The notes under the pieces were generated by a model. That model had not been told where the DNA came from, ran no database searches, and worked only from the letters and a program-made list of their open reading frames with translations. From Marinilongibacter aquaticus (GTDB lineage: Bacteria; Bacteroidota; Bacteroidia; Cytophagales; Spirosomataceae): DNA of 64,000 nt. The stretch covers positions 3,621,501 to 3,685,500 of the forward strand of contig NZ_CP083757.1 of the NCBI RefSeq assembly GCF_020149935.1, in the 5' to 3' direction. Both the position numbers and the translations under genes were made by a program. Of the stretch, positions 1-64,000 are shown piece by piece (the stretch's first letter is position 1; each line of letters opens with the position of its first letter).

Positions 1-15
1 TACAAAATTATTACC

Positions 16-66
16 CTACCAATTTGGTAGATTAATCTAAAAAACATCGCTTTTCTTCTATCTTTG
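16..66 (+). promoter_or_regulatory. Palindrome and TAnnTTTG element upstream of nuoI
   Basis: CTACCA-ATT-TGGTAG (16-30) is a perfect 6-bp inverted repeat. TATCTTTG (59-66) matches the Bacteroidetes -7 box TAnnTTTG but ends only 4 bp before the nuoI ATG, so a transcript from it would be almost leaderless. No convincing -33 box lies 19-20 bp upstream. The palindrome may instead be a terminator remnant or an operator from the preceding gene. Confidence 0.35.
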
Positions 67-70
67 CACC

Positions 71-1465
71 ATGTCATATTTCGGCGATATAAAACGAGGG
101 ATCAGGACGACGGCACAGGGCATGAAGCTGACTTGGAAGCACCTTGTGCAAGCTCGTGTTTCGCGTGCCGCTAAGGATATCCGAAAGGAAGGCTACTTTT
201 CTTTGGATAAAGGCACGGTAACCATTCAATACCCTCACCAAAGCATTCCTGTACCCGACAACGGTCGATACCAGCTCGATTGTGAAATCGACGATTGTAT
301 TGTGTGCGACAAATGTGCCAAGGTTTGTCCCGTCAACTGTATCGATATCGAGGCGATAAAGTCTTCTGAGGTCATTCGACATACTTCCGACGGCTCGGCT
401 GTGCGTCTTTATGCCGCCAAGTTCGATATCGACATGGCCAAGTGTTGCTTTTGCGGACTTTGCACAACGGTTTGTCCAACGGAGTGTTTGACCATGAATA
501 GTGAATATGACTATTCTGTGATCGATATTCGTGACCTTAATTTTGCTTTCGCGAATTTGACTCAGGAGGAGGCGACGGAAAAACGCGAGCTTTACGAGCA
601 ATTCGTTGCCGAAAAGGAAGCTTTGAAAAAAGAAGCGGCTCAAGCTGCCAAGCCTGCCGTTACAGGTAAAAAGCCCGTTTTTGCTCCGAAAAAGGCAAGT
701 CCGAAAGCGGATGTCGAGACAAGCCCCAGTGCCAAACCGAAGCCTGTTTTCAAGCCCAAAGCTCCACAAACGAAAGATACAGAAGCAAAACGACCAGTAT
801 TCAAGCCCAATATCAAACCGAAATCGTCGGAAGAAGAGGGGGCTAAGCCAAAACCTGTGTTTAAACCTACTGTAAAACCAAAGTCCTCGGAAGGAGAGAC
901 TAAGGCGAAGGCCGCTTTCAAGCCTACGATAAAGCCGAAAGCGGAGAGTGAAGAAACGGTCAATAAACCTGTTTTTAAGCCAAGCATAAAACCAAAGTCC
1001 TCGGAAGGAGAGACTAAGGCGAAGGCCGCTTTCAAGCCTACGATAAAGCCGAAAGCGGAGAGTGAAGAAACGGTCAATAAACCTGTTTTTAAGCCAAGCA
1101 TAAAACCAAAGTCCTCGGAAGGAGAGACTAAGGCGAAGGCCGCTTTCAAGCCTACGATAAAGCCGAAAGCGGAGAGTGAAGAAACGGTCAATAAACCTGT
1201 TTTTAAGCCAAGCATAAAACCAAAGTCCTCGGAAGGAGAGGCTAGGGCGAAGGCCGCTTTCAAGCCTACGATAAAGCCGAAAGCGGAGAGTGAAGAAACG
1301 GCGAACAAGCCTGTTTTTAAGCCAAGTATAAAACCTAAGTCTTCGGAAGGGGAAGCTAAGGCAAAGCCTGCTTTCAAGCCTACGATAAAGCCGAAGTCTT
1401 CAGAAGAAGGTGCGGAGAAACCTAAGCCTGCTTTCAAGCCGACCATTAAACCCAAACAGAAATAG
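71..1465 (+). CDS. nuoI: NADH-quinone oxidoreductase subunit I with long repetitive C-terminal tail
   Basis: NuoI carries the two [4Fe-4S] clusters (N6a/N6b) in the peripheral arm of respiratory complex I. Two ferredoxin motifs CxxCxxCxxxCP are present at C76/C79/C82/C86 and C125/C128/C131/C135. The conserved part ends near residue 190; NuoI is usually about 150-240 aa. From about residue 200 to 464 the chain is a low-complexity basic tail built of KPxFKPxIKPK and KSSEGE/AESEET blocks, encoded by a 114-bp tandem repeat. The gene is followed with no gap by nuoJ and nuoK, so the identity is secure. The tail is the odd part; its function is unknown. Confidence 0.95.
   Translation: MSYFGDIKRGIRTTAQGMKLTWKHLVQARVSRAAKDIRKEGYFSLDKGTVTIQYPHQSIPVPDNGRYQLDCEIDDCIVCDKCAKVCPVNCIDIEAIKSSEVIRHTSDGSAVRLYAAKFDIDMAKCCFCGLCTTVCPTECLTMNSEYDYSVIDIRDLNFAFANLTQEEATEKRELYEQFVAEKEALKKEAAQAAKPAVTGKKPVFAPKKASPKADVETSPSAKPKPVFKPKAPQTKDTEAKRPVFKPNIKPKSSEEEGAKPKPVFKPTVKPKSSEGETKAKAAFKPTIKPKAESEETVNKPVFKPSIKPKSSEGETKAKAAFKPTIKPKAESEETVNKPVFKPSIKPKSSEGETKAKAAFKPTIKPKAESEETVNKPVFKPSIKPKSSEGEARAKAAFKPTIKPKAESEETANKPVFKPSIKPKSSEGEAKAKPAFKPTIKPKSSEEGAEKPKPAFKPTIKPKQK
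881..1440 (+). repeat. 114-bp tandem repeat inside nuoI
   Basis: Units start at 881, 995, 1109, 1223 and 1337 (the last partial), each 114 bp = 38 codons. The first three units appear identical, the fourth has a few substitutions and the fifth is more diverged. Copy number is likely to vary between strains through slippage or unequal recombination; the unit is a multiple of three, so the frame is kept. Confidence 0.95.
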
Positions 1466-1996
1466 ATGAATATGGGTTTTTCAGAATTGGTTTGGTTAAA
1501 TTATTTCGTGTTCGGCCTCTTTAGTGCAGGGGCTTTGGGCGGAGGTTTGTATTTGTTCTTCACGAAAAATATTTTGCATGGGGCCTATGGTCTCATGGTG
1601 TCCTTAGTTTCGATAGCGGGCCTGTTTCTCGTGTGTCATGCCGAGTTTGTAGCCATATCGCAGGTCATGATTTATGTTGGGGGAATTCTTATTCTCATAA
1701 TGTTCAGCATTATGTTGTCGGCGAAGGGAAAGTACAAACGCGATGCCCTTGAAGTACGGAACGTAAACAGCCTGCCTTCTTTGTTGTTGGCCCTGATTTT
1801 GGGCAGTGGGCTGGTTTTTTTTGTCAGTCAGTTAAAATGGTTTGGCGAAGGTTTGGAGATGCAGGAAGAACACAACGCCATTCGTGACCTGGGACTTAGT
1901 CTGATGACCAATCAAGTGCTCATTCTCGAACTTGTCGGCATATTACTTTTGTTGGTTTTGATAGGGGCCTCTTATATTGCAAAGAACCATGAATAG
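1466..1996 (+). CDS. nuoJ: NADH-quinone oxidoreductase subunit J
   Basis: Membrane subunit of complex I, 176 aa with about five hydrophobic segments and the typical NuoJ stretch around VGGILILIMF (near residue 71). It starts directly after the nuoI stop codon (TAG then ATG) and overlaps the start of nuoK by 8 bp, as usual in nuo operons. The acidic loop near residues 130-140 and a last hydrophobic helix complete the fold. Nothing unusual. Confidence 0.93.
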   Translation: MNMGFSELVWLNYFVFGLFSAGALGGGLYLFFTKNILHGAYGLMVSLVSIAGLFLVCHAEFVAISQVMIYVGGILILIMFSIMLSAKGKYKRDALEVRNVNSLPSLLLALILGSGLVFFVSQLKWFGEGLEMQEEHNAIRDLGLSLMTNQVLILELVGILLLLVLIGASYIAKNHE

Positions 1997-2291
1997 TACT
2001 TTTTTTATTGTTGTATCCAGTTTGCTTTTTGCCATCGGTTTTGCGGTGACCATTACCAAGAAAAACCTGATAATGGTTTTGATGGGTTTAGAGCTGATGT
2101 TGAATTCGGTGAACATCAATTTTGTGGCTTTTTCGAGAAGACTGCCCAATCCGTCTGAACCTCAGCTTTTTGCCTTGTTCATTATGGTGATCGCGGCCTG
2201 TGAAGTGGCGATAGGCTTGGCGATAATTATGAAGCTCCGCGATTATTATTTCACGGTGAATCCAGATAAAATTGAAGAATTAAAGCATTAA
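1989..2291 (+). CDS. nuoK: NADH-quinone oxidoreductase subunit K
   Basis: Small membrane subunit of complex I (MrpC-like) with three predicted transmembrane helices. The ATG at 1989 gives 100 aa, the usual NuoK length; a TTG four codons upstream is open but less likely. The LMGLELMLNSVNINFVAF segment contains the conserved membrane-embedded glutamate of helix 2, and a second glutamate lies in AACEVAIGL. The operon continues outside the window upstream; downstream genes (nuoL and others) are not here, as a tRNA follows. Confidence 0.95.
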   Translation: MNSTFFIVVSSLLFAIGFAVTITKKNLIMVLMGLELMLNSVNINFVAFSRRLPNPSEPQLFALFIMVIAACEVAIGLAIIMKLRDYYFTVNPDKIEELKH

Positions 2292-2294
2292 AAT

Positions 2295-2325
2295 TTTGTA
2301 ATAAATAAAATGACTGCTACATTTG
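2295..2325 (+). promoter_or_regulatory. Promoter of tRNA-Arg (TTTG-N19-TAnnTTTG)
   Basis: TTTG at 2295-2298 and TACATTTG at 2318-2325 are separated by 19 bp, a full match to the Bacteroidetes housekeeping promoter. Transcription would start near 2332, just before the mature tRNA at 2341. Confidence 0.8.
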
Positions 2326-2340
2326 CAGTCCCAAATAAAT

Positions 2341-2414
2341 GGCCTCCTAGCTCAACTGAATAGAGCACTTGATTACGGCTCAAGAGGTTGCAGGTTTGAC
2401 TCCTGCGGAGGTCA
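2341..2414 (+). tRNA. tRNA-Arg(ACG)
   Basis: A 74-nt cloverleaf: acceptor GGCCTCC (2341-2347) pairs with GGAGGTC (2407-2413, one G-T pair); D stem GCTC/GAGC; anticodon stem CTTGA/TCAAG with loop TTACGGC giving anticodon ACG (2375-2377); T stem GCAGG/CCTGC; discriminator A at 2414. The prophage reconstitutes the 3' end, so the tRNA stays intact. Confidence 0.95.
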
Positions 2415-2415
2415 C
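2393..2415 (+). other. attL core
   Basis: The 23-bp sequence from GGTTTGACT through GGAGGTCAC lies in the T arm and acceptor stem of the tRNA and is repeated exactly at 58232-58254. It marks the left prophage junction. Confidence 0.93.
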
Positions 2416-2455
2416 AAGAGTAAAGGCTTGATATTCAGGTTTTTACAACTGGTTA

Positions 2456-2508
2456 AGAGGTCGGTCTAGTCAAAAATGACAAATAAATGACACCGACCTC
2501 TATTTTTT
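2456..2508 (+). terminator. Hairpin with T-run after tRNA-Arg
   Basis: AGAGGTCGGT (2456-2465) pairs perfectly with ACCGACCTCT (2492-2501) and a run of seven T follows. It probably ends the tRNA transcript inside the prophage, replacing the host terminator now at 58260. It overlaps the ATG at 2487, which argues against that codon as the integrase start. Confidence 0.6.
2474..2492 (+). other. Integrase arm-type site candidates (attL side)
   Basis: Two copies of AAATGACA at 2474-2481 and 2485-2492 are 11 bp apart, one helical turn. The same octamer occurs twice inside attR (58118, 58136). Position inside the prophage next to both cores suggests binding sites for the integrase N-terminal domain. 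Confidence 0.5.
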
Positions 2509-2531
2509 TGGCCGAAACCCGAAAACTGATC

Positions 2532-3686
2532 ATGGCTGAAGAATCATATCCCTACAAACCACCACGTATAGCCAAGCCAAAGGACGGTGACCTGTCGAAG
2601 CAATGGTTTGTCGAATACTATGTCTGGGACTACACCGCCAAAAGGCTGAAACGCAAACGCATTGTACTTTCTCAGCCCACCAAGAAACTCCGAATCGCTG
2701 AGGGAGAGAAGATTTCAAAGGAGATTCTTGAAGTTCTGGTCAACGGTGCCTACATCAATGGCCCGGCACCAAAGGACGAAAAAAGCAAGGAAGGTCCGAG
2801 AACATTGGACGGCCTGCTGGATGAATACCTAGATTACCTCAAGATTTACGCGGAGTTCTCCACTTGGAGAACCAGGAGGACGCATATACGCACCCTTAAG
2901 AAATACCTCACAGGCTTGGGGCTGATCGAGACCATAATGCCGGAAGAGGTTGACAAAATTATGGTAAACCGTTTTGCCGTGGCATTGCTCGAACAGTATG
3001 AATTGAGCAACAGGGGGCGGAACAACACCATTTTGGAACTGGCCACGGTGTTCAATAAATTCGTTTCTGACGGAATCATAGATAAAAACCCATTCACCGG
3101 CATTCGGAGCCTGCCGGCACCGGCCAAAAAGCATACGGCATTCAGGCCGTACCAGGTGCATGCATTCAAGCAGGCGGCCGTCAAGGACCCTCAGCTTTGG
3201 CTTGCCGTCCAGTTCATCTATTATACGGCAATCCGGCCCCGTAAGGAATTGCGGCTGCTTCGAGTGCGGGACATCCTGCCGAGTACGATCGTGATAAACT
3301 GGAAGACCGCAAAAGCAAAGAGGACCGACCATATTCGGATTCCCGAAGAGTTCCAAAAAGTGCTGGAGGCCTCGGGTGTGCGTAAATTCGATATGGAATA
3401 CTATGTTTTCGGCGAAGATGGACAGCCGGGGCCAAAACCATTGGGCGAAAAGAATCTCTACGACCGGCACACGAAAATACTGAAAGAGATCAAGGCCGAT
3501 GGCATGGACATCGATTTCTACTCCTGGAAACATACAGGTGCAATCGCACTTTGGGAGGCGACACAGGACATGTACCTGATAAAAGAGCACATGAGGCATA
3601 CCAGTCTTTCGGCAACCATAAAATACCTAAGAGATCTTGGCATTTTCGTGGACTACGGAAAAATACACCGCTTTCCGAAAATCTAG
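2532..3686 (+). CDS. Tyrosine-recombinase integrase
   Basis: Site-specific recombinase that would catalyse integration and excision at the tRNA core. With the ATG at 2532 it has 384 aa: an N-terminal arm-binding region, a SAM-like core-binding domain (about 90-190) and a catalytic domain. Visible catalytic residues are R235 (AIRPRKE), a lysine region near 258-263, K333-H334 (YSWKHTG, in place of the usual HxLRH), H356 (MRHTS) and the nucleophile Y365 (TIKYL). The open frame reaches an ATG at 2487, but that codon lies in the hairpin after the tRNA. It is the only clearly phage-enzyme gene on the plus strand at this end and converges on the last tail gene with a 4-bp overlap. Confidence 0.93.
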   Translation: MAEESYPYKPPRIAKPKDGDLSKQWFVEYYVWDYTAKRLKRKRIVLSQPTKKLRIAEGEKISKEILEVLVNGAYINGPAPKDEKSKEGPRTLDGLLDEYLDYLKIYAEFSTWRTRRTHIRTLKKYLTGLGLIETIMPEEVDKIMVNRFAVALLEQYELSNRGRNNTILELATVFNKFVSDGIIDKNPFTGIRSLPAPAKKHTAFRPYQVHAFKQAAVKDPQLWLAVQFIYYTAIRPRKELRLLRVRDILPSTIVINWKTAKAKRTDHIRIPEEFQKVLEASGVRKFDMEYYVFGEDGQPGPKPLGEKNLYDRHTKILKEIKADGMDIDFYSWKHTGAIALWEATQDMYLIKEHMRHTSLSATIKYLRDLGIFVDYGKIHRFPKI

Positions 3687-5089
3687 ATTTTCCACAGGTC
3701 GAGAAGAACACCCTGTTTGTTCGGCAATGTGATCTTCTGATCGCCGACCAAATAATTGTACCCCTGAACATGCACTTTCAGCAATTCACCCGAGCGTCTG
3801 TGCGTATCGAGCAATGACATGTCATACGCGGACAGGTGTGCAATCTCCTGATGGAAATGCGTGTTTTTCCTGAACTTCTCGTATTCGCTCCAGTACACGT
3901 CTTTCAGGCCGCCTGCGGCATTCCAGTTCAGGCTGTGCCCGGACAGGGCGGACGATGAGGCCAATGGCACGCCGGAGACGAGATCATTCCAGAAGAGGAG
4001 TCTGGGGCTGAAGGTGTTGCTTTTGAATCCGTCATCCGTGGTGATTCCCTCTTGGCTGGCTTTCGGTTTCCCTGAGTCCATAACCAATGTCGAGAACTGC
4101 GTGCTGATTTCGAAAAGTTCAGACCCCGCGGACTCCTCGGCGGTATAGCCTTTCATCGAATCGGGAATGTCCTTGACTTCACCGTCGGAGCTGTCCACGG
4201 TCCAGTCAAGTTTCAGCCTGTTGTTCAGGATTGGGGTCTTGTTCCCGAGCTTTCTGAATTTATGCGACCAGTCCACAGTAGTCGGGGCCGAAAGGTAGTC
4301 CCTGGAGAATTCCATTTTTATTTCCTTTTTCCACGGGTTTGGCCAGATGGCCAAATTGAACAGCTTCCTGAGCTCCTTTATCAACTCCCTGATCGTCATG
4401 TCCGGCAAATGAAGCCCAGGTTTTATTTCGGATAGCCCGTCAAGGCAGCGGGTATTGTAGAAGATCAGAGCCGACGTGTCGGGATCGGTGAAGAAATCAC
4501 CCGTGAAACTCACACCGGTTATACGGGTCAACTCCGAAAAGATATATTTCACGAAAAAAAAAGGTACAAATGGCGATTCAAGGTATTCACCACCGCTGTA
4601 TCTGTTCACTTCGCCTGCATATCCAACCGCATCACGACCATAGAAAAGTGGATTTTGAACCGTGGGCCAGCAAAATGGGGAAAATTCGGGGAAGGCTGAT
4701 GCGTAGGTCGGAGCCGTGGCCGGAAAAGCATTGAAAGGCAATTGCCTTAAGGAAACCGAATCGAAATCGCCGAACATTCCGGCAAGGTTTTCGGTATAGA
4801 CAAGTTCGAAGCCCGAATCCGAAAGACCGACGATAGGTACATAGCCGCGGTCGAGAACCCTTCCCTTGAATGCCAACTCGGCACGGTATTCACGGAATTT
4901 GTAGGGCACGAACCGGTTTCCGTAAAAATCGAATATCGCGTTGTTCTCCGGTGTTTTCGGAACTGTGAAGTTGACTATTCGAGAGCCTCTAATCCCTTCA
5001 AAATCGAGCAACGGGTTAAACCGCTCCAACAATACTTTGAATTCAACAGGGAGGTTGAGGGGCTTGCCGTTTATCAGAAATTGAATCAT
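3683..5089 (-). CDS. Putative distal tail / baseplate protein
   Basis: A 468-aa protein with no signal peptide or membrane segment and a beta-rich, Trp/Tyr/Phe-containing composition. It begins MIQFLINGKPLNLP and has a motif near residues 30-50 (RGSRIVNFTVPKTPEN) that reads like the wall of a tail-tube-like beta domain. It is the last gene of the tail region, directly downstream of the tape measure gene, the place of Dit/Tal-type proteins in siphoviruses. The ATG at 5089 is preferred because upstream codons run into a terminator hairpin. Family identity was not recognised; the call rests on position. Confidence 0.5.
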   Translation of the reverse strand: MIQFLINGKPLNLPVEFKVLLERFNPLLDFEGIRGSRIVNFTVPKTPENNAIFDFYGNRFVPYKFREYRAELAFKGRVLDRGYVPIVGLSDSGFELVYTENLAGMFGDFDSVSLRQLPFNAFPATAPTYASAFPEFSPFCWPTVQNPLFYGRDAVGYAGEVNRYSGGEYLESPFVPFFFVKYIFSELTRITGVSFTGDFFTDPDTSALIFYNTRCLDGLSEIKPGLHLPDMTIRELIKELRKLFNLAIWPNPWKKEIKMEFSRDYLSAPTTVDWSHKFRKLGNKTPILNNRLKLDWTVDSSDGEVKDIPDSMKGYTAEESAGSELFEISTQFSTLVMDSGKPKASQEGITTDDGFKSNTFSPRLLFWNDLVSGVPLASSSALSGHSLNWNAAGGLKDVYWSEYEKFRKNTHFHQEIAHLSAYDMSLLDTHRRSGELLKVHVQGYNYLVGDQKITLPNKQGVLLDLWKI

Positions 5090-5141
5090 TGCTGCTTTTT
5101 GGGTCAAATCTGGGGCAGCGATCCGGCACTTGGAAGGGCAT

Positions 5142-5177
5142 AAATAAAAGAAAACGGCCACTCAAAAAGTAGCCGCT
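5142..5177 (-). terminator. Terminator after the tape measure gene
   Basis: On the minus strand CGGCTAC (5175-5169) pairs with GTGGCCG (5161-5155; one T-G pair) around a 7-nt loop, followed by TTTTCTTTT. It separates the tape measure gene from the last tail gene. Confidence 0.7.
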
Positions 5178-5207
5178 TTGCATTTCAACTATTCAACCTT
5201 AAACAAT

Positions 5208-8200
5208 TTAGAAGTCACTGGCCATTGCAGCATTGTACTGTGCCTTTACGGCGGCATTGATTTCGTGAAGGGACAATGGGGGTTTATCCCGTATGTCCTC
5301 AAGCAGCATCGTATGTGCGTTGCTTTGCTTCATTTCATCCAAGAGTTTCGAAAGGAGTTCTAATACCAAGGGGTCCTGATTGTTTCCTCTTGCCGACAGA
5401 TTTGGCAATAAGCCGCCATTCGCAAAACTGTTGGGCGATGCGTAATTCATCATGTTGCCGTTTCGGGAAATCTTGGCACCTTTCATGTGCATGCTGCTAG
5501 TAAGAAGGCTGTCCACCAAATCTTTATTGTTCGCATAGGTGGCACGCGATAAAATAGGTTCTCCACCCTCGATTTCACCTACTGGGCGATTCGAAAGGTT
5601 ATCCCAAAGCGTAATGCCGCCCTGTGAATGCAAGGCACCTTGGGGGATAATTCCACCGCTTCCGAATCCACGGGGGCTGTTTGATCCAGTATTTGTATTA
5701 CTTGAATTTGAAGTGCTGTTGTTATTCGAAGATGGTATTACAATACTTCCTGCGAGTGCATTTATTTGATTCAATTGTGCCATTATATTATTCAGTTGCT
5801 CAGCTGTGATGATACCTTGCTGATATGCCTTGAATGCAGCATTTCGGATGTCTTCATATCCAGCAATCATAAGATCCTTCATACGTTCAAAAGAAGCTGC
5901 AAGTGCCGCATCTTTTTCCTCACCCAATCTTTGCAATTCTGCATTATGTCTAGCTGCCTCTGATTCCAATTCAGAATTTCTATCCAATTCACGTTGTATA
6001 TCAGCAGCCTTTTTTTCTATGGCCAAAAGTTCCAAACGATCATTGATTTCGTTCTGAATTTTCTCAGTTTCTGAATATTCTTTCCTTTTTTGGCCTTCGT
6101 TGTTCACGATAAATTCCAATTCCGAATTGTACCAATTTTGCAGGTCGGCCAATGCTTTTGCTCTAGCATCACGGGCTGCATTGATGGCATCAATTTGGGC
6201 TTGATCCATTCCTGAAGTAATCTCCATGTCGGCCAGTGCAAAAGTCTGCATAATCTGGCTTCGTTTAGCGGCATATTCCGACATGACACTTGTTTTGCTC
6301 TCTTCATTATTGATTAAGGCAAGAAGCTGTTCGCTTTGGCTTTCCAATAGGGCAAGAGTGTCCGCATCATATTGTTGATTTGCCATGAGAGATTCATAAT
6401 CATAGCGGGCATTTATATTGGCAATTGCCTTGTTGAAGAATTCATCTTCTAGACGTTTCTTTTCTTCGTAATTGGCTTTCACTAGATTGGCATACTTCAC
6501 TTCTGCTTCAATCAGCTTCGTATAGGGTTCGACTCCATTGGCCCTATCCATTTCGGCTGTTTTAGAAATGATTTCATCCATAATTTCCAGCTGTGATTGC
6601 ATTTGCTCTTCAATACTCTCATTACCGGTATAAATTGTGCCATAAATATCAGAGAGACTTGATATTGCAGAACTGAAACTATTAAACCGATCTTCGGCAC
6701 CATTCCACATGCTTTCTATTATCTGCTTCGAGCGTTCGATCTCATTTTGAAGTCGTTCCTGTTCTTGTTTCATTTTCAAAAATATTGTATCCACGACACC
6801 TTCGATAATAGAGAAAGCGGCGGCTACATAATCGCCTTTTGCCAATGCCGAAAGCATATTTTTAAACCCATTGGCAATGATTTTGCTTTCTTCATCCATG
6901 CTTTCGGTCATCTTGTCCAAAATCTTGCCGAAAAGCTGAAGGGATTTGTCACCTACTTCTTTACGCAAAGCCAATTGCTTTTTCAATTTGTCCTCAACTT
7001 GTTTTAACTCTTCATTGTTCAGCAAGTCAATTTCCTTATTGAAAAGTCTTCGGGCAATGATACCTTTTGCAAGGTATTCATCCCTGTTTTTGGATATTTC
7101 TTCTCTAGCCTCCTTGTCCAATTTCGCTGATGCATTGTTTAAATTTCGTACTGCTTCGAGTTTCTTAGCATTCGCTAATTTTTCTATTTGTTCCTTTTTT
7201 TCTTCATTGTCTTTTGCGGCCTCAAGTTGGTCAGATTTCCATTTTTCAATTTGTTCGTTTTCATGTCTGTAAATCAATTTTAAGAGGTCTTTACGGAGGT
7301 CGTAGCGTTTTTTCCCGTTTAGCTCTTCTGCTTCGATTGTATCTTCAAGAAGTTTCTTTTTTTGGTCAAATTCCCATCCTTGAACCTTTTGCGTCCATTC
7401 TTTCTGGGATTTGGCACGTTTTTTCCTATCTTCTTCTTCAAGCTTTTGAATGTCCGTCAGTAATTTACCTTTAAGTTCTTTTTGAAATTTGGCCTTAACT
7501 TCCTCTGAGGCTTCCGATTTTTCAATCGATTCAAGTTCGTCCTCATATTTTTGCATTAGTTTGATCTTGTTTCGTTCAAGTTCATCCTCGATACTGTCAG
7601 CCCAAGCCGCATCCATTTTTTTAATTAGTGTCCTAGTGTCATCATATTCCTTTTGAAGAAGTTTCTCCTTTTCTTTGGCTTCCTTTTCAGCAGCCTTTTT
7701 ACGTTTATCAAGTTCCTTTTGTGTTAATTTTGTTATCTTTTTTTGACCATTTTCTTGAGAAGCAACATAGTCATCCCAAGACATCGTTGCTTTAGATTGA
7801 ATGTCTTCTTGATCCTTCCAAATTTCAATGAAACTATTTCTTATATCACCAAAACTTTCTGAGGCAGAATCTTTCAATTCAATCCATTTCTTATTCAATC
7901 TCGTGGCGGCTTGTCCGGCCGTAGCGAAGTCACCTGTAATAAAATTTCCAACAACTTTGGCACCTTGTCCTAGCAATTCAAAAAATTGAATTGTTGATTT
8001 TATTCCTGCCACAACAGTTAAAAGAACAGATGGGATAATATTTAGAATACTCGCCAAAACCTTTACAGCAGTTCCCATATCAAAGGTTTTATCCCTGAAC
8101 GAAGGAAAAGCATCATAAAACAACTTGCTGCCTTCGCTTAAAAGTATGTTGTAGTATTTTGCCAATTGTTGAGCGAATACACTAAGAGGACCACTTTTTT

Positions 8201-9290
8201 CAATGAATTCAGATACAATATCAGAACCTCTTAGAAACATATCCAGTACAAAATGAAATATTGGCTTTAACTTTTCACCAAGACTTACAGCGATGAAATC
8301 TATTTTGTCACCTAAGTTACTCTGTTTCCCGGCAAGGCCTTCACTTATGTCGGCAGTAAGGCCCATAACACCGTTCATTTGCCCGAATTTATTAATAGCG
8401 GACAAAACTCCTTTTTCGGTACGATCAACTGTTTCGGTGACTCCATTGAATGTTAAACTAACCTTGTTGCCAGTGGTTTGTGCTTTTACGCCTATTTCAT
8501 TCCACCTTTCGGTATTATTAATGTCCTGAATGGCTTCAACAACTTGTCCAAAGTCCTTTTTCAAATAGTTTGAAAAGTCTGATATGGCGGTTATATCCCT
8601 GCTAGTTGGAAGAACGCCCCTACTTTTCAATTTGATAAAACTATCGGTCAATTCATCTACACTCCAGTTTGTTGTTGCTGCGGTAGTTTTGATCATTTCC
8701 ATAGCAGAGGTCGCCAATTGCTGACTACCAAGCATGTTTTTCAGGGTCGTATCATAGGCTTCAAATTTTGCCGTAATGTCAAAAATTTGTTTTCCAACTT
8801 CAATAATTTTACGACCAAATGCCAATATTGCGGTTATTGCAAAAGCACCAGCAATCCAACTTTTTAAGTTGCTCCATGTACTTTTTTGGGACTCAACTTC
8901 ATTTCCAGTTGAACGAATTGCTTTATTTGTTTCAGCCAGTTTTTGGTTTACGGGCTCTAACTTGGCCATCGTGTCCAACCACTCTTTACTGCCTATTTTT
9001 TGCTTTCTTAATTCGGAGTTTAAAGTTTTTCGATAAGCTACCAGTTCGTTCATACTGGCGTTGTTCACGTCCACGGCCTTGGCCTGTTCTTTCATGGCGG
9101 CCGTAGCATCATTTATTGTGGTTTTTATCTCACGCCACTCTTCGCTGTTTTTTTTCCCTTCCAATTCAAGAAGTGTCAGTTGCGATTTGAGGTCTTTCAC
9201 TCCTTTCGATAACGAGTCTATTGACTTCTCAGCATCGTCTCCCAATAACTCCACCCGTAAACGGGCAATGTCTTCCATCGTGTAGGCCAT
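5208..9290 (-). CDS. Tail tape measure protein
   Basis: A 1360-aa protein with long charged coiled-coil stretches (about residues 1-110, 520-800 and 860-1200), a hydrophobic middle with segments around residues 140-165 and 405-445, and a Ser/Asn/Gly-rich segment near 1220. This is the layout of phage tape measure proteins, which set tail length and help DNA passage. At about 0.15 nm per residue the tail would be near 200 nm (inference). The ATG at 9290 is preferred over a TTG two codons upstream. A late-promoter-like motif lies at 9343-9353. It is separated from the other tail genes by the island at 9.4-13.8 kb. Confidence 0.88.
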   Translation of the reverse strand: MAYTMEDIARLRVELLGDDAEKSIDSLSKGVKDLKSQLTLLELEGKKNSEEWREIKTTINDATAAMKEQAKAVDVNNASMNELVAYRKTLNSELRKQKIGSKEWLDTMAKLEPVNQKLAETNKAIRSTGNEVESQKSTWSNLKSWIAGAFAITAILAFGRKIIEVGKQIFDITAKFEAYDTTLKNMLGSQQLATSAMEMIKTTAATTNWSVDELTDSFIKLKSRGVLPTSRDITAISDFSNYLKKDFGQVVEAIQDINNTERWNEIGVKAQTTGNKVSLTFNGVTETVDRTEKGVLSAINKFGQMNGVMGLTADISEGLAGKQSNLGDKIDFIAVSLGEKLKPIFHFVLDMFLRGSDIVSEFIEKSGPLSVFAQQLAKYYNILLSEGSKLFYDAFPSFRDKTFDMGTAVKVLASILNIIPSVLLTVVAGIKSTIQFFELLGQGAKVVGNFITGDFATAGQAATRLNKKWIELKDSASESFGDIRNSFIEIWKDQEDIQSKATMSWDDYVASQENGQKKITKLTQKELDKRKKAAEKEAKEKEKLLQKEYDDTRTLIKKMDAAWADSIEDELERNKIKLMQKYEDELESIEKSEASEEVKAKFQKELKGKLLTDIQKLEEEDRKKRAKSQKEWTQKVQGWEFDQKKKLLEDTIEAEELNGKKRYDLRKDLLKLIYRHENEQIEKWKSDQLEAAKDNEEKKEQIEKLANAKKLEAVRNLNNASAKLDKEAREEISKNRDEYLAKGIIARRLFNKEIDLLNNEELKQVEDKLKKQLALRKEVGDKSLQLFGKILDKMTESMDEESKIIANGFKNMLSALAKGDYVAAAFSIIEGVVDTIFLKMKQEQERLQNEIERSKQIIESMWNGAEDRFNSFSSAISSLSDIYGTIYTGNESIEEQMQSQLEIMDEIISKTAEMDRANGVEPYTKLIEAEVKYANLVKANYEEKKRLEDEFFNKAIANINARYDYESLMANQQYDADTLALLESQSEQLLALINNEESKTSVMSEYAAKRSQIMQTFALADMEITSGMDQAQIDAINAARDARAKALADLQNWYNSELEFIVNNEGQKRKEYSETEKIQNEINDRLELLAIEKKAADIQRELDRNSELESEAARHNAELQRLGEEKDAALAASFERMKDLMIAGYEDIRNAAFKAYQQGIITAEQLNNIMAQLNQINALAGSIVIPSSNNNSTSNSSNTNTGSNSPRGFGSGGIIPQGALHSQGGITLWDNLSNRPVGEIEGGEPILSRATYANNKDLVDSLLTSSMHMKGAKISRNGNMMNYASPNSFANGGLLPNLSARGNNQDPLVLELLSKLLDEMKQSNAHTMLLEDIRDKPPLSLHEINAAVKAQYNAAMASDF

Positions 9291-9342
9291 GACCAAAGGT
9301 TTGATTCAAGCATCAAATTCCGATCCGCTTTTGGACTTTGGA

Positions 9343-9353
9343 AGGGCAAAAGT
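9343..9353 (-). promoter_or_regulatory. Late promoter candidate (ACTTTTGCCCT), copy 1
   Basis: The minus-strand 11-mer ACTTTTGCCCT lies 53 bp upstream of the tape measure ATG. The same 11-mer is found at 28821 and 43257, each in front of a late transcription unit. It overlaps the TTTG part of the host -7 box. Confidence 0.45.
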
Positions 9354-9370
9354 TGAAGGGTGAGAACTAG

Positions 9371-9402
9371 AAAAACCCATGAGCAAAGCCCATGGAGTTT
9401 TT
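9371..9402 (-). terminator. Hairpin with T-run upstream of the tape measure gene
   Basis: AAAAAC-CCATG pairs with CATGG-(A)-GTTTTT with one bulged base, and T/A runs are part of both stem sides, so it can act in either direction. It ends transcription from the island before the tape measure unit. Confidence 0.6.
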
Positions 9403-9406
9403 GTTA

Positions 9407-9462
9407 GGGAATTATATACTTGATTAACCCACGCATAGGGTTAAATAAGTAATATAATTCCC
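9407..9462. repeat. Large near-perfect inverted repeat
   Basis: Arms of 24 and 25 nt (9407-9430 and 9438-9462) beginning and ending GGGAATTATAT / ATATAATTCCC enclose a 7-nt loop, with one extra base and two mismatched positions. It is AT-rich with GGG/CCC ends. It could be an operator, a cruciform or an RNA hairpin. Confidence 0.7.
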
Positions 9463-9489
9463 TTTTGTTAATTGGCCTATTAATATATT

Positions 9490-9552
9490 GCGTGGCTAAA
9501 AGCCACGCAGACCGGGCAGACAAATCTCTGCTAAAATGCCTGCATCTCCCGG
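9490..9552. repeat. Two further inverted repeats (possible structured RNA)
   Basis: GCGTGGCT-AAA-AGCCACGC (9490-9508) is a perfect 8-bp hairpin. CCGGG (9512-9516) pairs with CCCGG (9548-9552), with GCAG/CTGC and CAGA/TCTG pairs inside. With the hairpins at 9371 and 9407 they fill the whole gap between two minus-strand genes. Confidence 0.5.
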
Positions 9553-9563
9553 CTCAATGTCGA

Positions 9564-9848
9564 TTAGTCAACTTTGCTTATCACTCTGAAAGCCTTCTTC
9601 ATGCCTACCAACAGGTGGCAAATTTCCTCCATCATTCGACCCTCGAGACAATCTTTCCCTGTTGTAATATTGTCGTGCACCTCTTCAATATCTTCAGATA
9701 GTTTCCTGAAATTCAAATGCCCATAGCGTTCGTCCATTAGGTATATTAATGGGCTTATATTGTAGTATTCTGTTTGCCCCTTGTAGTTTATTTCGACTAA
9801 AATGGGCTTTTGTTTGTTTTGGACTTTTTCTATAGTTTTGTTTTCCAT
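9564..9848 (-). CDS. Hypothetical protein, 94 aa
   Basis: A small soluble protein starting MENKTIEK. It has a Lys/Gln-rich N-terminus, a short beta-like stretch (residues 16-30: ILVEINYKGQTEYYN) and a helical rest ending in HLLVGMKKAFRVISKVD. I recognise no family. It lies downstream of the antirepressor on the same strand, separated by a hairpin at 9878. An A-rich stretch precedes the ATG. Confidence 0.6.
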   Translation of the reverse strand: MENKTIEKVQNKQKPILVEINYKGQTEYYNISPLIYLMDERYGHLNFRKLSEDIEEVHDNITTGKDCLEGRMMEEICHLLVGMKKAFRVISKVD

Positions 9849-9877
9849 TTTTTAGGTAACGTTTAATGTTGCATTAT

Positions 9878-9908
9878 GAGCCCCTGTTTGCCCAGGGGCT
9901 CTTTTTTT
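9878..9908 (+). terminator. Strong hairpin with T-run on the plus strand
   Basis: GAGCCCCTG (9878-9886) pairs perfectly with CAGGGGCTC (9893-9901), followed by seven T on the plus strand. No plus-strand gene lies upstream, so it either ends an antisense transcript or serves as an mRNA hairpin for the minus-strand genes. Confidence 0.55.
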
Positions 9909-9938
9909 ATAAAAATTGAACATATGAATAGATTCGGT

Positions 9939-10517
9939 TTAGTGATCTTTACATTCTGTGGTTTCCAAGCCATAGTCTACCGATTCAAAAATGTCATATT
10001 GTCCATTTGCTGCTTTATATTCCTCAAACGTTACACCACGGGCTTCTTTAAGGCCCTTTTCTATTGTTGCAAGCCTGTCTTTGGCAGTCCTAAAATTCAT
10101 TCTTGCAGCTTCGGCCATCTTTAGATATTTCTCGATTTTCTGTTGCTTGGTTTCTACATAATCCGCGTAACCAGCGAAATAATCATATAGTAAATCATAA
10201 CACATCATTTGGTAGGCAATCACGGTTTCTTTGGCCTCTTCTTTCACATTACGGCTGTCGATTCTGAACAACCAGCCGAACACATATTTCAGGGGCAGAC
10301 ACTGCATTTGATAGCTTTTGCCATCCTTTCCAGTTGATACCCCTAGGGTCTCAACTAAGCCCAAAATAGGATCATCTTTGATTTTCCCAATTTGTTTATT
10401 TGAGGCCACTCCAAGAGCCTCGCAAATCGGCTTTATCGGTACCAACTTTTCTTCGTTCTGAATGACTTTTATTTCCGATCCATTCACAATTCCAAGGGTG
10501 ATTTCCAATTGTTCCAT
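9939..10517 (-). CDS. Phage antirepressor, P22_AR_N-type
   Basis: 192 aa. Residues about 5-115 match the N-terminal domain of P22-type antirepressors: KLVPIKPICEALGV, then QMQCLPLKYVFGWLFRID and a helix ending MCYDLLYDYF. Such proteins inactivate phage repressors or regulate lytic development. The C-terminal part (130-192) is helical and contains RGVTFEEYKAANGQYDIFES. It is the main recognisable gene in an island between tail genes, far from the cI-like repressor at 57.6 kb. It may act on that repressor or on one of another element. Confidence 0.8.
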   Translation of the reverse strand: MEQLEITLGIVNGSEIKVIQNEEKLVPIKPICEALGVASNKQIGKIKDDPILGLVETLGVSTGKDGKSYQMQCLPLKYVFGWLFRIDSRNVKEEAKETVIAYQMMCYDLLYDYFAGYADYVETKQQKIEKYLKMAEAARMNFRTAKDRLATIEKGLKEARGVTFEEYKAANGQYDIFESVDYGLETTECKDH

Positions 10518-10597
10518 ATTCTTAAAGTTAATAATAAGAACAAATATTTTATATATTCCTTAAATAAGCAAACATATGATACAATTATTTTTATTGT

Positions 10598-10605
10598 TAC
10601 TTTTG
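10598..10605 (+). promoter_or_regulatory. TAnnTTTG box of the small plus-strand gene
   Basis: TACTTTTG is a full -7 match, 4 bp before the ATG at 10610. The spacing implies a nearly leaderless mRNA, as for nuoI. Confidence 0.45.
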
Positions 10606-10609
10606 AAAC

Positions 10610-10783
10610 ATGGGAACAAAAGTAAATTTAGAGGTGCCTGAAAAGTTGCACTTGAAAATGAAACGAGAGCAATTGAATCGAGAGATTGAAGGTGAAAAAA
10701 TTAATCTCCGACAACTTTACTATGAAGTTCTTGAGCTCGGTCTTCAGAAATTGGAGGACATGAAAAAAGCCGCCCAGAAATGA
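10610..10783 (+). CDS. Ribbon-helix-helix-like small protein, 57 aa
   Basis: Starts MGTKVNLEVPEKLHLKM, a short beta strand followed by two helices with the alternating pattern of Arc/CopG-type DNA-binding proteins (KVNLEVPEKLHLKMK...INLRQLYYEVLELGLQ). It is divergent from the antirepressor gene with 92 bp between the starts, so it could repress both. Its stop codon is in the loop of the terminator that follows. The RHH assignment is by pattern only. Confidence 0.6.
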   Translation: MGTKVNLEVPEKLHLKMKREQLNREIEGEKINLRQLYYEVLELGLQKLEDMKKAAQK

Positions 10784-10796
10784 GCGGCTTTTTTTT
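10763..10796 (+). terminator. Bidirectional terminator between convergent genes
   Basis: AAAAAAGCCGC (10763-10773) pairs with GCGGCTTTTTT (10784 onward) and T/A runs flank both sides. It serves the small RHH-like gene (plus) and the TM2 gene (minus). Confidence 0.85.
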
Positions 10797-10814
10797 ATAT
10801 GTTTGTTTAAAAAC

Positions 10815-11243
10815 TTAGTTTTCTTTATCTAAATCCATTTCGCGTTTAATCCACATTTTATATTCAGCATCAAAAGCGGCTTTTGTTAAAGTTCCATTTG
10901 CCAATTCTTTCTTTAATCTATCTTTATTTTCGGAGATCAGATTCTCCATTTTAGTGACTTCCTCGGCTTTTTTTGATTCAAGTTCTGCAAGTCGTTTTTC
11001 TCTAGAAGCTTTTTCTTCCGGCGACTCAATTTTTACTTTAATACCATTCCACTTACGGTTGAATTCTTCTTCACTTTGAGTTAAGTAACTAATACCTTCA
11101 ATCAGACCAATTATTGCGGGAATAAATGACCAACAGAATAATAGGTAAATAATACCCTGGCCAGTCTTTCCAAGATAAAATTTATGAACGCCAAGACCGC
11201 CCAATAAAATGCCTAGAATTCCAGCAGTAGATTTTTCTTTCAT
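10815..11243 (-). CDS. TM2-domain membrane protein
   Basis: 142 aa. Residues 5-55 hold a TM2 domain: two transmembrane helices with the LGGLGVHKFYLGKTGQGIIYLL signature split by a short turn (G-H-K/R-F-Y-x-G core). The rest is a charged coiled coil, ending in a short helical segment (LANGTLTKAAFDAEY) like SHOCT-type tails. TM2 proteins occur in many bacteria and phages without a firm function. In a prophage island a role in host-surface or superinfection control is possible but not shown. Confidence 0.8.
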   Translation of the reverse strand: MKEKSTAGILGILLGGLGVHKFYLGKTGQGIIYLLFCWSFIPAIIGLIEGISYLTQSEEEFNRKWNGIKVKIESPEEKASREKRLAELESKKAEEVTKMENLISENKDRLKKELANGTLTKAAFDAEYKMWIKREMDLDKEN

Positions 11244-11295
11244 GATAATTAATAAGGGTTTAAGTTAGAATAGTCATATTGAACATGAATCTAAG

Positions 11296-11330
11296 CAAAA
11301 AAGCCCAAATGCAGTACACATTAGGGCTTT
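11296..11330 (-). terminator. Hairpin terminator
   Basis: AAAGCCC (11300-11306) pairs with GGGCTTT (11324-11330), and on the minus strand the stem is followed by a T-run. No gene is seen upstream on that strand; it may block readthrough from the convergent island genes. Confidence 0.45.
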
Positions 11331-11379
11331 CCAATTACATAATTCACACAACTAGGATTGAATTTACTAAATTTATTTT

Positions 11380-11742
11380 ATGAGTGAAACAAGAAAATTC
11401 ATAGTCTGGATTCGCGACGATGAACGTGATGAAATAGGAAGGGTGAAAAATCAGAGCACGTTTTTGAAAGATTGCGTTCTCGTGAAGGGTAGAGTTGCTA
11501 TTTGGGAGGCAGAAGGGAAAGTAAAACCATTTTTACTTGTTCCACGAACCGATGAACAGGAGGCTTTTTTGCAAACCGAGCTCAACAAGTCACAGGGATA
11601 TTTGAATAGGGATAATTATCATTATTTTTTACCATTCATGCCCGAATTAAGTAAATTTTACGGTTACAAATGGTTAAAAGAAATTTCGGAATCTGAGTAC
11701 AATACCATCATGAGGATGAGAACACTACGGCAGGGTAGCTAG
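11380..11742 (+). CDS. Hypothetical protein, 120 aa
   Basis: Starts MSETRKFIVWIRDDERDEI. It is soluble, mixed alpha/beta, rich in charged residues with aromatic patches (NYHYFLPFMPELSKFYGYKWL near residue 75-100). I recognise no family. It stands alone on the plus strand and converges on the XRE gene at 11759 with 16 bp between. Its strand, opposite to the lytic genes, fits expression in the lysogen; cargo function is therefore possible. Confidence 0.65.
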   Translation: MSETRKFIVWIRDDERDEIGRVKNQSTFLKDCVLVKGRVAIWEAEGKVKPFLLVPRTDEQEAFLQTELNKSQGYLNRDNYHYFLPFMPELSKFYGYKWLKEISESEYNTIMRMRTLRQGS

Positions 11743-11758
11743 GAGCTTCAATGCGAGT

Positions 11759-11962
11759 CTAAACGATGTCCAATTTTTTTCCGAGGGCCTCGGCGATTCT
11801 TGATAGAATGTCCAGCCCCGTGTTGTATTTGCCGTTCTCTATACGGCTTAAATTCGGCTTTTTCAGCCCGGTCATTTCGGCCAGCTGGTCTTGTGTGAGG
11901 TTTGCAGCCTCTCTCAATTCCCTGATCTTCCTCCCAATCCTTAGGCGATGTTTTTCGTCCAT
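11759..11962 (-). CDS. XRE-family HTH protein, 67 aa
   Basis: A single helix-turn-helix domain with the classic pattern LREAANLTQDQLAEMTGL (residues about 16-33) and SRIENGKYNTGLDILSRI. It ends right after the fifth helix, so it is a minimal DNA-binding protein like many antitoxins. It overlaps the preceding gene by 22 bp and forms the end of a three-gene overlapping operon (12914 to 11759). Confidence 0.9.
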   Translation of the reverse strand: MDEKHRLRIGRKIRELREAANLTQDQLAEMTGLKKPNLSRIENGKYNTGLDILSRIAEALGKKLDIV

Positions 11963-12549
11963 ATTTTTTCTGTAGTTTTATTTAGCCCCCCCGGGAGCGG
12001 TACCATCCCTGCCCAAAATGATGACAATGAAATGGCGGAAAAGGACAGATACCCGCCAATATCCATGTTATTGCTATAGTGTCCCGTCGGCATTACTCCA
12101 AATCCGGAGCCGAGCTCGGCTTCCTCAAATCCAAAGAAAGTATTCTCGATGAAAAACGCGGCCGCAAAATATCCACACCCTAAGCCTTTCAGTTTTCCCT
12201 TGTGCGGCGGCAAATAGAGGTATACATATTGTCCGCAGTCTTTCATGCATATACACCCGTATATTATTTCTTTCGGTGGATTTCTAAGGAAATCAAGAAA
12301 ATGCCGATTTCGGAAAGGGGCATCGTACTCTACTTTTTTAAAATGAGGCTCTTTTAGGTAAAAATGCTCGGGATGGTGGCCCTCACTGTTCAGGTATCCT
12401 ATTATCGCAAACATTTCCTGAAAGCCCTTCGAGGTGGCAAGATAGTCGCGTACTTGGGCAGAAGCTACCTCGAAAGGTAGCTCTGCCGGTGCGTTTTCTT
12501 TATTATAGCTCAAAAAGAGCAGGGAAGGGTATTTGGTGTAGGTGATCAT
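11941..12549 (-). CDS. Unknown protein, 202 aa, paired with XRE gene
   Basis: Starts MITYTKYPSLLFLSYN. It has two cysteines in IIYGCICMKDCG (near residue 95-105) and a Gly/Ser-rich C-terminal part (GSGFGVMPTGHY ... GYLSFS ... SFWAG) with a weak likeness to the end of FISUMP/C-type-lectin-like domains; I do not claim membership. Its ATG overlaps the upstream stop (ATGA, 12546-12549) and its 3' end overlaps the XRE gene by 22 bp. The arrangement would suit a toxin with a downstream XRE antitoxin, but nothing in the sequence proves this. Confidence 0.7.
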   Translation of the reverse strand: MITYTKYPSLLFLSYNKENAPAELPFEVASAQVRDYLATSKGFQEMFAIIGYLNSEGHHPEHFYLKEPHFKKVEYDAPFRNRHFLDFLRNPPKEIIYGCICMKDCGQYVYLYLPPHKGKLKGLGCGYFAAAFFIENTFFGFEEAELGSGFGVMPTGHYSNNMDIGGYLSFSAISLSSFWAGMVPLPGGLNKTTEKIWTKNIA

Positions 12550-12914
12550 GCTATTGCTCGTTTAAGAAGTCTAAAACCGTCAAAAAATTCAAGCTTACCA
12601 GCATCACGCATCTCCCAATAGATAATTTCCAGAAATTCAGAGTATGCTTTTAATGCTTCTTTTTTAGCCTCTTCTATACCCTTCAATGTCTCACTTGTAG
12701 CTATGGCTAAGAGGTCAAATTTCATAGCTGGTACATTACCGTAAGGGTCTTCAATCCCACTATCAAACACAAAGTGTATCCCATCTTTTGATACATTCTT
12801 GTTTTCTTTCTCAAATTTGGACCAGGCCGAATTAAGGTTTTTGATAGTAGAGTCTTCCAAGTACGCACCTTCTAAAACTGAAGCGAATTGAAATTTGAAT
12901 TTATAAGTTTTCAT
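12546..12914 (-). CDS. Hypothetical protein, 122 aa, first gene of XRE operon
   Basis: The ATG at 12914 (MKTYKFKFQF) is preferred to one 16 codons upstream. The N-terminal 60 residues look like a beta-containing domain, followed by a long helix (EGIEEAKKEALKAYSEFLEIIYWEM). No family was recognised. It overlaps the next gene by ATGA, so the three genes (this one, the 202-aa protein and the XRE protein) are translationally coupled. Confidence 0.65.
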   Translation of the reverse strand: MKTYKFKFQFASVLEGAYLEDSTIKNLNSAWSKFEKENKNVSKDGIHFVFDSGIEDPYGNVPAMKFDLLAIATSETLKGIEEAKKEALKAYSEFLEIIYWEMRDAGKLEFFDGFRLLKRAIA

Positions 12915-12962
12915 TTTCGTAAGCCGAATTACTGTTGCCGCCAGATTTAAATTGATATTCAA

Positions 12963-13316
12963 ATGTAGTTATCAAATATGATAACTACAAATATTTTCAG
13001 GATATTTTTTCAAAAAATAAAAAGCCCGCCAATAATAAATTGACGGGCTCATGGCTGTTTTGCATCAATGGCCAAGACGACAGGGCTACTCCTCAGATTT
13101 AACAGTTAGCCAGTTTGTTAAAAATCAATACCCGATATCCCTATTGTACGGGCGGAACTCCTCGATCTTTTTAAGGCCTCTATTTGGAATGAATTGGGTT
13201 CGCTTTTGTAAAGTTATCTAAATATAAGGCATATGAACCATAACTTGTTTATGATTTTTCACAAAAAAGCCCCCGCCAAAAGCAGGGGCATTTCCGTTTT
13301 TCAAACAATTGCTGTT
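12963..13316. other. Intergenic region with two terminators, no clear gene
   Basis: About 350 bp. It holds minus-strand terminators at 13012-13049 (AGCCCGcCA/TGaCGGGCT followed by T-rich DNA) and 13262-13290 (GCCCCCGC/GCAGGGGC with a T-run). Between them, around 13100-13200 on the minus strand, a 31-codon frame without ATG reads plausibly as protein, so this may be a gene remnant or a small RNA unit between the two terminators. Confidence 0.5.
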
Positions 13317-13601
13317 TCATTTGTATGGAACAGCCTTAATGAGTTTCAACCCATTAAGTTCTTCGATGACTTTTATGTTTTCTGGGGGCACGATCCCTCG
13401 TGCGATCCAATTCGTTATTGTCTGTATATTTTGTATTTTGAACCTTTCACAATACCGTTTGAAGGTAATGTATTCGTCTAAATTTATTGTGCCGCCCGCG
13501 GCTACAATATATACTTTTGCTTCATTTTGAAGCGAATTGTCATTTAATATCTCGTCCGCCCGTTGGCGTAGTTCTTCTTTTCTAGATTTTACTTTTTCCA
13601 T
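13317..13601 (-). CDS. Putative HTH / excisionase-like DNA-binding protein
   Basis: 94 aa starting MEKVKSRKEEL. Residues about 48-90 follow the pattern of winged or MerR-like HTH proteins such as excisionases and helix-turn-helix adaptors: ITFKRYCERFKIQNIQTIT then NWIARGIVPPENI and a final strand GLKLIKAVPY. Its own terminator follows at 13262. As the integrase has no neighbouring xis, this is one candidate; the distance (10 kb) makes that uncertain. Confidence 0.6.
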   Translation of the reverse strand: MEKVKSRKEELRQRADEILNDNSLQNEAKVYIVAAGGTINLDEYITFKRYCERFKIQNIQTITNWIARGIVPPENIKVIEELNGLKLIKAVPYK

Positions 13602-13627
13602 ATATTTTGGGTTTAAAAGGGAAGGGC

Positions 13628-13795
13628 TTAAAGCCCTTTCCTAAGTTTTTCGATCAATTCGTTGTTTTGGCTGAGTCTGTCAAGCAGCCTGTCAATTTTT
13701 TCCTGTTCAAGCTCGTTTCCGAGGTTTTTCAAGATCAGCTTGATTTCCGTGTTTTCGTCGAGCAGTCTCTTGATAATTTGTCTGATTTGTTCCAT
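13628..13795 (-). CDS. Small coiled-coil protein, 55 aa
   Basis: MEQIRQIIKRLLDENTEI through KLRKGL: a single amphipathic helix with leucine/isoleucine heptads and strong charge, so most likely a coiled-coil dimer. The start is preceded by an A-rich leader (CAATTGCAAAGAA). The stop lies in a GGGCTTTAAGCCC hairpin (13624-13636) followed by TTTT on the minus strand, which supports a real gene. Confidence 0.6.
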   Translation of the reverse strand: MEQIRQIIKRLLDENTEIKLILKNLGNELEQEKIDRLLDRLSQNNELIEKLRKGL

Positions 13796-13872
13796 TTCTT
13801 TGCAATTGTTTGATGATATAAAGGTAGTGTATGTTTAGTTACTAAACAAGTTTTTGGGCTAAAATTTACATA

Positions 13873-13904
13873 AAAAAATACCCCACCAAAGGAGAGGTAT
13901 TTTT
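13873..13904 (-). terminator. Bidirectional terminator at the island border
   Basis: AAAAAATACC pairs with GGTATTTTT around a 13-nt loop, with T-runs on both strands. It ends the tail operon coming from 14460 and marks the right border of the 9.4-13.8 kb island. Confidence 0.75.
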
Positions 13905-13929
13905 GTTTTGACCATTAAAATTAGAGCTA

Positions 13930-14460
13930 TTATTTTTCGATTTGTTCTTTGATGAAAATGGGTATTGATGCTGCCAATTGCTTTCGTAATCGGATTTTCA
14001 GGACATTCAAAAAAGCGGATTTCGTTTTATTGTACAGCCGCCGCTTATTCACGTGTGTTACGGTTGGCAATTTTTTTCGCTGTGCCAAAATTGCGTTTAA
14101 TAGCCGTTCACGCATGACCTTCTCACTCACTGAACTCCTTTTCTTGTATCCGTTCACCCACGGTATTTCTGATGCCGAAAGGCTCTCTACAAATTTTCGC
14201 ATGGCGTCAATGTTTGGCACAGTAGAATAGTGTAGATTCTTCATATCCAAAAAACGCCAGTAGTCATTAAAAGTGAACACGATTTCAAGACCGAAACCCA
14301 AGCCTTCATTCAAGATTTTCGCATTCACTGAATTTTCTAATGAGCCAGTCCAGTTTAACCCCGATTTCCTAATTGCCGCCTTGAAATACCTCACACCGTC
14401 ACGCGTAATCTCATTGACCAGTTCTGCCGCTTCATTGTAAATTTGGGTTTCGGTCATCAT
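13930..14460 (-). CDS. Putative tail completion / neck protein
   Basis: 176 aa, basic, beginning MMTETQIYNEAAELVNEI. A helical start followed by GSLENSVNAKI and beta strands resembles HK97-gp10-like or virion morphogenesis proteins, which join head and tail. Strongly basic C-terminal half (KKRSSVSEKVMRERLL, NKRRLYNKTKSAF). The ATG at 14460 overlaps the previous stop by ATGA. Identity is by pattern and position only. Confidence 0.45.
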   Translation of the reverse strand: MMTETQIYNEAAELVNEITRDGVRYFKAAIRKSGLNWTGSLENSVNAKILNEGLGFGLEIVFTFNDYWRFLDMKNLHYSTVPNIDAMRKFVESLSASEIPWVNGYKKRSSVSEKVMRERLLNAILAQRKKLPTVTHVNKRRLYNKTKSAFLNVLKIRLRKQLAASIPIFIKEQIEK

Positions 14461-16598
14461 ATGTAAAAAAATTGTGCATCCGGAATTAATGTTTTTACTT
14501 GTCCTGTCCATTTCCAAGACAGCTGATTGCCAAAATAACCGTCTTCGTTATATAGCTGAATTTTGATTGGGTAAATTTGATTGGCAACAACTTCTACTTT
14601 GCTCGATACTTTGTCCTTCGAATTCCCAGCATCATATTTCCATGAATTCAAAATCAATTCACCGTTCAAGAAAATGCGTATTCCGTCATCTACATTTGCA
14701 ATTAACTGCAAATCGGCTACTGAAGCCATAGCTTTCAAATAGCCGTTAAGTTCCATGACCATTTTGTTTTCTGTCACACCCGCAGTAACGGCATCTGGAT
14801 AAGTATCAGAAAAATCATTTGAATTTGCATTCGTTTCTATGTCCGTATGCAAAGGGTTTGAAGAGAAATCGAAGGCCGGGCCAAAACCGTGGGTGGCCGA
14901 AACGAAATTCCAAAATTTTGATCGAAGACCGTTGGTTGACGGCAATTCGCACGATCCGTTCGCATCGGCAAAAGCTTGGGTATCCAAAATATCAAATTCG
15001 GATTCTGCCTTTGCATCTGCATCAGCCTGACTTACCTCACTGCCCCAAGCCTCTGCAGCAATTGTAATCAATGCCGCGGTTCCAACATTACTTCCGGAAC
15101 AATCGCTTTTCGTGAAACTTCCATTTTTCGAAATTTCTACCGAAAGAAAAGGGGTCGTGGCCAATGCACAGCTTTCATTTTCCACCGGCTCCAAATAGCC
15201 TTCCTCGTTTTGGATATTTGGCTTTAGAACCCTCGGGATTACGGAGGCGAACGTGTCCGAATAGACAAGCTCCAACATAGTCACCTTCAGCATCCCAGTT
15301 CTTCTGCCACGGCTGTCAATTTCGCAGGCAGTCGCGAAAGGTACCCATTCTTTCGGGCGTATGGGAATTGAAGTTGCCAACGGCAATTTCGAATAAAGCG
15401 TTTCAGCGTTTGCAAACTCAAAAGCAAAACTTCGGGCTCCAAAATCCTCACCATCATCGCTTATAGTATAGTTCGTGAATCTGGGAATGAGTGGCAACAA
15501 TTCACGATCAGAAAACAGATAATATTCCGAAGACAGGGCAAAGTCTCCCAAGAATTCAATAATGTCCTTTTTTGAGTATTGCAAATTGATATTTAGGATT
15601 CTTCTGGCAGATTTATCCGAAATGATCCTCTCGGCATATTTTGCCAGATAACTATATCCCGCGAACCGATCGGCAATTTCAGAAGAAGTTTCAAACTGTT
15701 CGGAAGCTTCGCCTGTAAGTCGAAGGCACTCAAAGACGCCTAAACTGTTGAGAAAGTATATATAACGACTATTTCTGCGATACTTGTCATCAACGATAAA
15801 TGTACGTACTTCGCTTACGCGACTGTCGGTTTCAGAAAGCAGCCAAATACTATATTGTTCAACATCCACTTTTTCCGAATGGATAGTTTTCAATACATTC
15901 AATGAAACGGGGATGGAATAGACCCCGTTTCTTTCAATGCGATCCAAGCTTAGGGCTATGCCTTCAATCTCGCTACCGCCTTTTGTACGGGCCACAACCT
16001 TCAATTTCAGGGTTGAAATATCGTCAGAGTAATTATTAAGCCAACACAAAATTTCGGGCTGGTCTTTTGCCAAATAACCTATTTGCGGCTTATAAGTCAA
16101 AAAACGTCTCTCTTTGCCGATGTAATCACTAAAGAAATTACTTGAGTAATCGGCGTAATCTCGGGCGGCAACCCCTGAAAAAATGGCCGTTTCAGGCACC
16201 ATTTCTTCGCTGTAAACCTCGATGGAATTCACTACAATCCTTACGACACAGTAATAGGAAGTGGTGGAGTAGGGGAGAATCTTTATTTTATCCTGAAGGA
16301 AATCCGGAGCCGTAGGGGCCAGAAATGAAAGCAAAATATCATCGATCTCGAAAAAAGCTCCATTATAGGTTTCAATAGAACCATTTTGCACAACTGGACT
16401 TTCTTTCGCTTCCAGAGTTTCCAAAAGTGTGTAATTGTTGGCTCCCGGGTATTCGGGTAAATAGATATCCAGCATATAGTCAATACTGGAGCGATCTTCA
16501 ATCCCTTCAATATCATATGCCGGAATATTCACAACGATTTTATTGCGAGCCAAACGCAAATTGGAGGCGGTGCCGGTCGCCAAGTTTTCAACTATCAT
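14457..16598 (-). CDS. Tail-associated protein with DUF5977-like and PA14-like domains
   Basis: 713 aa. The first about 480 residues are beta-rich and unassigned. Residues about 490-555 contain the DUF5977-type pattern (FTKSDCSGSNVGT ... SQADADAKAES ... AFADANGSCE). The C-terminal 100 residues resemble a PA14 beta-barrel (ANVDDGIRIFLNGELILNSW ... YPIKIQLYNEDGYFG ... LSWKWTG). PA14 folds often bind glycans, so this is a candidate host-recognition protein. The ATG at 16598 overlaps the preceding gene by 11 bp; the next gene overlaps by ATGA. Confidence 0.7.
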   Translation of the reverse strand: MIVENLATGTASNLRLARNKIVVNIPAYDIEGIEDRSSIDYMLDIYLPEYPGANNYTLLETLEAKESPVVQNGSIETYNGAFFEIDDILLSFLAPTAPDFLQDKIKILPYSTTSYYCVVRIVVNSIEVYSEEMVPETAIFSGVAARDYADYSSNFFSDYIGKERRFLTYKPQIGYLAKDQPEILCWLNNYSDDISTLKLKVVARTKGGSEIEGIALSLDRIERNGVYSIPVSLNVLKTIHSEKVDVEQYSIWLLSETDSRVSEVRTFIVDDKYRRNSRYIYFLNSLGVFECLRLTGEASEQFETSSEIADRFAGYSYLAKYAERIISDKSARRILNINLQYSKKDIIEFLGDFALSSEYYLFSDRELLPLIPRFTNYTISDDGEDFGARSFAFEFANAETLYSKLPLATSIPIRPKEWVPFATACEIDSRGRRTGMLKVTMLELVYSDTFASVIPRVLKPNIQNEEGYLEPVENESCALATTPFLSVEISKNGSFTKSDCSGSNVGTAALITIAAEAWGSEVSQADADAKAESEFDILDTQAFADANGSCELPSTNGLRSKFWNFVSATHGFGPAFDFSSNPLHTDIETNANSNDFSDTYPDAVTAGVTENKMVMELNGYLKAMASVADLQLIANVDDGIRIFLNGELILNSWKYDAGNSKDKVSSKVEVVANQIYPIKIQLYNEDGYFGNQLSWKWTGQVKTLIPDAQFFYI

Positions 16599-17055
16599 GC
16601 AGGTACATATTAGAGTTAATTGCAAACGCAAGTTCCAAACGCCATCCTGTAGCGTTCAGCAAAAATAAAGGGTCTATTATTTGCTTGGTTTTCACTTCGT
16701 TCACATTCAAAAACAGACCGTCTACCTCGTCAGCCCAGAATTTTTTTTCAAATCGGCCGCAAAGTGAAAAAGCTAAATCCAAGGCTTTCACAACTTCATC
16801 TTGTGACAAATCTGCCTTACACTCTGTTATAAAATTCACACCAACATTGTATTCGTCCCAATGCTGTGAGCCATTATTTCTGGCTTGAATTTCAGGCTCT
16901 TCAAGCCACATAAACGGGTATTCAAAATCGGCATGGCTTTGAGCGTGATCCATCCCTCTTTGGACATCTGCAAACATAAAGAATCGCATTTCTGGATCAT
17001 TCGAAACCCAATCTTTGAAATATGCAATAAAGCCTGAAAATGAGCTATTCATCAT
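16588..17055 (-). CDS. Phage tail-region protein, 155 aa
   Basis: Soluble, acidic, with a helical N-terminus (MMNSSFSGFIAYFKDWV) and a conserved-looking aromatic stretch (DFEYPFMWLEEPEI near residue 43-56). Size and place, between a putative assembly protein and the PA14 protein, would suit a tail terminator, but no family is recognised. Start and stop overlap both neighbours, so it is translated in the tail operon. Confidence 0.55.
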   Translation of the reverse strand: MMNSSFSGFIAYFKDWVSNDPEMRFFMFADVQRGMDHAQSHADFEYPFMWLEEPEIQARNNGSQHWDEYNVGVNFITECKADLSQDEVVKALDLAFSLCGRFEKKFWADEVDGLFLNVNEVKTKQIIDPLFLLNATGWRLELAFAINSNMYLHDS

Positions 17056-17828
17056 TTTTGGGTAGATTTTTGAGATTCAAATATTGTTTTCTGGTGTGAA
17101 AGGTATGTCCATATTGTATGTGCATTCTTTCCGGCCACGGCATCAAAGTTCCCGTGTACGCCATCCTTCGCTACATCTTCCAAGGTGGCTATCCACCCCT
17201 CTCCATTTTCAAAAAGGCTTTTGCCATCTTCATTTTCAAATACCTCCTGGTACATTTCAAAGAACAGTCGGTTTTGCTCCTCCCAATAGGCCAAAATCGT
17301 CAGTACAGTACCAAAGGGCAATTTGGAAAAAAGAGAAGATCTTCTCTCACATTTTTCATTGTCAAATTCCTCTCGATCAGCCTTTTTCCAAAGCCAAACT
17401 TTTGTACTAGATGGCCTGCAAACAATGGCCAACAGTTTGAAAAGTGCCCTCTGCGATTCTTGAGTATTCCCGGCTCCCTGTTTGGCGTTCGCGGTGAACT
17501 GCAAATAATGAATATTGGCAAAAGCCAATTCAATGCTTGTCGTGTCAAGGAAATTTTCTTTAGGCAAATAGTAGGACTTCCCTTTAATACGCACAGACTT
17601 GAACGGTCGCTCACTCAGCGTAGTGGTCAGCATCCATGCGATTTCTCGGAGGCCTTCGATCACATTTCTGTCTGAAAGTTGCTTGTGGCCAAAGAGCCTC
17701 AAAATCTGGCGGGCAATGGCAATGGCATGTTCATATTCATCGCCCATGTATTTCAACTGCCATACGAGGGGCATTACTCGTTTCGTTTCACTTTCGCTTA
17801 ATTCGTTCCAACTTTTTGGCCACTTCAT
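17052..17828 (-). CDS. Tail-region protein, possible tail assembly chaperone
   Basis: 258 aa, mainly helical, starting MKWPKSWNELSESETKRV. The ending (LEDVAKDGVHGNFDAVAGKN, then IWTYLSHQK) is a kind of ending I associate with uncharacterised Bacteroidota phage tail genes. Trp-rich helices and a Cys near residue 136 are seen. No slippery site for a frameshift product was found. A role as assembly chaperone is a guess from operon position. Confidence 0.5.
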   Translation of the reverse strand: MKWPKSWNELSESETKRVMPLVWQLKYMGDEYEHAIAIARQILRLFGHKQLSDRNVIEGLREIAWMLTTTLSERPFKSVRIKGKSYYLPKENFLDTTSIELAFANIHYLQFTANAKQGAGNTQESQRALFKLLAIVCRPSSTKVWLWKKADREEFDNEKCERRSSLFSKLPFGTVLTILAYWEEQNRLFFEMYQEVFENEDGKSLFENGEGWIATLEDVAKDGVHGNFDAVAGKNAHTIWTYLSHQKTIFESQKSTQK

Positions 17829-17829
17829 A

Positions 17830-18309
17830 TTATTCGGGACAAAGGATTTGAATCAATTTTTCACGCTTTTTCTTGAAGAGATCACCTTCTTCTTTCATTT
17901 TAAAGGTTATCAATTGATAGCAAAAACGATCACCATTTCGATGAAATAGCGAAATCGTGTCTTCGTATCGTTTCTTCGTTGAAACCAACTGCCTGTTTTG
18001 AACTTGAAGCTGCCCGATTAAATTAACTTTTACAGCATTTGAGTCCTTAAGACTGTCAAGAGACTTCGTTTGACTTTGTAAGACATCTTGCAACGCATTC
18101 AATTCTTTGTGCAGGCGGAGCGTATCGGTTGCCAAGGTATTGACCTTGACAATGTATCGGCCAATTTCAGTTCGCACCGTCGTATGTTTAAGAGCCATTT
18201 GGCCAATTCCAAGCCAAATACTTCTTCCCAAATACACGCCAAATGCTAAAACCAAACCGATTCCGGCCAATTTCCAATACCATTTTGAAAGCCCTAAAAA
18301 TTTAAGCAT
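17830..18309 (-). CDS. Putative spanin (Rz-like) protein
   Basis: 159 aa, starting MLKFLGLSKWYWKLAGIG with one N-terminal transmembrane helix (about 14-35), then a long periplasmic coiled coil with heptads (about 60-120) and a basic C-terminus. This is the plan of an inner-membrane spanin. The ATG at 18309 overlaps the holin stop by 8 bp, so it is coupled to the lysis cassette. No separate outer-membrane lipoprotein partner was seen. Confidence 0.6.
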   Translation of the reverse strand: MLKFLGLSKWYWKLAGIGLVLAFGVYLGRSIWLGIGQMALKHTTVRTEIGRYIVKVNTLATDTLRLHKELNALQDVLQSQTKSLDSLKDSNAVKVNLIGQLQVQNRQLVSTKKRYEDTISLFHRNGDRFCYQLITFKMKEEGDLFKKKREKLIQILCPE

Positions 18310-18814
18310 TGTCTGCTGCTTTTTTCTCAATCCCGATTCGCGAATTTGCCTGATCTTCGATAATGTCCAAAGCTGCAACGATCGGTCTCATTATCGGGTT
18401 GGGGTATATTTTATACCCTAGACCAAACGCAGATTTCGCTTCATTTAAAATCATTAGAGAATAACAGAATACCTGTACATAGCTCAACCATTGCAAATCT
18501 TCCAAAATTTTTATTGTCGTTACCCTATGAATAATCACGATATAGAAGAAGTAAACGCCAACTTTCTCCACAATGGCCACTGCCTTTTTCCATTTGAACT
18601 TTCCATTTTTAATACTCAACCACACCCCAAATACCGAATCAGCCAATATGCAGATGATCAAGGTCACGATATAGGCATAGTAATTGTCGAAATAATCGGT
18701 AAGCCCCAATGTGGCCACCAAAGTGATCGGCAACAAATATTTGTTTGTAGCCACTTGCCATGCCCCCAAAATCAGCCCCCAGCCTGTCATTAATAGTCCT
18801 TCCAATTTGTTCAT
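18302..18814 (-). CDS. Phage holin family protein
   Basis: 170 aa, starting MNKLEGLLMTGWGLILGAW, with three to four transmembrane helices. The signature LIICILADSVFGVWLSIKNGKFKWKK is split as helix, Gly-containing turn and basic loop, as in the phage holin 4/TcdE-type family. It permeabilises the inner membrane at lysis. Neighbours are the spanin-like gene downstream and the secreted 881-aa protein and M15 endolysin upstream. The ATG at 18814 lies 1 bp after the preceding stop. Confidence 0.85.
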   Translation of the reverse strand: MNKLEGLLMTGWGLILGAWQVATNKYLLPITLVATLGLTDYFDNYYAYIVTLIICILADSVFGVWLSIKNGKFKWKKAVAIVEKVGVYFFYIVIIHRVTTIKILEDLQWLSYVQVFCYSLMILNEAKSAFGLGYKIYPNPIMRPIVAALDIIEDQANSRIGIEKKAADNA

Positions 18815-18815
18815 T

Positions 18816-21461
18816 TCAGTATAAATTACAGTTAAGTTTGTACCAAACCAAGCCACTCATGTTGAGTTGATATTCTTTGTATTCTCCGCGGTGGACGGCT
18901 TCGCTTATAATTACATTCCCATTTGCATAGAATTCAAAATTTTGGTCGGTCACGCCTTTTTCATCTTCATCGATCAGGTTCCAGTACTTCAGTGTGTAAT
19001 TACCGGGTTTTATCCACCTTCTGGCGTTGTCGGGGTGGTTGTTTCCCCTGTGCGAGTCGTCCTTTGTGTCGAGTGAGTGGAAGCCGCCCTTCGTGTCGAA
19101 TACCTGCCACACCATATTGCCATTGCTGTCCCAAAGCTCCATCCGCACCTTTGAAATGGTGTGGTAGTCTTTCACAGAGAACCAATTTGCAGTCGTCGAG
19201 TGGCTCGGTAGATCGACCATCACGAGGCCATCTTTTACGGGTTTTTTGTCGTCGTAAGTGCGTTTTGCAGGATAGTTGACGTCCTGCCCTACAAAATTGA
19301 AATAGGCCACACCGCCCGGAACTTGATTTGCGAGTTCGAAATAGTCCGCATTGTAGCTGTATCCCACATCGCCTCGATCCCATCCGTCCCATTTGAAAAC
19401 TTCGTTGGTAGCACTGGCCACGTATTCAGGCAGCCCATCTACCAAGGTTTCTTCTACCGTTTCTGGTTCAGTAATCTCAGGCTCAATAGCTTCTTCGGGC
19501 ACCTCCGGATTTGTACCGTTGATACCGGGCGTTTCAAAACGAATGATAGAGGTCCATTGGCCATCGGTGAAAATCGTATATTTCTTTCCTTCGATTTCGA
19601 TTACATGCGACTTTGTTCCTTCTTCATCCCAATTGGCCAGAGCCATTACAAGAATAGACTTCCCGCTTTTTTTGTAAGCCACTAATAGCCCTTCATCTGC
19701 CGCTACGGCATCCGGCGAACCGTTTGGCCATTTCCATTCCGTGGACTCATCATCTATAATATCCTTGTTCTGTGAGACAGCCCAAATCCCTGCCATCCAC
19801 CAGTCCACGTTGCTCCTGTCTTGGTAGAAATAGGCGGCTTGACCATCCTTCAGTCTCCAAAAACGCCTTTGATTCTCATAATCCCAACCAAATCCATAGT
19901 CATCAGTTGGTTCTTCCAAAAACCGCAAATAGTTATCCCAAAGTATTGCCCCGTCTGTTATTGCGATACTCCACGCCGCCACGCTCTGCATGGTTTCAGG
20001 GTGGACTTCCGGCTTGGTTTCGCTGAAATATTTAGTGCCGTCAGAAGCCTCGCGGTAAATATTTTTAAATTTCAAGTATGCGTCCGTCGCATCGATCTCC
20101 GGGAAAAAGGAAACAAGAACCGGAATGTCCTTGCCTATCAGCTGAGCATAAAATTTGTTAAGCCTGTATTGAGTGAGTAAATGATGGACAATATTATGGT
20201 TTTGGAAGTTGTTTTCATACGCATATACCTCCCAAAAACCCAAATTTTTATGAAGGTTTGTTATTCCGGCATTTAGCCCAGCTCCACGGTCAGAATAGGG
20301 CAGCTGGTCCCACTTTATTTTCAAGGGCTGACCTTGCCACATTACTCGTGTAAGTTGATAAGGAGCGACCGCCCAGCCACCAAATTTTGCCCGATACACT
20401 TGTGATGCCCACCAATCAAAACAAGCCTCCAATTTCCATCGATCCACCCACCAATCGTTGAGGTATCCTTCGCCGTTCAGCTCTATTATGTCGTAACTGT
20501 TGCCCAGCGGCCCGAAAACGCTCTGGAATTTCGCCAGCAGGGCATCGGCATCAACATCACGGCACCATTGATTAAATGCTTCTGATCTTGATTGATAGAC
20601 CTTACCGCCATAGGTGACGGGCTGGGTATATGCGGCAGGCATTTTCAAATCGAGAACCCATCCGTCACCCACGAAAATATACTTTTCAGCCCGCTCAACA
20701 TTGTCATTCAGCGGCAAGTGCGAACTTCCTTTTTTCAGGAAGTCCGTGCGGCTCCTGTCCTTGTAAAAAATACAGTCATTCACGTGTATTTTTCCCTTCG
20801 GAAGAGTGAATTCAGGAAATTCGTCAAGGTATTTATAAGCATCGTTTTTGCTTTCTACAAAGCCATTTGGCTTCACAAAATACAGCCCAGATTCACGTTT
20901 AATGATGCCTGTGTTGTTCGATGCCCTGATTTTGCCCGTAGAAAAGTCGTCGTATTTAAAAGGACCATCGCTTTTTTCCAGCACAGTGCCCCAAACGGGG
21001 TACACATCCGGCAATGTGACATCATGCCTTTGCGGCTCGATAGGCCATTTCTGAGGAATTGTATAAGCTACCGACGCCGCATCCCATGCCATACCCTCAA
21101 ATGGAGCGACGGTTCTCTGTTCAAAATTCCCCCAAGACCATTGTGCCGGTTCCGTTTCTGACGGTACTGTCGATGAATCCTGTTCGGTATAGAAGGCCCA
21201 GCCTTTTGGCAAATTGGTTACTGCATCCAAGCTATCAGCTGGTTTCCAGTTCTCAAATTTGAATTGCCAGGAGTCAAAGAGGCCATTTTTTTGAGATTTG
21301 ATCCACGCCCATTTGAACTTAACCCCTCGTTTCTCTTTATAAGAAAGAGAAAGATAGTCCTGTCCGTCCGTAAGCCTGACGTGCGGAACCGTTGCTTGCC
21401 ATTGGGCAAAACCGCTGCTAAGCGTTACCAACAGTAGGCAAAATATTAAAATCTTCTTCAT
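18816..21461 (-). CDS. Large secreted protein in the lysis cassette
   Basis: 881 aa with a clear Sec signal peptide (MKKILIFCLLLVTLSSGFAQ, residues 1-20). Residues 100-640 are rich in Trp, Tyr and Asp and read like a (beta/alpha)8 hydrolase-type domain (DIIELNGEGYLNDWWVDRW near residue 340), but no catalytic family could be fixed. A linker of Glu/Pro/Thr (about 655-685) leads to a C-terminal jelly-roll-like beta domain (VKDGLVMVDLPSHS). The ATG at 21461 overlaps the endolysin stop (ATGA). A secreted enzyme or adhesin between endolysin and holin is unusual. Confidence 0.65.
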   Translation of the reverse strand: MKKILIFCLLLVTLSSGFAQWQATVPHVRLTDGQDYLSLSYKEKRGVKFKWAWIKSQKNGLFDSWQFKFENWKPADSLDAVTNLPKGWAFYTEQDSSTVPSETEPAQWSWGNFEQRTVAPFEGMAWDAASVAYTIPQKWPIEPQRHDVTLPDVYPVWGTVLEKSDGPFKYDDFSTGKIRASNNTGIIKRESGLYFVKPNGFVESKNDAYKYLDEFPEFTLPKGKIHVNDCIFYKDRSRTDFLKKGSSHLPLNDNVERAEKYIFVGDGWVLDLKMPAAYTQPVTYGGKVYQSRSEAFNQWCRDVDADALLAKFQSVFGPLGNSYDIIELNGEGYLNDWWVDRWKLEACFDWWASQVYRAKFGGWAVAPYQLTRVMWQGQPLKIKWDQLPYSDRGAGLNAGITNLHKNLGFWEVYAYENNFQNHNIVHHLLTQYRLNKFYAQLIGKDIPVLVSFFPEIDATDAYLKFKNIYREASDGTKYFSETKPEVHPETMQSVAAWSIAITDGAILWDNYLRFLEEPTDDYGFGWDYENQRRFWRLKDGQAAYFYQDRSNVDWWMAGIWAVSQNKDIIDDESTEWKWPNGSPDAVAADEGLLVAYKKSGKSILVMALANWDEEGTKSHVIEIEGKKYTIFTDGQWTSIIRFETPGINGTNPEVPEEAIEPEITEPETVEETLVDGLPEYVASATNEVFKWDGWDRGDVGYSYNADYFELANQVPGGVAYFNFVGQDVNYPAKRTYDDKKPVKDGLVMVDLPSHSTTANWFSVKDYHTISKVRMELWDSNGNMVWQVFDTKGGFHSLDTKDDSHRGNNHPDNARRWIKPGNYTLKYWNLIDEDEKGVTDQNFEFYANGNVIISEAVHRGEYKEYQLNMSGLVWYKLNCNLY

Positions 21462-22030
21462 AGCTTTATCCATTTGTATTTAATTCTGTCGATTTCTTCA
21501 ATTTCAAATTCTCCATTGTGGATTTTCTCTTGCATGGCCCTCCAGTCCATGCCAAAGGCCATCTGAAAGTGCGGCTTATCGGTGAATTTCCAATCGCCGC
21601 CCCATTCAGCCCCTATTGCCTTAAAAGCGTCAACTACCTCCATCCAGTCGGCGACCATATCACCATCAAAATCTGCTACAGTATCCCAACTGGCTGTATC
21701 AAAATTGCCATCGCCATTGGTGTCGAGCAGAAGCACTATATCCCAAGCGAGGCCGTAATTATGTATACTTTGACCACCTTTGGCATTTGTCACTTTCCCC
21801 AACCTTTTACCCGAAGCATCAAACAATTTCGTGCGGCCAATGGCATATAGTGCGTCCTGTTCTTCAAGGCTGCGTGTGGTATAGGCCAATCGCAACCGAA
21901 CACATTTACCGAGCATATGGGTGTTGACATTTAGATAGGCTTCACGAACCTTATCGCGAATTGCAGGGTGTAGCACCTTAATTCGCTCAAGTGTTATCTG
22001 ATCCGCGTATTTCAGTCTTTTATCGGTCAT
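21458..22030 (-). CDS. Endolysin, M15 peptidase family
   Basis: 190 aa. Zinc-dependent peptidase of the M15C/VanY type that cuts peptide bonds in peptidoglycan stem peptides. Zinc ligands are H90 and D97 in QSIHNYGLAWD and H154 in DKPHFQM; the catalytic acid is probably E142 or D151 in AEWGGDWKFTD. No signal peptide, so export needs the holin. Position upstream of holin and spanin fits host lysis. Confidence 0.92.
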   Translation of the reverse strand: MTDKRLKYADQITLERIKVLHPAIRDKVREAYLNVNTHMLGKCVRLRLAYTTRSLEEQDALYAIGRTKLFDASGKRLGKVTNAKGGQSIHNYGLAWDIVLLLDTNGDGNFDTASWDTVADFDGDMVADWMEVVDAFKAIGAEWGGDWKFTDKPHFQMAFGMDWRAMQEKIHNGEFEIEEIDRIKYKWIKL

Positions 22031-22031
22031 A

Positions 22032-22454
22032 TTATTGCGGCCTGTTCGCCGCGTTTTGAATGTGATTTTGTTCCCCTAAGAAGGTGGCATATATCCAATT
22101 ATGAACATGGCCGAATAGCTGCCCAAACTTGCCAAGCCTGTCGGCATACCATGCCTTTCCTTCAACGTGAGAAAGTGTTTCGTCGGGATTCCCGTAAAAC
22201 TCTTCAGACCATCTTTTCAGCATAATCGTGTTCCAGATAGGCGAATGCACCGCATTGCTGTTCTGATCCGTGCTGAATAGAGCATTATTACTCCACTTTT
22301 CGAAATATGCCGCCCGCTCGGTCTTTGGCTGCAAGAATATGCGGTAGATCAAAAAGGGTACATTGGCAATGTCCATCATCGCCCAAAGCATCCGCACCAC
22401 AAAAAAAGCGATGCAGATGCCCAGAATTTTCAAGATTATTTCTATATGCTTCAT
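22032..22454 (-). CDS. Single-pass membrane protein of the lysis cassette
   Basis: 140 aa, starting MKHIEIILKILGICIAFF with one N-terminal transmembrane helix followed by a soluble part with several Trp and His residues (GKAWYADRLGKFGQLFGHVH). I recognise no family. It starts within the end of the preceding gene and ends 1 bp before the endolysin, so it may be a regulator of lysis. Confidence 0.6.
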   Translation of the reverse strand: MKHIEIILKILGICIAFFVVRMLWAMMDIANVPFLIYRIFLQPKTERAAYFEKWSNNALFSTDQNSNAVHSPIWNTIMLKRWSEEFYGNPDETLSHVEGKAWYADRLGKFGQLFGHVHNWIYATFLGEQNHIQNAANRPQ

Positions 22455-22870
22455 TCGGGTTTGAGGGTATAACCGTACATCCCCGCCAAAGTACCGGCAG
22501 AGCTCCGCAGCGTAGTATGATCTGGAGGGAAGATCAAACTCTGGAAAATAGCCTTCACCTGAGCATCTGCTTGTGCTTCTGTCGCACCGCTATCAATCGC
22601 GTCTGTTTTGATGTCCTTCGTGAAAACGTTTCGCTGTGCAACTACCGCCCCAAGGCTGTCCTTGAAAGCGATGTACAGGGTGAAGTCTTTGTTTTGTACC
22701 GTATCGATTTCAATGGAATTTACCACTCGGACCGATATGGCGGACACTGTTTTTGTGTCGCCAGTTTCGTCGGTGAATTGCTTTTCGTTTACCTGCCAAT
22801 CGTACTGTGCGGCGGCAAAATTTGAGAGAAGAAAGAGGCCAAAGAACGTGGCCAAGATTACATTTTTCAT
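22451..22870 (-). CDS. Secreted small protein next to the tail fibre
   Basis: 139 aa with a Sec signal peptide (MKNVILATFFGLFLLSNFAAAQ). The mature part is beta-rich (SAISVRVVNSIEIDTV, FTLYIAFKDSLGAVVAQRN) with a short helix SGATEAQADAQVKAIFQ, possibly a jelly-roll or fibre-tip fold. The ATG at 22870 is preferred because it gives the signal peptide. It sits between the fibre gene and the lysis genes. Confidence 0.65.
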   Translation of the reverse strand: MKNVILATFFGLFLLSNFAAAQYDWQVNEKQFTDETGDTKTVSAISVRVVNSIEIDTVQNKDFTLYIAFKDSLGAVVAQRNVFTKDIKTDAIDSGATEAQADAQVKAIFQSLIFPPDHTTLRSSAGTLAGMYGYTLKPE

Positions 22871-22884
22871 ATGTTTTTTTTTGT

Positions 22885-25311
22885 TTATAGACTTGTAGTG
22901 ATAAGGGTTCCGGTATTGTCGATTGTAACTCTCCATCGAGTCCCGTCGGGCGATTTCAGTATTAATCCATTACCAATTGTTGAAATTTCGGCATCCCCTC
23001 CTTTTAGTTCTAATCGCGATGTAGGCGTTTCTGTGCCAATGCCGATTTTCCCATCGCCCAATACCGCGAACCTTGTGTTCAAAGCACCTACTGCATTACC
23101 TGCACCGGTCGAAATCGGGGTACTTTGTACCAAAAGGGCAGATGGGGGGATCGCCCCCTCACCTTCGCCACCATTCGCCTTAATGCCTATCCGCATGCCA
23201 CCAGTACTTGAAGTACCTGGGCCATTGATATAGGTCACATTTGATACATCCCATGGATTGGCCCCATTTTGCTTAGTCAGCAAATTACTGGAAAGAAACA
23301 CCACATTACTCCAGCTACTTGACCCCAACTCTCCAAACCCGCTCCCAAAACCCAATCGCCCCCCTTCTACGAGACGGCTTGAGCCATTCACATCGAGCTT
23401 ATATCCAGCATCTGTACTGGTATTTAGCAATAATTTATTAGCACGTGCGAGGCCATTTACATCCAGATCGCCTGCCGGAAACAAGGTCTTGATCCCGACA
23501 CGAGCGTCTTGGGTCACATATAATGTGCTTTGGCCACCTGCATAAAATGCCAAATAGCCTGTCGGGTTAATATTTCGGAAACTGAAGGTTGGAACGTTCG
23601 CCTCGAGAACTGCGGCGGTATTCGTCGAATTCAATCGGATCGGATAATCAACATCTCCTATTTTAGCCTGCCCGTTCACTCTCAATTTAGAATCAGTTGG
23701 AGCTAATCCCACACCAAGCGTTCCGCCAATCATCACGTTCGTGGCAAAATTTCCAGATCCGTTTATATTTGCAGTATAGCCAGCATCGGTACTGGTATTC
23801 ACGAGTACTTTATCTACACGAGCCGTCCCAGCGACTTGAAAAAGATGTATCGGGCTATCAGTCCCTATACCAACTTTCCCACCGCCTGTAGCCATCGCAA
23901 TCAAACCATTTCCAGCAGATCCGGAATTGATCGTGAAAATGTTGTTCGAATTGAAGTATAGCCTACCTGATGCCGATAGGCTCGAATTGATTAGGGTGAG
24001 TCCGGAAGATGGGCTCTGCTCCGTTTGCTGTATAGCCAAGCGGCCATAGTTTTTGGGCTCTTGCAATCCAATCAAGCCCAACCCGAAATAACCATCCGGG
24101 GACATCGATAAGCCTGTAAAACTACCTGATTTGTACTGACGTAGGCCACGGGTGCCAAACGTGAATATACGTCCGGTGTCTAATATTGAGCCGTTGAATA
24201 TCTCTAGCCCACCAGTACTACTTGATTCAAAATGCCCTCGATTGATGTAAACAGGCTCATCATTTTCCGATGAGATATATGTTTCCCCATCTTCGATTTC
24301 CAGAAGTCGGTGCTTCCCGTTTATGGCATCGTACCTGATAAAAGTGTTGTCCCGATTCGTACCGGTAGCCCATTTTCTCGCATTGTCGAAGCCGTAAAAA
24401 TCAATATATCTTCTCTGGTCCCGAGTTTGGCCGGCTTTCAAAACCACATGCACCTCATTGGTGCGGTCTTGATTATCTGCGGTAGCAATCTCGGTCGTAT
24501 TTTGAAAGATAGCAGTAAGTGCCTCTTCCCCGTCGTCCAATGTTTTGTTTCGCTGAACTATAAGAGGCACGTCAAACTTAGTCGCCGAAGATCGCTGAAT
24601 TCGCACTTGATTTGAGACTTGCGAAATTATGGATTGCGAAAATGACCCATCGCCATTTGAGTATATCACCCCGCCAACACCTATGCCAGAAATTACATTC
24701 TGCTTTGTGACAATATCACCCTCAATATTCGTGACCCGCCCATCCAACGAAGTTTCGGCGGTCGTTGCCCTCGATACTTCATTAGCCAAATCGCTTTCAA
24801 TCGTTGAAATGTCTGCTTCATTGGTAGTCACCCGGGCATCCAAGCCCGACTCTACTCCCGTAGCCCGCGTCGTTTCTGCGGCCAAATCTGTTTGCAGATC
24901 AGGTATGTCCGATTCATTTACGGAAATTCTACTGTCTAATCCAGATTCAACATTTGTTGCCCGCGTCGTTTCTGCTGTGAGGTCGCTTTCAAGGTTGTTG
25001 ATATCCGATTCATTCGTATCTATTCTCGAATCGCTATTGGCTGAAGCCGTTTCAAGGTTTTCGATGCGAACCAAATGTGCTGCCAAGGAATCGGGCAAGG
25101 CCGTCACCTCGCCGATCACAATGGCGTCGGTCAATATTTTTGTGAGATGGCCGTTTGAATCGATAAAATAGGCGGTGTTGTTTTTCACCGCAATTCCGTG
25201 AAATCCGGACGGTGCCGCCGTCACGGTATCCGCATCGATTTTGATAAGCCTAACCTTTTGTGCCGAGGCCAAAAAGGGCATTAAGAGAAATAAGAAAAGT
25301 AACTTTTTCAT
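22885..25311 (-). CDS. Tail fibre-like protein with Sec signal peptide
   Basis: 808 aa. N-terminal signal peptide (MKKLLFLFLLMPFLASAQ). Residues about 75-205 are a coiled coil made of repeated units (ESDI..L.SDLTAETTRATNVESGLDSRI and variants of about 29 aa). The rest consists of beta repeats typical of fibres, with several copies of KVGIGTDSP/GIGTETP and LLNTSTDAGY motifs. It could trimerise as a fibre. A signal peptide on a fibre is unexpected, as virions assemble in the cytoplasm. Start overlaps the previous stop by ATGA. Confidence 0.75.
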   Translation of the reverse strand: MKKLLFLFLLMPFLASAQKVRLIKIDADTVTAAPSGFHGIAVKNNTAYFIDSNGHLTKILTDAIVIGEVTALPDSLAAHLVRIENLETASANSDSRIDTNESDINNLESDLTAETTRATNVESGLDSRISVNESDIPDLQTDLAAETTRATGVESGLDARVTTNEADISTIESDLANEVSRATTAETSLDGRVTNIEGDIVTKQNVISGIGVGGVIYSNGDGSFSQSIISQVSNQVRIQRSSATKFDVPLIVQRNKTLDDGEEALTAIFQNTTEIATADNQDRTNEVHVVLKAGQTRDQRRYIDFYGFDNARKWATGTNRDNTFIRYDAINGKHRLLEIEDGETYISSENDEPVYINRGHFESSSTGGLEIFNGSILDTGRIFTFGTRGLRQYKSGSFTGLSMSPDGYFGLGLIGLQEPKNYGRLAIQQTEQSPSSGLTLINSSLSASGRLYFNSNNIFTINSGSAGNGLIAMATGGGKVGIGTDSPIHLFQVAGTARVDKVLVNTSTDAGYTANINGSGNFATNVMIGGTLGVGLAPTDSKLRVNGQAKIGDVDYPIRLNSTNTAAVLEANVPTFSFRNINPTGYLAFYAGGQSTLYVTQDARVGIKTLFPAGDLDVNGLARANKLLLNTSTDAGYKLDVNGSSRLVEGGRLGFGSGFGELGSSSWSNVVFLSSNLLTKQNGANPWDVSNVTYINGPGTSSTGGMRIGIKANGGEGEGAIPPSALLVQSTPISTGAGNAVGALNTRFAVLGDGKIGIGTETPTSRLELKGGDAEISTIGNGLILKSPDGTRWRVTIDNTGTLITTSL

Positions 25312-26213
25312 TGGCGTGTCTTTATGTAAAATTCTCCTGAAAATTTTTGATTAAAAATGCCGTCGAGAAGCGGTAGATCAACGACAACATGGTTGGGGCC
25401 ATTCGGGCGAAGCTGCACTGAGTTTTCCCGTCGGCCATTTTGGTCGAACACTTCCCAGATTATTTTTTCAGAGTTTAATCCGTGCTCAAAAAGATCGCCA
25501 TCGGCCAGATTCTCCACCTCGAAAGTGTCCGCATTGCGTTTAGTGACGAATACATCCCCCGCAAACGGCTCTTGCGTGTACACGCGGATGGCCGTTGTGC
25601 CTTCGGGCTCCCAATCAATTGTATTTACTTTTCGCCCGTGGATGTCGAAAAATTGCACATCAATTTTGCTGCTGTTCATATTGTGAACAAAAGCGTCGTT
25701 ATCGATAAGATTAACGCCCGCGAAATTCTTTGAAATTGACCCCAAATAAAAGCTTGCAAATTCGTCTTCCGTGCCAGAAAAGCCGTTCCGCTTTGCGATT
25801 TCGTAGGCTGAAAAACCACGAAAATACAGGGCTTCTTTCGCTTCGATCACACCTTCTGTGAAATTGAGATTCAAGGTGATGTCGCTGCCGCTGTTTACGG
25901 CAGCATTGTGTTGCCCGCTGGACGGCACGAATTCAATCAACTCGGGTGTGAAGAAATAGTTGCCCAATTCCGAATCTATAATATTGACCTGCAAGTTATA
26001 CCTGCGTGCGAGTGAATAAGTCCGATCGGATGTCAGTTCGACACGGAAAGCCCGGGCATCGTCAGTGACCAAAACCGTTTCTTCGACCAAACTGCCAATA
26101 ATTGTATTGTTCAAACTAACGACAACATCTTGCAGCCGGTCAATGGGATAGTCATCACCGAATACGAGAAGAATGGAAAGGGATTTCCCGCGAAATATTT
26201 TGATCGGTTCCAT
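25308..26213 (-). CDS. Tail fibre / baseplate upper protein
   Basis: 301 aa, beta-rich, starting MEPIKIFRGKSLSILLVFG. It carries the motif GFSAYEIAKRNGFSGTEDE (about residues 130-148), the SAYEVAV-xxGFxGTE element common in phage fibre and baseplate proteins. Two related beta segments at the C-terminus (AFVHNMNSSKIDVQFFD and LFEHGLNSEKIIWEVFD) indicate an internal duplication of about 65 aa. It lies between the DUF6712-like adaptor and the fibre. Confidence 0.75.
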   Translation of the reverse strand: MEPIKIFRGKSLSILLVFGDDYPIDRLQDVVVSLNNTIIGSLVEETVLVTDDARAFRVELTSDRTYSLARRYNLQVNIIDSELGNYFFTPELIEFVPSSGQHNAAVNSGSDITLNLNFTEGVIEAKEALYFRGFSAYEIAKRNGFSGTEDEFASFYLGSISKNFAGVNLIDNDAFVHNMNSSKIDVQFFDIHGRKVNTIDWEPEGTTAIRVYTQEPFAGDVFVTKRNADTFEVENLADGDLFEHGLNSEKIIWEVFDQNGRRENSVQLRPNGPNHVVVDLPLLDGIFNQKFSGEFYIKTRQ

Positions 26214-27215
26214 TTATAGAATTGCGTATTTCCGCTCTTTTTTGTTGACAAATCGAGTAGATGGCTTTTCGATACGTGCAGCATAAAGGCTACTATTGAA
26301 ATATTCCGAAAACACATCTTCGGAAGCTTTTTCTTGTAGGAATTTCACAAGTTCATTTTTGGCCAGTTCCAATGCATTGGATACTTGAATTGAAATTTCG
26401 TTTCTTCGGCTTTCTGGCAAAACCATCTCACTTTGAATGCCATCATAAGTACTTACCAATCGCCAGTTTTCATTAATATTCAAAAACGTGACACCTTCGG
26501 AAACACCTTTCAAAGCGACTACTGCCGCGATTTTTTTAATCGCTTCCTTTTCTTCGGTTTCAAGGTCATCAGAAACCAATCTGGCTTGCAATGCATTATT
26601 GAACTCGGCTGAAATAATACCACTCAAATAGCGGCCCTGGGCTTTGGCAAATTCGGACTTTAAAGAAAGAAATAGCCTTCTGCTGTTTTCGGCAAAAGGA
26701 AAATGCTCGGTTAAAACAATTGCACTAGATACAAATGCACTTTTTAAAATGGTATAGTTCTCCGAAGATTTCCATGTCTCAAAATCGGCAGCATTTTTTT
26801 CGAGATAGGCGATCAGCTTTTCCATTGCCATATCTCCTCGTCCTATTGCAGTTTGAAGGCTTCCAATCGTTGCCCATTTGGTCGGTGCTTGCGTATTCGG
26901 AGGGGTTTGAAAGTTTTTTCCAGAATCTCCAGTTGTCATTATCAGCCTAAAAGTACCGACGGCATCGGTATATGCGGCCAATGAAATTCTTAGCAAATCG
27001 ATGGCACGCTTTTTTTTCGGGCTCACCTCTGTTACAAAGTCCAAACCACTTTCGGATATAAATTCTGACAACTCGTCGAGAAAATCGGCTCCGAGAATTT
27101 CCAAAACGAAAAACTCCTCAGCTTCCCGAACAAAGGCTTTCCAAGTTGCCCAATTCATATTTCTTTGAATGCCGCCCAAATAGTCTTTAAGCTGCTCTAC
27201 GTTCTTGAAAATCAT
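26214..27215 (-). CDS. Head-tail adaptor-like protein (DUF6712-type)
   Basis: 333 aa, mostly helical, starting MIFKNVEQLKDYLGGIQRN. Features such as FVLEILGADFLDEL and DLLRISLAAYTDAVGTF match the uncharacterised family found next to portal genes in Bacteroidota phages (DUF6712 as I recall it). Its helical bundle and position after the portal suggest a connector. It overlaps the portal gene by ATGA. Confidence 0.6.
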   Translation of the reverse strand: MIFKNVEQLKDYLGGIQRNMNWATWKAFVREAEEFFVLEILGADFLDELSEFISESGLDFVTEVSPKKKRAIDLLRISLAAYTDAVGTFRLIMTTGDSGKNFQTPPNTQAPTKWATIGSLQTAIGRGDMAMEKLIAYLEKNAADFETWKSSENYTILKSAFVSSAIVLTEHFPFAENSRRLFLSLKSEFAKAQGRYLSGIISAEFNNALQARLVSDDLETEEKEAIKKIAAVVALKGVSEGVTFLNINENWRLVSTYDGIQSEMVLPESRRNEISIQVSNALELAKNELVKFLQEKASEDVFSEYFNSSLYAARIEKPSTRFVNKKERKYAIL

Positions 27216-28525
27216 TGCTGGGAATTGTTTGGGTGTGATACATCATTTTTGCTAGTGCTACCCGGCACATACGAATTGATCCGCTGGATATCGAGCCAAT
27301 ATTCTTGAAATACATTGTCAATTTTTAGAGCGTATCGAAGCGGTTTGCATAGTCGCTCTCTGTCGAAAATTGTCAAGAAATCTTGCATATAAGTAGCTTC
27401 AGCAGCAATTTCCTTACCGCTGCTACCCATATCGCTGCCCAATTGTACGCCCGCAAGTTTACCGGGTATACCATGCCCACTAGCTTGGACAAGGTTGGCG
27501 GCTTCGAACATCTTTATGAAAGCTTCATCCTTAATAGGATTGGGAATAGGCGTAATCTTTACTTCTTTAAGTGTCGATTTCCCATCAGCAGCAATTTTGC
27601 TGAAGGTGACTACTATTTTGTTAGCTTCATCAATAGAACTCAACGTTTCGGTAATTTCGTTGAGGGTGTCTTCCTTCAATTTCTCTACTGCTTCATCATC
27701 CAAACCTTCTTGATCGAAATAATCATCTGGGAATGAGATGTGATGGGTTACAAAAAAACCATTTCGAAATGCTGCTTCGTAATAGTTCGGAACCTTGTTT
27801 GCTACGTCTGTCCATCTTTTTGTTCCCCACCAGTTCGCCAAACCGTAAATCTTTTGACCCGGTTTTCTTGCAATAAGGTGTATGATTGAAACCGGATATT
27901 TTGTAGGATTTTTTGGATCAAAGGCTGGTAATGTGGTACACGCGTCTATGTCAATATTTTTACTGTACCCAAATTCTTCATTAAGCAAAAAAGACTCAAT
28001 TCGGTTGCCACTTTTCGGCCGTAATGCCCGAATCTCATTATTATCCAGCACCTCAATACTTTCAACTTTTTTGGTCGATGAATCTAAAACCAATTTAATA
28101 TTCAATTCAGCACCAAAAGCCATTTGCAGCGAGGCGGCTTCCCAATAGTCAGAGATGTCCAATTTTTCCATCCATTCCTGAAATTCCTTTGGGAGCAGAG
28201 CTTTGCTGTGATCTATCAAACCTTCGTTGTCTCGCTTATACAAACGAAATCCCGCACCGGCGACAAACGCCCCCTTTGTGTCCAATAACTGCCATTTATT
28301 AGGGCTGTTTGTGGCCAGAAGGTGCATTTGCAACAGCTTGTCATCTGATTTGCCTCGCTTAAAATATTCCGAAGTCGATTGGGGTTTTTTCCCATCGTTT
28401 TCGGAGTACTCACTAGTGTCAATTATTTTACTGGCATCGTTACCAAAAGTGATTGCAACAGCTTGTCTATGACCATAAGTCGCTGTGTAAACCTTCTTGC
28501 CAATTTTGTTTAATACACTACCCAT
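27212..28525 (-). CDS. Portal protein
   Basis: 437 aa. Portal proteins form the dodecameric DNA gate at the head vertex. Visible features are KGAFVAGAGFRLYKRD (wing), HLIARKPGQKIYGLANWWG (near residue 215-233), a long stem-type helix (NYYEAAFRNGFFV) and a C-terminal crown-like helix region. Length and place, downstream of terminase and before the adaptors, agree. The first residues overlap the previous gene by 8 bp. Confidence 0.8.
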   Translation of the reverse strand: MGSVLNKIGKKVYTATYGHRQAVAITFGNDASKIIDTSEYSENDGKKPQSTSEYFKRGKSDDKLLQMHLLATNSPNKWQLLDTKGAFVAGAGFRLYKRDNEGLIDHSKALLPKEFQEWMEKLDISDYWEAASLQMAFGAELNIKLVLDSSTKKVESIEVLDNNEIRALRPKSGNRIESFLLNEEFGYSKNIDIDACTTLPAFDPKNPTKYPVSIIHLIARKPGQKIYGLANWWGTKRWTDVANKVPNYYEAAFRNGFFVTHHISFPDDYFDQEGLDDEAVEKLKEDTLNEITETLSSIDEANKIVVTFSKIAADGKSTLKEVKITPIPNPIKDEAFIKMFEAANLVQASGHGIPGKLAGVQLGSDMGSSGKEIAAEATYMQDFLTIFDRERLCKPLRYALKIDNVFQEYWLDIQRINSYVPGSTSKNDVSHPNNSQQ

Positions 28526-28793
28526 AAAAATTTATTGGAATTCCATTGAATTCGATTAGAAGATCAATCACTATGTCAAAATCTTTATTATTGTCTAGAT
28601 TAGTTAATTTAAGCAGCCCCGACCTGTTCATCCTTTTCCTCTCGTTCAGAGGGTTATTGCCACGTCGTGCAGTTACCCGGTGCTTCTCTCCATATTCTCC
28701 GTTGGTTTTTCGATAAGCAACAGAGAACACAGAATTCGCTCTGTTCACCTCTGCGAGTACATTGCTTATTCCAATCCGTTCGACCATGCTCAA
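28518..28793 (-). CDS. Hypothetical protein before the portal, 91 aa
   Basis: Starts MSMVERIGISNVLAEVN. A basic central loop (RRGNNPLNERKRMNRSG) is followed by beta-like LLKLTNLDNNKDFDIVIDLL. No family recognised. It opens the portal operon, with a late-promoter-like motif 28 bp upstream (28821-28831). Confidence 0.6.
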   Translation of the reverse strand: MSMVERIGISNVLAEVNRANSVFSVAYRKTNGEYGEKHRVTARRGNNPLNERKRMNRSGLLKLTNLDNNKDFDIVIDLLIEFNGIPINFYG

Positions 28794-28820
28794 AGGTATA
28801 TTTGAGACTTAGAAATAAGT

Positions 28821-28831
28821 AGGGCAAAAGT
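28821..28831 (-). promoter_or_regulatory. Late promoter candidate (ACTTTTGCCCT), copy 2
   Basis: The 11-mer lies between the terminase stop and the portal operon in a 190-bp AT-rich gap that has no gene. It would start transcription of the 28793-to-17830 unit. Confidence 0.5.
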
Positions 28832-28985
28832 TTTATGTGGCTTTTCGCAGTTTTTTTAAAGTCAAAATATTTTTAATCAATCATTTAGGACAGAAATTGA
28901 AAAATAAAAACTCATCAATAGACGATTCACTCGCCCGCACTTTAACGAAAGTGGCAATTGCCAGGGGCAAAAAAGGAATGTAGTA

Positions 28986-30587
28986 TCATTTACGGATTGT
29001 AATAACACCTGAATTGCTCCATCTTGTTTTTCCAATCAGATGGCCGAACTTGGCATATAGGATGTAATCGAAGGCATCGGTCGGGTCGGTGGCATACTCA
29101 CGCATGCGTGCTTTTGATTCACTCTTTTTGTCTTTCGAATAACTCTTGTCAGTCTTTACCAACGTGTTTTGAAGTGCGATAATAAAGCTCTTATTGGTCG
29201 TTTGGTTGATTTTTACTTTCGGGGCATTTTCATTGATTCCAGAAAGCATGAGATTTACGAGGGAATACCTTTTTTGAGGATTTGGATAGCTTTTGGATTC
29301 TCGACGAAATACTTTCCATCCATTATCTTTCAAGATTTTGACGAACTCATCGAAGAATACGAGATTTGATTTACTCGTACTGGCCGATCTTTTATTGCCA
29401 TTCGGATCACCGTACACCAATACTTCCTTTTTCCCATGATCCATGTATTCGGTGATGAACCAACTGCCCAACTGCTGCAATAAACTTTGCTCTTGCTCGG
29501 TACTTACGACAGTAGGCTTCTTGAATTCACTGTTGATGACACGAAACTCTTTTGCATACTCTTGGCAGACCAAGAGCCAACAGATGTCAGCATTGAAGTC
29601 GAGACTGACTTCCAACTGCCGATCGGCATGGTAGTCATTGCTACTCCATTTTAGCTTACCGGTTTGATCGGTATGGTAGTCGTATGTCTTGCTGTACAGA
29701 TTCAGACTGGCATTGAAGCCGTGGTAATATGCATTTGGCAGTTTGACCACACGCTGATTCAGTACCTCTACATTATACTTCCAAGGGTCCATTGCGTCTC
29801 GAAGACGATCACCGTAATCATCAGGCAAAAAATGCTGATTGTCCTGGTAGGTCGATTCCATGTAAAGATATTCGGGTGGATTTTCGGCCAACCATTTCTT
29901 TCCTTTACCCACGCCTTCTGCTTCAAGAGATTCGTATTTCTCCTTTCGCAGCTTCAGCATATTCTTGTATTTTTCCTCGGTATCGTAAATCCAGTTACCC
30001 TCGATAGTCCAAGAAGCTGAAGAGAAGTCGAAAAAACCGTGGTGTAAAGGATGATTATAATACGGGGCATCCTTTCGCCCACGTAATGCGGGAATCAAAA
30101 TCTTCTCAATGAAATCGAATGAGATCGTGGCCGATTCGTCTACAAGAATTCCGTCGATCGATAAACCTCTATGTGTTTCTTTGTTGTCCTGCGAAACAAG
30201 CCTGATTGTAAAGCCATTGATGAATGTTATACAATATTGATATATTTTCTTGCCGGGCTTTTTGTAAGGAGTTCGCCAATGTTTCGGGGGTTGAGACTGA
30301 ACGACATAAACACCATATGGCTGATGTTTTGGATCATACTCGTAAAAACCAAGTAACTCCAAGCCCTCCCGAATTGCTGGCACCACAATCGAGTCCAATT
30401 GAACGTAGGTCAGTCCTGCGGCTACCCATGTGGCCCTTGGGAATTCTTGCCACATCGATCCGACTTGCAGACCCATAACGGTCGATTTTCCAGAACCACG
30501 GCCGCCGATAAAGCTTTTCCGCTTCGCTCGGCTCTTTAGAAACTTTGCCTGTTTTGCATTGATGTCCGTTTTTTGAATCCTACTCAT
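28986..30587 (-). CDS. Terminase large subunit
   Basis: 533 aa motor and nuclease for DNA packaging. Walker A GGRGSGKST at residues 28-36, Walker B ILVDES at 147-152, and an RNase H-like nuclease domain with acidic residues in SLDFNAD (near 345) and DPTDAFDY (near 505). It overlaps the small subunit by 8 bp. Residues 8-128 are duplicated in a degenerate copy at 36.3-36.8 kb. Confidence 0.95.
   Translation of the reverse strand: MSRIQKTDINAKQAKFLKSRAKRKSFIGGRGSGKSTVMGLQVGSMWQEFPRATWVAAGLTYVQLDSIVVPAIREGLELLGFYEYDPKHQPYGVYVVQSQPPKHWRTPYKKPGKKIYQYCITFINGFTIRLVSQDNKETHRGLSIDGILVDESATISFDFIEKILIPALRGRKDAPYYNHPLHHGFFDFSSASWTIEGNWIYDTEEKYKNMLKLRKEKYESLEAEGVGKGKKWLAENPPEYLYMESTYQDNQHFLPDDYGDRLRDAMDPWKYNVEVLNQRVVKLPNAYYHGFNASLNLYSKTYDYHTDQTGKLKWSSNDYHADRQLEVSLDFNADICWLLVCQEYAKEFRVINSEFKKPTVVSTEQEQSLLQQLGSWFITEYMDHGKKEVLVYGDPNGNKRSASTSKSNLVFFDEFVKILKDNGWKVFRRESKSYPNPQKRYSLVNLMLSGINENAPKVKINQTTNKSFIIALQNTLVKTDKSYSKDKKSESKARMREYATDPTDAFDYILYAKFGHLIGKTRWSNSGVITIRK
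30205..30568 (-). repeat. 364-bp direct repeat, functional copy (in terminase)
   Basis: Aligns without gaps to 36424-36787 in the same orientation; most bases match. The block encodes the terminase N-terminus from DINAKQ to NGFTI. The two copies flank 5.8 kb of accessory genes. Confidence 0.9.
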
Positions 30588-31137
30588 CGAGTGCTATCGT
30601 TTCAGAATCCTCTTTCGAATCACCGTAATTGTTCACCTGCACGTTGAAGATTATTTTTGATGGATTGTCGAATTTTGCAGGGTCGAAACCCTCTTTTTCT
30701 TCTTTGTGCAGCCCGGCCAAGTCATCGGCTTTTTCTCTTGCGGATACCGCCACTATATATTGTTTGTCTTTCAGGGCCAATTGGGAAAGCATATCGAAAT
30801 ACTCTCTACTGGCGGCACGTCGGCCATCAACTTCTACGGTATTGAGTTTGCCGTAAAGTTTTTGAGTGAATCGATAGTCTATTTCGGCTTGTCTCTGTTC
30901 GATTCCATGGTCCTTTTTGATGATGTTGACGATCATCTCCTTAGTTCGCCCCATGCACATCATCGACCATATTTTTTGAAATCGCTGTAACTTTTCCTGT
31001 TTGCTCGGGAGCAAATCTTCGAAGTCGATTTCATTCAGATAATATTTGAAATACACCGTAAGCTCCGAATCATCTATTTTGAGGAGTCTTTGGATTCTTC
31101 CGCTCGAATATTTCTTCAATTCCCTTTTTTTCGCCAT
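30580..31137 (-). CDS. Putative terminase small subunit
   Basis: 185 aa, starting MAKKRELKKYSSGRIQRLL, helical and charged with an acidic C-terminus (SKEDSETIALDE). Small subunits recognise the packaging site and stimulate the large subunit. The segment MCMGRTKEMIVNIIKKDHGI (about 75-94) could be the helix-turn-helix part. Direct upstream position and overlap with the large subunit are the main evidence. The ATG at 31137 is preferred because codons further upstream run into a terminator. Confidence 0.65.
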   Translation of the reverse strand: MAKKRELKKYSSGRIQRLLKIDDSELTVYFKYYLNEIDFEDLLPSKQEKLQRFQKIWSMMCMGRTKEMIVNIIKKDHGIEQRQAEIDYRFTQKLYGKLNTVEVDGRRAASREYFDMLSQLALKDKQYIVAVSAREKADDLAGLHKEEKEGFDPAKFDNPSKIIFNVQVNNYGDSKEDSETIALDE

Positions 31138-31161
31138 ATCATCATGCAGAATATTGCAGGA

Positions 31162-31188
31162 CAAAAAAAAAGACGGCAATTGCCGTCT
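31162..31188 (-). terminator. Perfect palindromic terminator before the terminase unit
   Basis: AGACGGCAATTGCCGTCT (31171-31188) followed on the minus strand by nine T. It separates the accessory block from the terminase genes; the promoter of the latter was not found. Confidence 0.85.
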
Positions 31189-31211
31189 AAAAGGGAAAAA
31201 GTAAAGCTAGG

Positions 31212-31781
31212 TCAATCAAACAGACCATAGCCACAAGTGCCGTCAATAGCTCCTTTCGCATGCTCTTTATATTCTTCTTCCGTAATGGTTTCCGGATTCT
31301 CCGCCAACTGAGTACCTTCGGAAAAAAAGTGTTTCCACCCACGCCCCATCTTCCGGCCGCGTTCATTGTGCTTGTCCAAAGCATAATCGGGTATCGGGCG
31401 AATTCTTTTCTTGTGGCAACCGAAATAGAATATCAACGCCCAATCGACCATGCGGCTCTTCTTTGCCCGGCACAGCATCAATACGGCATGCGTCAAAAAC
31501 AATCTTTGTGGTTGGTTTTTGTCATCTTTCTTTTTCGCTTGCTCACGGTGCATTTCATATAAAGCCTGTATTTCACTAGAAATCGAAGGCACTGCCAGGC
31601 CAATGTCTTCACTACTCATAATTTTCAGCCGTTTCCATATATATTCCTGAAATCCACTTATGAAAAGCTCCACTGCCCAAAACATCGCCTCGTCTTCGGA
31701 CCCTCGGCGAATGCTCTTTTGAAGAGCCGAAGAGCATTCGTAAAAATCATACCCATTTTCAGTTTCTATTTTATATCTCAT
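31212..31781 (-). CDS. MgsA/RarA AAA+ ATPase C-terminal domain protein
   Basis: 189 aa corresponding to the C-terminal tetramerisation part of MgsA/RarA-type clamp-loader-like ATPases, without the ATPase domain. Conserved pattern at residues 17-65: SALQKSIRRG..DEAMFWAVELF ... YIWKRLKIMSSEDIGLA. RarA acts at stalled replication forks with SSB. A stand-alone C-domain on a phage may redirect the host protein. It overlaps the RadC gene by ATGA. Confidence 0.8.
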   Translation of the reverse strand: MRYKIETENGYDFYECSSALQKSIRRGSEDEAMFWAVELFISGFQEYIWKRLKIMSSEDIGLAVPSISSEIQALYEMHREQAKKKDDKNQPQRLFLTHAVLMLCRAKKSRMVDWALIFYFGCHKKRIRPIPDYALDKHNERGRKMGRGWKHFFSEGTQLAENPETITEEEYKEHAKGAIDGTCGYGLFD

Positions 31782-32239
31782 TGCAATTCATTGTTATCAG
31801 CGAAAGAGTAATAGCTTTCACTTGTGATTATAATGTGGTCGAGAAGCACTATATCAAGCAGTTCTCCTCCTTTTTTAACTTTTTTTGTAATATCCCTGTC
31901 TGCCCTACTTGGGTTTAAGTTGCCACTCGGATGATTATGGGCTATCACAATCCCAGATATCGGAAGTTTTAGGGCTTGAGAAAAGATCAATTTCGGGTCG
32001 ATAATAGTACCACTTGTTCCTCCCGAACTTAATTTAAAGCCACCAATTACTTTGTTATTCCTATTCACGCAGAGAACATATGCTTCTTCATACCATTCCA
32101 TGTTTTTGGGATGAAACAATGCCCTAAAAGCCTTCACGCAGTCTTCGCTGGTTTTTAGGGTAAATAACATTTCTTGTTTCACCCTTTCCTTGTACTTCAG
32201 CTCGAACTTCAATTTTGGAATCTTGAATTCTTTTTCCAT
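31778..32239 (-). CDS. RadC-like JAB-domain protein
   Basis: 153 aa. The JAMM metal site reads HNHPSGNLNPSRAD with H101, H103 and D114, and an upstream glutamate E51/E52 (YEEAYVLC). The full-length chromosomal RadC has an extra N-terminal HhH part that is lacking, as in most mobile-element copies. Function is debated; it is frequent in phages and plasmids. The 13-mer described at 32258-32270 lies 18 bp upstream of the ATG. Confidence 0.93.
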   Translation of the reverse strand: MEKEFKIPKLKFELKYKERVKQEMLFTLKTSEDCVKAFRALFHPKNMEWYEEAYVLCVNRNNKVIGGFKLSSGGTSGTIIDPKLIFSQALKLPISGIVIAHNHPSGNLNPSRADRDITKKVKKGGELLDIVLLDHIIITSESYYSFADNNELQ

Positions 32240-32257
32240 TTTTGCTACCGTTATATT

Positions 32258-32270
32258 TTTGATTAACTAC
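32258..32270 (-). promoter_or_regulatory. Repeated 13-mer GTAGTTAATCAAA, copy 1
   Basis: Identical 13-mers occur at 34087-34099 and 48397-48409, each 13 to 20 bp upstream of a phage start codon on the same strand. Possible operator or translation-control site. Confidence 0.4.
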
Positions 32271-32319
32271 CATTTAATATGACATTGAAGCCCCGATTGC
32301 ACTCGGGGCTTCTTTATTT

Positions 32320-32496
32320 TCAACAGACCTTCGCCAAGTGACGTAAACTTTCGCTCAGTTGAAAAAATCTATCCGCTACCACATTTACCAAATCAATTCT
32401 GCTTGGATTGGAATTGAGATCATCTAGTATTTTTAAATAAAACATTTGCTCGCTTTCAAGCAGTTCGGTTATCAATTTTTCGATCACTTCTTTCAT
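32320..32496 (-). CDS. Small helical protein, 58 aa
   Basis: With the ATG at 32496 (MKEVIEKLITELLESEQMF), preceded by the A-rich leader typical here (AAAACAAAAAGACAAC). Fully helical, leucine-rich, acidic. An in-frame ATG at 32541 is an alternative. No family recognised. Confidence 0.6.
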   Translation of the reverse strand: MKEVIEKLITELLESEQMFYLKILDDLNSNPSRIDLVNVVADRFFQLSESLRHLAKVC

Positions 32497-32578
32497 GTTG
32501 TCTTTTTGTTTTAAGTTGAACATCCCTTGTAATGTCTTCATAGTAAACTATATACAGAAATTTACAAGCCTGTTTTTT

Positions 32579-33370
32579 TTAGAATAAGCTCAGCTGGCCA
32601 TCGCTCTTTTCTAAAGCAATTTTTGCTTCAACAGTCTTCCGGTCAGCAAAACCGTTCGCAGCCAAAGCCCTTTCTCGTAATGCCTCTTTATTCACATAAA
32701 AAATTGAATACTCAAAGCATTCGATCTCCTGAAGATGGGGGATGGGTGGGCAACCATCGGTTGAAAACATAGGATTTATAATTAGTCCAAAGTGCCATTC
32801 CATTGACAGTGCGTTCATGCAGCTTACCTCGCCTCGAACGCCGTGCATGGCCATATTTAAAGCCGACATTTTTGCACAAACTGGGTCTACGTCAGTGGCA
32901 TAACACATTATTTTTGGATTGTAAGCATGTGCCGAAAGAAGCAAACGACCGCTTCCGCTGCATGGGTCGAGTACAGTATCTCTTTCCACCGGGTTCTGAA
33001 GTTGCGTCATCAAATCACAAATATGATGTGGTGTGAAAAACTGGCCCAATCGACTGCTTTTATAACGGCTGGCAATTACCTCATAGAAGGTGCCCAAGCC
33101 ATCATACCATGAATTGTCATCAACAATTTTCTTATTGTAAGCCAAAATCATCGTCGAAACCAGTAGGTTGAATTTTTTATAATCCTCTCCGTATTTTTTA
33201 TTCAACCTTGTAGCGACTTCCAAATCGCCATTCAATTTCATGCCACCTACCCAATAGTCGCAGAAATCACAAAACAAAGTGCCATAGTCTGTATGTCGAT
33301 GGCACATATCTTCAAAAATTGCGGCGAATTCCTGCAATTCGGGAGGCATCTCTTTTTTTAGGCTTCCCAT
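32579..33370 (-). CDS. N6-adenine DNA methyltransferase with C-terminal clamp-binding motif
   Basis: 263 aa of the HsdM-like N6_Mtase type. Motifs: GQFFTP at 109-114, SAM-binding DPCSGSGR at 135-142, acidic ATDVDP near 158-163. Motif IV is NPMF at 199-202 instead of NPP[FY], so activity is uncertain. The protein ends in GQLSLF, an exact match to the beta-clamp binding consensus QL[SD]LF, which suggests attachment to replication forks. It overlaps nothing but lies 1 bp from the 33372 gene in the accessory block. Confidence 0.85.
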   Translation of the reverse strand: MGSLKKEMPPELQEFAAIFEDMCHRHTDYGTLFCDFCDYWVGGMKLNGDLEVATRLNKKYGEDYKKFNLLVSTMILAYNKKIVDDNSWYDGLGTFYEVIASRYKSSRLGQFFTPHHICDLMTQLQNPVERDTVLDPCSGSGRLLLSAHAYNPKIMCYATDVDPVCAKMSALNMAMHGVRGEVSCMNALSMEWHFGLIINPMFSTDGCPPIPHLQEIECFEYSIFYVNKEALRERALAANGFADRKTVEAKIALEKSDGQLSLF

Positions 33371-33371
33371 A

Positions 33372-34067
33372 TCAAAAAACAGCCACTTCTTCGTTCACAT
33401 CAAGCTCCAAATCGCTACTTAAATAAGATGCCAATTCCTCGGCATAGTCCTTCGAAATCCGAAATCCGCACAGCCGCTCAAACTTGACTTCATATTGTTC
33501 AAGCAAAAGAGAAATATCACTTTTGTAGCGGCCCTTTTTATAGGTATACAGGTATTGAATAATATCCTCTTCAATTATTTCTCTACCATAGATTTCAGAT
33601 AGTTCGGCAGCTTGGGTATCGATCGGGCGGCCATTGTTTTTTATCCAGCTTGGCGATATATCCTTCAGCCTATTTTTGTCGCCCCAGCGTTCAAAACTTT
33701 CTCTTGTTACAGGGCCAAGATTCGAGTTCAGAAACCCGGGGATACTGTCGTCCTTCAATTCGAGAATCTCTAAATAGCAGGCCGCAATGTCACAAGGGTT
33801 TTCAGATTCATTCAGTATAAACGCGTTAAGGTCACTCAGCGAGAGTCCGTCGGGTATTTCCAAAGTTTTGTACAAGGCAATCTCGGTCATTGAATCAATG
33901 CCGAATTTCTCGCAAATCAGTCGATTTTTACGATTAAAACTGGCACGTTTCCCGCATTCAGAAGCCCATTTGTAATAGTCATCCAAGGTTTTGCCGGTTC
34001 TGTTCACATAACGGTATACCGCAGAGTGTTTAGCGGCAAATTTTCCATTTTTCAGTCTTACTTGCAT
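33372..34067 (-). CDS. Hypothetical protein, 231 aa
   Basis: Starts MQVRLKNGKFAAKHSAVYRY. Charged, helical, with a conserved-looking centre (GPVTRESFERWGDKNRLKDISPSW split over residues 118-141). No catalytic motif recognised. It directly precedes the methyltransferase gene, and the repeated 13-mer at 34087-34099 lies upstream of its ATG. Confidence 0.6.
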   Translation of the reverse strand: MQVRLKNGKFAAKHSAVYRYVNRTGKTLDDYYKWASECGKRASFNRKNRLICEKFGIDSMTEIALYKTLEIPDGLSLSDLNAFILNESENPCDIAACYLEILELKDDSIPGFLNSNLGPVTRESFERWGDKNRLKDISPSWIKNNGRPIDTQAAELSEIYGREIIEEDIIQYLYTYKKGRYKSDISLLLEQYEVKFERLCGFRISKDYAEELASYLSSDLELDVNEEVAVF

Positions 34068-34086
34068 TTGTTCCGATGTTTTATTA

Positions 34087-34099
34087 TTTGATTAACTAC
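34087..34099 (-). promoter_or_regulatory. Repeated 13-mer GTAGTTAATCAAA, copy 2
   Basis: Second of three identical copies; located 19 bp upstream of the ATG at 34067. Confidence 0.4.
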
Positions 34100-34161
34100 A
34101 TCAGAAACTTCTTCATTATCAGCAAGATACATAAACCATAGCCCGTTTTTTTTTGAATAAA

Positions 34162-34186
34162 AAAAGGTGCCCATTGGACACCTTTT
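34162..34186 (-). terminator. Bidirectional terminator
   Basis: AAAAGGTG (34162-34169) pairs perfectly with CACCTTTT (34179-34186), with an A-run before it that gives a T-run on the minus strand. It ends the glycosyltransferase/ParB unit. Confidence 0.8.
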
Positions 34187-34218
34187 CGGAATAGTCAATT
34201 AAAACTTATTTAAACCTA

Positions 34219-34446
34219 TCACACATTTGATTCAATATATTTCAATACTTTCAATTCATCAACCGTGACAAATTTGACCTCAAATGCAGAATGGAAAGTG
34301 ACCGAACCGTCATTCCCAATGCCGATCACTTTCAAATAAGTAAGATCCTCTGTATTGTCATGAAATTGTTGAAATTCGATGAATTTATAAAATACCTTTT
34401 CATCAGTATCTGGCTTGATAAAATATTCCGTGTTGTCTTTAGTCAT
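34219..34446 (-). CDS. Hypothetical protein, 75 aa
   Basis: Starts MTKDNTEYFIKPDTDEKVFY; beta-rich, acidic, no cysteine or membrane segment. It follows the 151-aa gene by 6 bp in the same operon and is followed by the terminator at 34162. No family recognised. Confidence 0.6.
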   Translation of the reverse strand: MTKDNTEYFIKPDTDEKVFYKFIEFQQFHDNTEDLTYLKVIGIGNDGSVTFHSAFEVKFVTVDELKVLKYIESNV

Positions 34447-34452
34447 CTTTTT

Positions 34453-34908
34453 TTATTGAATAGTTTGCATTTTTTTCTCACGCTTTTCCCAATATTTTTC
34501 CCATGGGTATTTTGTCGGGTTTATTTTTCCCAACTTAACCAAACTTCGGTATTCTTCGAAAACCTCCAGTTTCTTTTGAGACGCTGCAAAAGTGCTCTCC
34601 TTGCTCAAATCTTCGAATTTTCCCGAATTGGTCACCACATCTTTAAATACTACCTTCTCACCGGCCATCCAGTCAACTTTCACACGATTAAAGTTCTTGA
34701 GCGTTGAACTATTCGATGTTATAATTATCATGAGGTGCGTGCCACTCTGATTACTTTTTAATTCTTCGATATCGAAAGTCACCGGTTTTTGCCAAATACC
34801 AAATTTCAACCTCACCATTTCGGCATATGGAGGTTCGTTTTCGAACCGAAACCATGCAATGTATTTTCCGTCTGGTTTCTTTTTGGTAATAATGTGCTCT
34901 ATCATCAA
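34453..34908 (-). CDS. Hypothetical protein, 151 aa
   Basis: Starts MMIEHIITKKKPDGKYIAWF. The N-terminal half is beta-rich (FRFENEPPYAEMVRLKFGIW), the C-terminal half a charged helix (SQKKLEVFEEYRSLVKLGKI). It overlaps the glycosyltransferase stop by ATGA, so the two are co-translated; it may be its partner. No family recognised. Confidence 0.6.
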   Translation of the reverse strand: MMIEHIITKKKPDGKYIAWFRFENEPPYAEMVRLKFGIWQKPVTFDIEELKSNQSGTHLMIIITSNSSTLKNFNRVKVDWMAGEKVVFKDVVTNSGKFEDLSKESTFAASQKKLEVFEEYRSLVKLGKINPTKYPWEKYWEKREKKMQTIQ

Positions 34909-35645
34909 AATGGCGTTTTAAAGTGTTTTTGAAATGGGTGTTTCATCCTTTTTTGGTTCTTCCTTAAAGATACCACATCTTTCCCGAAAACGGTTTGCAA
35001 TAGCTTAAAATCAGCCTCTTCAGCTTCAGTGTTTCTAAATTCTGCCAAGCCGCCCCTGTTCACGAAAGTCTCACGCTGTTGCCAGTAAAAACGCAGGTCC
35101 TTGTATACGCCTCTGTGGTGATACGCATTGAGGCAGCTGATCCAGTAATCTTCATTGCACACAATGTCTGGGCTGTACCACAATTTCGATCCTTTTAATA
35201 CGCCATGAGCACAACCCGTCAAATAGCCGGTAAGTCTAATTGGGTTCAGGCTGTCGAAATGCAATGGTGTGGGGCTAGTGGAGAAACCGAAACCAAAAAA
35301 ACCAGCCGCTTTACAAGCCAGTGCCGTACATTGTATTATATCATAAGCAGTCTCTGGGTCAATCTCAGTTTCCTCACCTTTTTCGGTATAAACACGCTTT
35401 AGCGATTCAATATCATCGTCGAGCATAAACACACTGCCGAAATGCCCTATAATCCAGTCTCTTTTTGCCGCTAGTCCCTTAATTTCATTTGGGTGGCATA
35501 CAATCTCCACATTCGGATTACAAGCCTCATATGCCACCTTTTGGGCTTCTTCCACGCAGAGTATGGCCTTGTCCACGGCACATATGGTAGCAACCCTGTC
35601 CCAACGTTTGTGGCTCGGTATCACCACTTTCACTATCTCTTTCAT
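34905..35645 (-). CDS. GT-A glycosyltransferase-like protein (TAGT-type)
   Basis: 246 aa. Starts with a Rossmann-like strand KEIVKVVIPSHKRWDRV, then GLAAKRDWIIGHF and the metal-binding FMLDDDIE (D76-D78), the pattern of TET-associated glycosyltransferases in phages that sugar-modify hydroxymethylated DNA bases (Iyer and Aravind family TAGT). A second acidic site CNEDYWIS (near residue 165) could be the catalytic base. It overlaps the ParB-like gene by ATGA. No TET/JBP oxygenase or hydroxymethylase is visible in the window, so its substrate is open. Confidence 0.7.
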   Translation of the reverse strand: MKEIVKVVIPSHKRWDRVATICAVDKAILCVEEAQKVAYEACNPNVEIVCHPNEIKGLAAKRDWIIGHFGSVFMLDDDIESLKRVYTEKGEETEIDPETAYDIIQCTALACKAAGFFGFGFSTSPTPLHFDSLNPIRLTGYLTGCAHGVLKGSKLWYSPDIVCNEDYWISCLNAYHHRGVYKDLRFYWQQRETFVNRGGLAEFRNTEAEEADFKLLQTVFGKDVVSLRKNQKRMKHPFQKHFKTPF

Positions 35646-36256
35646 CCTTGTTGAGTTTGGGCTATAAATCGTTTCGCCGGCACAATGTGACTTGTGCCTA
35701 TTTTACTGCTTTTATAGCATTTTTCTTGACGGATTCCCAATTTCTCGGCCACATGGTTTTCGTCAATCTCGTTTGTGCAGACAATGATGAACGCGGTGTA
35801 TTTTTCGCTGAATTTCGCCACTATCGGCATTTCAGGCTCGGGTTCTTCTGTCATCTCGTTCAATTCGGCATCCAATTCCTCCATCATGATGCCGAATTCA
35901 GAAAGATCGATAAAGCTGTCAAATTCTTCCCTTAATTTTTGCAAGTCCCACTCACCGGCATGCGAGTTCTCTATCATCATCACTTCGCGAAGCTCTGCAT
36001 CGGTCAGCTTCCGAACTGCCGTGCGACAGTCAATCTCAATTTCTCCCAATCCATATTGCGTTAACAATTCACAGCGTTGTTTTCCGCCGAGAAGTTGCCC
36101 ATCGGCATCGCGTACAGGAATGGATATTAGGCCGAATTTTTGGATTCTTTCCCAAAGCTTTCGTTTCTCTTCAGCCTTTATTTTTCGGGGGTTGTTCACC
36201 CTGGGCACCAAGGTGTTCACTTTCACTTTTTCGGTGAAAAACAGTTCATTAATCAT
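35642..36256 (-). CDS. ParB N-terminal (sulfiredoxin-like) domain protein
   Basis: 204 aa. Residues 10-100 are a ParB/Srx fold: NTLVPRVNNPRKI, then IPVRDADGQLLGGKQRCELL with GGKQR at 57-61, and MMIENSHAGEWD. Such stand-alone domains on phages are CTPases or nucleases and often lie next to base-modification enzymes. The C-terminal half holds an acidic linker (EEPEPEMP) and a small second domain. It is coupled by ATGA overlap to the glycosyltransferase. Confidence 0.85.
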   Translation of the reverse strand: MINELFFTEKVKVNTLVPRVNNPRKIKAEEKRKLWERIQKFGLISIPVRDADGQLLGGKQRCELLTQYGLGEIEIDCRTAVRKLTDAELREVMMIENSHAGEWDLQKLREEFDSFIDLSEFGIMMEELDAELNEMTEEPEPEMPIVAKFSEKYTAFIIVCTNEIDENHVAEKLGIRQEKCYKSSKIGTSHIVPAKRFIAQTQQG

Positions 36257-36317
36257 TTCTTGCAGATATTTACTGCAAGCAATATTTCAATTCGTCGAGT
36301 GGCAAAAAAGGGAATAA

Positions 36318-36800
36318 TTAATCATCAATCGAGTCATTCTCCAATGCTCTTTTTACATTTATTGCATGTTGTGTGGCATAGCTACGTTTCGGGTTCTCGC
36401 CAATTTCATTTTGTCGCAATACAATTGTAAATCCATTCATGAATGTTATACAATATTGATATATTTTCTTGTCGGGCTTTATGTATGGAGATCGCCAATG
36501 TTTCGGGGGTTGAGACTGAACCACAAAAACACCATATGGCTGATGTTTTGGATCATATTCGTTAAAACCAAGTAATTCCAAGCCCTTCCGAATTGCAGGC
36601 ACAACAATCGAGTTAATTTGAACGTAGGTCAGTCCTACGACTACCCATGTCTTCCTTGGGAATCCTAGCCACATCGATCCGACTTTCAGACCCATAACGG
36701 TCCATTTTCCTAATCCTTGGCCGTCATTAAAGCTCTTCCGCTCCGCTCGGCTCTTTAGAAACTTTGCCTGTTTTGCATTGATATCCGGTTTCTCCTCCAT
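36318..36800 (-). pseudogene. Degenerate N-terminal copy of terminase large subunit
   Basis: A 160-aa open frame whose residues about 6-126 match the terminase N-terminus without gaps (about 80% identity by eye). The Walker A GGRGSGKST has become DGQGLGKWT, which would abolish ATP binding. After NGFTI the match fades into an unrelated tail (ENPKRSYATQHAINVKRAL). The frame is intact, so it could be expressed as a fragment, but loss of the rest of the gene argues for a remnant of duplication. It stands between the last head-operon gene and ParB. Confidence 0.85.
36424..36787 (-). repeat. 364-bp direct repeat, degenerate copy
   Basis: Partner of 30205-30568, same orientation, no gaps. Recombination between the copies would remove the accessory block and rebuild a full-length terminase frame behind the head operon. 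Confidence 0.9.
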
Positions 36801-36801
36801 G

Positions 36802-37458
36802 TTATAAAATATTCAATTTGTCGAGCATTGCCGACAATTTCAACTCCCCGCGAACCAAGTGATGCCTGTATTCCTGTTTTTTGCCCAAGGATTTCGCAGT
36901 TTCGCCTTTTTTCTTCCATTTGCTCATTTGACTCCTCAAATTACGGATTTGCCGATCCAATTCATACTTTTCATTCGGGAGGCTGGCAAAATATTCATCC
37001 TTCTCGAATTCACCTTCTGCCTCTTTCTCAATTGGCAATTGCCCATTTTTCTTAACAAATCGCAGTTCATCGCCCTTCGCCACGAAAGCTTCTCTCAATT
37101 TCAATATCTCCGTCACCGTACTTGTGGCTGAAATATTTTTCGGGATATATTGAAGCGAATTGCTTTTCTCGGCTTTCAAACCATCGATTTCGTTCAATTC
37201 TTTTTGCAGCTGTGCAATCAGCTGTGTGGTTTCGGCGGTGAATCCATTTTTTTCGTGTACCGTATCTTGATTTTCACCATTCTTTTTTTGCTCACTGCTA
37301 CGGAGTGGGGCAGAAGTTTGGGGCTGAACGTGAACCACATTGGCCATTTCTAGACTCTGAATCTCATTCTCATATTCAGCTTCGCTTATTTTTCCCCTCT
37401 TCAAGTGTTTTGTCAGTTGTTCCCTTTTTAGTTGTATCTGTGCAGGCGTTAATTTCAT
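36802..37458 (-). CDS. Coiled-coil protein, 218 aa
   Basis: Starts MKLTPAQIQLKREQLTKHLK. Two helical parts (about 1-35 and 75-100, and a long basic helix 165-215: YELDRQIRNLRSQMSKWKKK). No family recognised. It lies at the end of the head operon and its first 83 bp overlap the next gene upstream in another frame. Confidence 0.6.
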   Translation of the reverse strand: MKLTPAQIQLKREQLTKHLKRGKISEAEYENEIQSLEMANVVHVQPQTSAPLRSSEQKKNGENQDTVHEKNGFTAETTQLIAQLQKELNEIDGLKAEKSNSLQYIPKNISATSTVTEILKLREAFVAKGDELRFVKKNGQLPIEKEAEGEFEKDEYFASLPNEKYELDRQIRNLRSQMSKWKKKGETAKSLGKKQEYRHHLVRGELKLSAMLDKLNIL

Positions 37459-37651
37459 TTTTCAAAAGATTTAGAAAGTTGATCACGACTTCAAGATATT
37501 CAACATGAGTGATGTATTCAAAGGGCTCTTCGTAGTGGTCTGGGGTTTGGTGACTGGCCTTTATTGCATATTTCAAGAGCTTCTCAATCAAGCCATTGGG
37601 CTCGATAAAATCCTGAAGAGGGGGAATAGACGATGGGCGTTCAAAATCCAT
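37376..37651 (-). CDS. Hypothetical protein, 91 aa
   Basis: With the ATG at 37651 it reads MDFERPSSIPPLQDFIEPNG, then helices KLLKYAIKASHQ and YLEVVINFLNLLKNEI and a basic tail. The 83-bp overlap with the following gene is long, so one of the two starts may be misplaced. The 200 bp upstream hold only a terminator (37796-37827). Confidence 0.5.
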   Translation of the reverse strand: MDFERPSSIPPLQDFIEPNGLIEKLLKYAIKASHQTPDHYEEPFEYITHVEYLEVVINFLNLLKNEINACTDTTKKGTTDKTLEEGKNKRS

Positions 37652-37795
37652 TTTGAAATGATTGCAGGCAGGTCCTTGCAGATAATTCACCAAACAGGCC
37701 AATAAGGGGCACTTTCATCCCCTTGCCTACCATACAATCATCAAGATCGTCGGTATTGGCCTGTACATTTTGTAAATTATCTGCGGTGTAAAGCT

Positions 37796-37827
37796 ACAAA
37801 AAAAGCTCCCATTTTCGTGGGAGCTTT
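37796..37827 (-). terminator. Terminator in the head operon
   Basis: AAAGCTCCCA (37802-37811) pairs with TGGGAGCTTT (37818-37827), followed on the minus strand by seven T. It ends the capsid-side unit after the 37853 gene. Confidence 0.85.
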
Positions 37828-37852
37828 CAAATTCAATTTAGATTCGTTTCGC

Positions 37853-38302
37853 CTATCTTATTCGGAGAGAAGACTCCCTCTTTTTGTCCGCAGCAATTTT
37901 TTCTTTGGCCCGTTTATCCGCAGCTGCTCTGCGTTTCTTTTTTTCGGCCATTACCTGCTCTTGTAGGGGTGAGAGCCTTAAACTCTCCGCTTGATCGACA
38001 TTTTCTTCACGCTTGTCCAATGACTCATTAACCTTAGCGGTCAATTCTTCAATTGTTTTTTCAGCCTCATTCAGCTTAGCGGTCAATTCTTCAATTGTTT
38101 TTTCAGCCTCGTTCAGTTTGGCGGTCAATTCTTCAATTGCTTTTTCAGCCGCGATCAGTTGGGCAGTTGGTTTTTGAATTTCTGATCCCGCAGGGTCTGA
38201 AGTTAGTTTTTCGCCAGTTGCTGCAACGGGGCTATTCTTCTGATTGCTTTGATTTTCCGCTTCGTTTACCAGTGATTTCGGATTCGATTGATTCTTTGCC
38301 AT
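37853..38302 (-). CDS. Coiled-coil protein with 14-aa tandem repeats
   Basis: 149 aa starting MAKNQSNPKSLVNEAENQ. Three tandem copies of (A/N)EKTIEELTAKLNE (14 aa, 42 bp; about 38040-38160) form a regular coiled coil, followed by a very basic C-terminus (KKKRRAAADKRAKEKIAADK). Placed just after capsid genes; possibly a head-decoration or internal protein. The start overlaps the upstream gene by 71 bp. Confidence 0.55.
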   Translation of the reverse strand: MAKNQSNPKSLVNEAENQSNQKNSPVAATGEKLTSDPAGSEIQKPTAQLIAAEKAIEELTAKLNEAEKTIEELTAKLNEAEKTIEELTAKVNESLDKREENVDQAESLRLSPLQEQVMAEKKKRRAAADKRAKEKIAADKKRESSLRIR

Positions 38303-38459
38303 TTGGTGTTTTTGATTTTTCAAAGGCGTCAATACCAGCTGCGATCAATTCCTCAACCAGTACATCACTCAAGTCTGGAGTTAATGCAACCAAGCCTAAA
38401 CGTGGATGCATCCGCATAGAGCCGACTTTTACGCCTTCTTTAAGTTTGAAATTTTTCAT
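38232..38459 (-). CDS. Hypothetical head-region protein, 75 aa
   Basis: Starts MKNFKLKEGVKVGSMRMHPR. Residues 20-50 (LGLVALTPDLSDVLVEELIA, then AGIDAFE) look like a small folded unit; the last 30 residues are polar. It follows the 184-aa protein by 14 bp. The long overlap with the coiled-coil gene is unusual. Confidence 0.5.
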   Translation of the reverse strand: MKNFKLKEGVKVGSMRMHPRLGLVALTPDLSDVLVEELIAAGIDAFEKSKTPNGKESIESEITGKRSGKSKQSEE

Positions 38460-38473
38460 TTGTAATAAGTAGG

Positions 38474-39028
38474 TTAAGCAGGGAATGCCTCAAATGTCAA
38501 TGCCGCTACAACAGCGTCGGACAGGGGTAAAATACCCCAAGCATAGCCATCTTGTTCTCCAGTCACAATCTTTCCACGTTTATCCGTACCGGCCTGCCCA
38601 CTCGTACCTTGGTAGGTGGTAAAAATGGGGTTTTGACTCGTGCCAATCACCGCCCATTTGTTGTCATTAGTTTGAACAAGATAAACCACACCGGCATTGA
38701 TGTGCTTGTCCATCTCTGCGGCCAATTCCTTGCTGAAACCGGCCATTTCATACGATAGCATATGTTTGAAATTCTGATAGCCAGGGTCACCCTGCTTTTC
38801 ATCATCAAATTTGATGCTCTTGTGCGGTACCTCATACACGGGCCATTCCTGGTCTACAGGTAGTCTATCCGCAGGGTCTCCAGTGATTTCCCCACCCACC
38901 ACATCTGCAGCGACTGGCCATTCGGCGGTAAACATTGCCGCCAACATGATCGCAACTTTTTTTGCACCTGCGGGGTTTGAGCTCTGATGGCTATTCACCC
39001 TCAAGCTCGTAAAATTTGTAACTGCCAT
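38474..39028 (-). CDS. Structural protein next to the capsid, 184 aa
   Basis: Starts MAVTNFTSLRVNSHQSSNPA. Beta-rich, acidic (pattern WPVYEVPHKSIKFDDEK) with Gly/Thr-rich loops near the end. It could be a head decoration or major tail subunit; neither is proven. It is separated from the capsid gene by a strong terminator, so it may be transcribed at a different level. Confidence 0.5.
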   Translation of the reverse strand: MAVTNFTSLRVNSHQSSNPAGAKKVAIMLAAMFTAEWPVAADVVGGEITGDPADRLPVDQEWPVYEVPHKSIKFDDEKQGDPGYQNFKHMLSYEMAGFSKELAAEMDKHINAGVVYLVQTNDNKWAVIGTSQNPIFTTYQGTSGQAGTDKRGKIVTGEQDGYAWGILPLSDAVVAALTFEAFPA

Positions 39029-39048
39029 TTTCTGATTTTTTTAAATGA

Positions 39049-39085
39049 AAAAATGGCCCTGAGATTTTCAGGGCCTTCTTTTTTA
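39049..39085 (-). terminator. Terminator after the capsid gene
   Basis: GGCCCTG (39055-39061) pairs with CAGGGCC (39069-39075); T-runs lie on both sides. Some readthrough is needed if downstream genes depend on the same promoter. Confidence 0.85.
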
Positions 39086-40084
39086 GGCCTCAGCCTCCCA
39101 ATTGCCAACGAAAATCCGCTCGGATGTACAAAAACCAACGCCAGCATTGAAGTCCATGAGCCAGGCCATCGATCTGTCACGTTTCTGGAAATCGAAGTTG
39201 ATTTCACCGTTTTCGTCGTAAACGACCACACCGTTATTCCGGGGTTGCAAAATCGGCCGTGCAAATTCTGTGGTGCCGTCTTCCACAATAATTTCAACAT
39301 TCGTTCCATCGAGGAATACCTTGTTGAACTCGTTGTTGTAATTCAGATGGCCATGTACTTTTCTATAGGACTTCACATAAATATCACGGTGTTCTTTCGA
39401 AACCACCAAAACACTTTCTCCGCCAAATGCCATGTTGCTCGGCAGTCCATCCGATATTTTCTCGAAAGTGGCGACAGCGTTGTCTTCGCTCAATTCGCTC
39501 AATTTGATTCCCAAATCAACCGTATTGATATTGCCGGGCTCATCTATGATGAAATTGGAGATTTGCTCGATAAATCCGTCGAACATATCCTCGGATGTTG
39601 TACCAGCCGCACGGTTGGACACCCCCGTCCAAAATGCAAGACGCAGATACTTCTGTACATCTTGCATCAATCGCTTGATCAGCCACTCCTCGAATACAAG
39701 TTTTTCAGGATCAAATTTCCCAGAACGTACCGAAGCCATATACGTATTGTAAAGGTTTCGAATCTTCGTTTCCGGAAATCCCAAGTCTACTTTACACGGT
39801 TCGGGCTTGGCCTTTCTTGTCTTGAACGCAGCCCATGATTTTGGCTCATAGGCATCCCTGTTCCCGGGCTGCATAGGGTCACCAGAAACCAGTTCGGTCA
39901 ACACAATTTCACGATCGGTCGGCACAAAGTTCAAATAACTGTCAAGAGGCACAATAGGAGTGCCTTCCACACCGCCGAAACCAATCTCAAAGAGATCGGC
40001 AACCAAATGCTCTTGATGATCAAGAGCATAGTCTTGCAAATCCGCGGCTACATCTGCAAGAGTAAGAGAACTAGTAATAGCCAT
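39083..40084 (-). CDS. Major capsid protein
   Basis: 333 aa with the features of an HK97-fold capsid: an N-terminal helical arm, a central alpha/beta part (ESVLVVSKEHRDIYVKSYRK near residue 220) and a C-terminal strand region with RDRSMAWLMDFNAGVGFCTS, typical of the A-domain end in Bacteroidota phages. It lies directly after protease and scaffold candidate genes. This order (protease, scaffold, capsid) is standard. Confidence 0.8.
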   Translation of the reverse strand: MAITSSLTLADVAADLQDYALDHQEHLVADLFEIGFGGVEGTPIVPLDSYLNFVPTDREIVLTELVSGDPMQPGNRDAYEPKSWAAFKTRKAKPEPCKVDLGFPETKIRNLYNTYMASVRSGKFDPEKLVFEEWLIKRLMQDVQKYLRLAFWTGVSNRAAGTTSEDMFDGFIEQISNFIIDEPGNINTVDLGIKLSELSEDNAVATFEKISDGLPSNMAFGGESVLVVSKEHRDIYVKSYRKVHGHLNYNNEFNKVFLDGTNVEIIVEDGTTEFARPILQPRNNGVVVYDENGEINFDFQKRDRSMAWLMDFNAGVGFCTSERIFVGNWEAEA

Positions 40085-40132
40085 TTCTTCTTTATTTAAT
40101 TTTCATAATTTGTGTTCAATCCAAAGCGAGGC

Positions 40133-40642
40133 CTATTGGCGTTTTCGCCTATTCTTTGCCTCAATGGCCGCCTTTGTGGCTCTTGAAACCTTCCGCTCAT
40201 CGCCGCCATTGTCGCCCGCATCGGCACGGGCACCTTGGCCGCCTTTGGCCAATCCGTTTTTCCATTCTCTCAAGGTTTCCAATTCCTTCTTGTTGCTTTG
40301 CCATTGCGAAGCCGCAGAGACGAGATTCTCGTAATCAACCTTCGAAATCGATACCGTTTCAGCATTGCCGGGTTTTGCGGCATTGGCCTTAGAAGCCTTC
40401 ACTTTGCTATTGCCTTCGCCTTCACTCTCTTCGTTTTCATCAGTTTCAGAGCCTTCACTCTCTTCGTTGCTGTCTTCGGTTTCGGAACCTTCTTCGTCAT
40501 CCTGTTCAGTATTTTCATCCGAATCCTCATCCATGGTTTCCTCTTCGGTATTTTCCTCTTCTTCTTCCTCTTCACTTCCGGCAAACATTTTTGCTTTCAG
40601 CGAAGCAAGAGTTTGTGCTAGTGTTCTTCTTTCTTTCTTCAT
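40133..40642 (-). CDS. Highly acidic scaffold-like protein
   Basis: 169 aa. Residues about 22-80 are almost only Glu, Asp, Ser and Thr (runs such as SEEEEEEENTEEETMDED), followed by a helical part (VDYENLVSAASQWQSNKKEL) and a basic end (EAKNRRKRQ). Between protease and capsid genes this is the place and composition of a scaffold. The acid-basic split would allow binding to capsid arms and removal by the protease. Confidence 0.6.
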   Translation of the reverse strand: MKKERRTLAQTLASLKAKMFAGSEEEEEEENTEEETMDEDSDENTEQDDEEGSETEDSNEESEGSETDENEESEGEGNSKVKASKANAAKPGNAETVSISKVDYENLVSAASQWQSNKKELETLREWKNGLAKGGQGARADAGDNGGDERKVSRATKAAIEAKNRRKRQ

Positions 40643-40666
40643 TATTGATATTATTTGAATTGATTC

Positions 40667-41509
40667 CTAAGACAGTTTATCAGCCATTTCCACGGCATCG
40701 CCCAAAAAGCCGAATCCGTCAATAAGGCCCAGTTTTATAGCCTCGTTACCGTTGAATTCCAGACCGTCGAAAACACTTTCGTCCACATCTTTTCGGCCGG
40801 ATTTCACCACCTTCACAAATGTTTTTCTACACTCGGTCGCCCCCTTTCGTATGTTCTCGCGAGCTTCTTCGGTAAGACTTTCGGTCAAATTGTCCAATAC
40901 CTTTTTTTCGGAGCCCACCGCTCTAATGATTTCGATATTGATATTGTTTTCTTTGTACCAATCGGCATAATCCAAGTGTGTGCAGTATACACCGATAGAG
41001 CCAGTACCACCTATTGTTCGGCTTTCCATCAATATTTTCGTGGAGTGGCAAATAGCCCATACACCTCCGGAATATGCATTTACCACGTGTGACACCACGG
41101 GCTTTTTCGTTTTGCAGTATTTTACGGCATTTTCAATGAGCTCAATGCCGTTTGCATCACCTCCGTAACTGTCCGTCGAGAGCACCACGGCAGAAATGTC
41201 GTCATCTTCAGCTGCTTCGATAATCCAAGCGGCCACGATTTCGCTGCCCCAAGAGTACCAAGTAGTGTATCGCGTGATAATCTGATCGATCGGAATGATG
41301 GCGATAAGGCCATTTTTGGACCGTGCCTTGTTCACGGCATAATTATAGCCGTATGGTGTTTCTGTGCGGGCAGCGGCAAGTGCGAGTAGTGGTTGTTCAA
41401 CCTCTCGAAGGTTTAAATCTTTGTCATGAAACAGGCCATGAAGCAAACCTTTCATCCTGCTTGGTTTCATCAACCAATAGTCCGTACTTAAAATATCATT
41501 AACAGTCAT
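40667..41509 (-). CDS. Head maturation protease, S49/SppA type
   Basis: 280 aa of the SppA-like ClpP/crotonase fold. The glycine-rich strand VVLSTDSYGGDANGIEL precedes the nucleophile serine in NAYSGGVWAI (near residue 145); GGTGSIGVY follows, with a downstream lysine as general base. Phages of this kind use it to trim scaffold and capsid during head maturation. It is upstream of the scaffold candidate by 24 bp. Confidence 0.85.
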   Translation of the reverse strand: MTVNDILSTDYWLMKPSRMKGLLHGLFHDKDLNLREVEQPLLALAAARTETPYGYNYAVNKARSKNGLIAIIPIDQIITRYTTWYSWGSEIVAAWIIEAAEDDDISAVVLSTDSYGGDANGIELIENAVKYCKTKKPVVSHVVNAYSGGVWAICHSTKILMESRTIGGTGSIGVYCTHLDYADWYKENNINIEIIRAVGSEKKVLDNLTESLTEEARENIRKGATECRKTFVKVVKSGRKDVDESVFDGLEFNGNEAIKLGLIDGFGFLGDAVEMADKLS

Positions 41510-41569
41510 TCGTTCCGATTTGGCTCGGTACGAAATTCACTCTTGAGCAGTGGATAAAACAGGGTAAAA

Positions 41570-42349
41570 TTATACCTTCCGCACCAGATATTGTTTGTAG
41601 ATATCCGCTCCTTCGCCCATGTCAAAAGCAGCAATTCGCGTAAACATATACGTGCCTTTGTCCGCAAATTCGGCGTCGGTAGGGGCCGAAAGGTCGAAGG
41701 CCAATAAATCACTGATCAATATCACCTGTTGCAAGTTGTCGTTGAAGTCGTAAAGTGCGAAACCCTTTGCATTTCCGTTGTGCACGGTGAATTCAAGCGG
41801 CCATTCCGCTTCATTGTATGGCAACTTTACCTTGTAATACGGGTCCGTATACCCAGGAAGGTTCAGGCTCGTATCGAAGGCAACCGTTTTGGTGCCGGCA
41901 GTCATATTTACAGACGCCTTGCCTACCTTAAATGTCCGTAGAGGGTCTGGATAATCGATATAGTAGAACCCGACGGTCTTGTACTGTGAAAACACAGCAG
42001 CAGTATTTAGGCCATAAACCACTCTCAGTTCGTTGTGGAGCAATGGCAATTGAGCATTCGAGCCTCGCTGCAACGTTACATCTACGAGACTTTGATTCAG
42101 GATATAATAGTAGCCATCGTTCACCAGATCGTGATTGATAACGCTGGGGCCACCTTCCTGTACGATCAGCAACTTTTTAAGATCAGTTTCAACTAGGGAA
42201 TATTCAGGTCCAACAGCCAGTACTGAAGGCTCCATTCCTCCGTCCAGCCCCGAGATACCTTGTGGGCCGGGAATACTCCTACTTTTAATTTCAATTGTCT
42301 CTGCCATCGTCCTGAATATTTTTACGAAAAATTGATATATACGTTTCAT
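41570..42349 (-). CDS. Structural protein with collagen-like start, 259 aa
   Basis: Begins MKRIYQFFVKIFRTMAETI; an internal ATG at 42307 (MAETIEIKSRSIPGPQGISG) is also possible. After a short collagen-like GPQGISGLDGG the chain is beta-rich. The ATG at 42349 overlaps the preceding stop (ATGA). Similar beta folds serve as head fibres or decorations; this is a guess from the neighbourhood. Confidence 0.5.
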   Translation of the reverse strand: MKRIYQFFVKIFRTMAETIEIKSRSIPGPQGISGLDGGMEPSVLAVGPEYSLVETDLKKLLIVQEGGPSVINHDLVNDGYYYILNQSLVDVTLQRGSNAQLPLLHNELRVVYGLNTAAVFSQYKTVGFYYIDYPDPLRTFKVGKASVNMTAGTKTVAFDTSLNLPGYTDPYYKVKLPYNEAEWPLEFTVHNGNAKGFALYDFNDNLQQVILISDLLAFDLSAPTDAEFADKGTYMFTRIAAFDMGEGADIYKQYLVRKV

Positions 42350-43149
42350 TCGAAGTTCCAATAGCCTTTCATCAATGTCTCGGGCAATGCACTGTCGCGT
42401 ACACGGGTAAACACATATTTCAATGTGTATGGATCAAAGCGATTGGCCATATTTGGCTCAAATCGTAGAGTTTTATTGGCATCAACAAGCGAAAACGAAC
42501 TATCCGATATAATCGCAGCTGGATTTCTCAAGTCTTTCGTCTGATCACTGTTGAATTCAAAAAGGACTTTTCCGGTTTGATCCAACATCTTGAGAATGAA
42601 GTAGGAATCGCTCAAGTCTTGTGCATTGCCTGTGTCATCATAAAACACGAAATCTTCGCTTATGTAATCACTCGCTACTGCTAAAAAATCAACATTCGCA
42701 TATCTGCGGATATCCACGGTGGTCCTTTGTTGCAACACATCCATTATACTTCCTTTGAATTTTTGAAATGGCTCAATGCCGGTACCCGCAAAAACCAATT
42801 GGCTTTCGTTCACGGTGCCAACTACTTGGTTTACGGCCAGGGTGCATCCCAAATTCGAATCTCCAACAATATGTACAATACCATTGGCATCTTCAACGAG
42901 GCAAACCCAACGCGTTTCCACGTCGTCGGTAAGTATATCCTGAATATAATCATCGATTTTGGGCAATGTGGCGGTAATGGTACCGCTGTGCAGGGCACCA
43001 TATGCCGCCACTGTTGTTCCTATTTGCAAATCACATTTCTTTGGTGGAAACCGAAGTTCTCGAATGTGTGCATCCTTTCGCCCAAATTCGTGGTCAGGTA
43101 CTATTACCAATCTTTTTACATAGGGAATATTTCTTTGTGCCGAAAACAT
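42346..43149 (-). CDS. Structural protein, 267 aa
   Basis: Starts MFSAQRNIPYVKRLVIVPDH. Beta-rich with repeated short strands and hydrophilic loops; no signal peptide. It shares its operon with the collagen-like protein and the head protease. A late-promoter motif lies 108 bp upstream. It could be a head-fibre or minor head protein; no family recognised. Confidence 0.5.
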   Translation of the reverse strand: MFSAQRNIPYVKRLVIVPDHEFGRKDAHIRELRFPPKKCDLQIGTTVAAYGALHSGTITATLPKIDDYIQDILTDDVETRWVCLVEDANGIVHIVGDSNLGCTLAVNQVVGTVNESQLVFAGTGIEPFQKFKGSIMDVLQQRTTVDIRRYANVDFLAVASDYISEDFVFYDDTGNAQDLSDSYFILKMLDQTGKVLFEFNSDQTKDLRNPAAIISDSSFSLVDANKTLRFEPNMANRFDPYTLKYVFTRVRDSALPETLMKGYWNFE

Positions 43150-43256
43150 TAGACACAAATATCAATATGCCTGCATTGGCAGGGTAGGGTACATTTCGAA
43201 AGGTCGATTTACGCAGGGCAAAACTTCCCTGCATTTGGGCACAAGTTCAAGATTTT

Positions 43257-43267
43257 AGGGCAAAAGT
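43257..43267 (-). promoter_or_regulatory. Late promoter candidate (TACTTTTGCCCT), copy 3
   Basis: The 11-mer ACTTTTGCCCT is preceded here by T and so gives a full TAnnTTTG box (TACTTTTG, 43261-43268). It lies just downstream of the 43276 gene and would drive the head operon. Confidence 0.55.
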
Positions 43268-43275
43268 ATTTTTCG

Positions 43276-43824
43276 TCATTTTTTGTGCGGATAGCTATCC
43301 AATACTTTTTGCAGTTTCAAATCGCCAACAGTTTTGAGCTCCTTTTTTATCAGGGCACCGTATTTTTTATGAATGAAGCGGCGGTAGTACTCGCCGTCCA
43401 CATCTACTTCGTACAACGAGTACCGCTCAAAGAAATCTTCCACTGCAGCATGATACGATGGAGCGAATGTAAAGCGGCCACGGCAGAAGTTCATCAATGC
43501 AAGTTCGAACACCGAATCCAGCATCATCGAAAGGGCTAGGAGGTGATGTTGCGTTAGGAACTCGCGTTTGAAACGGAACGTGATGTCAATCTTGAGGATA
43601 TCATAGTCGCTCACGTCCTTTTCATATTCATCCACTGGTAGATCGCTGCCCACAAAGGGGATTGCACTCGCAACGGATACAAACATACGTCCGAGCCAAT
43701 GGCGTTTCTCGATTACGGGCGATGGGCCCAGATTGTATGGATGGAGTAGGTATTGCTTTATGACTTTACGGACAGGGATTTCAATGGTTTGCTTCACGTA
43801 GTCTGAAAATGGGATGTTTACCAA
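43276..43824 (-). CDS. Hypothetical phage protein, 182 aa
   Basis: Starts at TTG (43824, VNIPFSDYVKQTIEIPVRK); no ATG is available until far downstream. Helical C-terminal half (EDFFERYSLYEVDVDGEYYR), one run of His/Leu (LTQHHLLALSMML). No family recognised. The start codon is inside a TAATTTTG box, so either translation begins on a leaderless mRNA or the promoter reading is wrong. Confidence 0.5.
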   Translation of the reverse strand: MVNIPFSDYVKQTIEIPVRKVIKQYLLHPYNLGPSPVIEKRHWLGRMFVSVASAIPFVGSDLPVDEYEKDVSDYDILKIDITFRFKREFLTQHHLLALSMMLDSVFELALMNFCRGRFTFAPSYHAAVEDFFERYSLYEVDVDGEYYRRFIHKKYGALIKKELKTVGDLKLQKVLDSYPHKK

Positions 43825-43837
43825 AATTACAAAATTA
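43822..43837 (-). promoter_or_regulatory. Tandem TAATTTTG boxes
   Basis: Two back-to-back copies of CAAAATTA (TAATTTTG on the minus strand) at 43822-43829 and 43830-43837, both matching TAnnTTTG. The inner one overlaps the TTG start of the 182-aa gene. Confidence 0.4.
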
Positions 43838-43955
43838 CAGCCAATTATTCGTCATGACCGCAGGAGTAGAATTTTAGTATTCTAACGAATGACAAACTTA
43901 AAGCCTTTGAAGCATTTGCCGTGTGAATAGATAGCCATGTTACATTGCAGTATAA

Positions 43956-44414
43956 TTACCAATATTCTATTTGTGAATTTATCTCAACATTTCCACGATC
44001 GTGATGCACGATGGTATCATGTTTTATTTGGAAAGTGACAATTCGTTTGGCCTTCTCGCTACCATTATCGAAGTACACGGTTAATTGAGCCATTCTCCCC
44101 TGGTAATCAGCTACGGAAGTACTAAACCTTGGGAACCTGCTATTACGTTCTTTTTCCATATCCAAAATGATCCCAGTTTTTTCTTTCACGCATTCGAAAA
44201 TAATCCTCTCCAATCGTTCATTTATTCTGGATCCTAGTTTTTCGAAATTCAAAAAATCATCGGACAACCCTTCAAAATTATACTTACGATTCAGGTCTTG
44301 AACCGAATCTTTTAAATAACTCGATTGCAGTCTTTTGTGCTCGTTTTCGGTCAGCGTGAATTCAATGACCTGCCTAGGTTCGTTTTCCAATAGTCTTCTG
44401 AAGTTATATTCCAT
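43956..44414 (-). CDS. Hypothetical protein, 152 aa
   Basis: Starts MEYNFRRLLENEPRQVIEF. Helical first half with charged residues, then a beta part (MAQLTVYFDNGSEKAKRIVTF). No family recognised. It overlaps the preceding gene by 11 bp and ends the early operon that comes from 53.5 kb; 130 bp without a gene follow. Confidence 0.6.
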   Translation of the reverse strand: MEYNFRRLLENEPRQVIEFTLTENEHKRLQSSYLKDSVQDLNRKYNFEGLSDDFLNFEKLGSRINERLERIIFECVKEKTGIILDMEKERNSRFPRFSTSVADYQGRMAQLTVYFDNGSEKAKRIVTFQIKHDTIVHHDRGNVEINSQIEYW

Positions 44415-44895
44415 TAATTTGTTCCCTGTTATTCCAAAGTCCTTCTAATTTGTCTTCACGATCTTGGGTCATCTGGACACTACAAGTGTAGCACTTGGCA
44501 ACATGATGTCCATTTTTATCTCGACCTTGATACGGTTTTTTACCGCAGAATGGACAGGCGTGAAGCTTTGTTGTATCCAATGCTTTAAGGGCGTTCAGTC
44601 TATCAATTTCGGCAGCTATCAACGCACCCGCTTTTTGAAGTTCTCTAATACGATTTTCAGGAGTTGGTTTCCACCATGTAGATTCAAATGGCCAGATCGG
44701 TGGCGTATTATTATAACCTGGCGAAGTCGTTCGTCTGTAAAGTTCGGCAGAAGCATAGGCGGCGGCTGCGTGTGCTAAATCACCTGTATCATGCCTTGCA
44801 TCGTGTTCTGGTGTCCAACCCTCTTTTTCAATTTGTCGCTGCCTTTCTTCGGCAATCAGTTCAATTCCAGTTTTCATCATCTTGTTCAAAGTCAT
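44404..44895 (-). CDS. Fusion of a conserved phage helical domain with a Lar-like zinc ribbon
   Basis: 163 aa. Residues 8-105 follow a pattern known to me from many phages: IELIAEERQRQIEKEGWTP, then EHD, LAHAAAAYA, WWKP and KAGALIAAEIDRL; its function is unknown, possibly a MazG-like all-alpha fold. Residues 113-160 are a zinc ribbon with CPFCG ... C..C and a final WNNR, as in Lar restriction-alleviation proteins that protect phage DNA. A fusion of the two would place nucleotide handling and anti-restriction in one chain. The leader carries a CCGCC hairpin. Confidence 0.7.
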   Translation of the reverse strand: MTLNKMMKTGIELIAEERQRQIEKEGWTPEHDARHDTGDLAHAAAAYASAELYRRTTSPGYNNTPPIWPFESTWWKPTPENRIRELQKAGALIAAEIDRLNALKALDTTKLHACPFCGKKPYQGRDKNGHHVAKCYTCSVQMTQDREDKLEGLWNNREQINGI

Positions 44896-44928
44896 ATTTT
44901 GTTAGTTTATACCGCCAAGGCGGCGGGT

Positions 44929-45168
44929 CTAATGTTCATTGGCCGAAGATACACTTTTCAATTTGTAGATTTTGCAGGGGTAGGTTTGGGCTTTCTCTGC
45001 AGCGATAAAATCGGCCACGCGTTCAAAAACATTCCCATTCACATCAACCCATATCCACTGCTCACCACCTCTTGATTTTTCGGGCAGTTTTCGAGGGACT
45101 TTGTTTATCCAATCTTGCTTACTTTGCAACTCTAAAATAAGCTCACCTTTTACTATTATTTCTTCCAT
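44929..45168 (-). CDS. Hypothetical protein, 79 aa
   Basis: Starts MEEIIVKGELILELQSKQDW. Beta-rich, with GGEQWIWVDVNGNVFERVADF (about 34-54), a pattern I associate with small Bacteroidota phage proteins of unknown role. The stop is followed by the CCGCCTTGGCGG hairpin in front of the Lar fusion. Confidence 0.65.
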   Translation of the reverse strand: MEEIIVKGELILELQSKQDWINKVPRKLPEKSRGGEQWIWVDVNGNVFERVADFIAAEKAQTYPCKIYKLKSVSSANEH

Positions 45169-45233
45169 ATTATCTCGTTGATTTTAAGTTATGGTAAGCA
45201 TGGACTTAGAAACAAAGTCCATGCTTGTTAAAT

Positions 45234-45635
45234 TTAATTGGCTTCCGTTATTGGTAGGCTTGCTTCGGTAGGAATATAGATTTTATCGCCTTTCCCTGTT
45301 CGTATTGCATCTATTTTCAGGTACTCCAGGTATTCTTTGTTTCCCTTCATCGATTCACCAATTATTTTGTTGGCTTCTGCAACACCTTTGGCTCTTTCGA
45401 TTTCGGCTTGTGCTTCTGCTTTTGCAATTTTTACCTTGGCCTCAGCCTGTAAAGTAGCCGCTTCGTTTTCAGCTTTTGCTTGTTCGATCATCGCCTTTTT
45501 AGAACTTTCGGCTTCGATTAAAATCGACTTTCCACGGTTTTCGGCATCTTTATAGGCTTGCTGTCTGTTGAAATCCCAACAAGAAGTCAACGTGAATAAC
45601 ATTGTTGCCAATAGAGCAAAACTTACTTTTTTCAT
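45234..45635 (-). CDS. Lipoprotein with SPFH-like coiled coil
   Basis: 133 aa. Lipoprotein signal peptide MKKVSFALLATMLFTLTSC with lipobox LTSC, so the mature N-terminal Cys would be lipidated. The rest is a long Ala/Glu/Lys coiled coil (AEAKVKIAKAEAQAEIERAKGVAEANK), the signature of the helical part of band-7/prohibitin-like proteins without the SPFH head. Phage lipoproteins of this size may act in superinfection exclusion; not shown. The ATG at 45635 is chosen because it gives the signal peptide. Confidence 0.7.
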   Translation of the reverse strand: MKKVSFALLATMLFTLTSCWDFNRQQAYKDAENRGKSILIEAESSKKAMIEQAKAENEAATLQAEAKVKIAKAEAQAEIERAKGVAEANKIIGESMKGNKEYLEYLKIDAIRTGKGDKIYIPTEASLPITEAN

Positions 45636-45711
45636 AATTATGAATTTTGAATTAATGGGTACTCTAAGTTTTCCCCTTCCCTTTAAACCCGTATACATAC
45701 TTTAGACGGCT

Positions 45712-45933
45712 TTACTCACCACCAACCGAAATCATAGACTCAGTACCTACTAGCACATCATCCAATTCAAACATGGGGTCGTTTTCCGATTCCGGTTAGA
45801 AATTTTCAACGGTGACAGAGAAGCATTCTAGACTGTCTCTTATTTTGTTTTCACATAAATCTTGTACCTGTGAGACTGTCATATTTTCAGGCACATATGC
45901 TTCATACATGGCGATTACTATAATTTTTTTCAT
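45712..45933 (-). pseudogene. Small gene with an in-frame stop
   Basis: ATG at 45933 begins MKKIIVIAMYEAYVPENMTV and stops at TAA (45796-45798) after 45 codons. The same frame continues for 27 more sense codons (PESENDPMFELDDVLVGTES...) to TAA at 45712-45714. The composition stays protein-like after the first stop, so this is probably one 73-codon gene broken by a nonsense change, or a 45-aa protein with a fossil tail. Upstream lies the second CCGCC hairpin. Confidence 0.6.
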
Positions 45934-45965
45934 ATTTTGTTTTTATGCCGCCAAGGCGGCGGTTG

Positions 45966-46337
45966 TTACATCAAACTAAAATCGCAGTAAAGGTCGAGGT
46001 GCACATTTGCGACAAGACGCACCGCTTCTCTTGTCGGAAAAACGAGGCGGGAGCCGACATACGAAAACCGGTTAACGAAGTCGTAGTCGTAGTACGAGAA
46101 CTCGGAGGCCGCACCATCCGAAAGGAAGAACCATGCGTGATATTTTCTTTGGCTTCCATTCGTCCAATCGAGTGTTCTTCCTGATTGCTTCCAAGCTGCA
46201 CGGCTCAATACCGACAGTTTATAGAATGCGGTGATTGCTTTTCCTTCTGCTTCTTCCAGCATCGATACGTCCGGCAAGGCTGAAGGGTCAAGGCCGACGA
46301 ATTCTGCAGCCAATTCAAATGTTTCCAGTATTTCCAT
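45966..46337 (-). CDS. Variable-region protein A (DGR-target-like), 123 aa
   Basis: Starts MEILETFELAAEFVGLDPSA. The N-terminal 65 residues are helical. Residues about 70-98 (KYHAWFFLSDGAASEFSYYD to SYVGSRL) resemble the C-type-lectin-like end of hypervariable phage proteins and are encoded by an 87-bp cassette shared with the next gene upstream. The two cassettes differ at 18 bases, all at codon positions 1 or 2. It starts 1 bp after the stop of protein B. No function is proven; ligand-binding display is inferred. Confidence 0.7.
   Translation of the reverse strand: MEILETFELAAEFVGLDPSALPDVSMLEEAEGKAITAFYKLSVLSRAAWKQSGRTLDWTNGSQRKYHAWFFLSDGAASEFSYYDYDFVNRFSYVGSRLVFPTREAVRLVANVHLDLYCDFSLM
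46044..46130 (-). repeat. Variable cassette copy A (VR-like)
   Basis: 87 bp, aligned without gaps to 46414-46500. 29 codons, 13 of them different, with every third base identical. The 3' end in coding sense is a 21-bp identical block (TCGTATGTCGGCTCCCGCCTC counted in two parts: TCGTATGTC and GGCTCCCGCCTC), GC-rich like a DGR mutagenic-homing boundary. Confidence 0.85.
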
Positions 46338-46338
46338 T

Positions 46339-46779
46339 TCAGTTTATTAATTGATTGTACAGGGCAAGAAATTGATTTCCCACATATTTTGCCTTTTCTT
46401 CCGAGCTAAGACAGAGGCGGGAGCCGACATACGAAATCGAGCGAACGCAGCTGAAGTCGTTGAACGAGAACCCGGAGCCCGAACCAGACGAATTGAAGAA
46501 TGGGTAGTGTTTATATACATTGCTGTTGCCGTAATCCATCCATTCACCGCCGTTAACGGCCTTTGTCACCATTGTCAGTTTGGAATATGCCAGTTCATGG
46601 GATTCCAAGCCGGCTCTTGTTTCCAGCCATTTTTCATAGTCCACACCGAGAAATGAAAATGCATCTTCTACCGTCTCTATGGCTCGGTAGTCATGCATAT
46701 TCCTTTTGATCTCGGCCACCTGCTCTTTGGTGAGTCTGATCTCGACATTATTCCCGTTGAATTGAATTGTTGTTTTCAT
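46339..46779 (-). CDS. Variable-region protein B (DGR-target-like), 146 aa
   Basis: Starts MKTTIQFNGNNVEIRLTKEQ. Helical N-terminal part with a short beta start, then residues about 92-125 (YKHYPFFNSSGSGSGFSFND to SYVGSRL) with the cassette shared with protein A, then a conserved-type tail LCLSSEEKAKYVGNQFLALY. The tail and the N-terminal parts of A and B are diverged, in contrast to the cassette. It follows the cytosine methyltransferase gene by 11 bp in the early operon. Confidence 0.72.
   Translation of the reverse strand: MKTTIQFNGNNVEIRLTKEQVAEIKRNMHDYRAIETVEDAFSFLGVDYEKWLETRAGLESHELAYSKLTMVTKAVNGGEWMDYGNSNVYKHYPFFNSSGSGSGFSFNDFSCVRSISYVGSRLCLSSEEKAKYVGNQFLALYNQLIN
46414..46500 (-). repeat. 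Variable cassette copy B (VR-like)
   Basis: Partner of 46044-46130. Variable codons in B/A order include TTC/TAC, AAC/TAC, AGC/GAC, TGC/TTC, CGC/AAC and ATT/TTT; of the 18 differing positions, 12 have A in one copy, as expected if an A-containing template was mutated. Confidence 0.85.
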
Positions 46780-46790
46780 ATTTTGTTAAT

Positions 46791-48383
46791 CTATGCCACG
46801 CGAGCGGCGGTTTTCATTTGTTTGCTTATTTCCAGATTGGACATGGCGATGGCCATTACTACATTTTTTTCAACTGCATTTCCGATGCATTTCTTTTGAT
46901 CCGTTTGGTTGCCAACCATTCGGTAGTCCTCTGGGAATCCCATTATTTTCAGCAATTCCCTCACCCGAAGCATCCGCATCTTTATATCGACGATGTTGTA
47001 TTCGGCCATCAAATATTTTATATTCTTCATCCCGGGGCTGTCGCTTTCGTAAATAGCGATGTCGAAATGGCCACTGCTGGCCGTGATCAGGTAGGGTGGG
47101 GATTTGTCCATTCGGGCAATCAAAGTGAAGCAAGGCCGTTCAATGCTCCAATTGTGGCCACCATATTGCGGATTAAGCAGAAACGTGCGGCACACGCTCT
47201 GTTTTGGGTTGCTCAAAACCGTTGGGTTTGGCAGGTCTAGCCCACGGTTTTTCTGTCCGCTTGAATATTGACTCGTGATGAATCCGATCCCGTCTTTCGT
47301 GCGAACGGTCGGGCTTGGTTCGTCCATTCCCGTGCAGAAGCCATTTCCGTAGTAGTGCTGAAGGAAATTCGCGGAAACCATCGAATGGTGGTCCTTGCAT
47401 GTCACAGTACCGGCAGGTGCTTCGATGCTTATATTCTTGCCTTCTGGGCTGCCACTATAATACTTTGAAATGAAAACCGTACCAAGCCTATTCTGACAGG
47501 CTACCGTGGGGCATGGCTCATTGATTCCCGGAGGAAAGTGCTTTCCATTTGAATTCGTGGAATTATATTTCAAAATAAAGCTTTCGTCGCCGTCCGCGAC
47601 AAATTTCACCAATCCCGCATATATACGCTGCAATGTGGCTTCAACGAGCGGTTTCTTTCGCGTGAAAATACTCTCGCCTTCGTCCTTGAAATCGAGACAA
47701 TTCTTCACCGCTTTCCACGGTTTCAGATTCGGTATATCGGCCTTTTTGCCGGGTTTTATATGTGTTTGCTTTGGCCAAGCCAAGAAAATGGGGTCTTTGG
47801 CAAAGATGCCGAAAAGGCGGTTCCGACTTGTGTACGCACCGTAGTTTGCAGCGTTCAGTTCTTTCCAATCATCTTTGTATCCACGGGCACATATTCTCTT
47901 ACGCCAAGCCAACCAGTCTTTTCCTTTCTTTCTGCTTATCGGCTTGCCGTTCCTGTCGAGCGGCCCCCAGCACATGAATTCCACCACGTTTTCGATCATG
48001 ATCAAAAATGGGTCCAGTGAGTCTATATAGCGGAAAAGATGATTGGCCAGGGTGCGGCTGTCCGCATCTCGGGGTTGTCCGCCTTTTGCCTTGCTGAAAT
48101 TCGTGCATTCCAAGCTGGCCCACAGGATCAGTTTGGCCTTCGCATATTTCCGGCGTGCAGCAGCAACTACCTTCTGTAGTTCGAAGAGATCGAGAGTACG
48201 AATGTCTTCCTCGAAGTGCTGCACCTCCGGATGGTTTAGCCAGTGGCTTTTTATCGCCTTGGGGTCGTGATTTACGGCCGCGATCACCTTGTACCCCGGC
48301 ACGCTGCTGAAAGCCAAGGTGGTGCCACCAAAACCGCAAAAGAGGTCAACGATGATGTATTGTACATCCTTACTTTTTGTCAT
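46791..48383 (-). CDS. DNA (cytosine-5) methyltransferase
   Basis: 530 aa. Motif I VDLFCGFGGTTLAF (12-25), catalytic cysteine C93 in SLECTNFS (motif IV, with SLEC instead of the usual PC or SPEC), ENV at 131-133 (motif VI), TSRNRLFGIF (motif VIII) and GNAVEKNV (motif X). The target-recognition part (about 270-430) contains several similar units with EPCPTV, APAGTVTCKD, EPSPTVRTKD and PNPTVL, pointing to internal duplications. It may protect phage DNA from host restriction. The repeated 13-mer lies upstream of the ATG. Confidence 0.93.
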   Translation of the reverse strand: MTKSKDVQYIIVDLFCGFGGTTLAFSSVPGYKVIAAVNHDPKAIKSHWLNHPEVQHFEEDIRTLDLFELQKVVAAARRKYAKAKLILWASLECTNFSKAKGGQPRDADSRTLANHLFRYIDSLDPFLIMIENVVEFMCWGPLDRNGKPISRKKGKDWLAWRKRICARGYKDDWKELNAANYGAYTSRNRLFGIFAKDPIFLAWPKQTHIKPGKKADIPNLKPWKAVKNCLDFKDEGESIFTRKKPLVEATLQRIYAGLVKFVADGDESFILKYNSTNSNGKHFPPGINEPCPTVACQNRLGTVFISKYYSGSPEGKNISIEAPAGTVTCKDHHSMVSANFLQHYYGNGFCTGMDEPSPTVRTKDGIGFITSQYSSGQKNRGLDLPNPTVLSNPKQSVCRTFLLNPQYGGHNWSIERPCFTLIARMDKSPPYLITASSGHFDIAIYESDSPGMKNIKYLMAEYNIVDIKMRMLRVRELLKIMGFPEDYRMVGNQTDQKKCIGNAVEKNVVMAIAMSNLEISKQMKTAARVA

Positions 48384-48396
48384 TTTATTGATATAC

Positions 48397-48409
48397 TTTG
48401 ATTAACTAC
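48397..48409 (-). promoter_or_regulatory. Repeated 13-mer GTAGTTAATCAAA, copy 3
   Basis: Third identical copy, 13 bp upstream of the methyltransferase ATG at 48383. Confidence 0.4.
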
Positions 48410-48438
48410 CTATGAAATATCTCGCAGAAAAACGGATT

Positions 48439-50952
48439 TCAGAAACCGTTTGCGGCTGAAAAAAGAGTAAGTTCACCAGCTTTCATTTTCTGCAATCGCA
48501 TATGCCTAACGCCATCTTTCCATGAGTTTTCGTTTAGCTCAATTGCTATGGCTTTTCGGCCATTTTCTACAGCCACATAAGGAGTGCTCATTATACCGCC
48601 GAATGGATCAAGGACGGTCTCATCGGGTTCTGTGAAAAGTTCGATTAGTCTTTCGATCAGGTCCAATTGGAGAGGGCACACATGCTTTATTAAGCGTGCC
48701 CTTGCTTGTTTACTGTTTAGTGTATTGATCCGTTGGATATCGTCCCAAATAAAAGAATTTTGAGAGCGTACAGGGAGAACCATAAAACTGGAAGGCAGTT
48801 TGCCGAAGGACTCAAGCTTCTGGTTTAAATCGATATGCCTTTCGTAACAATATGCATTTAACAGGTCAAAATTTTTCCACCATTTCATTATTTCGCCCAA
48901 TGGCATTTTTTTCAACTCTGCATCGGTCAGCAGCCTATTACCATTCGACTTCCAATGACTATGTGCATCTATTTGCCAACGGGCACGTGTGTAGTATTCC
49001 TTCAGTTTTGTCACCGGCTGATCAGCGTAGCCGTTTTCAAGGCTTGTCGGGGCCTTTCTGAAAAGCCACACATATTCGGGCAAACCTACAGACATTTTGG
49101 TGCCATCCTTGCATTTCTCGCTCCATCCAAGTCGGTAAGTCTGGCTATTTTCTTGAACAACGTCCGTACAGATTGTAATTCGACCAATCGTATGCCACCC
49201 GTGTGATTCGAAGTGATCGGCAACCTTATCGCTAAATCTATGAAGAGTTGGAAAGCTCAGATTGTTTTGCCAGCTGTATTTCATAATATCCTTGACATGA
49301 ATTGCAGCCAATCTCCCTGGTTTTGTCACCCTCAACCAATTCGGGGTAAGGTAAGACAAGTGTTCAAAAAATTCAGTATCGCCGAGGCATTGGCCCATGT
49401 CATTATAGCTTTCGGCATATTCAAACAAATCGCTGAACGGAATGCTGGAACAGCTGAAATCTATGGAGTTACTCTCAAGGCTATCGAGCTCAAAACAACT
49501 ATCTCCATTAATCAGAATTGCATGATCATCACGATACGATTTATTCTTAAAAAAGAATTCTCTTTGTACATCTGATCTAATATTTGTCGAAAGGCCGTGT
49601 TCCCGGATCAATTCTTGCATTTTGGACACGAGCACATCATGTCTATTCCATTTTGCTTCGAAAGTTTTCCGAATATGATCTTCAGCATCAGTATATAGAA
49701 TGTGAATTTCTACTTTATGTTCTTGGCCAAATCTATAAATTCTGTGAATGGCTTGAAGAAAATCATTGAATCTATAATCGATACCGCAAAAAAAGGCTTT
49801 ATGGCAATGATATTGAAAATTACAACCACTTCCGGCTATCTCTGGTTTCGTGCTCAGGTACTTATATTTCCCTTCAGAAAATCCAATAAGAAATTCTTCT
49901 TTCTCCTCTTCATTTTGGCTGCCCCACACACTCTTGCAATCGTCTCCAAGTTCCTTTTGAATCAATTTCCTTTCATCTTCTCGGTGGTGCCAAATTAGCC
50001 AATTACCAGGGTTCTTTTTGATCCATGAAACCGCCCGGTATATTCGGGCATTCATACTGAGTTTTTTTTCTTTATTACTTTCTGAAAGACCCTGTGCCTG
50101 TTTTTCGAACATTAAAGGGTTGCCGTTGGCATCCACGATATTTTCACGGTCAACAGTTACCCTGTGCCATATGACGGACATTTTTGGGTAGTCATATCCA
50201 GTATCATCAAATCCTAAATCAGAAGGTTTTGTCAGGAAATTTGCCCAGCTACTCATCCATACCCAAAAATCAGCCTCCCTGTGTTCAAGCAAAGTGCTTT
50301 CATGTGCTTTTGTAGAGTTCCGTTTAAACCATCTGCTTAATGCGTGCGAAATCGACATTATTCCAAGAAATTCCGAATACTTCAATAGTTCATGATATTC
50401 GTTCGGCGAGGGGGTGGCTGTGAAAACAAATCGGAAAGAGATATTCTTCAGCTGACTTAAAATATACTGCGTGGTTTGAGTGCCCATTGATCGTATGACA
50501 GAAGCTTCGTCCAAGCATACACAACCGAACTTTTCTGGTTCAAACACCCCTGTTCGAATACGATCATAATTGCTCATTATGAGCATAACCCCACTTTCGA
50601 TTTGGTGGTCAGCTTCTTCTTGATCACGGCAATAGGCCACTTTCAATCCGAGTTTTTTGGCATCTTTCATGAATTCGAACCGAACCGCAAGTGGTAGGGC
50701 TAAGAGTGCCGGTTTGCCAGTTCTTTTTACTACTTGGTTTGCCGTTTCAAGTTGCATGATGGTCTTTCCAAGACCAAAATTGCTGAATGCAGCACCACGG
50801 CCACGATGAAGTAGCCATTGTACTATTTTCTTTTGATGCGGTTTGAGAATAGGATTTAAGTCGCTTTCAGGGACTTCAAATCCGTAGCTTTCAGCTACTT
50901 TTATTTTCCTTTTCAGGAATTCAATGTATGTTTTTTCTTGATCAACTACCAT
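48439..50952 (-). CDS. SNF2-like helicase fused to a DNA methyltransferase
   Basis: 837 aa. N-terminal SF2 ATPase: GLGKT at 60-64, LDEAS near 147, TATPSP near 175 and helicase C-part with QAIHRIYRFGQ near 400. From about residue 485 a beta-class N6-adenine/N4-cytosine methyltransferase follows, with catalytic motif SSIPFS (near 502; usually [DNS]PP[YFW]) and SAM site LDPFGGIMS (near 784). Such fusions may translocate on DNA to find target sites. It ends in GELTLFSAANGF, where ELTLF resembles a clamp-binding peptide. Start MVVDQEKT overlaps nothing and lies 4 bp after the upstream gene. Confidence 0.88.
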   Translation of the reverse strand: MVVDQEKTYIEFLKRKIKVAESYGFEVPESDLNPILKPHQKKIVQWLLHRGRGAAFSNFGLGKTIMQLETANQVVKRTGKPALLALPLAVRFEFMKDAKKLGLKVAYCRDQEEADHQIESGVMLIMSNYDRIRTGVFEPEKFGCVCLDEASVIRSMGTQTTQYILSQLKNISFRFVFTATPSPNEYHELLKYSEFLGIMSISHALSRWFKRNSTKAHESTLLEHREADFWVWMSSWANFLTKPSDLGFDDTGYDYPKMSVIWHRVTVDRENIVDANGNPLMFEKQAQGLSESNKEKKLSMNARIYRAVSWIKKNPGNWLIWHHREDERKLIQKELGDDCKSVWGSQNEEEKEEFLIGFSEGKYKYLSTKPEIAGSGCNFQYHCHKAFFCGIDYRFNDFLQAIHRIYRFGQEHKVEIHILYTDAEDHIRKTFEAKWNRHDVLVSKMQELIREHGLSTNIRSDVQREFFFKNKSYRDDHAILINGDSCFELDSLESNSIDFSCSSIPFSDLFEYAESYNDMGQCLGDTEFFEHLSYLTPNWLRVTKPGRLAAIHVKDIMKYSWQNNLSFPTLHRFSDKVADHFESHGWHTIGRITICTDVVQENSQTYRLGWSEKCKDGTKMSVGLPEYVWLFRKAPTSLENGYADQPVTKLKEYYTRARWQIDAHSHWKSNGNRLLTDAELKKMPLGEIMKWWKNFDLLNAYCYERHIDLNQKLESFGKLPSSFMVLPVRSQNSFIWDDIQRINTLNSKQARARLIKHVCPLQLDLIERLIELFTEPDETVLDPFGGIMSTPYVAVENGRKAIAIELNENSWKDGVRHMRLQKMKAGELTLFSAANGF

Positions 50953-50955
50953 TAC

Positions 50956-51444
50956 TTAATATTTTAAATCTGTCCAATGAACTATTTGTCCCTGTAAGCC
51001 ATCTTCGAAGTACACCCAGAAATGCATGAGGGAATGAAAGCCATCATTCAATGCCACTTGCTCAACTTCCGCCTCGGAGAGAATCCGACCATCTACTTTC
51101 ACGATTGTTCCCGGCAGAGAGTCCGACTTCCTAATTTCTATGTCCTGCACGCTTTTTACCCGCATTACCGGTGCGAACTGGAAATACTTTTTCGTCCTTG
51201 CCCTGATGGCAAAGTGAATGGCATCGCCAGCCTTCCAGCGTTTTCCAGTCCTGAACGTGTGCAGCTTGGGGTGGCCTTTTCTCCACGCTCCTTGAAATAG
51301 GCCGTGTTTTCCTCCCTCTTCAACAAACTGCAGCAAGGCCGCTAGTTCAAATTCTTTTTTTGCAGCGTTCAATAGGCCGTGCATGATCTTTTCGGGGAAA
51401 AGGGTTGCTCGCCGACCGTGCATTGTTTTGAATCCAAGTATCAT
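50956..51444 (-). CDS. ASCH-like domain protein
   Basis: 162 aa. Residues 55-160 follow the ASCH/PUA-like pattern: KLHTFRTGKRWKAGDAIHFA, then TKKYFQFAPVMRVKSVQ, and LNDGFHSLMHFWVYF. ASCH domains are thought to bind RNA or modified bases. In a phage with several DNA-modifying enzymes, recognition of a modified base is possible. Overlaps the next gene upstream by ATGA. Confidence 0.65.
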   Translation of the reverse strand: MILGFKTMHGRRATLFPEKIMHGLLNAAKKEFELAALLQFVEEGGKHGLFQGAWRKGHPKLHTFRTGKRWKAGDAIHFAIRARTKKYFQFAPVMRVKSVQDIEIRKSDSLPGTIVKVDGRILSEAEVEQVALNDGFHSLMHFWVYFEDGLQGQIVHWTDLKY

Positions 51445-51695
51445 GATTGCTCGGGTTTATTTGTTGAACCTAAATACTTGCCACACACAGGGCAATAGGC
51501 CATCATTATTTCCGTTTTTTTTGGTGTTTTTCGGTTCTTCAACTTGAGCTCAACCACGTAAAATGGCCTTACGTCAAACCCATCCTCATAAGTGAAGGCC
51601 AAAGGCATTTCGGCAGATTCGACATCGTAATCTTTTATTTTCATTTCGCCAGACTCAAGCTGGCTCTTGACTTGTTGGAAACATTGACATTTCAT
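51441..51695 (-). CDS. Zinc-ribbon protein, 84 aa
   Basis: Starts MKCQCFQQVKSQLESGEMKI. Cys pairs C3/C5 at the start and CPVCG (near 69-72) at the end would form one zinc knuckle across the chain. The middle is beta-rich (FDVRPFYVVELKLKNRK). I associate this plan with short phage proteins but know no function. It overlaps the ASCH-like gene by ATGA. Confidence 0.65.
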   Translation of the reverse strand: MKCQCFQQVKSQLESGEMKIKDYDVESAEMPLAFTYEDGFDVRPFYVVELKLKNRKTPKKTEIMMAYCPVCGKYLGSTNKPEQS

Positions 51696-51706
51696 AGTTT
51701 TTATAT

Positions 51707-52009
51707 TTAGAAGTTAATTTGATTTTTCCTGAAATTTCGCCCGTTCACAGGGGCGAAATTCGCCTCAACCGTCGCCCAATCGTATTTGAAGCCATCGAAA
51801 ATAAGGCCGTCCGCAAATATTTCACTGGCTACCATTGCATGGCCGCTCTCGATATGGACTATTGGTTTTTGGAATATCTTGTTTCTGGCCGCGGCACGCT
51901 GGCAATCCGTGCAGGCTTCGCCATCGCGTATAATGTTGCACTCATGCCCGCAGCTTGTACGGGTTGACCCGTCCTCTAGCGTAATTTCCATTTTAGTTTT
52001 CTTCGTCAT
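51707..52009 (-). CDS. Cysteine-rich small protein, 100 aa
   Basis: Starts MTKKTKMEITLEDGSTRTSC. Residues 20-38 (C-GHEC, then ACTDC) give CxxxC and CxxC-like pairs for a zinc site. C-terminal half is mixed. It overlaps the 61-aa gene upstream by 17 bp. No family recognised. Confidence 0.55.
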   Translation of the reverse strand: MTKKTKMEITLEDGSTRTSCGHECNIIRDGEACTDCQRAAARNKIFQKPIVHIESGHAMVASEIFADGLIFDGFKYDWATVEANFAPVNGRNFRKNQINF

Positions 52010-52178
52010 GCCCTAGCATGAAGTTTTCGTCGATATACTCTTCTAAGTCGCTCAATGCTTCTGCATTTCCCATATGCCTCCAATAGTCGGCCATGGTATC
52101 TTTATGTGTTTTGGCCTCCGATAGGTGCTTTGCACGGGTAGCCTTTATAAAGGCCACCAATTCGTAAATCTTATCCAT
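51993..52178 (-). CDS. Small helical protein, 61 aa
   Basis: MDKIYELVAFIKATRAKHLS and following: a two-helix protein, charged, ending in an acidic tail (GHDEEN). It overlaps neighbours on both sides by 8 and 17 bp, in keeping with a compact early operon. No family recognised. Confidence 0.55.
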   Translation of the reverse strand: MDKIYELVAFIKATRAKHLSEAKTHKDTMADYWRHMGNAEALSDLEEYIDENFMLGHDEEN

Positions 52179-52521
52179 GATTTTCTGATTTTGATTCGAT
52201 TTTTGTAGATTCTATACAAGCCTCACAACCAAGTGAGGTCATAAGAATTTCATGGCCGCTCACAACGCGAAACCATCCTTCTAATAGTTCTTCTCGAACC
52301 ATTCTCATTATTCCAGTCCACGATATGCTATCGTCGTTTTTTTTGCCAACGTGTTTCAGCACCTTGTAAAGGTTCGGATACTCCTGTTCCGTGAATACGG
52401 AATCAAAGTCAGCATCTTCTTCCGCATCCGCCATGCTGTCAATTATTTTTCGGAATTCGTGCATGCCGGAGAAATCGGCTTCATTCGGGGGTTCTAGTTT
52501 TGCCTTTCTGTAATTGTCCAT
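52171..52521 (-). CDS. Hypothetical acidic protein, 116 aa
   Basis: The ATG at 52521 (MDNYRKAKLEPPNEADFSG) is preferred because the open part upstream is a 10-bp inverted repeat (GCCTCCCTGT/ACAGGGAGGC, 52536-52562). Helical and acidic (DSMADAEEDADFDSVF), with two Cys near residue 100 (LGCEACIES). No family recognised. Confidence 0.55.
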   Translation of the reverse strand: MDNYRKAKLEPPNEADFSGMHEFRKIIDSMADAEEDADFDSVFTEQEYPNLYKVLKHVGKKNDDSISWTGIMRMVREELLEGWFRVVSGHEILMTSLGCEACIESTKIESKSENHG

Positions 52522-52568
52522 GGTTGATTGTTTTGGCCTCCCTGTCATGAGCACAGGGAGGCAATTGT

Positions 52569-52742
52569 TTATTGTTTTTTGCTTTCAAGTATTTCTACCC
52601 GAAGCTCTTGAAGCTGGGCCTTCATTTTTTGGGCGGTAACTCGGCAACGGGTACCGGCCGATTTGTTGCCCTTTTGGAATTTTTCGTAATCGGTTTCCAA
52701 CTCATTCAGCTGGGTCTTCAAATTTTGAATTTTTGTTTCCAT
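52569..52742 (-). CDS. Histone H1-like (HC1 family) protein, 57 aa
   Basis: METKIQNLKTQLNELETDYE then KFQKGNKSAGTRCRVTAQKM and KAQLQELRVEILESKKQ. The block (D/E)xxKFxxKGNKxAGTRxR followed by LQELRxEILE is the hallmark of the small HC1-type histone-like proteins of Bacteroidota, which bind DNA. An A-rich leader precedes the ATG. On a phage it could compact DNA or affect host gene expression. Confidence 0.75.
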   Translation of the reverse strand: METKIQNLKTQLNELETDYEKFQKGNKSAGTRCRVTAQKMKAQLQELRVEILESKKQ

Positions 52743-52799
52743 TTGTATAAATTATTGTTTGGTTGCAGATAACGGTAATGTGTATACGCATACTCATTT

Positions 52800-53075
52800 T
52801 TATTCGTCAGATATTTCAGATAAACAGCGACCCACCCATTTTAAAAAATGGTTTCTAGCCATTTCCCAGTCTGCTTTAGTACTTTCAATAAATCTCCTAT
52901 ACTCTCCGTTTTTCAATTTTTCAGCGAACAGGGGATCAATACTCTTTAGTCCGAAATCCACAAAACTTTTTTGACTGTCGTTTATCAGACTTATCATTTT
53001 TCCGCTTTGCTCACTTTCTAATTTTACGTATCTCTCAGAATCGTACTCTTGGAAGTATTTGGGATAGTTATTCAT
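52800..53075 (-). CDS. Hypothetical protein, 91 aa
   Basis: Starts MNNYPKYFQEYDSERYVKLE. Helical, polar, with WEMARNHFLKWVGRCL near the C-terminus. It lies between the histone-like gene and the DUF3127 gene on the same strand. No family recognised. Confidence 0.55.
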   Translation of the reverse strand: MNNYPKYFQEYDSERYVKLESEQSGKMISLINDSQKSFVDFGLKSIDPLFAEKLKNGEYRRFIESTKADWEMARNHFLKWVGRCLSEISDE

Positions 53076-53116
53076 ACTTTAATGGGGTATAGCTGATCAA
53101 TCTTTTCCATCAATTA

Positions 53117-53503
53117 TTAGAATAAGTCCTTGCCGTCAGAACCTTTAGGAATTCCATTATTTTCAGGTTCCACGGATGTTTCATTATTCCCACCATTAAT
53201 AGTTGCAGTTGTTCTTTGAATTATCTCTATTTTCCACGCCCTCAGTTCCATAATTACCACTTCTGTCATTGCGTCCTTTTGCCATGTTCTCCCATTCAAA
53301 TTAAAATGGACATCTATCCTTTCCCCTTTTCTTAAGTTTTCTACAAGGCTTACATCAGTATTCCACAGCGTAAATTCTGCTAGGTTGTCGTACATGCTAT
53401 TGCCCTGAATATCCAATTTGAATGTTCGTTTTGGCGTATTGTTTTTGCCAACTCTTTCAATTGTTCCAGCGGCTAAAAAACGCCCTTCGATCGATAGTCC
53501 CAT
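53117..53503 (-). CDS. OB-fold DUF3127-type single-strand-binding-like protein
   Basis: 128 aa. Residues 1-95 fit DUF3127: GRFLAAGTIERVGKNNTPKR, then FTLWNTDVSLVENLRKGERIDVHFNLNGR and ELRAWKIE. This family resembles SSB in fold. A disordered Asn/Gly/Glu tail ends in GKDLF, like the acidic-hydrophobic tip by which SSB proteins recruit partners. Its place next to the repeat field and primase-helicase supports a replication role. Confidence 0.75.
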   Translation of the reverse strand: MGLSIEGRFLAAGTIERVGKNNTPKRTFKLDIQGNSMYDNLAEFTLWNTDVSLVENLRKGERIDVHFNLNGRTWQKDAMTEVVIMELRAWKIEIIQRTTATINGGNNETSVEPENNGIPKGSDGKDLF

Positions 53504-53582
53504 AATTGTATTTTGTTTATAATTTTGAATTGTTATCTGTTACTAATTTTCGTATGCTGTGCTTAAAAAACACCTGTGTTTC

Positions 53583-53771
53583 CTACTACAACTACTACAA
53601 TTTATAACTTGCTTACTATGAGCCTTTAAGGCTAATGTAATTGTAGTAAAGGCGTAGTAACCTCTACTACAATTACTACATTACTACACTTTTACTACGA
53701 CTTTACTACACACTAAAAGAGTATAACACGTACATTATAAAGTACTTAAGTCAATTGTAGTAGTTGTAGTA
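53583..53771. repeat. Iteron-like field, possible replication origin
   Basis: At least ten copies of ACTAC/GTAGT in short words such as CTACTACAA, TTACTACA, TTGTAGTA in both orientations (for example 53584, 53591, 53643, 53654, 53663, 53673, 53682, 53692, 53703, 53757-53771), in very AT-rich DNA without a gene. It lies between the DUF3127 gene and the primase-helicase gene. Confidence 0.65.
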
Positions 53772-53805
53772 TTTATTTTGCTTATTTATTTTCGTTTCGT
53801 ATTAA

Positions 53806-56544
53806 TCAAAAATTAGATTTCCGGCATTCAAGATCTACACCAAAATCCTTTTGTAATTTTCCATAATCCAATATTGCACAGCCTTTTACTGGCATACTTT
53901 TCCCTTCTGTTTTACCTTCCGCATCGCGGATAAAGCGAATAGTTTTGCTTATTTCCTCCCAACTATTATTTCCGTTTGCCGTGGCCATTTCGGTTTGTAC
54001 TGTATCCCTGTCAGGTGGAGACTTCATAAAAACTTGTCTGTATCTGGGGGCAAATGCATTGTACATTTTCGGGAAATTGACTTTCAATTCTCTATATGGT
54101 TCAATTCCTGTAATCTGAAAATGAGAATCTGGAATTATCAATCCTTTTTCATAATTGTCCTGAATTATTTCCCAGAATTCTGCGATTGCTTTACTTTCAT
54201 TCATGATCCGATGCTGCCTTTCAATTGCCAAACCGCCGATCCTTACAAATTCATCTAATATTGCCCTGTCGTCCTTACCCTCCATTTTCGCCATTTTTAC
54301 GGTTCTCATTCTTTGTAGAATGAATGGAAATACCATAACCTGTGCCATATTGGTCATCAGTCTTTCAGGGACGCCAAGGTTCTTGAAACGATCCCGGAAT
54401 TCATCAAAAAGATGCTTGTAATTCTCTTTGTAATTCTTGACCAAATCTTCCCTGTACGCAAGTAATTCCACCGTCAAACATCCAAGTCCTTTATCTTGCC
54501 ACTTTTCAAGTTCATAAAAGGCGTTTCTTTGTTCTGTTGTCTTCTGGTTATTGGTAATCGGAATGAAGAGGCAACGACTAAAAAATATTGGGTTTTCTGG
54601 AAGGTAATTGCTTGTAAGGGCCAGTGCACTGTGAATGTCAACACTATTTGTTTCAATACTGTTGGTATCGCTACTACGGTGATAGCCATCATTGTCATAT
54701 GCAGCCTGTAGCACGCCTTCATACTGAAATTCATTGTGATATTCGTCAAACCAAATAATCCCATTGCTAGTCTGGCTCATTATCTTCACCAAAGCTGCTT
54801 CAGTATTTTTATTTTTAAGATTGACTCCATCTTGCCGTCTGCCAAAAGCCGCAGTAAGTACACGTACCATTGAGCTTTTACCAGTACCTGCACCGCCTTT
54901 TAAAAATAGAATTGGGCTGAAACTCTTTTCTTTCACCGCCACATCTCGAAATAGCGAGAAGACATAAAAGCAAAGTGGTATAAAACTCAACTCATAGGTA
55001 TGTGCTTCTTGATACAAGTGAACAAAATCAATAAATGATAAGTCTGAGTCCGTTAACTCATGCCTTTTTTTCAGCGATCCTTTTGGGTTCGGTACGGAAA
55101 CAAAAACTTCCTTACCTATTGAACTTTTGACACTTACTATCCCAAAATCATCTGGTGATTCTAATGCACCAGCATGCCATACAACATTACTGAATAGATA
55201 AGTTTTCGTTTCATCATTCCATCCAAAACGAACCACTTTCAAGGCCTCACGGTATTCGGTTTCGGTAAAAAGAAATCCGTGAATCTCAGCTAGTTCACCG
55301 TCAGATATGCGTAAACTTATACTCTTGCTTGCAAAATGCTTCTTCAGTTTACTGGCCGAACAAAAATCTTCGTGTGGTACTTCTATAAAAATACTTTCTT
55401 CTGGTAATCTCGCTTCCAATACCCAAGTAAGCTCTTCTCTCTCATCTTCTGTCTTGTATTTTATATAAATCAAGCAGTCTGCTACTTGTTTATAACTTCT
55501 GCCACTTTTAACCGTTATCGTGTAGCTATCGGAATAATACCACACAGTTTGAATCTTTAGCTCTTCACGTTTTTCCTTTATTCGATCAATGTCGGTCTTA
55601 ACGTTCGGCTTAAATGAATCTTCTGGTTTATGGTCAGATTTTGGAGGATCTTTTTTATTGTTTTTGTTTTTCGAGCTTTTGGAAATGTCAATTCCGTAAT
55701 CTGAGGCAATGCTGAAAAACTTGGCTGGATTGGTAAATCGCGTTGTGGCTAAAAAATTGTCAAACTTATTGTCACAGTTAGTTGCATCATAATTCGCATT
55801 TTGCTTGCTGATCTGATGCCAATAGTATCTGCCAGGTTCTCCATAAGTAGCCATACTGAAGCCGATCAAAAGCCATTCACTGCTGTAGTCATTTGTTATA
55901 TCTATTTGGTTCTCTACTATTTGACCAACTACATATTCCAAATGTCCGATCTCTGTTTTTTTCTCAGGGTCAAACCTCTCCTTCTTTACCTTCCTGTATC
56001 CTCTTATATCATAAGATTTTGCATTATCATTATAATATGCATTTGCATCCCAGCTTAAAAAGCAAGCTCTGTTAATGTCGCTTCCGCTCATATCTGGAGC
56101 AAGTTGATACTCCTGCTGAAAATAAATACTTATATCAATAAAGGCCTTTTTGAAATCTTGATCACCTATTTCCAAAATAACCTTTAAGCCCTTTCCGCTT
56201 GGGCTGACAAACATGGCATGGATATACCCATCATTTTTTAGCACCTCAATTGTGTCAGCCAGATTACCCACATGGTCAAAGTCCATTACTATCCAACCAC
56301 TTTGGATTATCAGGTTGTCTATATGCCTTTTATCAAAAACCCCACCGAATGTGACATAGTCCAAACGCCGCTTCATTTCATCAGCATGCTTTTTTTCAAT
56401 GGCATGCCTGATCCCGGTACAGACTATCTTGTAGGCGTCGCTTCGTACCAACTTTATCACATCTTCGAGACATAGTTGATTTTCTGGCACTACATTGGTT
56501 ATCGGTCCCTTGAAGAAACTTATATTATGCTCTTTATTCGGCAT
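53806..56544 (-). CDS. Primase-helicase (VirE/BT4734-type primase with SF3-like ATPase)
   Basis: 912 aa. N-terminal part (1-200) has the BT4734-like/VirE_N layout, a degenerate archaeal-eukaryal-type primase fold: LIIQSGWIVMDFDHVGN, FVSPSGKGLKVILEI and GSDINRACFLSWD. A charged linker (about 290-330, KSSKNKNNKKDPPKSDHK) follows, then a helicase part with Walker A GGAGTGKSS (near 545) and Walker B IIWFDEYHN (near 595). It would initiate and drive phage replication. The ATG at 56544 (MPNKEHNISFF) is preferred over an upstream one inside a hairpin-rich leader. Confidence 0.85.
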   Translation of the reverse strand: MPNKEHNISFFKGPITNVVPENQLCLEDVIKLVRSDAYKIVCTGIRHAIEKKHADEMKRRLDYVTFGGVFDKRHIDNLIIQSGWIVMDFDHVGNLADTIEVLKNDGYIHAMFVSPSGKGLKVILEIGDQDFKKAFIDISIYFQQEYQLAPDMSGSDINRACFLSWDANAYYNDNAKSYDIRGYRKVKKERFDPEKKTEIGHLEYVVGQIVENQIDITNDYSSEWLLIGFSMATYGEPGRYYWHQISKQNANYDATNCDNKFDNFLATTRFTNPAKFFSIASDYGIDISKSSKNKNNKKDPPKSDHKPEDSFKPNVKTDIDRIKEKREELKIQTVWYYSDSYTITVKSGRSYKQVADCLIYIKYKTEDEREELTWVLEARLPEESIFIEVPHEDFCSASKLKKHFASKSISLRISDGELAEIHGFLFTETEYREALKVVRFGWNDETKTYLFSNVVWHAGALESPDDFGIVSVKSSIGKEVFVSVPNPKGSLKKRHELTDSDLSFIDFVHLYQEAHTYELSFIPLCFYVFSLFRDVAVKEKSFSPILFLKGGAGTGKSSMVRVLTAAFGRRQDGVNLKNKNTEAALVKIMSQTSNGIIWFDEYHNEFQYEGVLQAAYDNDGYHRSSDTNSIETNSVDIHSALALTSNYLPENPIFFSRCLFIPITNNQKTTEQRNAFYELEKWQDKGLGCLTVELLAYREDLVKNYKENYKHLFDEFRDRFKNLGVPERLMTNMAQVMVFPFILQRMRTVKMAKMEGKDDRAILDEFVRIGGLAIERQHRIMNESKAIAEFWEIIQDNYEKGLIIPDSHFQITGIEPYRELKVNFPKMYNAFAPRYRQVFMKSPPDRDTVQTEMATANGNNSWEEISKTIRFIRDAEGKTEGKSMPVKGCAILDYGKLQKDFGVDLECRKSNF

Positions 56545-56592
56545 TTGGACTATCAGAATTTTAAAATCGGTTATCAGTAAAAGAATAGATAG

Positions 56593-56693
56593 CGGTTTGG
56601 GAACGGGCCCAAACCGGGCTATTCTGTTCACGTGCTTTCCTAATAATGCTGGAATGAAGTGGGTAGATATGACTGCCCGAAAATCAGGCAGCC
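56593..56693. repeat. Two hairpins in the leader of the primase-helicase gene
   Basis: GGTTTGGG-aacgg-GCCCAAACC (about 56593-56614) and GACTGCCC...AGGCAGCC (56670-56693) lie in a 167-bp gap between two minus-strand genes. Neither is followed by a clear T-run on the minus strand, so they may control translation rather than end transcription. Confidence 0.45.
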
Positions 56694-56711
56694 AATCCTA
56701 TAAAAGCTAAT

Positions 56712-56927
56712 CTAACCACTATTTAATGAGTCGTATGATTGTTGCCAAAATTCAAGTTCTTCGCTCCATCTTTCAACAAGATGCTGCGGAGATTTAGCCA
56801 CTTTCTTTTTTAGCCAATCAATGTGTTTTTCTACTATAATCCTGTTCGGTTCTATCGTTATATCGATTTCACCGGAGAGCACCATTTCCTTTAATTCAGC
56901 AAGAGGGATATTTTTTTTAACTACCAT
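56712..56927 (-). CDS. Small early protein, 71 aa
   Basis: Starts MVVKKNIPLAELKEMVLSGE. Short beta-like segment (ITIEPNRIIVEKH) then a helix with three Trp (HIDWLKKKVAK, RWSEELEFWQQ). No family recognised. It starts 1 bp after the stop of the small membrane protein upstream. Confidence 0.6.
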   Translation of the reverse strand: MVVKKNIPLAELKEMVLSGEIDITIEPNRIIVEKHIDWLKKKVAKSPQHLVERWSEELEFWQQSYDSLNSG

Positions 56928-56928
56928 T

Positions 56929-57048
56929 TTATGAATTGCTTAATAAGATGAACCCTAACGCCAGAATCCAAAGCAGAATCCATATCGCAATCCATGAATA
57001 CAGGACGATCAGGGCAATTTTTATTTTTTTTGAATTATCGCTTTTCAT
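56929..57048 (-). CDS. Small membrane protein, 39 aa
   Basis: MKSDNSKKIK followed by one hydrophobic helix rich in Trp, Ile and Leu (IALIVLYSWIAIWILLWILA) and a short end. It overlaps the upstream gene by 14 bp and is 1 bp from the downstream gene, so it fits the early operon. Small single-pass phage proteins may block superinfection or inhibit host functions; not shown. Confidence 0.6.
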   Translation of the reverse strand: MKSDNSKKIKIALIVLYSWIAIWILLWILALGFILLSNS

Positions 57049-57166
57049 CGAAAAAGCGATTGCGAAGCTTCCAAATCGGATACTGACCTAAATTTTTTTC
57101 TGCTTTAGGTTTGCACAACCTGTAAGCGATCGCTGCGATTACGGACGCGATAATTATTCTTTTCAT
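57035..57166 (-). CDS. Small protein with N-terminal hydrophobic helix, 43 aa
   Basis: MKRIIIASVIAAIAYRLCKP then a basic end (IWKLRNRFFDEKR). The hydrophobic start is short, either a membrane anchor or a signal. Its ATG overlaps the stop of the 97-aa gene (ATGA, 57163-57166). Confidence 0.55.
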   Translation of the reverse strand: MKRIIIASVIAAIAYRLCKPKAEKNLGQYPIWKLRNRFFDEKR

Positions 57167-57456
57167 TTCTGTATTAATTTTTGACGTTTGATAATTTTAT
57201 TGACTTCCGTTTTTTTCGAAATCAAGGCCTCCAATGCAGCAATCGCACGTAGAGTAGGGCCGAGGCTTGCACGGTTTCGCTTCACATTATCAAGCTCACA
57301 GTAACCAGTATAGGTCGAGTAGAAATCATCGAATTCTGATAGCTTTATAGCAAGTGATTTCTTACCCTTTAATGAAGAATAGATAGCTTGAAATTTTGCC
57401 CTAGCGTCCTCTATGGTGTAATCTTTTATTTTTTTACCTATTTGTGTATTACGCAT
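57163..57456 (-). CDS. First early gene, 97 aa, possible Cro-like role
   Basis: Starts MRNTQIGKKIKDYTIEDARA. Helical and basic, with KRNRASLGPTLRAIAALEAL (about 59-78) in the middle. It is the first gene of the minus-strand early operon, divergent from the repressor gene with 118 bp between. A Cro-like function would suit the position, but no HTH is clear. Confidence 0.6.
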   Translation of the reverse strand: MRNTQIGKKIKDYTIEDARAKFQAIYSSLKGKKSLAIKLSEFDDFYSTYTGYCELDNVKRNRASLGPTLRAIAALEALISKKTEVNKIIKRQKLIQK

Positions 57457-57466
57457 TACGTCGTAG

Positions 57467-57545
57467 TTTTACATTGTAACCTTACGATGTAAAAGTAGTA
57501 CACAATAGAGTAAAAACAATAACCAAAAAGGTAATTATTTTACCT
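57467..57545. promoter_or_regulatory. Divergent control region with operator-like palindromes
   Basis: TTTTACAT (57467-57474) and ATGTAAAA (57487-57494) form a perfect inverted repeat, and AGGTAA-TTATT-TTACCT (57529-57545) a second. They lie between the repressor gene and the early operon. Near the first palindrome the minus strand reads TACTTTTA, one base off the -7 consensus, so repressor binding could block the early promoter. Confidence 0.6.
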
Positions 57546-57574
57546 ATATATGTTATTTATATCAATTCTAAATA

Positions 57575-57931
57575 ATGAAAGGCAAAAAAACACAGATTAT
57601 TAGAGATTACTTATTTAACGGTAATGGCTCTGAAATGGCCAAAAAACTTAAGTTATCAAACAATAAGATTTCCATGGTTTTGAAGGGGGAACAAAAGCTT
57701 TCCGTTGAGGCCATCGGAATCCTCTTGACGGAGTATAAGGTCGATCCGAATTGGTTATTTGATAATGACGAAGAATCGCCATTGAAATTCGTCAAGGTAG
57801 AAGAGCCGGAAAGGAAATACATTGAATTGCTCGAGCGGCATGCACAGGCAATGGAAAAGTTGGCCGAGTATCAAAACAGCAAAATCGATCAGCTTAAAAA
57901 ATCTGGCACTTCTTCCAATATTCAGCAATAA
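57575..57931 (+). CDS. XRE-family phage repressor (CI-like)
   Basis: 118 aa. Residues 10-65 form a helix-turn-helix domain: GNGSEMAKKLKLSNNKISMV and LKGEQKLSVEAIGILLTEYK, ending VDPNWLF. A charged coiled coil follows (ERKYIELLERHAQAMEKLAEY) that could dimerise. It lacks the autoproteolytic domain of lambda CI, so induction would need another signal, for example the antirepressor at 10 kb. It is on the plus strand, divergent from the early operon, next to attR. Confidence 0.85.
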   Translation: MKGKKTQIIRDYLFNGNGSEMAKKLKLSNNKISMVLKGEQKLSVEAIGILLTEYKVDPNWLFDNDEESPLKFVKVEEPERKYIELLERHAQAMEKLAEYQNSKIDQLKKSGTSSNIQQ

Positions 57932-58231
57932 CTAGCCACGCCACGTTCTTCATTTTTTTTAGAGAGGCTTATGGTTAGTCTAGCACGTTGGGGAAAATAC
58001 TCCACATTGTAGATTTTGGCAATATTAAATCTATGAAACGTAATATTTTATATGCTTTAGTTCATATTCTGTCGAAAATTGCTCATACGAAGGATTTTCA
58101 CAGATTTAATGACAAAAAAATGACAGCGGCCATACAAATGACAATGATTTTAGATGCGTTTTGACATGCTCTTAAGAGCGTAAATAGTTAATAATAAGCA
58201 ATAAACGACTTTATCGATACTTTTTATCTAG
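57932..58231. other. Gene-free prophage end with arm-type site candidates
   Basis: About 300 bp, AT-rich, no convincing gene on either strand. It holds AAATGACA at 58118-58125 and 58136-58143 and a one-mismatch copy at 58107-58114, the same octamer as next to attL, thus probable integrase or excisionase binding sites. Confidence 0.5.
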
Positions 58232-58254
58232 GGTTTGACTCCTGCGGAGGTCAC
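58232..58254 (+). other. attR core
   Basis: Exact 23-bp copy of the tRNA-Arg 3' end (GGTTTGACT to GGAGGTCAC). Left of it is phage DNA, right of it the original tRNA terminator. Confidence 0.93.
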
Positions 58255-58259
58255 TTTCG

Positions 58260-58293
58260 AAATCCCGTCAGAAATGGCGGGATTTTCTTTTTT
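58260..58293 (+). terminator. Displaced host terminator of tRNA-Arg
   Basis: AAATCCCG pairs with CGGGATTT around a 10-nt loop and is followed by a T-rich run. In the prophage-free chromosome it would lie 6 bp after the tRNA. Confidence 0.85.
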
Positions 58294-58444
58294 AGCCCTA
58301 CCCTTGGCATTTTCCTTCGGCCATTTCAAAGGCCCATCGAAGATGGAATTCGGGAAATAGTCGATATACTTTATTTTTCTGATTGCGTTTTCTTGCTTAT
58401 CCAATTTTGAGTTTGATTTTTTGTGTAAGCAATCAGAAAGCTCT

Positions 58445-60595
58445 ATGTCAAAATTGGAAAGGAGAGATTTTATCAAGATGTCAGCCACCATGGGATTCTC
58501 GGCTACAATGTGGGAACCCCTTCTGAAAAAAGCCTTGGCTGTAGAGGCCAATAACGTCAAACGATCAATAGAGGATGTAGAGCATATCGTCATCCTTATG
58601 CAGGAAAATCGATCTTTTGATCATTATTTCGGGGCAATGAAAGGCGTGCGGGGTTTCGGCGATCGCTTTCCTGTACCGCTCGAAAGTGGACTTCGGGCAT
58701 TTCATCAATCGGATGGGGAAAAGGTTGTTCCGCCTTATCGAGCAAACGGTAAGGAAACCAACGCGGCTTTTGTCAATGGTACGCCTCACAATTTTCCGGA
58801 TACACAGGCGGCTTGGAATCAAGGGAAATACGGCTATTGGCCACTTTTTAAAACGCCCTATTCCATGGCGTACTACACCCGCGAAGAAATCCCTTTTCAA
58901 TATGCCATGGCCGAGCATTTTACCATTTGCGATGCATATCATTGTTCGGTAGCCACGGGTACAGACCCGAATCGCATTGTGTTTTGGTCGGGTTCGGTTT
59001 GTGATCCAGAGAAGAGAGATGCAGGAATCAACTGTACTGATGAAGATGGAGAGCCCGTGAACTTAAGATGTTGGATAAAGGGGCATATGCCAGATCCGGG
59101 CTATACGTATCAAGGCAATGCATTGAAGTGGCCTACGATTCCGGATGTATTGCAAGAGGCCGGAGTGAGTTGGCGGATTTATCAAGACCCCAATGACAAT
59201 TGGACCGGAGCCATGCACGGTTGTTTGGCCTTCGAGAGTTTTAGAGAAGCGAAGCCGGGTTCACCGATTTACGAAAATGGAATGACACATTGGTCGCTGG
59301 CAGATTTGGCCGAGGATGTGAAAAACGATAGACTTCCGAAAGTAAGTTGGGTGCTTCCGTCGCAAAGCAATTCTGAACATCCGGGGGCTCCCTCGAGCCC
59401 GTACAGGGCCTCCAATTTTACACATGAAGTGTTGTCGGCGATTACCTCGAACCCTGAAGTCTGGAGCAAAACGGTTTTCTTTTTAACCTTTGATGAGAAC
59501 GATGGACTTTTTGATCACATCCCTGCTCCAGCGGTGCCTTCGTATAATTTGGATAATACGTTGGCCGGGAAATCGACCATAAATGTATCGGGAATGTATT
59601 TTGACAACGACAAAGACGATTTAAGCGATGTGGGCTCTCCACGGAAATACATAGATTCTCGAGATACAATTTCTGGGAAATTACGACCCTGGGGAATGGG
59701 TCCACGTGTGCCAATGTATATCTTGTCGCCCTGGAGCAAAGGCGGTTGGGTACATTCCGAAGTGGCCGATCATACTTCTGTAGGACAATTTTTAGAGAAG
59801 CGGTTTGGGCTAACAATTCCGGGTATCTCTGCATGGCATCGAGCCGTAAGCAGCGATCTGACATCTGCATTTAATTTCGTCACGCCCAATGATCCCCAAA
59901 TGCCCAGCATGCCGGATACTTCTGATTTTGCCGAAATGGATGCGGCTTCGAAGAAACTGCCTAAAGCAGTAGCTCCCGAAGAGCCTGCCCAATTGTTCCA
60001 AGAAAAGGGAAGTCGGCCTTCGAGGGCTTTGCCCTACCGTTTGTATTGCACGCCTTATCAAGAAACAGATCGGTCTATTCGCTTGGTTTTCGAGAACAAG
60101 GGCGAGAAAGGGGCGGTGTATCATGTCTACGATAAAAAGAGATTGGATAAAATCCCGCGTCGTTATACTGTAGAATCGGGGAAAAAGTTGAGCGATGAAT
60201 GGACTGCGGAAGATTCTGATGGAGACTATGATCTTGAAGTATTTGGGCCGAATGGCTTTTTTCAAAGTTTTCAGGGCCGTTTTAAGCGTACAGAGCCCCA
60301 ACTCCGCTTAAAATATGACCACAATAAAGGTGGACTAACGGTTATCTTGAAAAATCAGGGAGATGAAAAGGAAGAACTTTACTTTCAGGAGAACGCGTAT
60401 GGGACTCTTTCTCAAAAAACGGTAAAGCTAAAACCGCATGAAGAGCAGCATATTTTCTTCGGTTTAGAGAAAAGCAATTGCTGGTACGATTTTACGATTA
60501 AAGGTTCTGAAGGGTTTTCTGCACGTTTTGCCGGCAGGATAGAAACAGGACAGCACGGGATCAGCGATCCGGCAATGGCTATGCATTTGGAGTAA
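58445..60595 (+). CDS. Phosphocholine-specific phospholipase C, Tat-exported
   Basis: 716 aa. Twin-arginine signal ERRDFIKMSATMGF (RR at 6-7) means export in folded form. The alkaline-phosphatase-type esterase domain (PF04185-like) begins at DVEHIVILMQENRSFDHYFG, followed by metal-site regions such as FLTFDENDGLFDHI and VADHTSVGQFLEKRF. The last 200 residues hold two beta domains (DUF756 type). It hydrolyses phospholipid head groups outside the cytoplasm, giving phosphate or lipid-derived carbon. The ATG at 58445 gives a standard Tat signal; a TTG 8 codons upstream is open. Confidence 0.92.
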   Translation: MSKLERRDFIKMSATMGFSATMWEPLLKKALAVEANNVKRSIEDVEHIVILMQENRSFDHYFGAMKGVRGFGDRFPVPLESGLRAFHQSDGEKVVPPYRANGKETNAAFVNGTPHNFPDTQAAWNQGKYGYWPLFKTPYSMAYYTREEIPFQYAMAEHFTICDAYHCSVATGTDPNRIVFWSGSVCDPEKRDAGINCTDEDGEPVNLRCWIKGHMPDPGYTYQGNALKWPTIPDVLQEAGVSWRIYQDPNDNWTGAMHGCLAFESFREAKPGSPIYENGMTHWSLADLAEDVKNDRLPKVSWVLPSQSNSEHPGAPSSPYRASNFTHEVLSAITSNPEVWSKTVFFLTFDENDGLFDHIPAPAVPSYNLDNTLAGKSTINVSGMYFDNDKDDLSDVGSPRKYIDSRDTISGKLRPWGMGPRVPMYILSPWSKGGWVHSEVADHTSVGQFLEKRFGLTIPGISAWHRAVSSDLTSAFNFVTPNDPQMPSMPDTSDFAEMDAASKKLPKAVAPEEPAQLFQEKGSRPSRALPYRLYCTPYQETDRSIRLVFENKGEKGAVYHVYDKKRLDKIPRRYTVESGKKLSDEWTAEDSDGDYDLEVFGPNGFFQSFQGRFKRTEPQLRLKYDHNKGGLTVILKNQGDEKEELYFQENAYGTLSQKTVKLKPHEEQHIFFGLEKSNCWYDFTIKGSEGFSARFAGRIETGQHGISDPAMAMHLE

Positions 60596-60670
60596 ACTTG
60601 GGTATTAAAAAGGGGCAGGACAAAGTCAGTTTTTCAAATTTTTTATAAATTCGAAAAATTAAATGCCCCT

Positions 60671-62920
60671 ATGCTGAAAAACGCCCTATTGAGCTTGGCC
60701 TTGCTTTGCTTGAGTCTATACACGCAGGCTCAAAGCACACAGACCGCTAAATTGCCAAAATACCCTTACGACAAGGAAATTCTTCAAAAAGATTGGTTGA
60801 TTGAGAAAACGGGAAGAAAAACGTCTTTTTACAAAGATGAACACGGTTTTCTAGTACTCAGCAATGGTTTGATTGCCCGTAAATTTGATGTGCAAAAAGG
60901 CGGGGCTTCTTTGGCCATAGACAATCTGATGACGGGCGAAAGCATGCTAAGGGCAATACGCCCAGAGGCGGAAGTGACTATCGATGGTTTGCCAATTGCG
61001 GTCGGTGGTTTATTGGGGCAACCGGTGAAAAATTACATATCAGACTCTTTCTTGGATAGTTTAAGGGCCGACCCTTCCGCGTTTAGTTTGGTGGGTTTTG
61101 ATATGGGCGAAACTCAGCCGCGAATGGCTTGGCAGAAACGGATGGACTGGATGCCCAAAGACGTGCCTTGGCCGGCTCCGGGCAAATCTCTTCGTTTAAT
61201 TTTCGGTTTAAATGCCGAGGCAATTGCCGCTTTGGCAAAAAAATACGAGCGGAGAGTGGAAGATTTGAATTATCTAAAAGAAGTCCAGGTTGTTGTTTGC
61301 TACGAAATGTACGACGATTTACCTTCGCTGTCGAAATGGATAGAGGTGGAGAATCAATCGGGAAAGGCGTTGACAGTCAATCGATTCAAAAGTGAGATTG
61401 TGTCGTTTACAGAACCCGAGAGTGATGTGGATGGACATTCTTTGGCTCGCCCCAATGTGAGCTTGGCTTCGGATTATCGCTTTGGTGGCATGGCAGACGA
61501 CAATTTGTTTGAGAGTGCGGTAGCTTGGAAACCCGATTCGGCCTATATCACACAGGTGAATTACAACATGACAACCCCTGTTTTGCTTGAGGCTTCTCCG
61601 AAAATCGGACCGGATAAGCAGCTTCTTCCCCGTGAAAATTTCAAGAGTTTTCGCATTTGGGAACTGTATCATTCCTCTACCGACCGGGAGAGAAAAGGAT
61701 TGGCCCTAAAAAAACTCTACCGCAGTCAGGCTCCTTGGTCTACCGAAAATCCGATTTTGATGCACGTGCGTTCGGCCGATGAAGCGGCAGTGAAAAAGGC
61801 GATTGACCAATGTGCAGATGTGGGGTTTGAATTGGTGATTATGACTTTTGGCAGTGGTTTCAACCTTGAGGATGAATCGGAAGCAAACATAAAGAAAATG
61901 AAGGCTTTGGCCGATTATGCCCATGCCAAAGGAGTGGCTTTGGGTGGATATTCACTTTTGGCCAGCCGTTCCATCGACAAAGAAAATGATGTAGTGATGC
62001 CTGAGGGGCAAACTCCCCGTTTCAACCATTCTCCTTGTTTGGGCAGTGCTTGGGGCGAGCACTATTTCCGGAACCTTTACGATTTCTATGAAAAAACCGG
62101 GATGGATGTACTTGAACACGACGGTTCTTATCCTGGAGATGTGTGTATGTCTACCGAACATCCGGGGCACCGCGGCCTGGGCGATTCGCAATGGGAACAG
62201 TACGATACTATTCAGCAATTTTACGAATGGTGCAGAGCCAAAGGTATTTACCTCAATGTGCCCGATCATTTTTTTATGGCCGGAAGCAACAAAACGGGCA
62301 TGGGGTACAGGGAAACAAACTGGTCTTTGCCTCGGGCGTATCAAGAAATTATCGAACGCCAGAATGTGTACGACGGCACATGGAACAAAACCCCTTCGAT
62401 GGGTTGGATGTTTGTACCCTTGGTCGAATACCATGGTGGCGGAGCTGCGGCCACCATTGAGCCTTTGAAAGAACATTTGCCGCATTACGGACAGCGTTTG
62501 GCCAATCTTTTCGGTGCAGGTGTTCAGGCTTGCTATCGCGGTCCCGAAATATATGATTCGGCTGAAACACGTACTTTGGTAAAGGGTTGGGTCGATTTTT
62601 ACAAATCACATCGTGAGGTCTTGGATGCCGACTTGGTACATTTGCGTAGACCCGATGGACAAGATTGGGACGGTATTGTGCATGTAAATCCATTTGGAAA
62701 AGAAAAGGGATTGATCATGTTGTACAATCCCCTGAATGTGCCTGTTCAAAAGGAAATCTTGATTGATTTGTACTATACGGGTTTAACAGAGAAGGTTCAG
62801 CTTACAGACAATGCAGGGAAAAATCTGACGCTCGAACTGGATCGGAAATTCAATTTGAAATTACCAATTTCTATTCCGGCAAATGGTTATCAATGGTTTG
62901 TTTTAAATGAAGCAAAATGA
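60671..62920 (+). CDS. Secreted alpha-galactosidase-like glycoside hydrolase
   Basis: 749 aa with a Sec signal peptide (MLKNALLSLALLCLSLYTQAQ). The N-terminal half is a beta-sandwich, the centre a (beta/alpha)8 barrel: ADYAHAKGVALGGYSLLAS, MDVLEHDGSYPGD with a possible acid nucleophile D in LEHDGSYPG, and IYLNVPDHFFMAGSNKTGMG. The pattern fits clan GH-D-like enzymes (GH36/GH27 relatives), although I cannot fix a family number. It lies 75 bp after the phospholipase gene, and a GH9 gene follows after 1 bp, so it belongs to a polysaccharide-use cluster. Confidence 0.65.
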   Translation: MLKNALLSLALLCLSLYTQAQSTQTAKLPKYPYDKEILQKDWLIEKTGRKTSFYKDEHGFLVLSNGLIARKFDVQKGGASLAIDNLMTGESMLRAIRPEAEVTIDGLPIAVGGLLGQPVKNYISDSFLDSLRADPSAFSLVGFDMGETQPRMAWQKRMDWMPKDVPWPAPGKSLRLIFGLNAEAIAALAKKYERRVEDLNYLKEVQVVVCYEMYDDLPSLSKWIEVENQSGKALTVNRFKSEIVSFTEPESDVDGHSLARPNVSLASDYRFGGMADDNLFESAVAWKPDSAYITQVNYNMTTPVLLEASPKIGPDKQLLPRENFKSFRIWELYHSSTDRERKGLALKKLYRSQAPWSTENPILMHVRSADEAAVKKAIDQCADVGFELVIMTFGSGFNLEDESEANIKKMKALADYAHAKGVALGGYSLLASRSIDKENDVVMPEGQTPRFNHSPCLGSAWGEHYFRNLYDFYEKTGMDVLEHDGSYPGDVCMSTEHPGHRGLGDSQWEQYDTIQQFYEWCRAKGIYLNVPDHFFMAGSNKTGMGYRETNWSLPRAYQEIIERQNVYDGTWNKTPSMGWMFVPLVEYHGGGAAATIEPLKEHLPHYGQRLANLFGAGVQACYRGPEIYDSAETRTLVKGWVDFYKSHREVLDADLVHLRRPDGQDWDGIVHVNPFGKEKGLIMLYNPLNVPVQKEILIDLYYTGLTEKVQLTDNAGKNLTLELDRKFNLKLPISIPANGYQWFVLNEAK

Positions 62921-62921
62921 G

Positions 62922-64000
62922 ATGAGGATAATTCTGTTTGTGTGTTTTGTGTTTTCATTTGGCTCACATGCTTTCGGGCAAGATGTTGTGTTTCGCATAA
63001 ATCTAGCCGGCTATCCTGAAAATGGGCCGAAAAGGGCTTTGGTGCTTTGTCGCAAGAATATCGACATCGAAACCGTGGAATTGAAGCGGATAGATTCACA
63101 GGAGACAAAGGCCTTGAAAGTCGAACGATTGGCACATACTTGGGCTCCGTTTGAAAGCTCTTTTGAGCTTGATTTTAGCGAAGAAAAAACCGAAGGTGAA
63201 TTTGTGATTGAAATACCGCAACTGAATTTGAGGTCAGAACAATTCAGTATTGGGCCATATGCGGCTTGGCAAGAAGATATGCTGGGTTTCATGCAAAGTC
63301 AGCGATGCGGGTTTAATCCTTATTTAAAAGTGGAATGCCATCAAAAAGACGGCTTGAGTTTTTACGGGAAAGTGCCCGACAGCACCTTGGTGGATGCCCG
63401 CGGAGGTTGGCACGATGCTGGAGACCAATTGAAATATTTAATAACCGGTAGTAATGCCACGGCCCGTATGTTGCTGGCTTATCAGGAATATCCGAGCCAA
63501 TTTGCAGATGGAAAACAGGCGGACGGCTTGCCGGGAGCAAACGGTTTGCCCGATATACTCGACGAAGCTATTTGGGGTTTAGATTGGCTGTTCAAGCTAC
63601 ATCCAGAAGCGGATGTGCTGTATCATCAAGTGGCGGATGACAGGGATCATCATGGCTTCAAATTGCCACAAGAAGACAATGCCGACTACGGTTGGGGAAA
63701 AAACGATTATCGCCCGGTGTATGCCGCAACGGGTACTCCACAGGGTTTGGGAAAATACAAAAGCAAAGCTACGGGTTTGGCCAATGTGGCTGGGCGTTCT
63801 GCGGCGGCCATGGCGTTGGCCTATCAAATTTTCAAGGATTTTCCTGAAAAAGTGGATTATGCTAAAAAATGTTTGAAAGCCGCCGAAGAGCTCTATTTGT
63901 TGGGGATTGAAAAATTGGGTTATCAACAGGGCAATTCATTTGGTGCCCCATATCGTTACGAAGAGAATACTTGGGCCGATGACATGGAATGGGCGGCCGC
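62922..64000 (+). CDS. GH9 glycoside hydrolase (cellulase-like), cut by window end
   Basis: 359 codons visible; the 3' end is outside the window. Signal peptide MRIILFVCFVFSFGSHAFGQ. Residues 22-110 are the Ig-like N-terminal domain of GH9 enzymes (VVFRINLAGYPENGPKRALV). The catalytic domain starts near 125 and shows RGGWHDAGDQLKY (D165-D168 = DAGD, catalytic base region). GH9 enzymes cut beta-1,4-glucans. It starts 1 bp after the stop of the alpha-galactosidase-like gene, so the two are co-transcribed. Confidence 0.9.
   Translation, partial: MRIILFVCFVFSFGSHAFGQDVVFRINLAGYPENGPKRALVLCRKNIDIETVELKRIDSQETKALKVERLAHTWAPFESSFELDFSEEKTEGEFVIEIPQLNLRSEQFSIGPYAAWQEDMLGFMQSQRCGFNPYLKVECHQKDGLSFYGKVPDSTLVDARGGWHDAGDQLKYLITGSNATARMLLAYQEYPSQFADGKQADGLPGANGLPDILDEAIWGLDWLFKLHPEADVLYHQVADDRDHHGFKLPQEDNADYGWGKNDYRPVYAATGTPQGLGKYKSKATGLANVAGRSAAAMALAYQIFKDFPEKVDYAKKCLKAAEELYLLGIEKLGYQQGNSFGAPYRYEENTWADDMEWAA

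What the first reader, a model, noticed from the sequence alone, without database searches (positions are those of the whole stretch)
46044..46500. Twin 87-bp cassettes with the codon-position signature of a diversity-generating retroelement
Proteins A and B share a gap-free 87-bp (29-codon) cassette. By direct count they differ at 18 bases in 13 codons, and all 18 lie at codon positions 1 or 2; all 29 third bases are identical. Divergence under purifying selection gives the opposite pattern. At 12 of the 18 sites one copy has A on the coding strand, the rest fit loss of A in both. The variable codons read as mutated AAC/AAT (TAC, TTC, GAC, AGC, TGC, CGC). The flanks on both sides are diverged, so the cassettes were not simply copied with their genes but seem written from one common template. 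The coding-sense 3' end is a GC-rich identical block, as in mutagenic homing. Established: DGR reverse transcriptases mutate template adenines. Inference: these are DGR variable repeats.
Basis: partly seen in the sequence, partly recalled or inferred. Interest (0 to 1): 0.9.

Follow-up and report, generated by a model that had tools for sequence, protein, structure and literature searches.

The report
Prophage hypervariable cassettes missing their engine
Two neighbouring genes in a bacterial prophage carry matching 29-codon cassettes that bear the marks of a mutation-making reverse-transcription system, yet neither the template nor the enzyme of such a system was found in this genome.

Summary
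Two 87-bp cassettes differ at 18 bases in 13 codons: 8 at codon position 1, 10 at position 2, 0 at position 3. Outside the cassettes the two genes differ at 52 of 86 aligned third positions.

They are best read as variable repeats (VRs) of a diversity-generating retroelement (DGR). In same-family genomes and phage contigs, homologous genes, usually in pairs, sit beside a template repeat (TR) and an RT. With the TR defined by position, 1264 of 1316 VR-TR mismatches in 49 of 52 loci lie at template adenines.

The surprise is what is missing. In the window's 4.64-Mb genome I found no DGR RT and no third cassette copy: an orphan VR pair. A distant contig (L043) keeps part of a TR and no RT. Genome G383 has one target gene and no match to the DGR RT profile.

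Remote targeting occurs in the family: in LoVEphage one TR matches a tail fibre and, 15 kb away, a member of this family (19 of 19 differences at adenines).

Leftover DGR targets are reported in Treponema and Thiohalocapsa. This adds a prophage case in a target family of unknown function.

The parts
46339..46779 (-). target (variable protein) gene B, 146 aa
   Evidence: ORF; phrog_11581 E=8.8e-18; 53-54% identical to two Emticicia sp. BO119 proteins encoded beside TR and RT
45966..46337 (-). target (variable protein) gene A, 123 aa
   Evidence: ORF; phrog_11581 E=1.8e-7; 44% identical to L029's second target protein, E=1.7e-29
46414..46500 (-). variable repeat (VR) of gene B, 87 bp
46044..46130 (-). 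variable repeat (VR) of gene A, 87 bp
46414..46436 (-). invariant GC-rich 3' block of VR-B (initiation-of-mutagenic-homing-like; name recalled)
   Evidence: last 23 coding-sense bases identical in both copies; the last 12 identical to both L029 VRs
46044..46066 (-). invariant GC-rich 3' block of VR-A
   Evidence: as above
45699..45965 (.). place where relatives carry TR then RT; neither found here
   Evidence: no tblastn match there of ORFs from ten relatives' loci, RT ORFs included; no template-pattern match in the window but the two VRs; RNA model: nothing at default filters, only 8.9-11 bit matches nearby when unfiltered
46791..48383 (-). neighbour: C5-cytosine DNA methyltransferase
   Evidence: phrog_116 E=1.4e-67; homologues in L029 and L043; Pfam DNA_methylase just after the RT in L060 and L085
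48439..50952 (-). neighbour: helicase + DNA methyltransferase fusion
   Evidence: phrog_16 and phrog_67; homologue directly upstream of a target gene in L029 and L031
2393..58254 (.). the prophage: integrase 2487-3686, tape measure 5208-9296, portal 27212-28525 (weak, E=1.7e-4), terminase 28986-30587, head protease 40667-41509
   Evidence: 23-bp direct repeat at 2393-2415 (3' end of tRNA-Arg) and 58232-58254; PHROGs

Best explanation
The twin cassettes are variable repeats of a diversity-generating retroelement that this prophage has lost. In the intact form, seen in relatives, a structured RNA containing the TR is copied by the DGR RT, which puts random bases opposite template adenines; the cDNA then replaces the VR in two (sometimes one or three) short target genes (this step is established DGR biology, not tested here). 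Both VRs are overwritten from the same TR, so non-adenine bases, third positions included, stay alike while the flanks diverge. Here no TR or RT was found in prophage or genome, so genes A and B most likely carry frozen variants. The last overwriting is not ancient: 0 of 29 third positions differ (95% upper bound 9.8% pairwise) against 52 of 86 outside. Shown: the codon signature, homology to TR/RT-linked targets, adenine specificity in relatives, no RT or TR found here. Inferred: that the ancestor of this prophage had the core, and that nothing outside the assembly still writes the cassettes.
For: Codon signature. A whole-genome RVT_1 search gives one RT at E<=0.001; the DGR RT profile finds nothing at E<=10, and that RT's best curated models are retron-type, below cut-off. 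VR-TR differences at TR adenines: 12/13, 13/14, 14/15, 12/12, 15/15, 14/14; over 49 of 52 loci 1264 of 1316. Of the 14 window differences inside the 72-nt core, 9 fall on A of the L029 TR, 9 on A of the L030 TR, 11 on A of either (23 of 72 columns; P=9e-5; P=0.004 when only codon positions 1-2 count). Twin VRs of RT-bearing relatives show the same signature: 21 of 35 short VR-VR pairs have no third-position difference. Degraded relatives: L043 with a truncated TR and G383 with a target and no match to the DGR RT profile. Remote targeting: G095/L032, 13 of 13 at adenines; LoVEphage, 19 of 19.
Against: The window's own template was never seen, so adenine specificity here is indirect. 3 of the 14 placed differences fall on columns without A in either relative's TR: own-template adenines or decay, not told apart. 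Against relatives' TRs only part of all differences are at A (wA 9/17, 9/21, 9/23; wB 13/17), because those TRs are diverged homologues. The genome is one contig but scored 95.75% complete; a plasmid, a second phage or a strain variant with the core would be missed. The genome-wide RNA-model search scored only 150 of 1857 first-look candidates. Two weak unfiltered RNA-model matches lie downstream of gene A (11.0 and 8.9 bits; E=0.53 and 1.6 over 22 kb; 0.024 and 0.074 when only 1 kb is searched); I read them as chance.
Confidence: 0.86

Rival explanations
1. The cassettes are still written, by a TR and RT acting in trans from an element absent from this assembly (another phage, a plasmid, or strain variants that keep the core).
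For: Remote targeting occurs in this family: G095/L032 lies about 48 kb from its RT with 13/13 differences at TR adenines, and in LoVEphage a target 15 kb away shows 19/19. The cassettes show no third-position decay (0 of 29). In Thiohalocapsa, RT-less loci were diversified in trans or had intact variants in the population (PMC10907252, passages).
Against: No matching TR or DGR RT found in the held genome; no target gene in the two same-genus genomes G001 and G002.
Confidence: 0.12
2. Gene conversion or recent segmental copying between A and B followed by positive selection on amino acids, without any DGR.
For: Would also give identical third positions between diverged flanks.
Against: It predicts no preference for template adenines and no TR/RT beside homologues; relatives show both. 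It would need 18 changes at positions 1-2 and none at position 3 by selection alone; a similar pattern recurs in RT-bearing relatives.
Confidence: 0.02
3. Chance or codon-usage artefact.
For: No cassette codon ends in A in either copy, so third-position mutation at A could not show.
Against: P about 2e-12 for 0 of 29 third-position differences at the flank rate; 79% over 87 nt without gap, genome E=2.7e-15.
Confidence: 0.005

Closest known systems
Phage-borne DGRs with two target genes (nd4/nd12 'tentaclin' phages, PMC10743442, sections 9 and 11 and passages; Bacuni phages of Bacteroides uniformis, PMC8143477, passages)
   Same: One TR serves two targets; adenine-limited VR changes; one target can be remote from the RT (Bacuni).
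   Different: Here the targets are two short paralogues (123 and 146 aa) with the VR 24-25 residues before the C-terminus and no known domain, and no RT or TR was found.
Leftover or degenerate DGR loci in bacterial chromosomes (Treponema denticola, PMC4891356, passages; Thiohalocapsa PB-PSB1, PMC10907252, passages)
   Same: Target genes with VR signature but without RT and/or TR.
   Different: This one is in a prophage with recognisable ends, and a contig of an uncultured Bacteroidetes genome (L043) shows a loss half-way.
LoVEphage and related gut phages (MW660583; PMC8525569 and PMC12629997, passages)
   Same: A member of this protein family (hhalign E=8e-25) is a remote DGR target 1.7 kb after a cytosine methyltransferase gene. 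PMC12629997 reports second VRs near DNA methyltransferases.
   Different: LoVEphage keeps RT and TR, and its TR also matches a tail collar fibre; whether PMC12629997 means this gene was not checked.
Bordetella phage BPP-1 DGR and its tail tip protein Mtd (known here only through citing papers and recall)
   Same: Mechanism: adenine mutagenesis, invariant homing block at the VR 3' end.
   Different: Mtd is a 381-aa tail protein with a terminal VR (PMC10743442, section 9); these proteins are small, lie by methyltransferase genes and show no fold match to solved structures.

Membership tests
Diversity-generating retroelement (complete system) | VR in a target gene: near-identical repeat whose differences map to template adenines | tested here: met
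   By homology only: adenine-limited in relatives; 11 of 14 placed window sites on adenine columns of two relatives' TRs. The own TR is not available.
Diversity-generating retroelement (complete system) | Template repeat | tested here: not met
   No third copy found in window or genome
Diversity-generating retroelement (complete system) | DGR-type reverse transcriptase | tested here: not met
   Single RVT_1 match in the genome, not matched by the DGR RT profile; the relatives' RTs read IGNYLSQ and this one MGAPTSP at the motif (that IGxxxSQ marks DGR RTs is recalled)
Diversity-generating retroelement (complete system) | Template RNA structure seen in this DGR branch | tested here: not met
   Model R1 finds 15 of 18 RT loci not used to build it at E<0.01 (some near-identical to training loci) and nothing in the window at default filters
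DGR target (variable protein) family of this branch (phrog_11581) | Homology to proteins encoded beside TR and RT | tested here: met
   60 of 90 examined loci carry such targets (repeat views of the same record included); 52 loci have target + RT after 6 repeat views were set aside
C-type-lectin-fold DGR variable protein | VR displayed on a C-type lectin fold | tested here: inconclusive
   Models of B and of a G095 relative (mean pLDDT 86.6, 87.2) have a poorly predicted VR and no PDB match (best E 3.4 and 4.4); matches in BFVD at E<=0.001 are 5 uncharacterised phage proteins; no PDB sequence match; profile match to the LoVEphage tail fibre is 16 columns only. Hint for it: the LoVEphage TR serves both.
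Degenerate/orphan DGR target | VR-bearing target without RT or TR in the genome | tested here: met
   limit: one contig, 95.75% complete
Actively diversified locus | VR polymorphism within a strain or between sister isolates | not testable with these tools
   No reads and no sister prophage held

The most novel reading that the evidence does not exclude
This DGR branch serves mainly to diversify small paired phage proteins made with the replication and DNA-methylation genes, acting inside the host cell (for example recognising host defence or superinfecting phages) rather than on the tail. A prophage can fix a useful variant by discarding the template and the RT, keeping two frozen binders. 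Nothing here excludes this: neighbours in the window and in sampled relatives include methyltransferase, primase, helicase-loader and replication genes, and three genomes or contigs (G000, G383, L043) keep targets with no DGR RT found.
Probability: 0.22. Interest if true: 0.8.

Novelty: new variant of a known kind. Interest (0 to 1): 0.5.

Why it matters
It links a phage protein family of unknown function (phrog_11581; no Pfam or NCBIfam model above cut-off for A or B) to DGR targets, shows that a target pair can outlive the retroelement in a prophage, and shows that such targets lie by DNA-modification and replication genes as well as by tail genes. Surveys that start from the RT would miss such orphans; the codon-position signature can find them in single genomes. 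It also raises a testable question: why a phage keeps hypervariable binders it can no longer vary.

Tried and rejected
Ideas rejected: (1) the only RT in the genome as DGR RT: it lies beside a cas1-like ORF (my reading, not scored) and is not matched by the DGR profile. (2) A third cassette copy elsewhere: next matches E=0.35 or worse. (3) A template-RNA remnant after gene A: weak matches only. (4) C-type lectin fold by structure search: no match, not decided.

Led nowhere: first viral-contig scan with the single window protein and tblastn of it in phages, both empty; Pfam and NCBIfam gave no family for A or B above cut-off; Rfam found no family for the template RNA at gathering thresholds in the 7 sources searched; paper PMC11792537 (passages) had nothing on RT-less VRs.

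Against my reading or dropped rows: one search set aside 6 loci as repeat views of records already held; the 52 loci still include near-identical contigs (for example L051-L054), so counts are not independent; most loci were found through the RT (80 kept of 271 matches), so the share with targets is not a population estimate. Three loci had no TR by position (L086, L091, L093); for L091 a farther partner has 29 of 30 differences at A (whose printout was cut in the middle). Low scorers kept in the count: L077 7/13 and 6/12, L061 11/14, L089 5/7. In one search TRs were chosen by adenine content, which is circular; one search replaces it. One search covers only the 72-nt core, so 14 of the 18 window differences. 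One search also printed a 4.2% bound on 69 sites; I dropped it because those sites were picked for being identical. The 35 VR-VR pairs hold 176, 188 and 48 differences at positions 1, 2 and 3; some are partly flank. Of the RNA measures the number of further pair types is weaker (22 of 500 shuffles reach it).

Full report
1. What is there. Two minus-strand genes, B (46339-46779, 146 aa) and A (45966-46337, 123 aa), share an in-frame, gap-free 87-bp cassette (46414-46500 and 46044-46130). I recounted 18 differences in 13 of 29 codons: 8 at position 1, 10 at position 2, none at position 3; at 12 sites one copy has A. In a codon alignment of the two proteins, the 86 codons aligned outside the cassette differ at 51, 41 and 52 positions 1, 2 and 3; at that rate 0 of 29 third-position differences has a chance of 2e-12.

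2. Where it is. The genes lie in a prophage bounded by a 23-bp repeat of the tRNA-Arg 3' end (2393-2415 and 58232-58254), with integrase, tape measure, terminase, head protease and a weakly matched portal. Upstream of B are a C5-cytosine methyltransferase and a helicase-methyltransferase fusion. The genome is one contig of 4,635,932 bases, scored 95.75% complete.

3. What is missing. The genome has one RVT_1 match at E<=0.001, in an ORF whose best curated models are retron-type and below cut-off and which the DGR RT profile does not match at E<=10. No third cassette copy was found by protein, DNA or pattern, nor in the window with a degenerate pattern. ORFs of 60 aa or more from ten relatives' loci, RT ORFs included, hit only the regions of the two target genes, the two methyltransferase genes and one further ORF (50959-51447) in the window.

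4. What relatives show. Of 198 genomes searched with protein B, 3 matched, the own genome included; the other two are G084 (Emticicia sp. BO119, by equal contig lengths) and G095. Both carry target genes beside an RT. Beside the RT lies a template repeat. VR-TR differences lie at TR adenines in 12/13, 13/14, 14/15, 12/12, 15/15 and 14/14 cases. One further L030 VR carries a frameshift and was not counted there. A profile of the three RTs found 271 relatives in viral contigs, of which the best 80 were kept. Of 90 loci examined, 60 carry target homologues; after setting aside 6 repeat views, 52 have target + RT, 40 with two targets, 9 with three and 3 with one. With the TR defined by position beside the RT, 49 of 52 loci gave 99 VR-TR pairs: 1264 of 1316 mismatches are at TR adenines. 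Near-identical contigs are among them, so these are not independent events.

5. Link to the window. Within the 72-nt core shared with L029 and L030, 14 of the 18 window differences can be placed; 9 fall on A of each TR and 11 on A of either one (23 of 72 columns, P=9e-5; P=0.004 if only codon positions 1 and 2 count); 3 fall where neither has A. Direct comparison of each window VR with diverged TRs is less clean (wA 9/17, 9/21, 9/23 and wB 13/17 at A), as expected when the own template is not available. The twin-VR pattern itself recurs: 21 of 35 distinct short VR-VR pairs in relatives have no third-position difference.

6. Orphans and remote targets. Found through the target gene rather than the RT, there are seven genomes or contigs: G000, G084, G095, G383, L042, L043, L044. 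Four have an RT beside a target. G000 has no match to RVT_1 other than the retron-like one and none to the DGR RT profile; G383 was searched with the DGR RT profile alone and gave none. L043, a 6.5-kb contig, has a target pair and a TR that breaks off at the start codon of a methyltransferase gene, with no RT on the contig; its 54-nt TR remnant differs from a VR at 10 sites, all adenines. The G383 locus gave no ungapped match above threshold with any of three relatives' TRs. In contrast the window's cassettes have 0 differences at 29 third positions (95% upper bound 9.8%). In G095 a fourth target, about 48 kb from the RT, differs from the G095 TR at 13 sites, 13 of them adenines. In LoVEphage (MW660583) one TR beside the RT matches a tail collar fibre (13 of 14 differences at adenine) and, 15 kb away, a gene of this family that lies 1.7 kb after a cytosine methyltransferase gene (19 of 19); family membership by hhalign E=8e-25.

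7. The template RNA. In relatives the TR is enclosed by a 12-pair stem and followed by a small hairpin and a longer interrupted one ahead of the RT. In 23 loci, 20 of 24 predicted pairs show compensatory changes. For the 3' part alone (27 loci), 97.6% of cells pair against 75.0% in shuffles, and the covariation score is 0.680 against 0.222 (0 of 500 shuffles). No Rfam family reached its threshold at the RNA in the seven sources searched; the two hits were tRNAs. A model of the 3' part found 15 of 18 RT loci not used to build it at E<0.01, some of them near-identical to training loci, and nothing in the window; unfiltered, the best window match is 11.0 bits, E=0.53 over 22 kb. Whole-genome: two in G084 and one in G095, which are training loci, none in G000 or G383, with only 150 of the first-look candidates scored per genome.

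8. What the proteins do. No Pfam or NCBIfam family above cut-off and no solved homologue by sequence or fold; the closest predicted structures are uncharacterised phage proteins. Models of B and of a G095 relative are mostly helical, with a poorly predicted VR before two C-terminal helices; whether the VR sits on a C-type lectin fold is undecided. Of the 90 neighbour ORFs listed I scanned 12 that I chose, mostly long ones; among them are primase, helicase-loader, replication-initiation-like, nuclease/FtsK and methyltransferase genes. This is not a census. Most likely A and B are binding proteins whose surface the DGR varied; whether in the virion or inside the cell is open.

9. Known or new. 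DGR targets left after loss of the core are reported in Treponema denticola (PMC4891356, passages) and degenerate, partly trans-served loci in Thiohalocapsa (PMC10907252, passages). Two-target phage DGRs are reported (PMC10743442, sections 9 and 11; PMC8143477, passages). Second VRs near methyltransferases are reported in gut prophages (PMC12629997, passages). Roux et al. (PMC8144416, sections 8 and 9 read) describe targets as typically with a C-terminal VR and viral ones of clades 1, 4 and 6 as mostly tail proteins. In the listings of my paper searches (titles and starts of abstracts; one search listed 12 of 83) I saw no RT-less prophage VR; that covers only this open-access library and says little. 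I file it as orphan DGR variable repeats, a variant of a known kind, and not as a DGR.

Noticed in passing
L029:7086-7290 and 22 other loci (alignment A6): The DGR template RNA of this branch has a covarying 12-pair stem enclosing the TR plus two downstream hairpins (20 of 24 pairs with compensatory changes), with no Rfam match there in the seven sources searched.
   Followed up: partly
L029:8240-8533, L071:5935-6243: A roughly 100-aa gene (phrog_19665, unknown function) follows the RT directly; ORFs of similar size sit in the same place in several other loci. Possible DGR accessory protein.
   Followed up: partly
MW660583 33613-34197 (L129:5881-6465): LoVEphage gene annotated 'hypothetical' matches, as a remote DGR target, the same template as the tail collar fibre (19 of 19 differences at template adenines).
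   Followed up: yes
44892-44933, 45928-45969, 46776-46817: Three copies of a 42-nt element with a GC-rich hairpin just before gene starts; two of them bracket the A-B gene pair. Possible module boundary or recombination site.
   Followed up: no
L030:7363-7695: Second target gene in Emticicia has a frameshift inside its VR.
   Followed up: no
L095:4977-5941: The RT is split over two overlapping reading frames.
   Followed up: no
G000:C1:2083131-2083739 (L001): The only RVT_1 match of the genome lies between ORFs that look to me like cas1 and a CRISPR processing gene; it resembles retron RTs by profile.
   Followed up: no
71-1465: Host ORF that looks to me like a ferredoxin-type N-terminus followed by a long K/P-rich repeat tail.
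   Followed up: no
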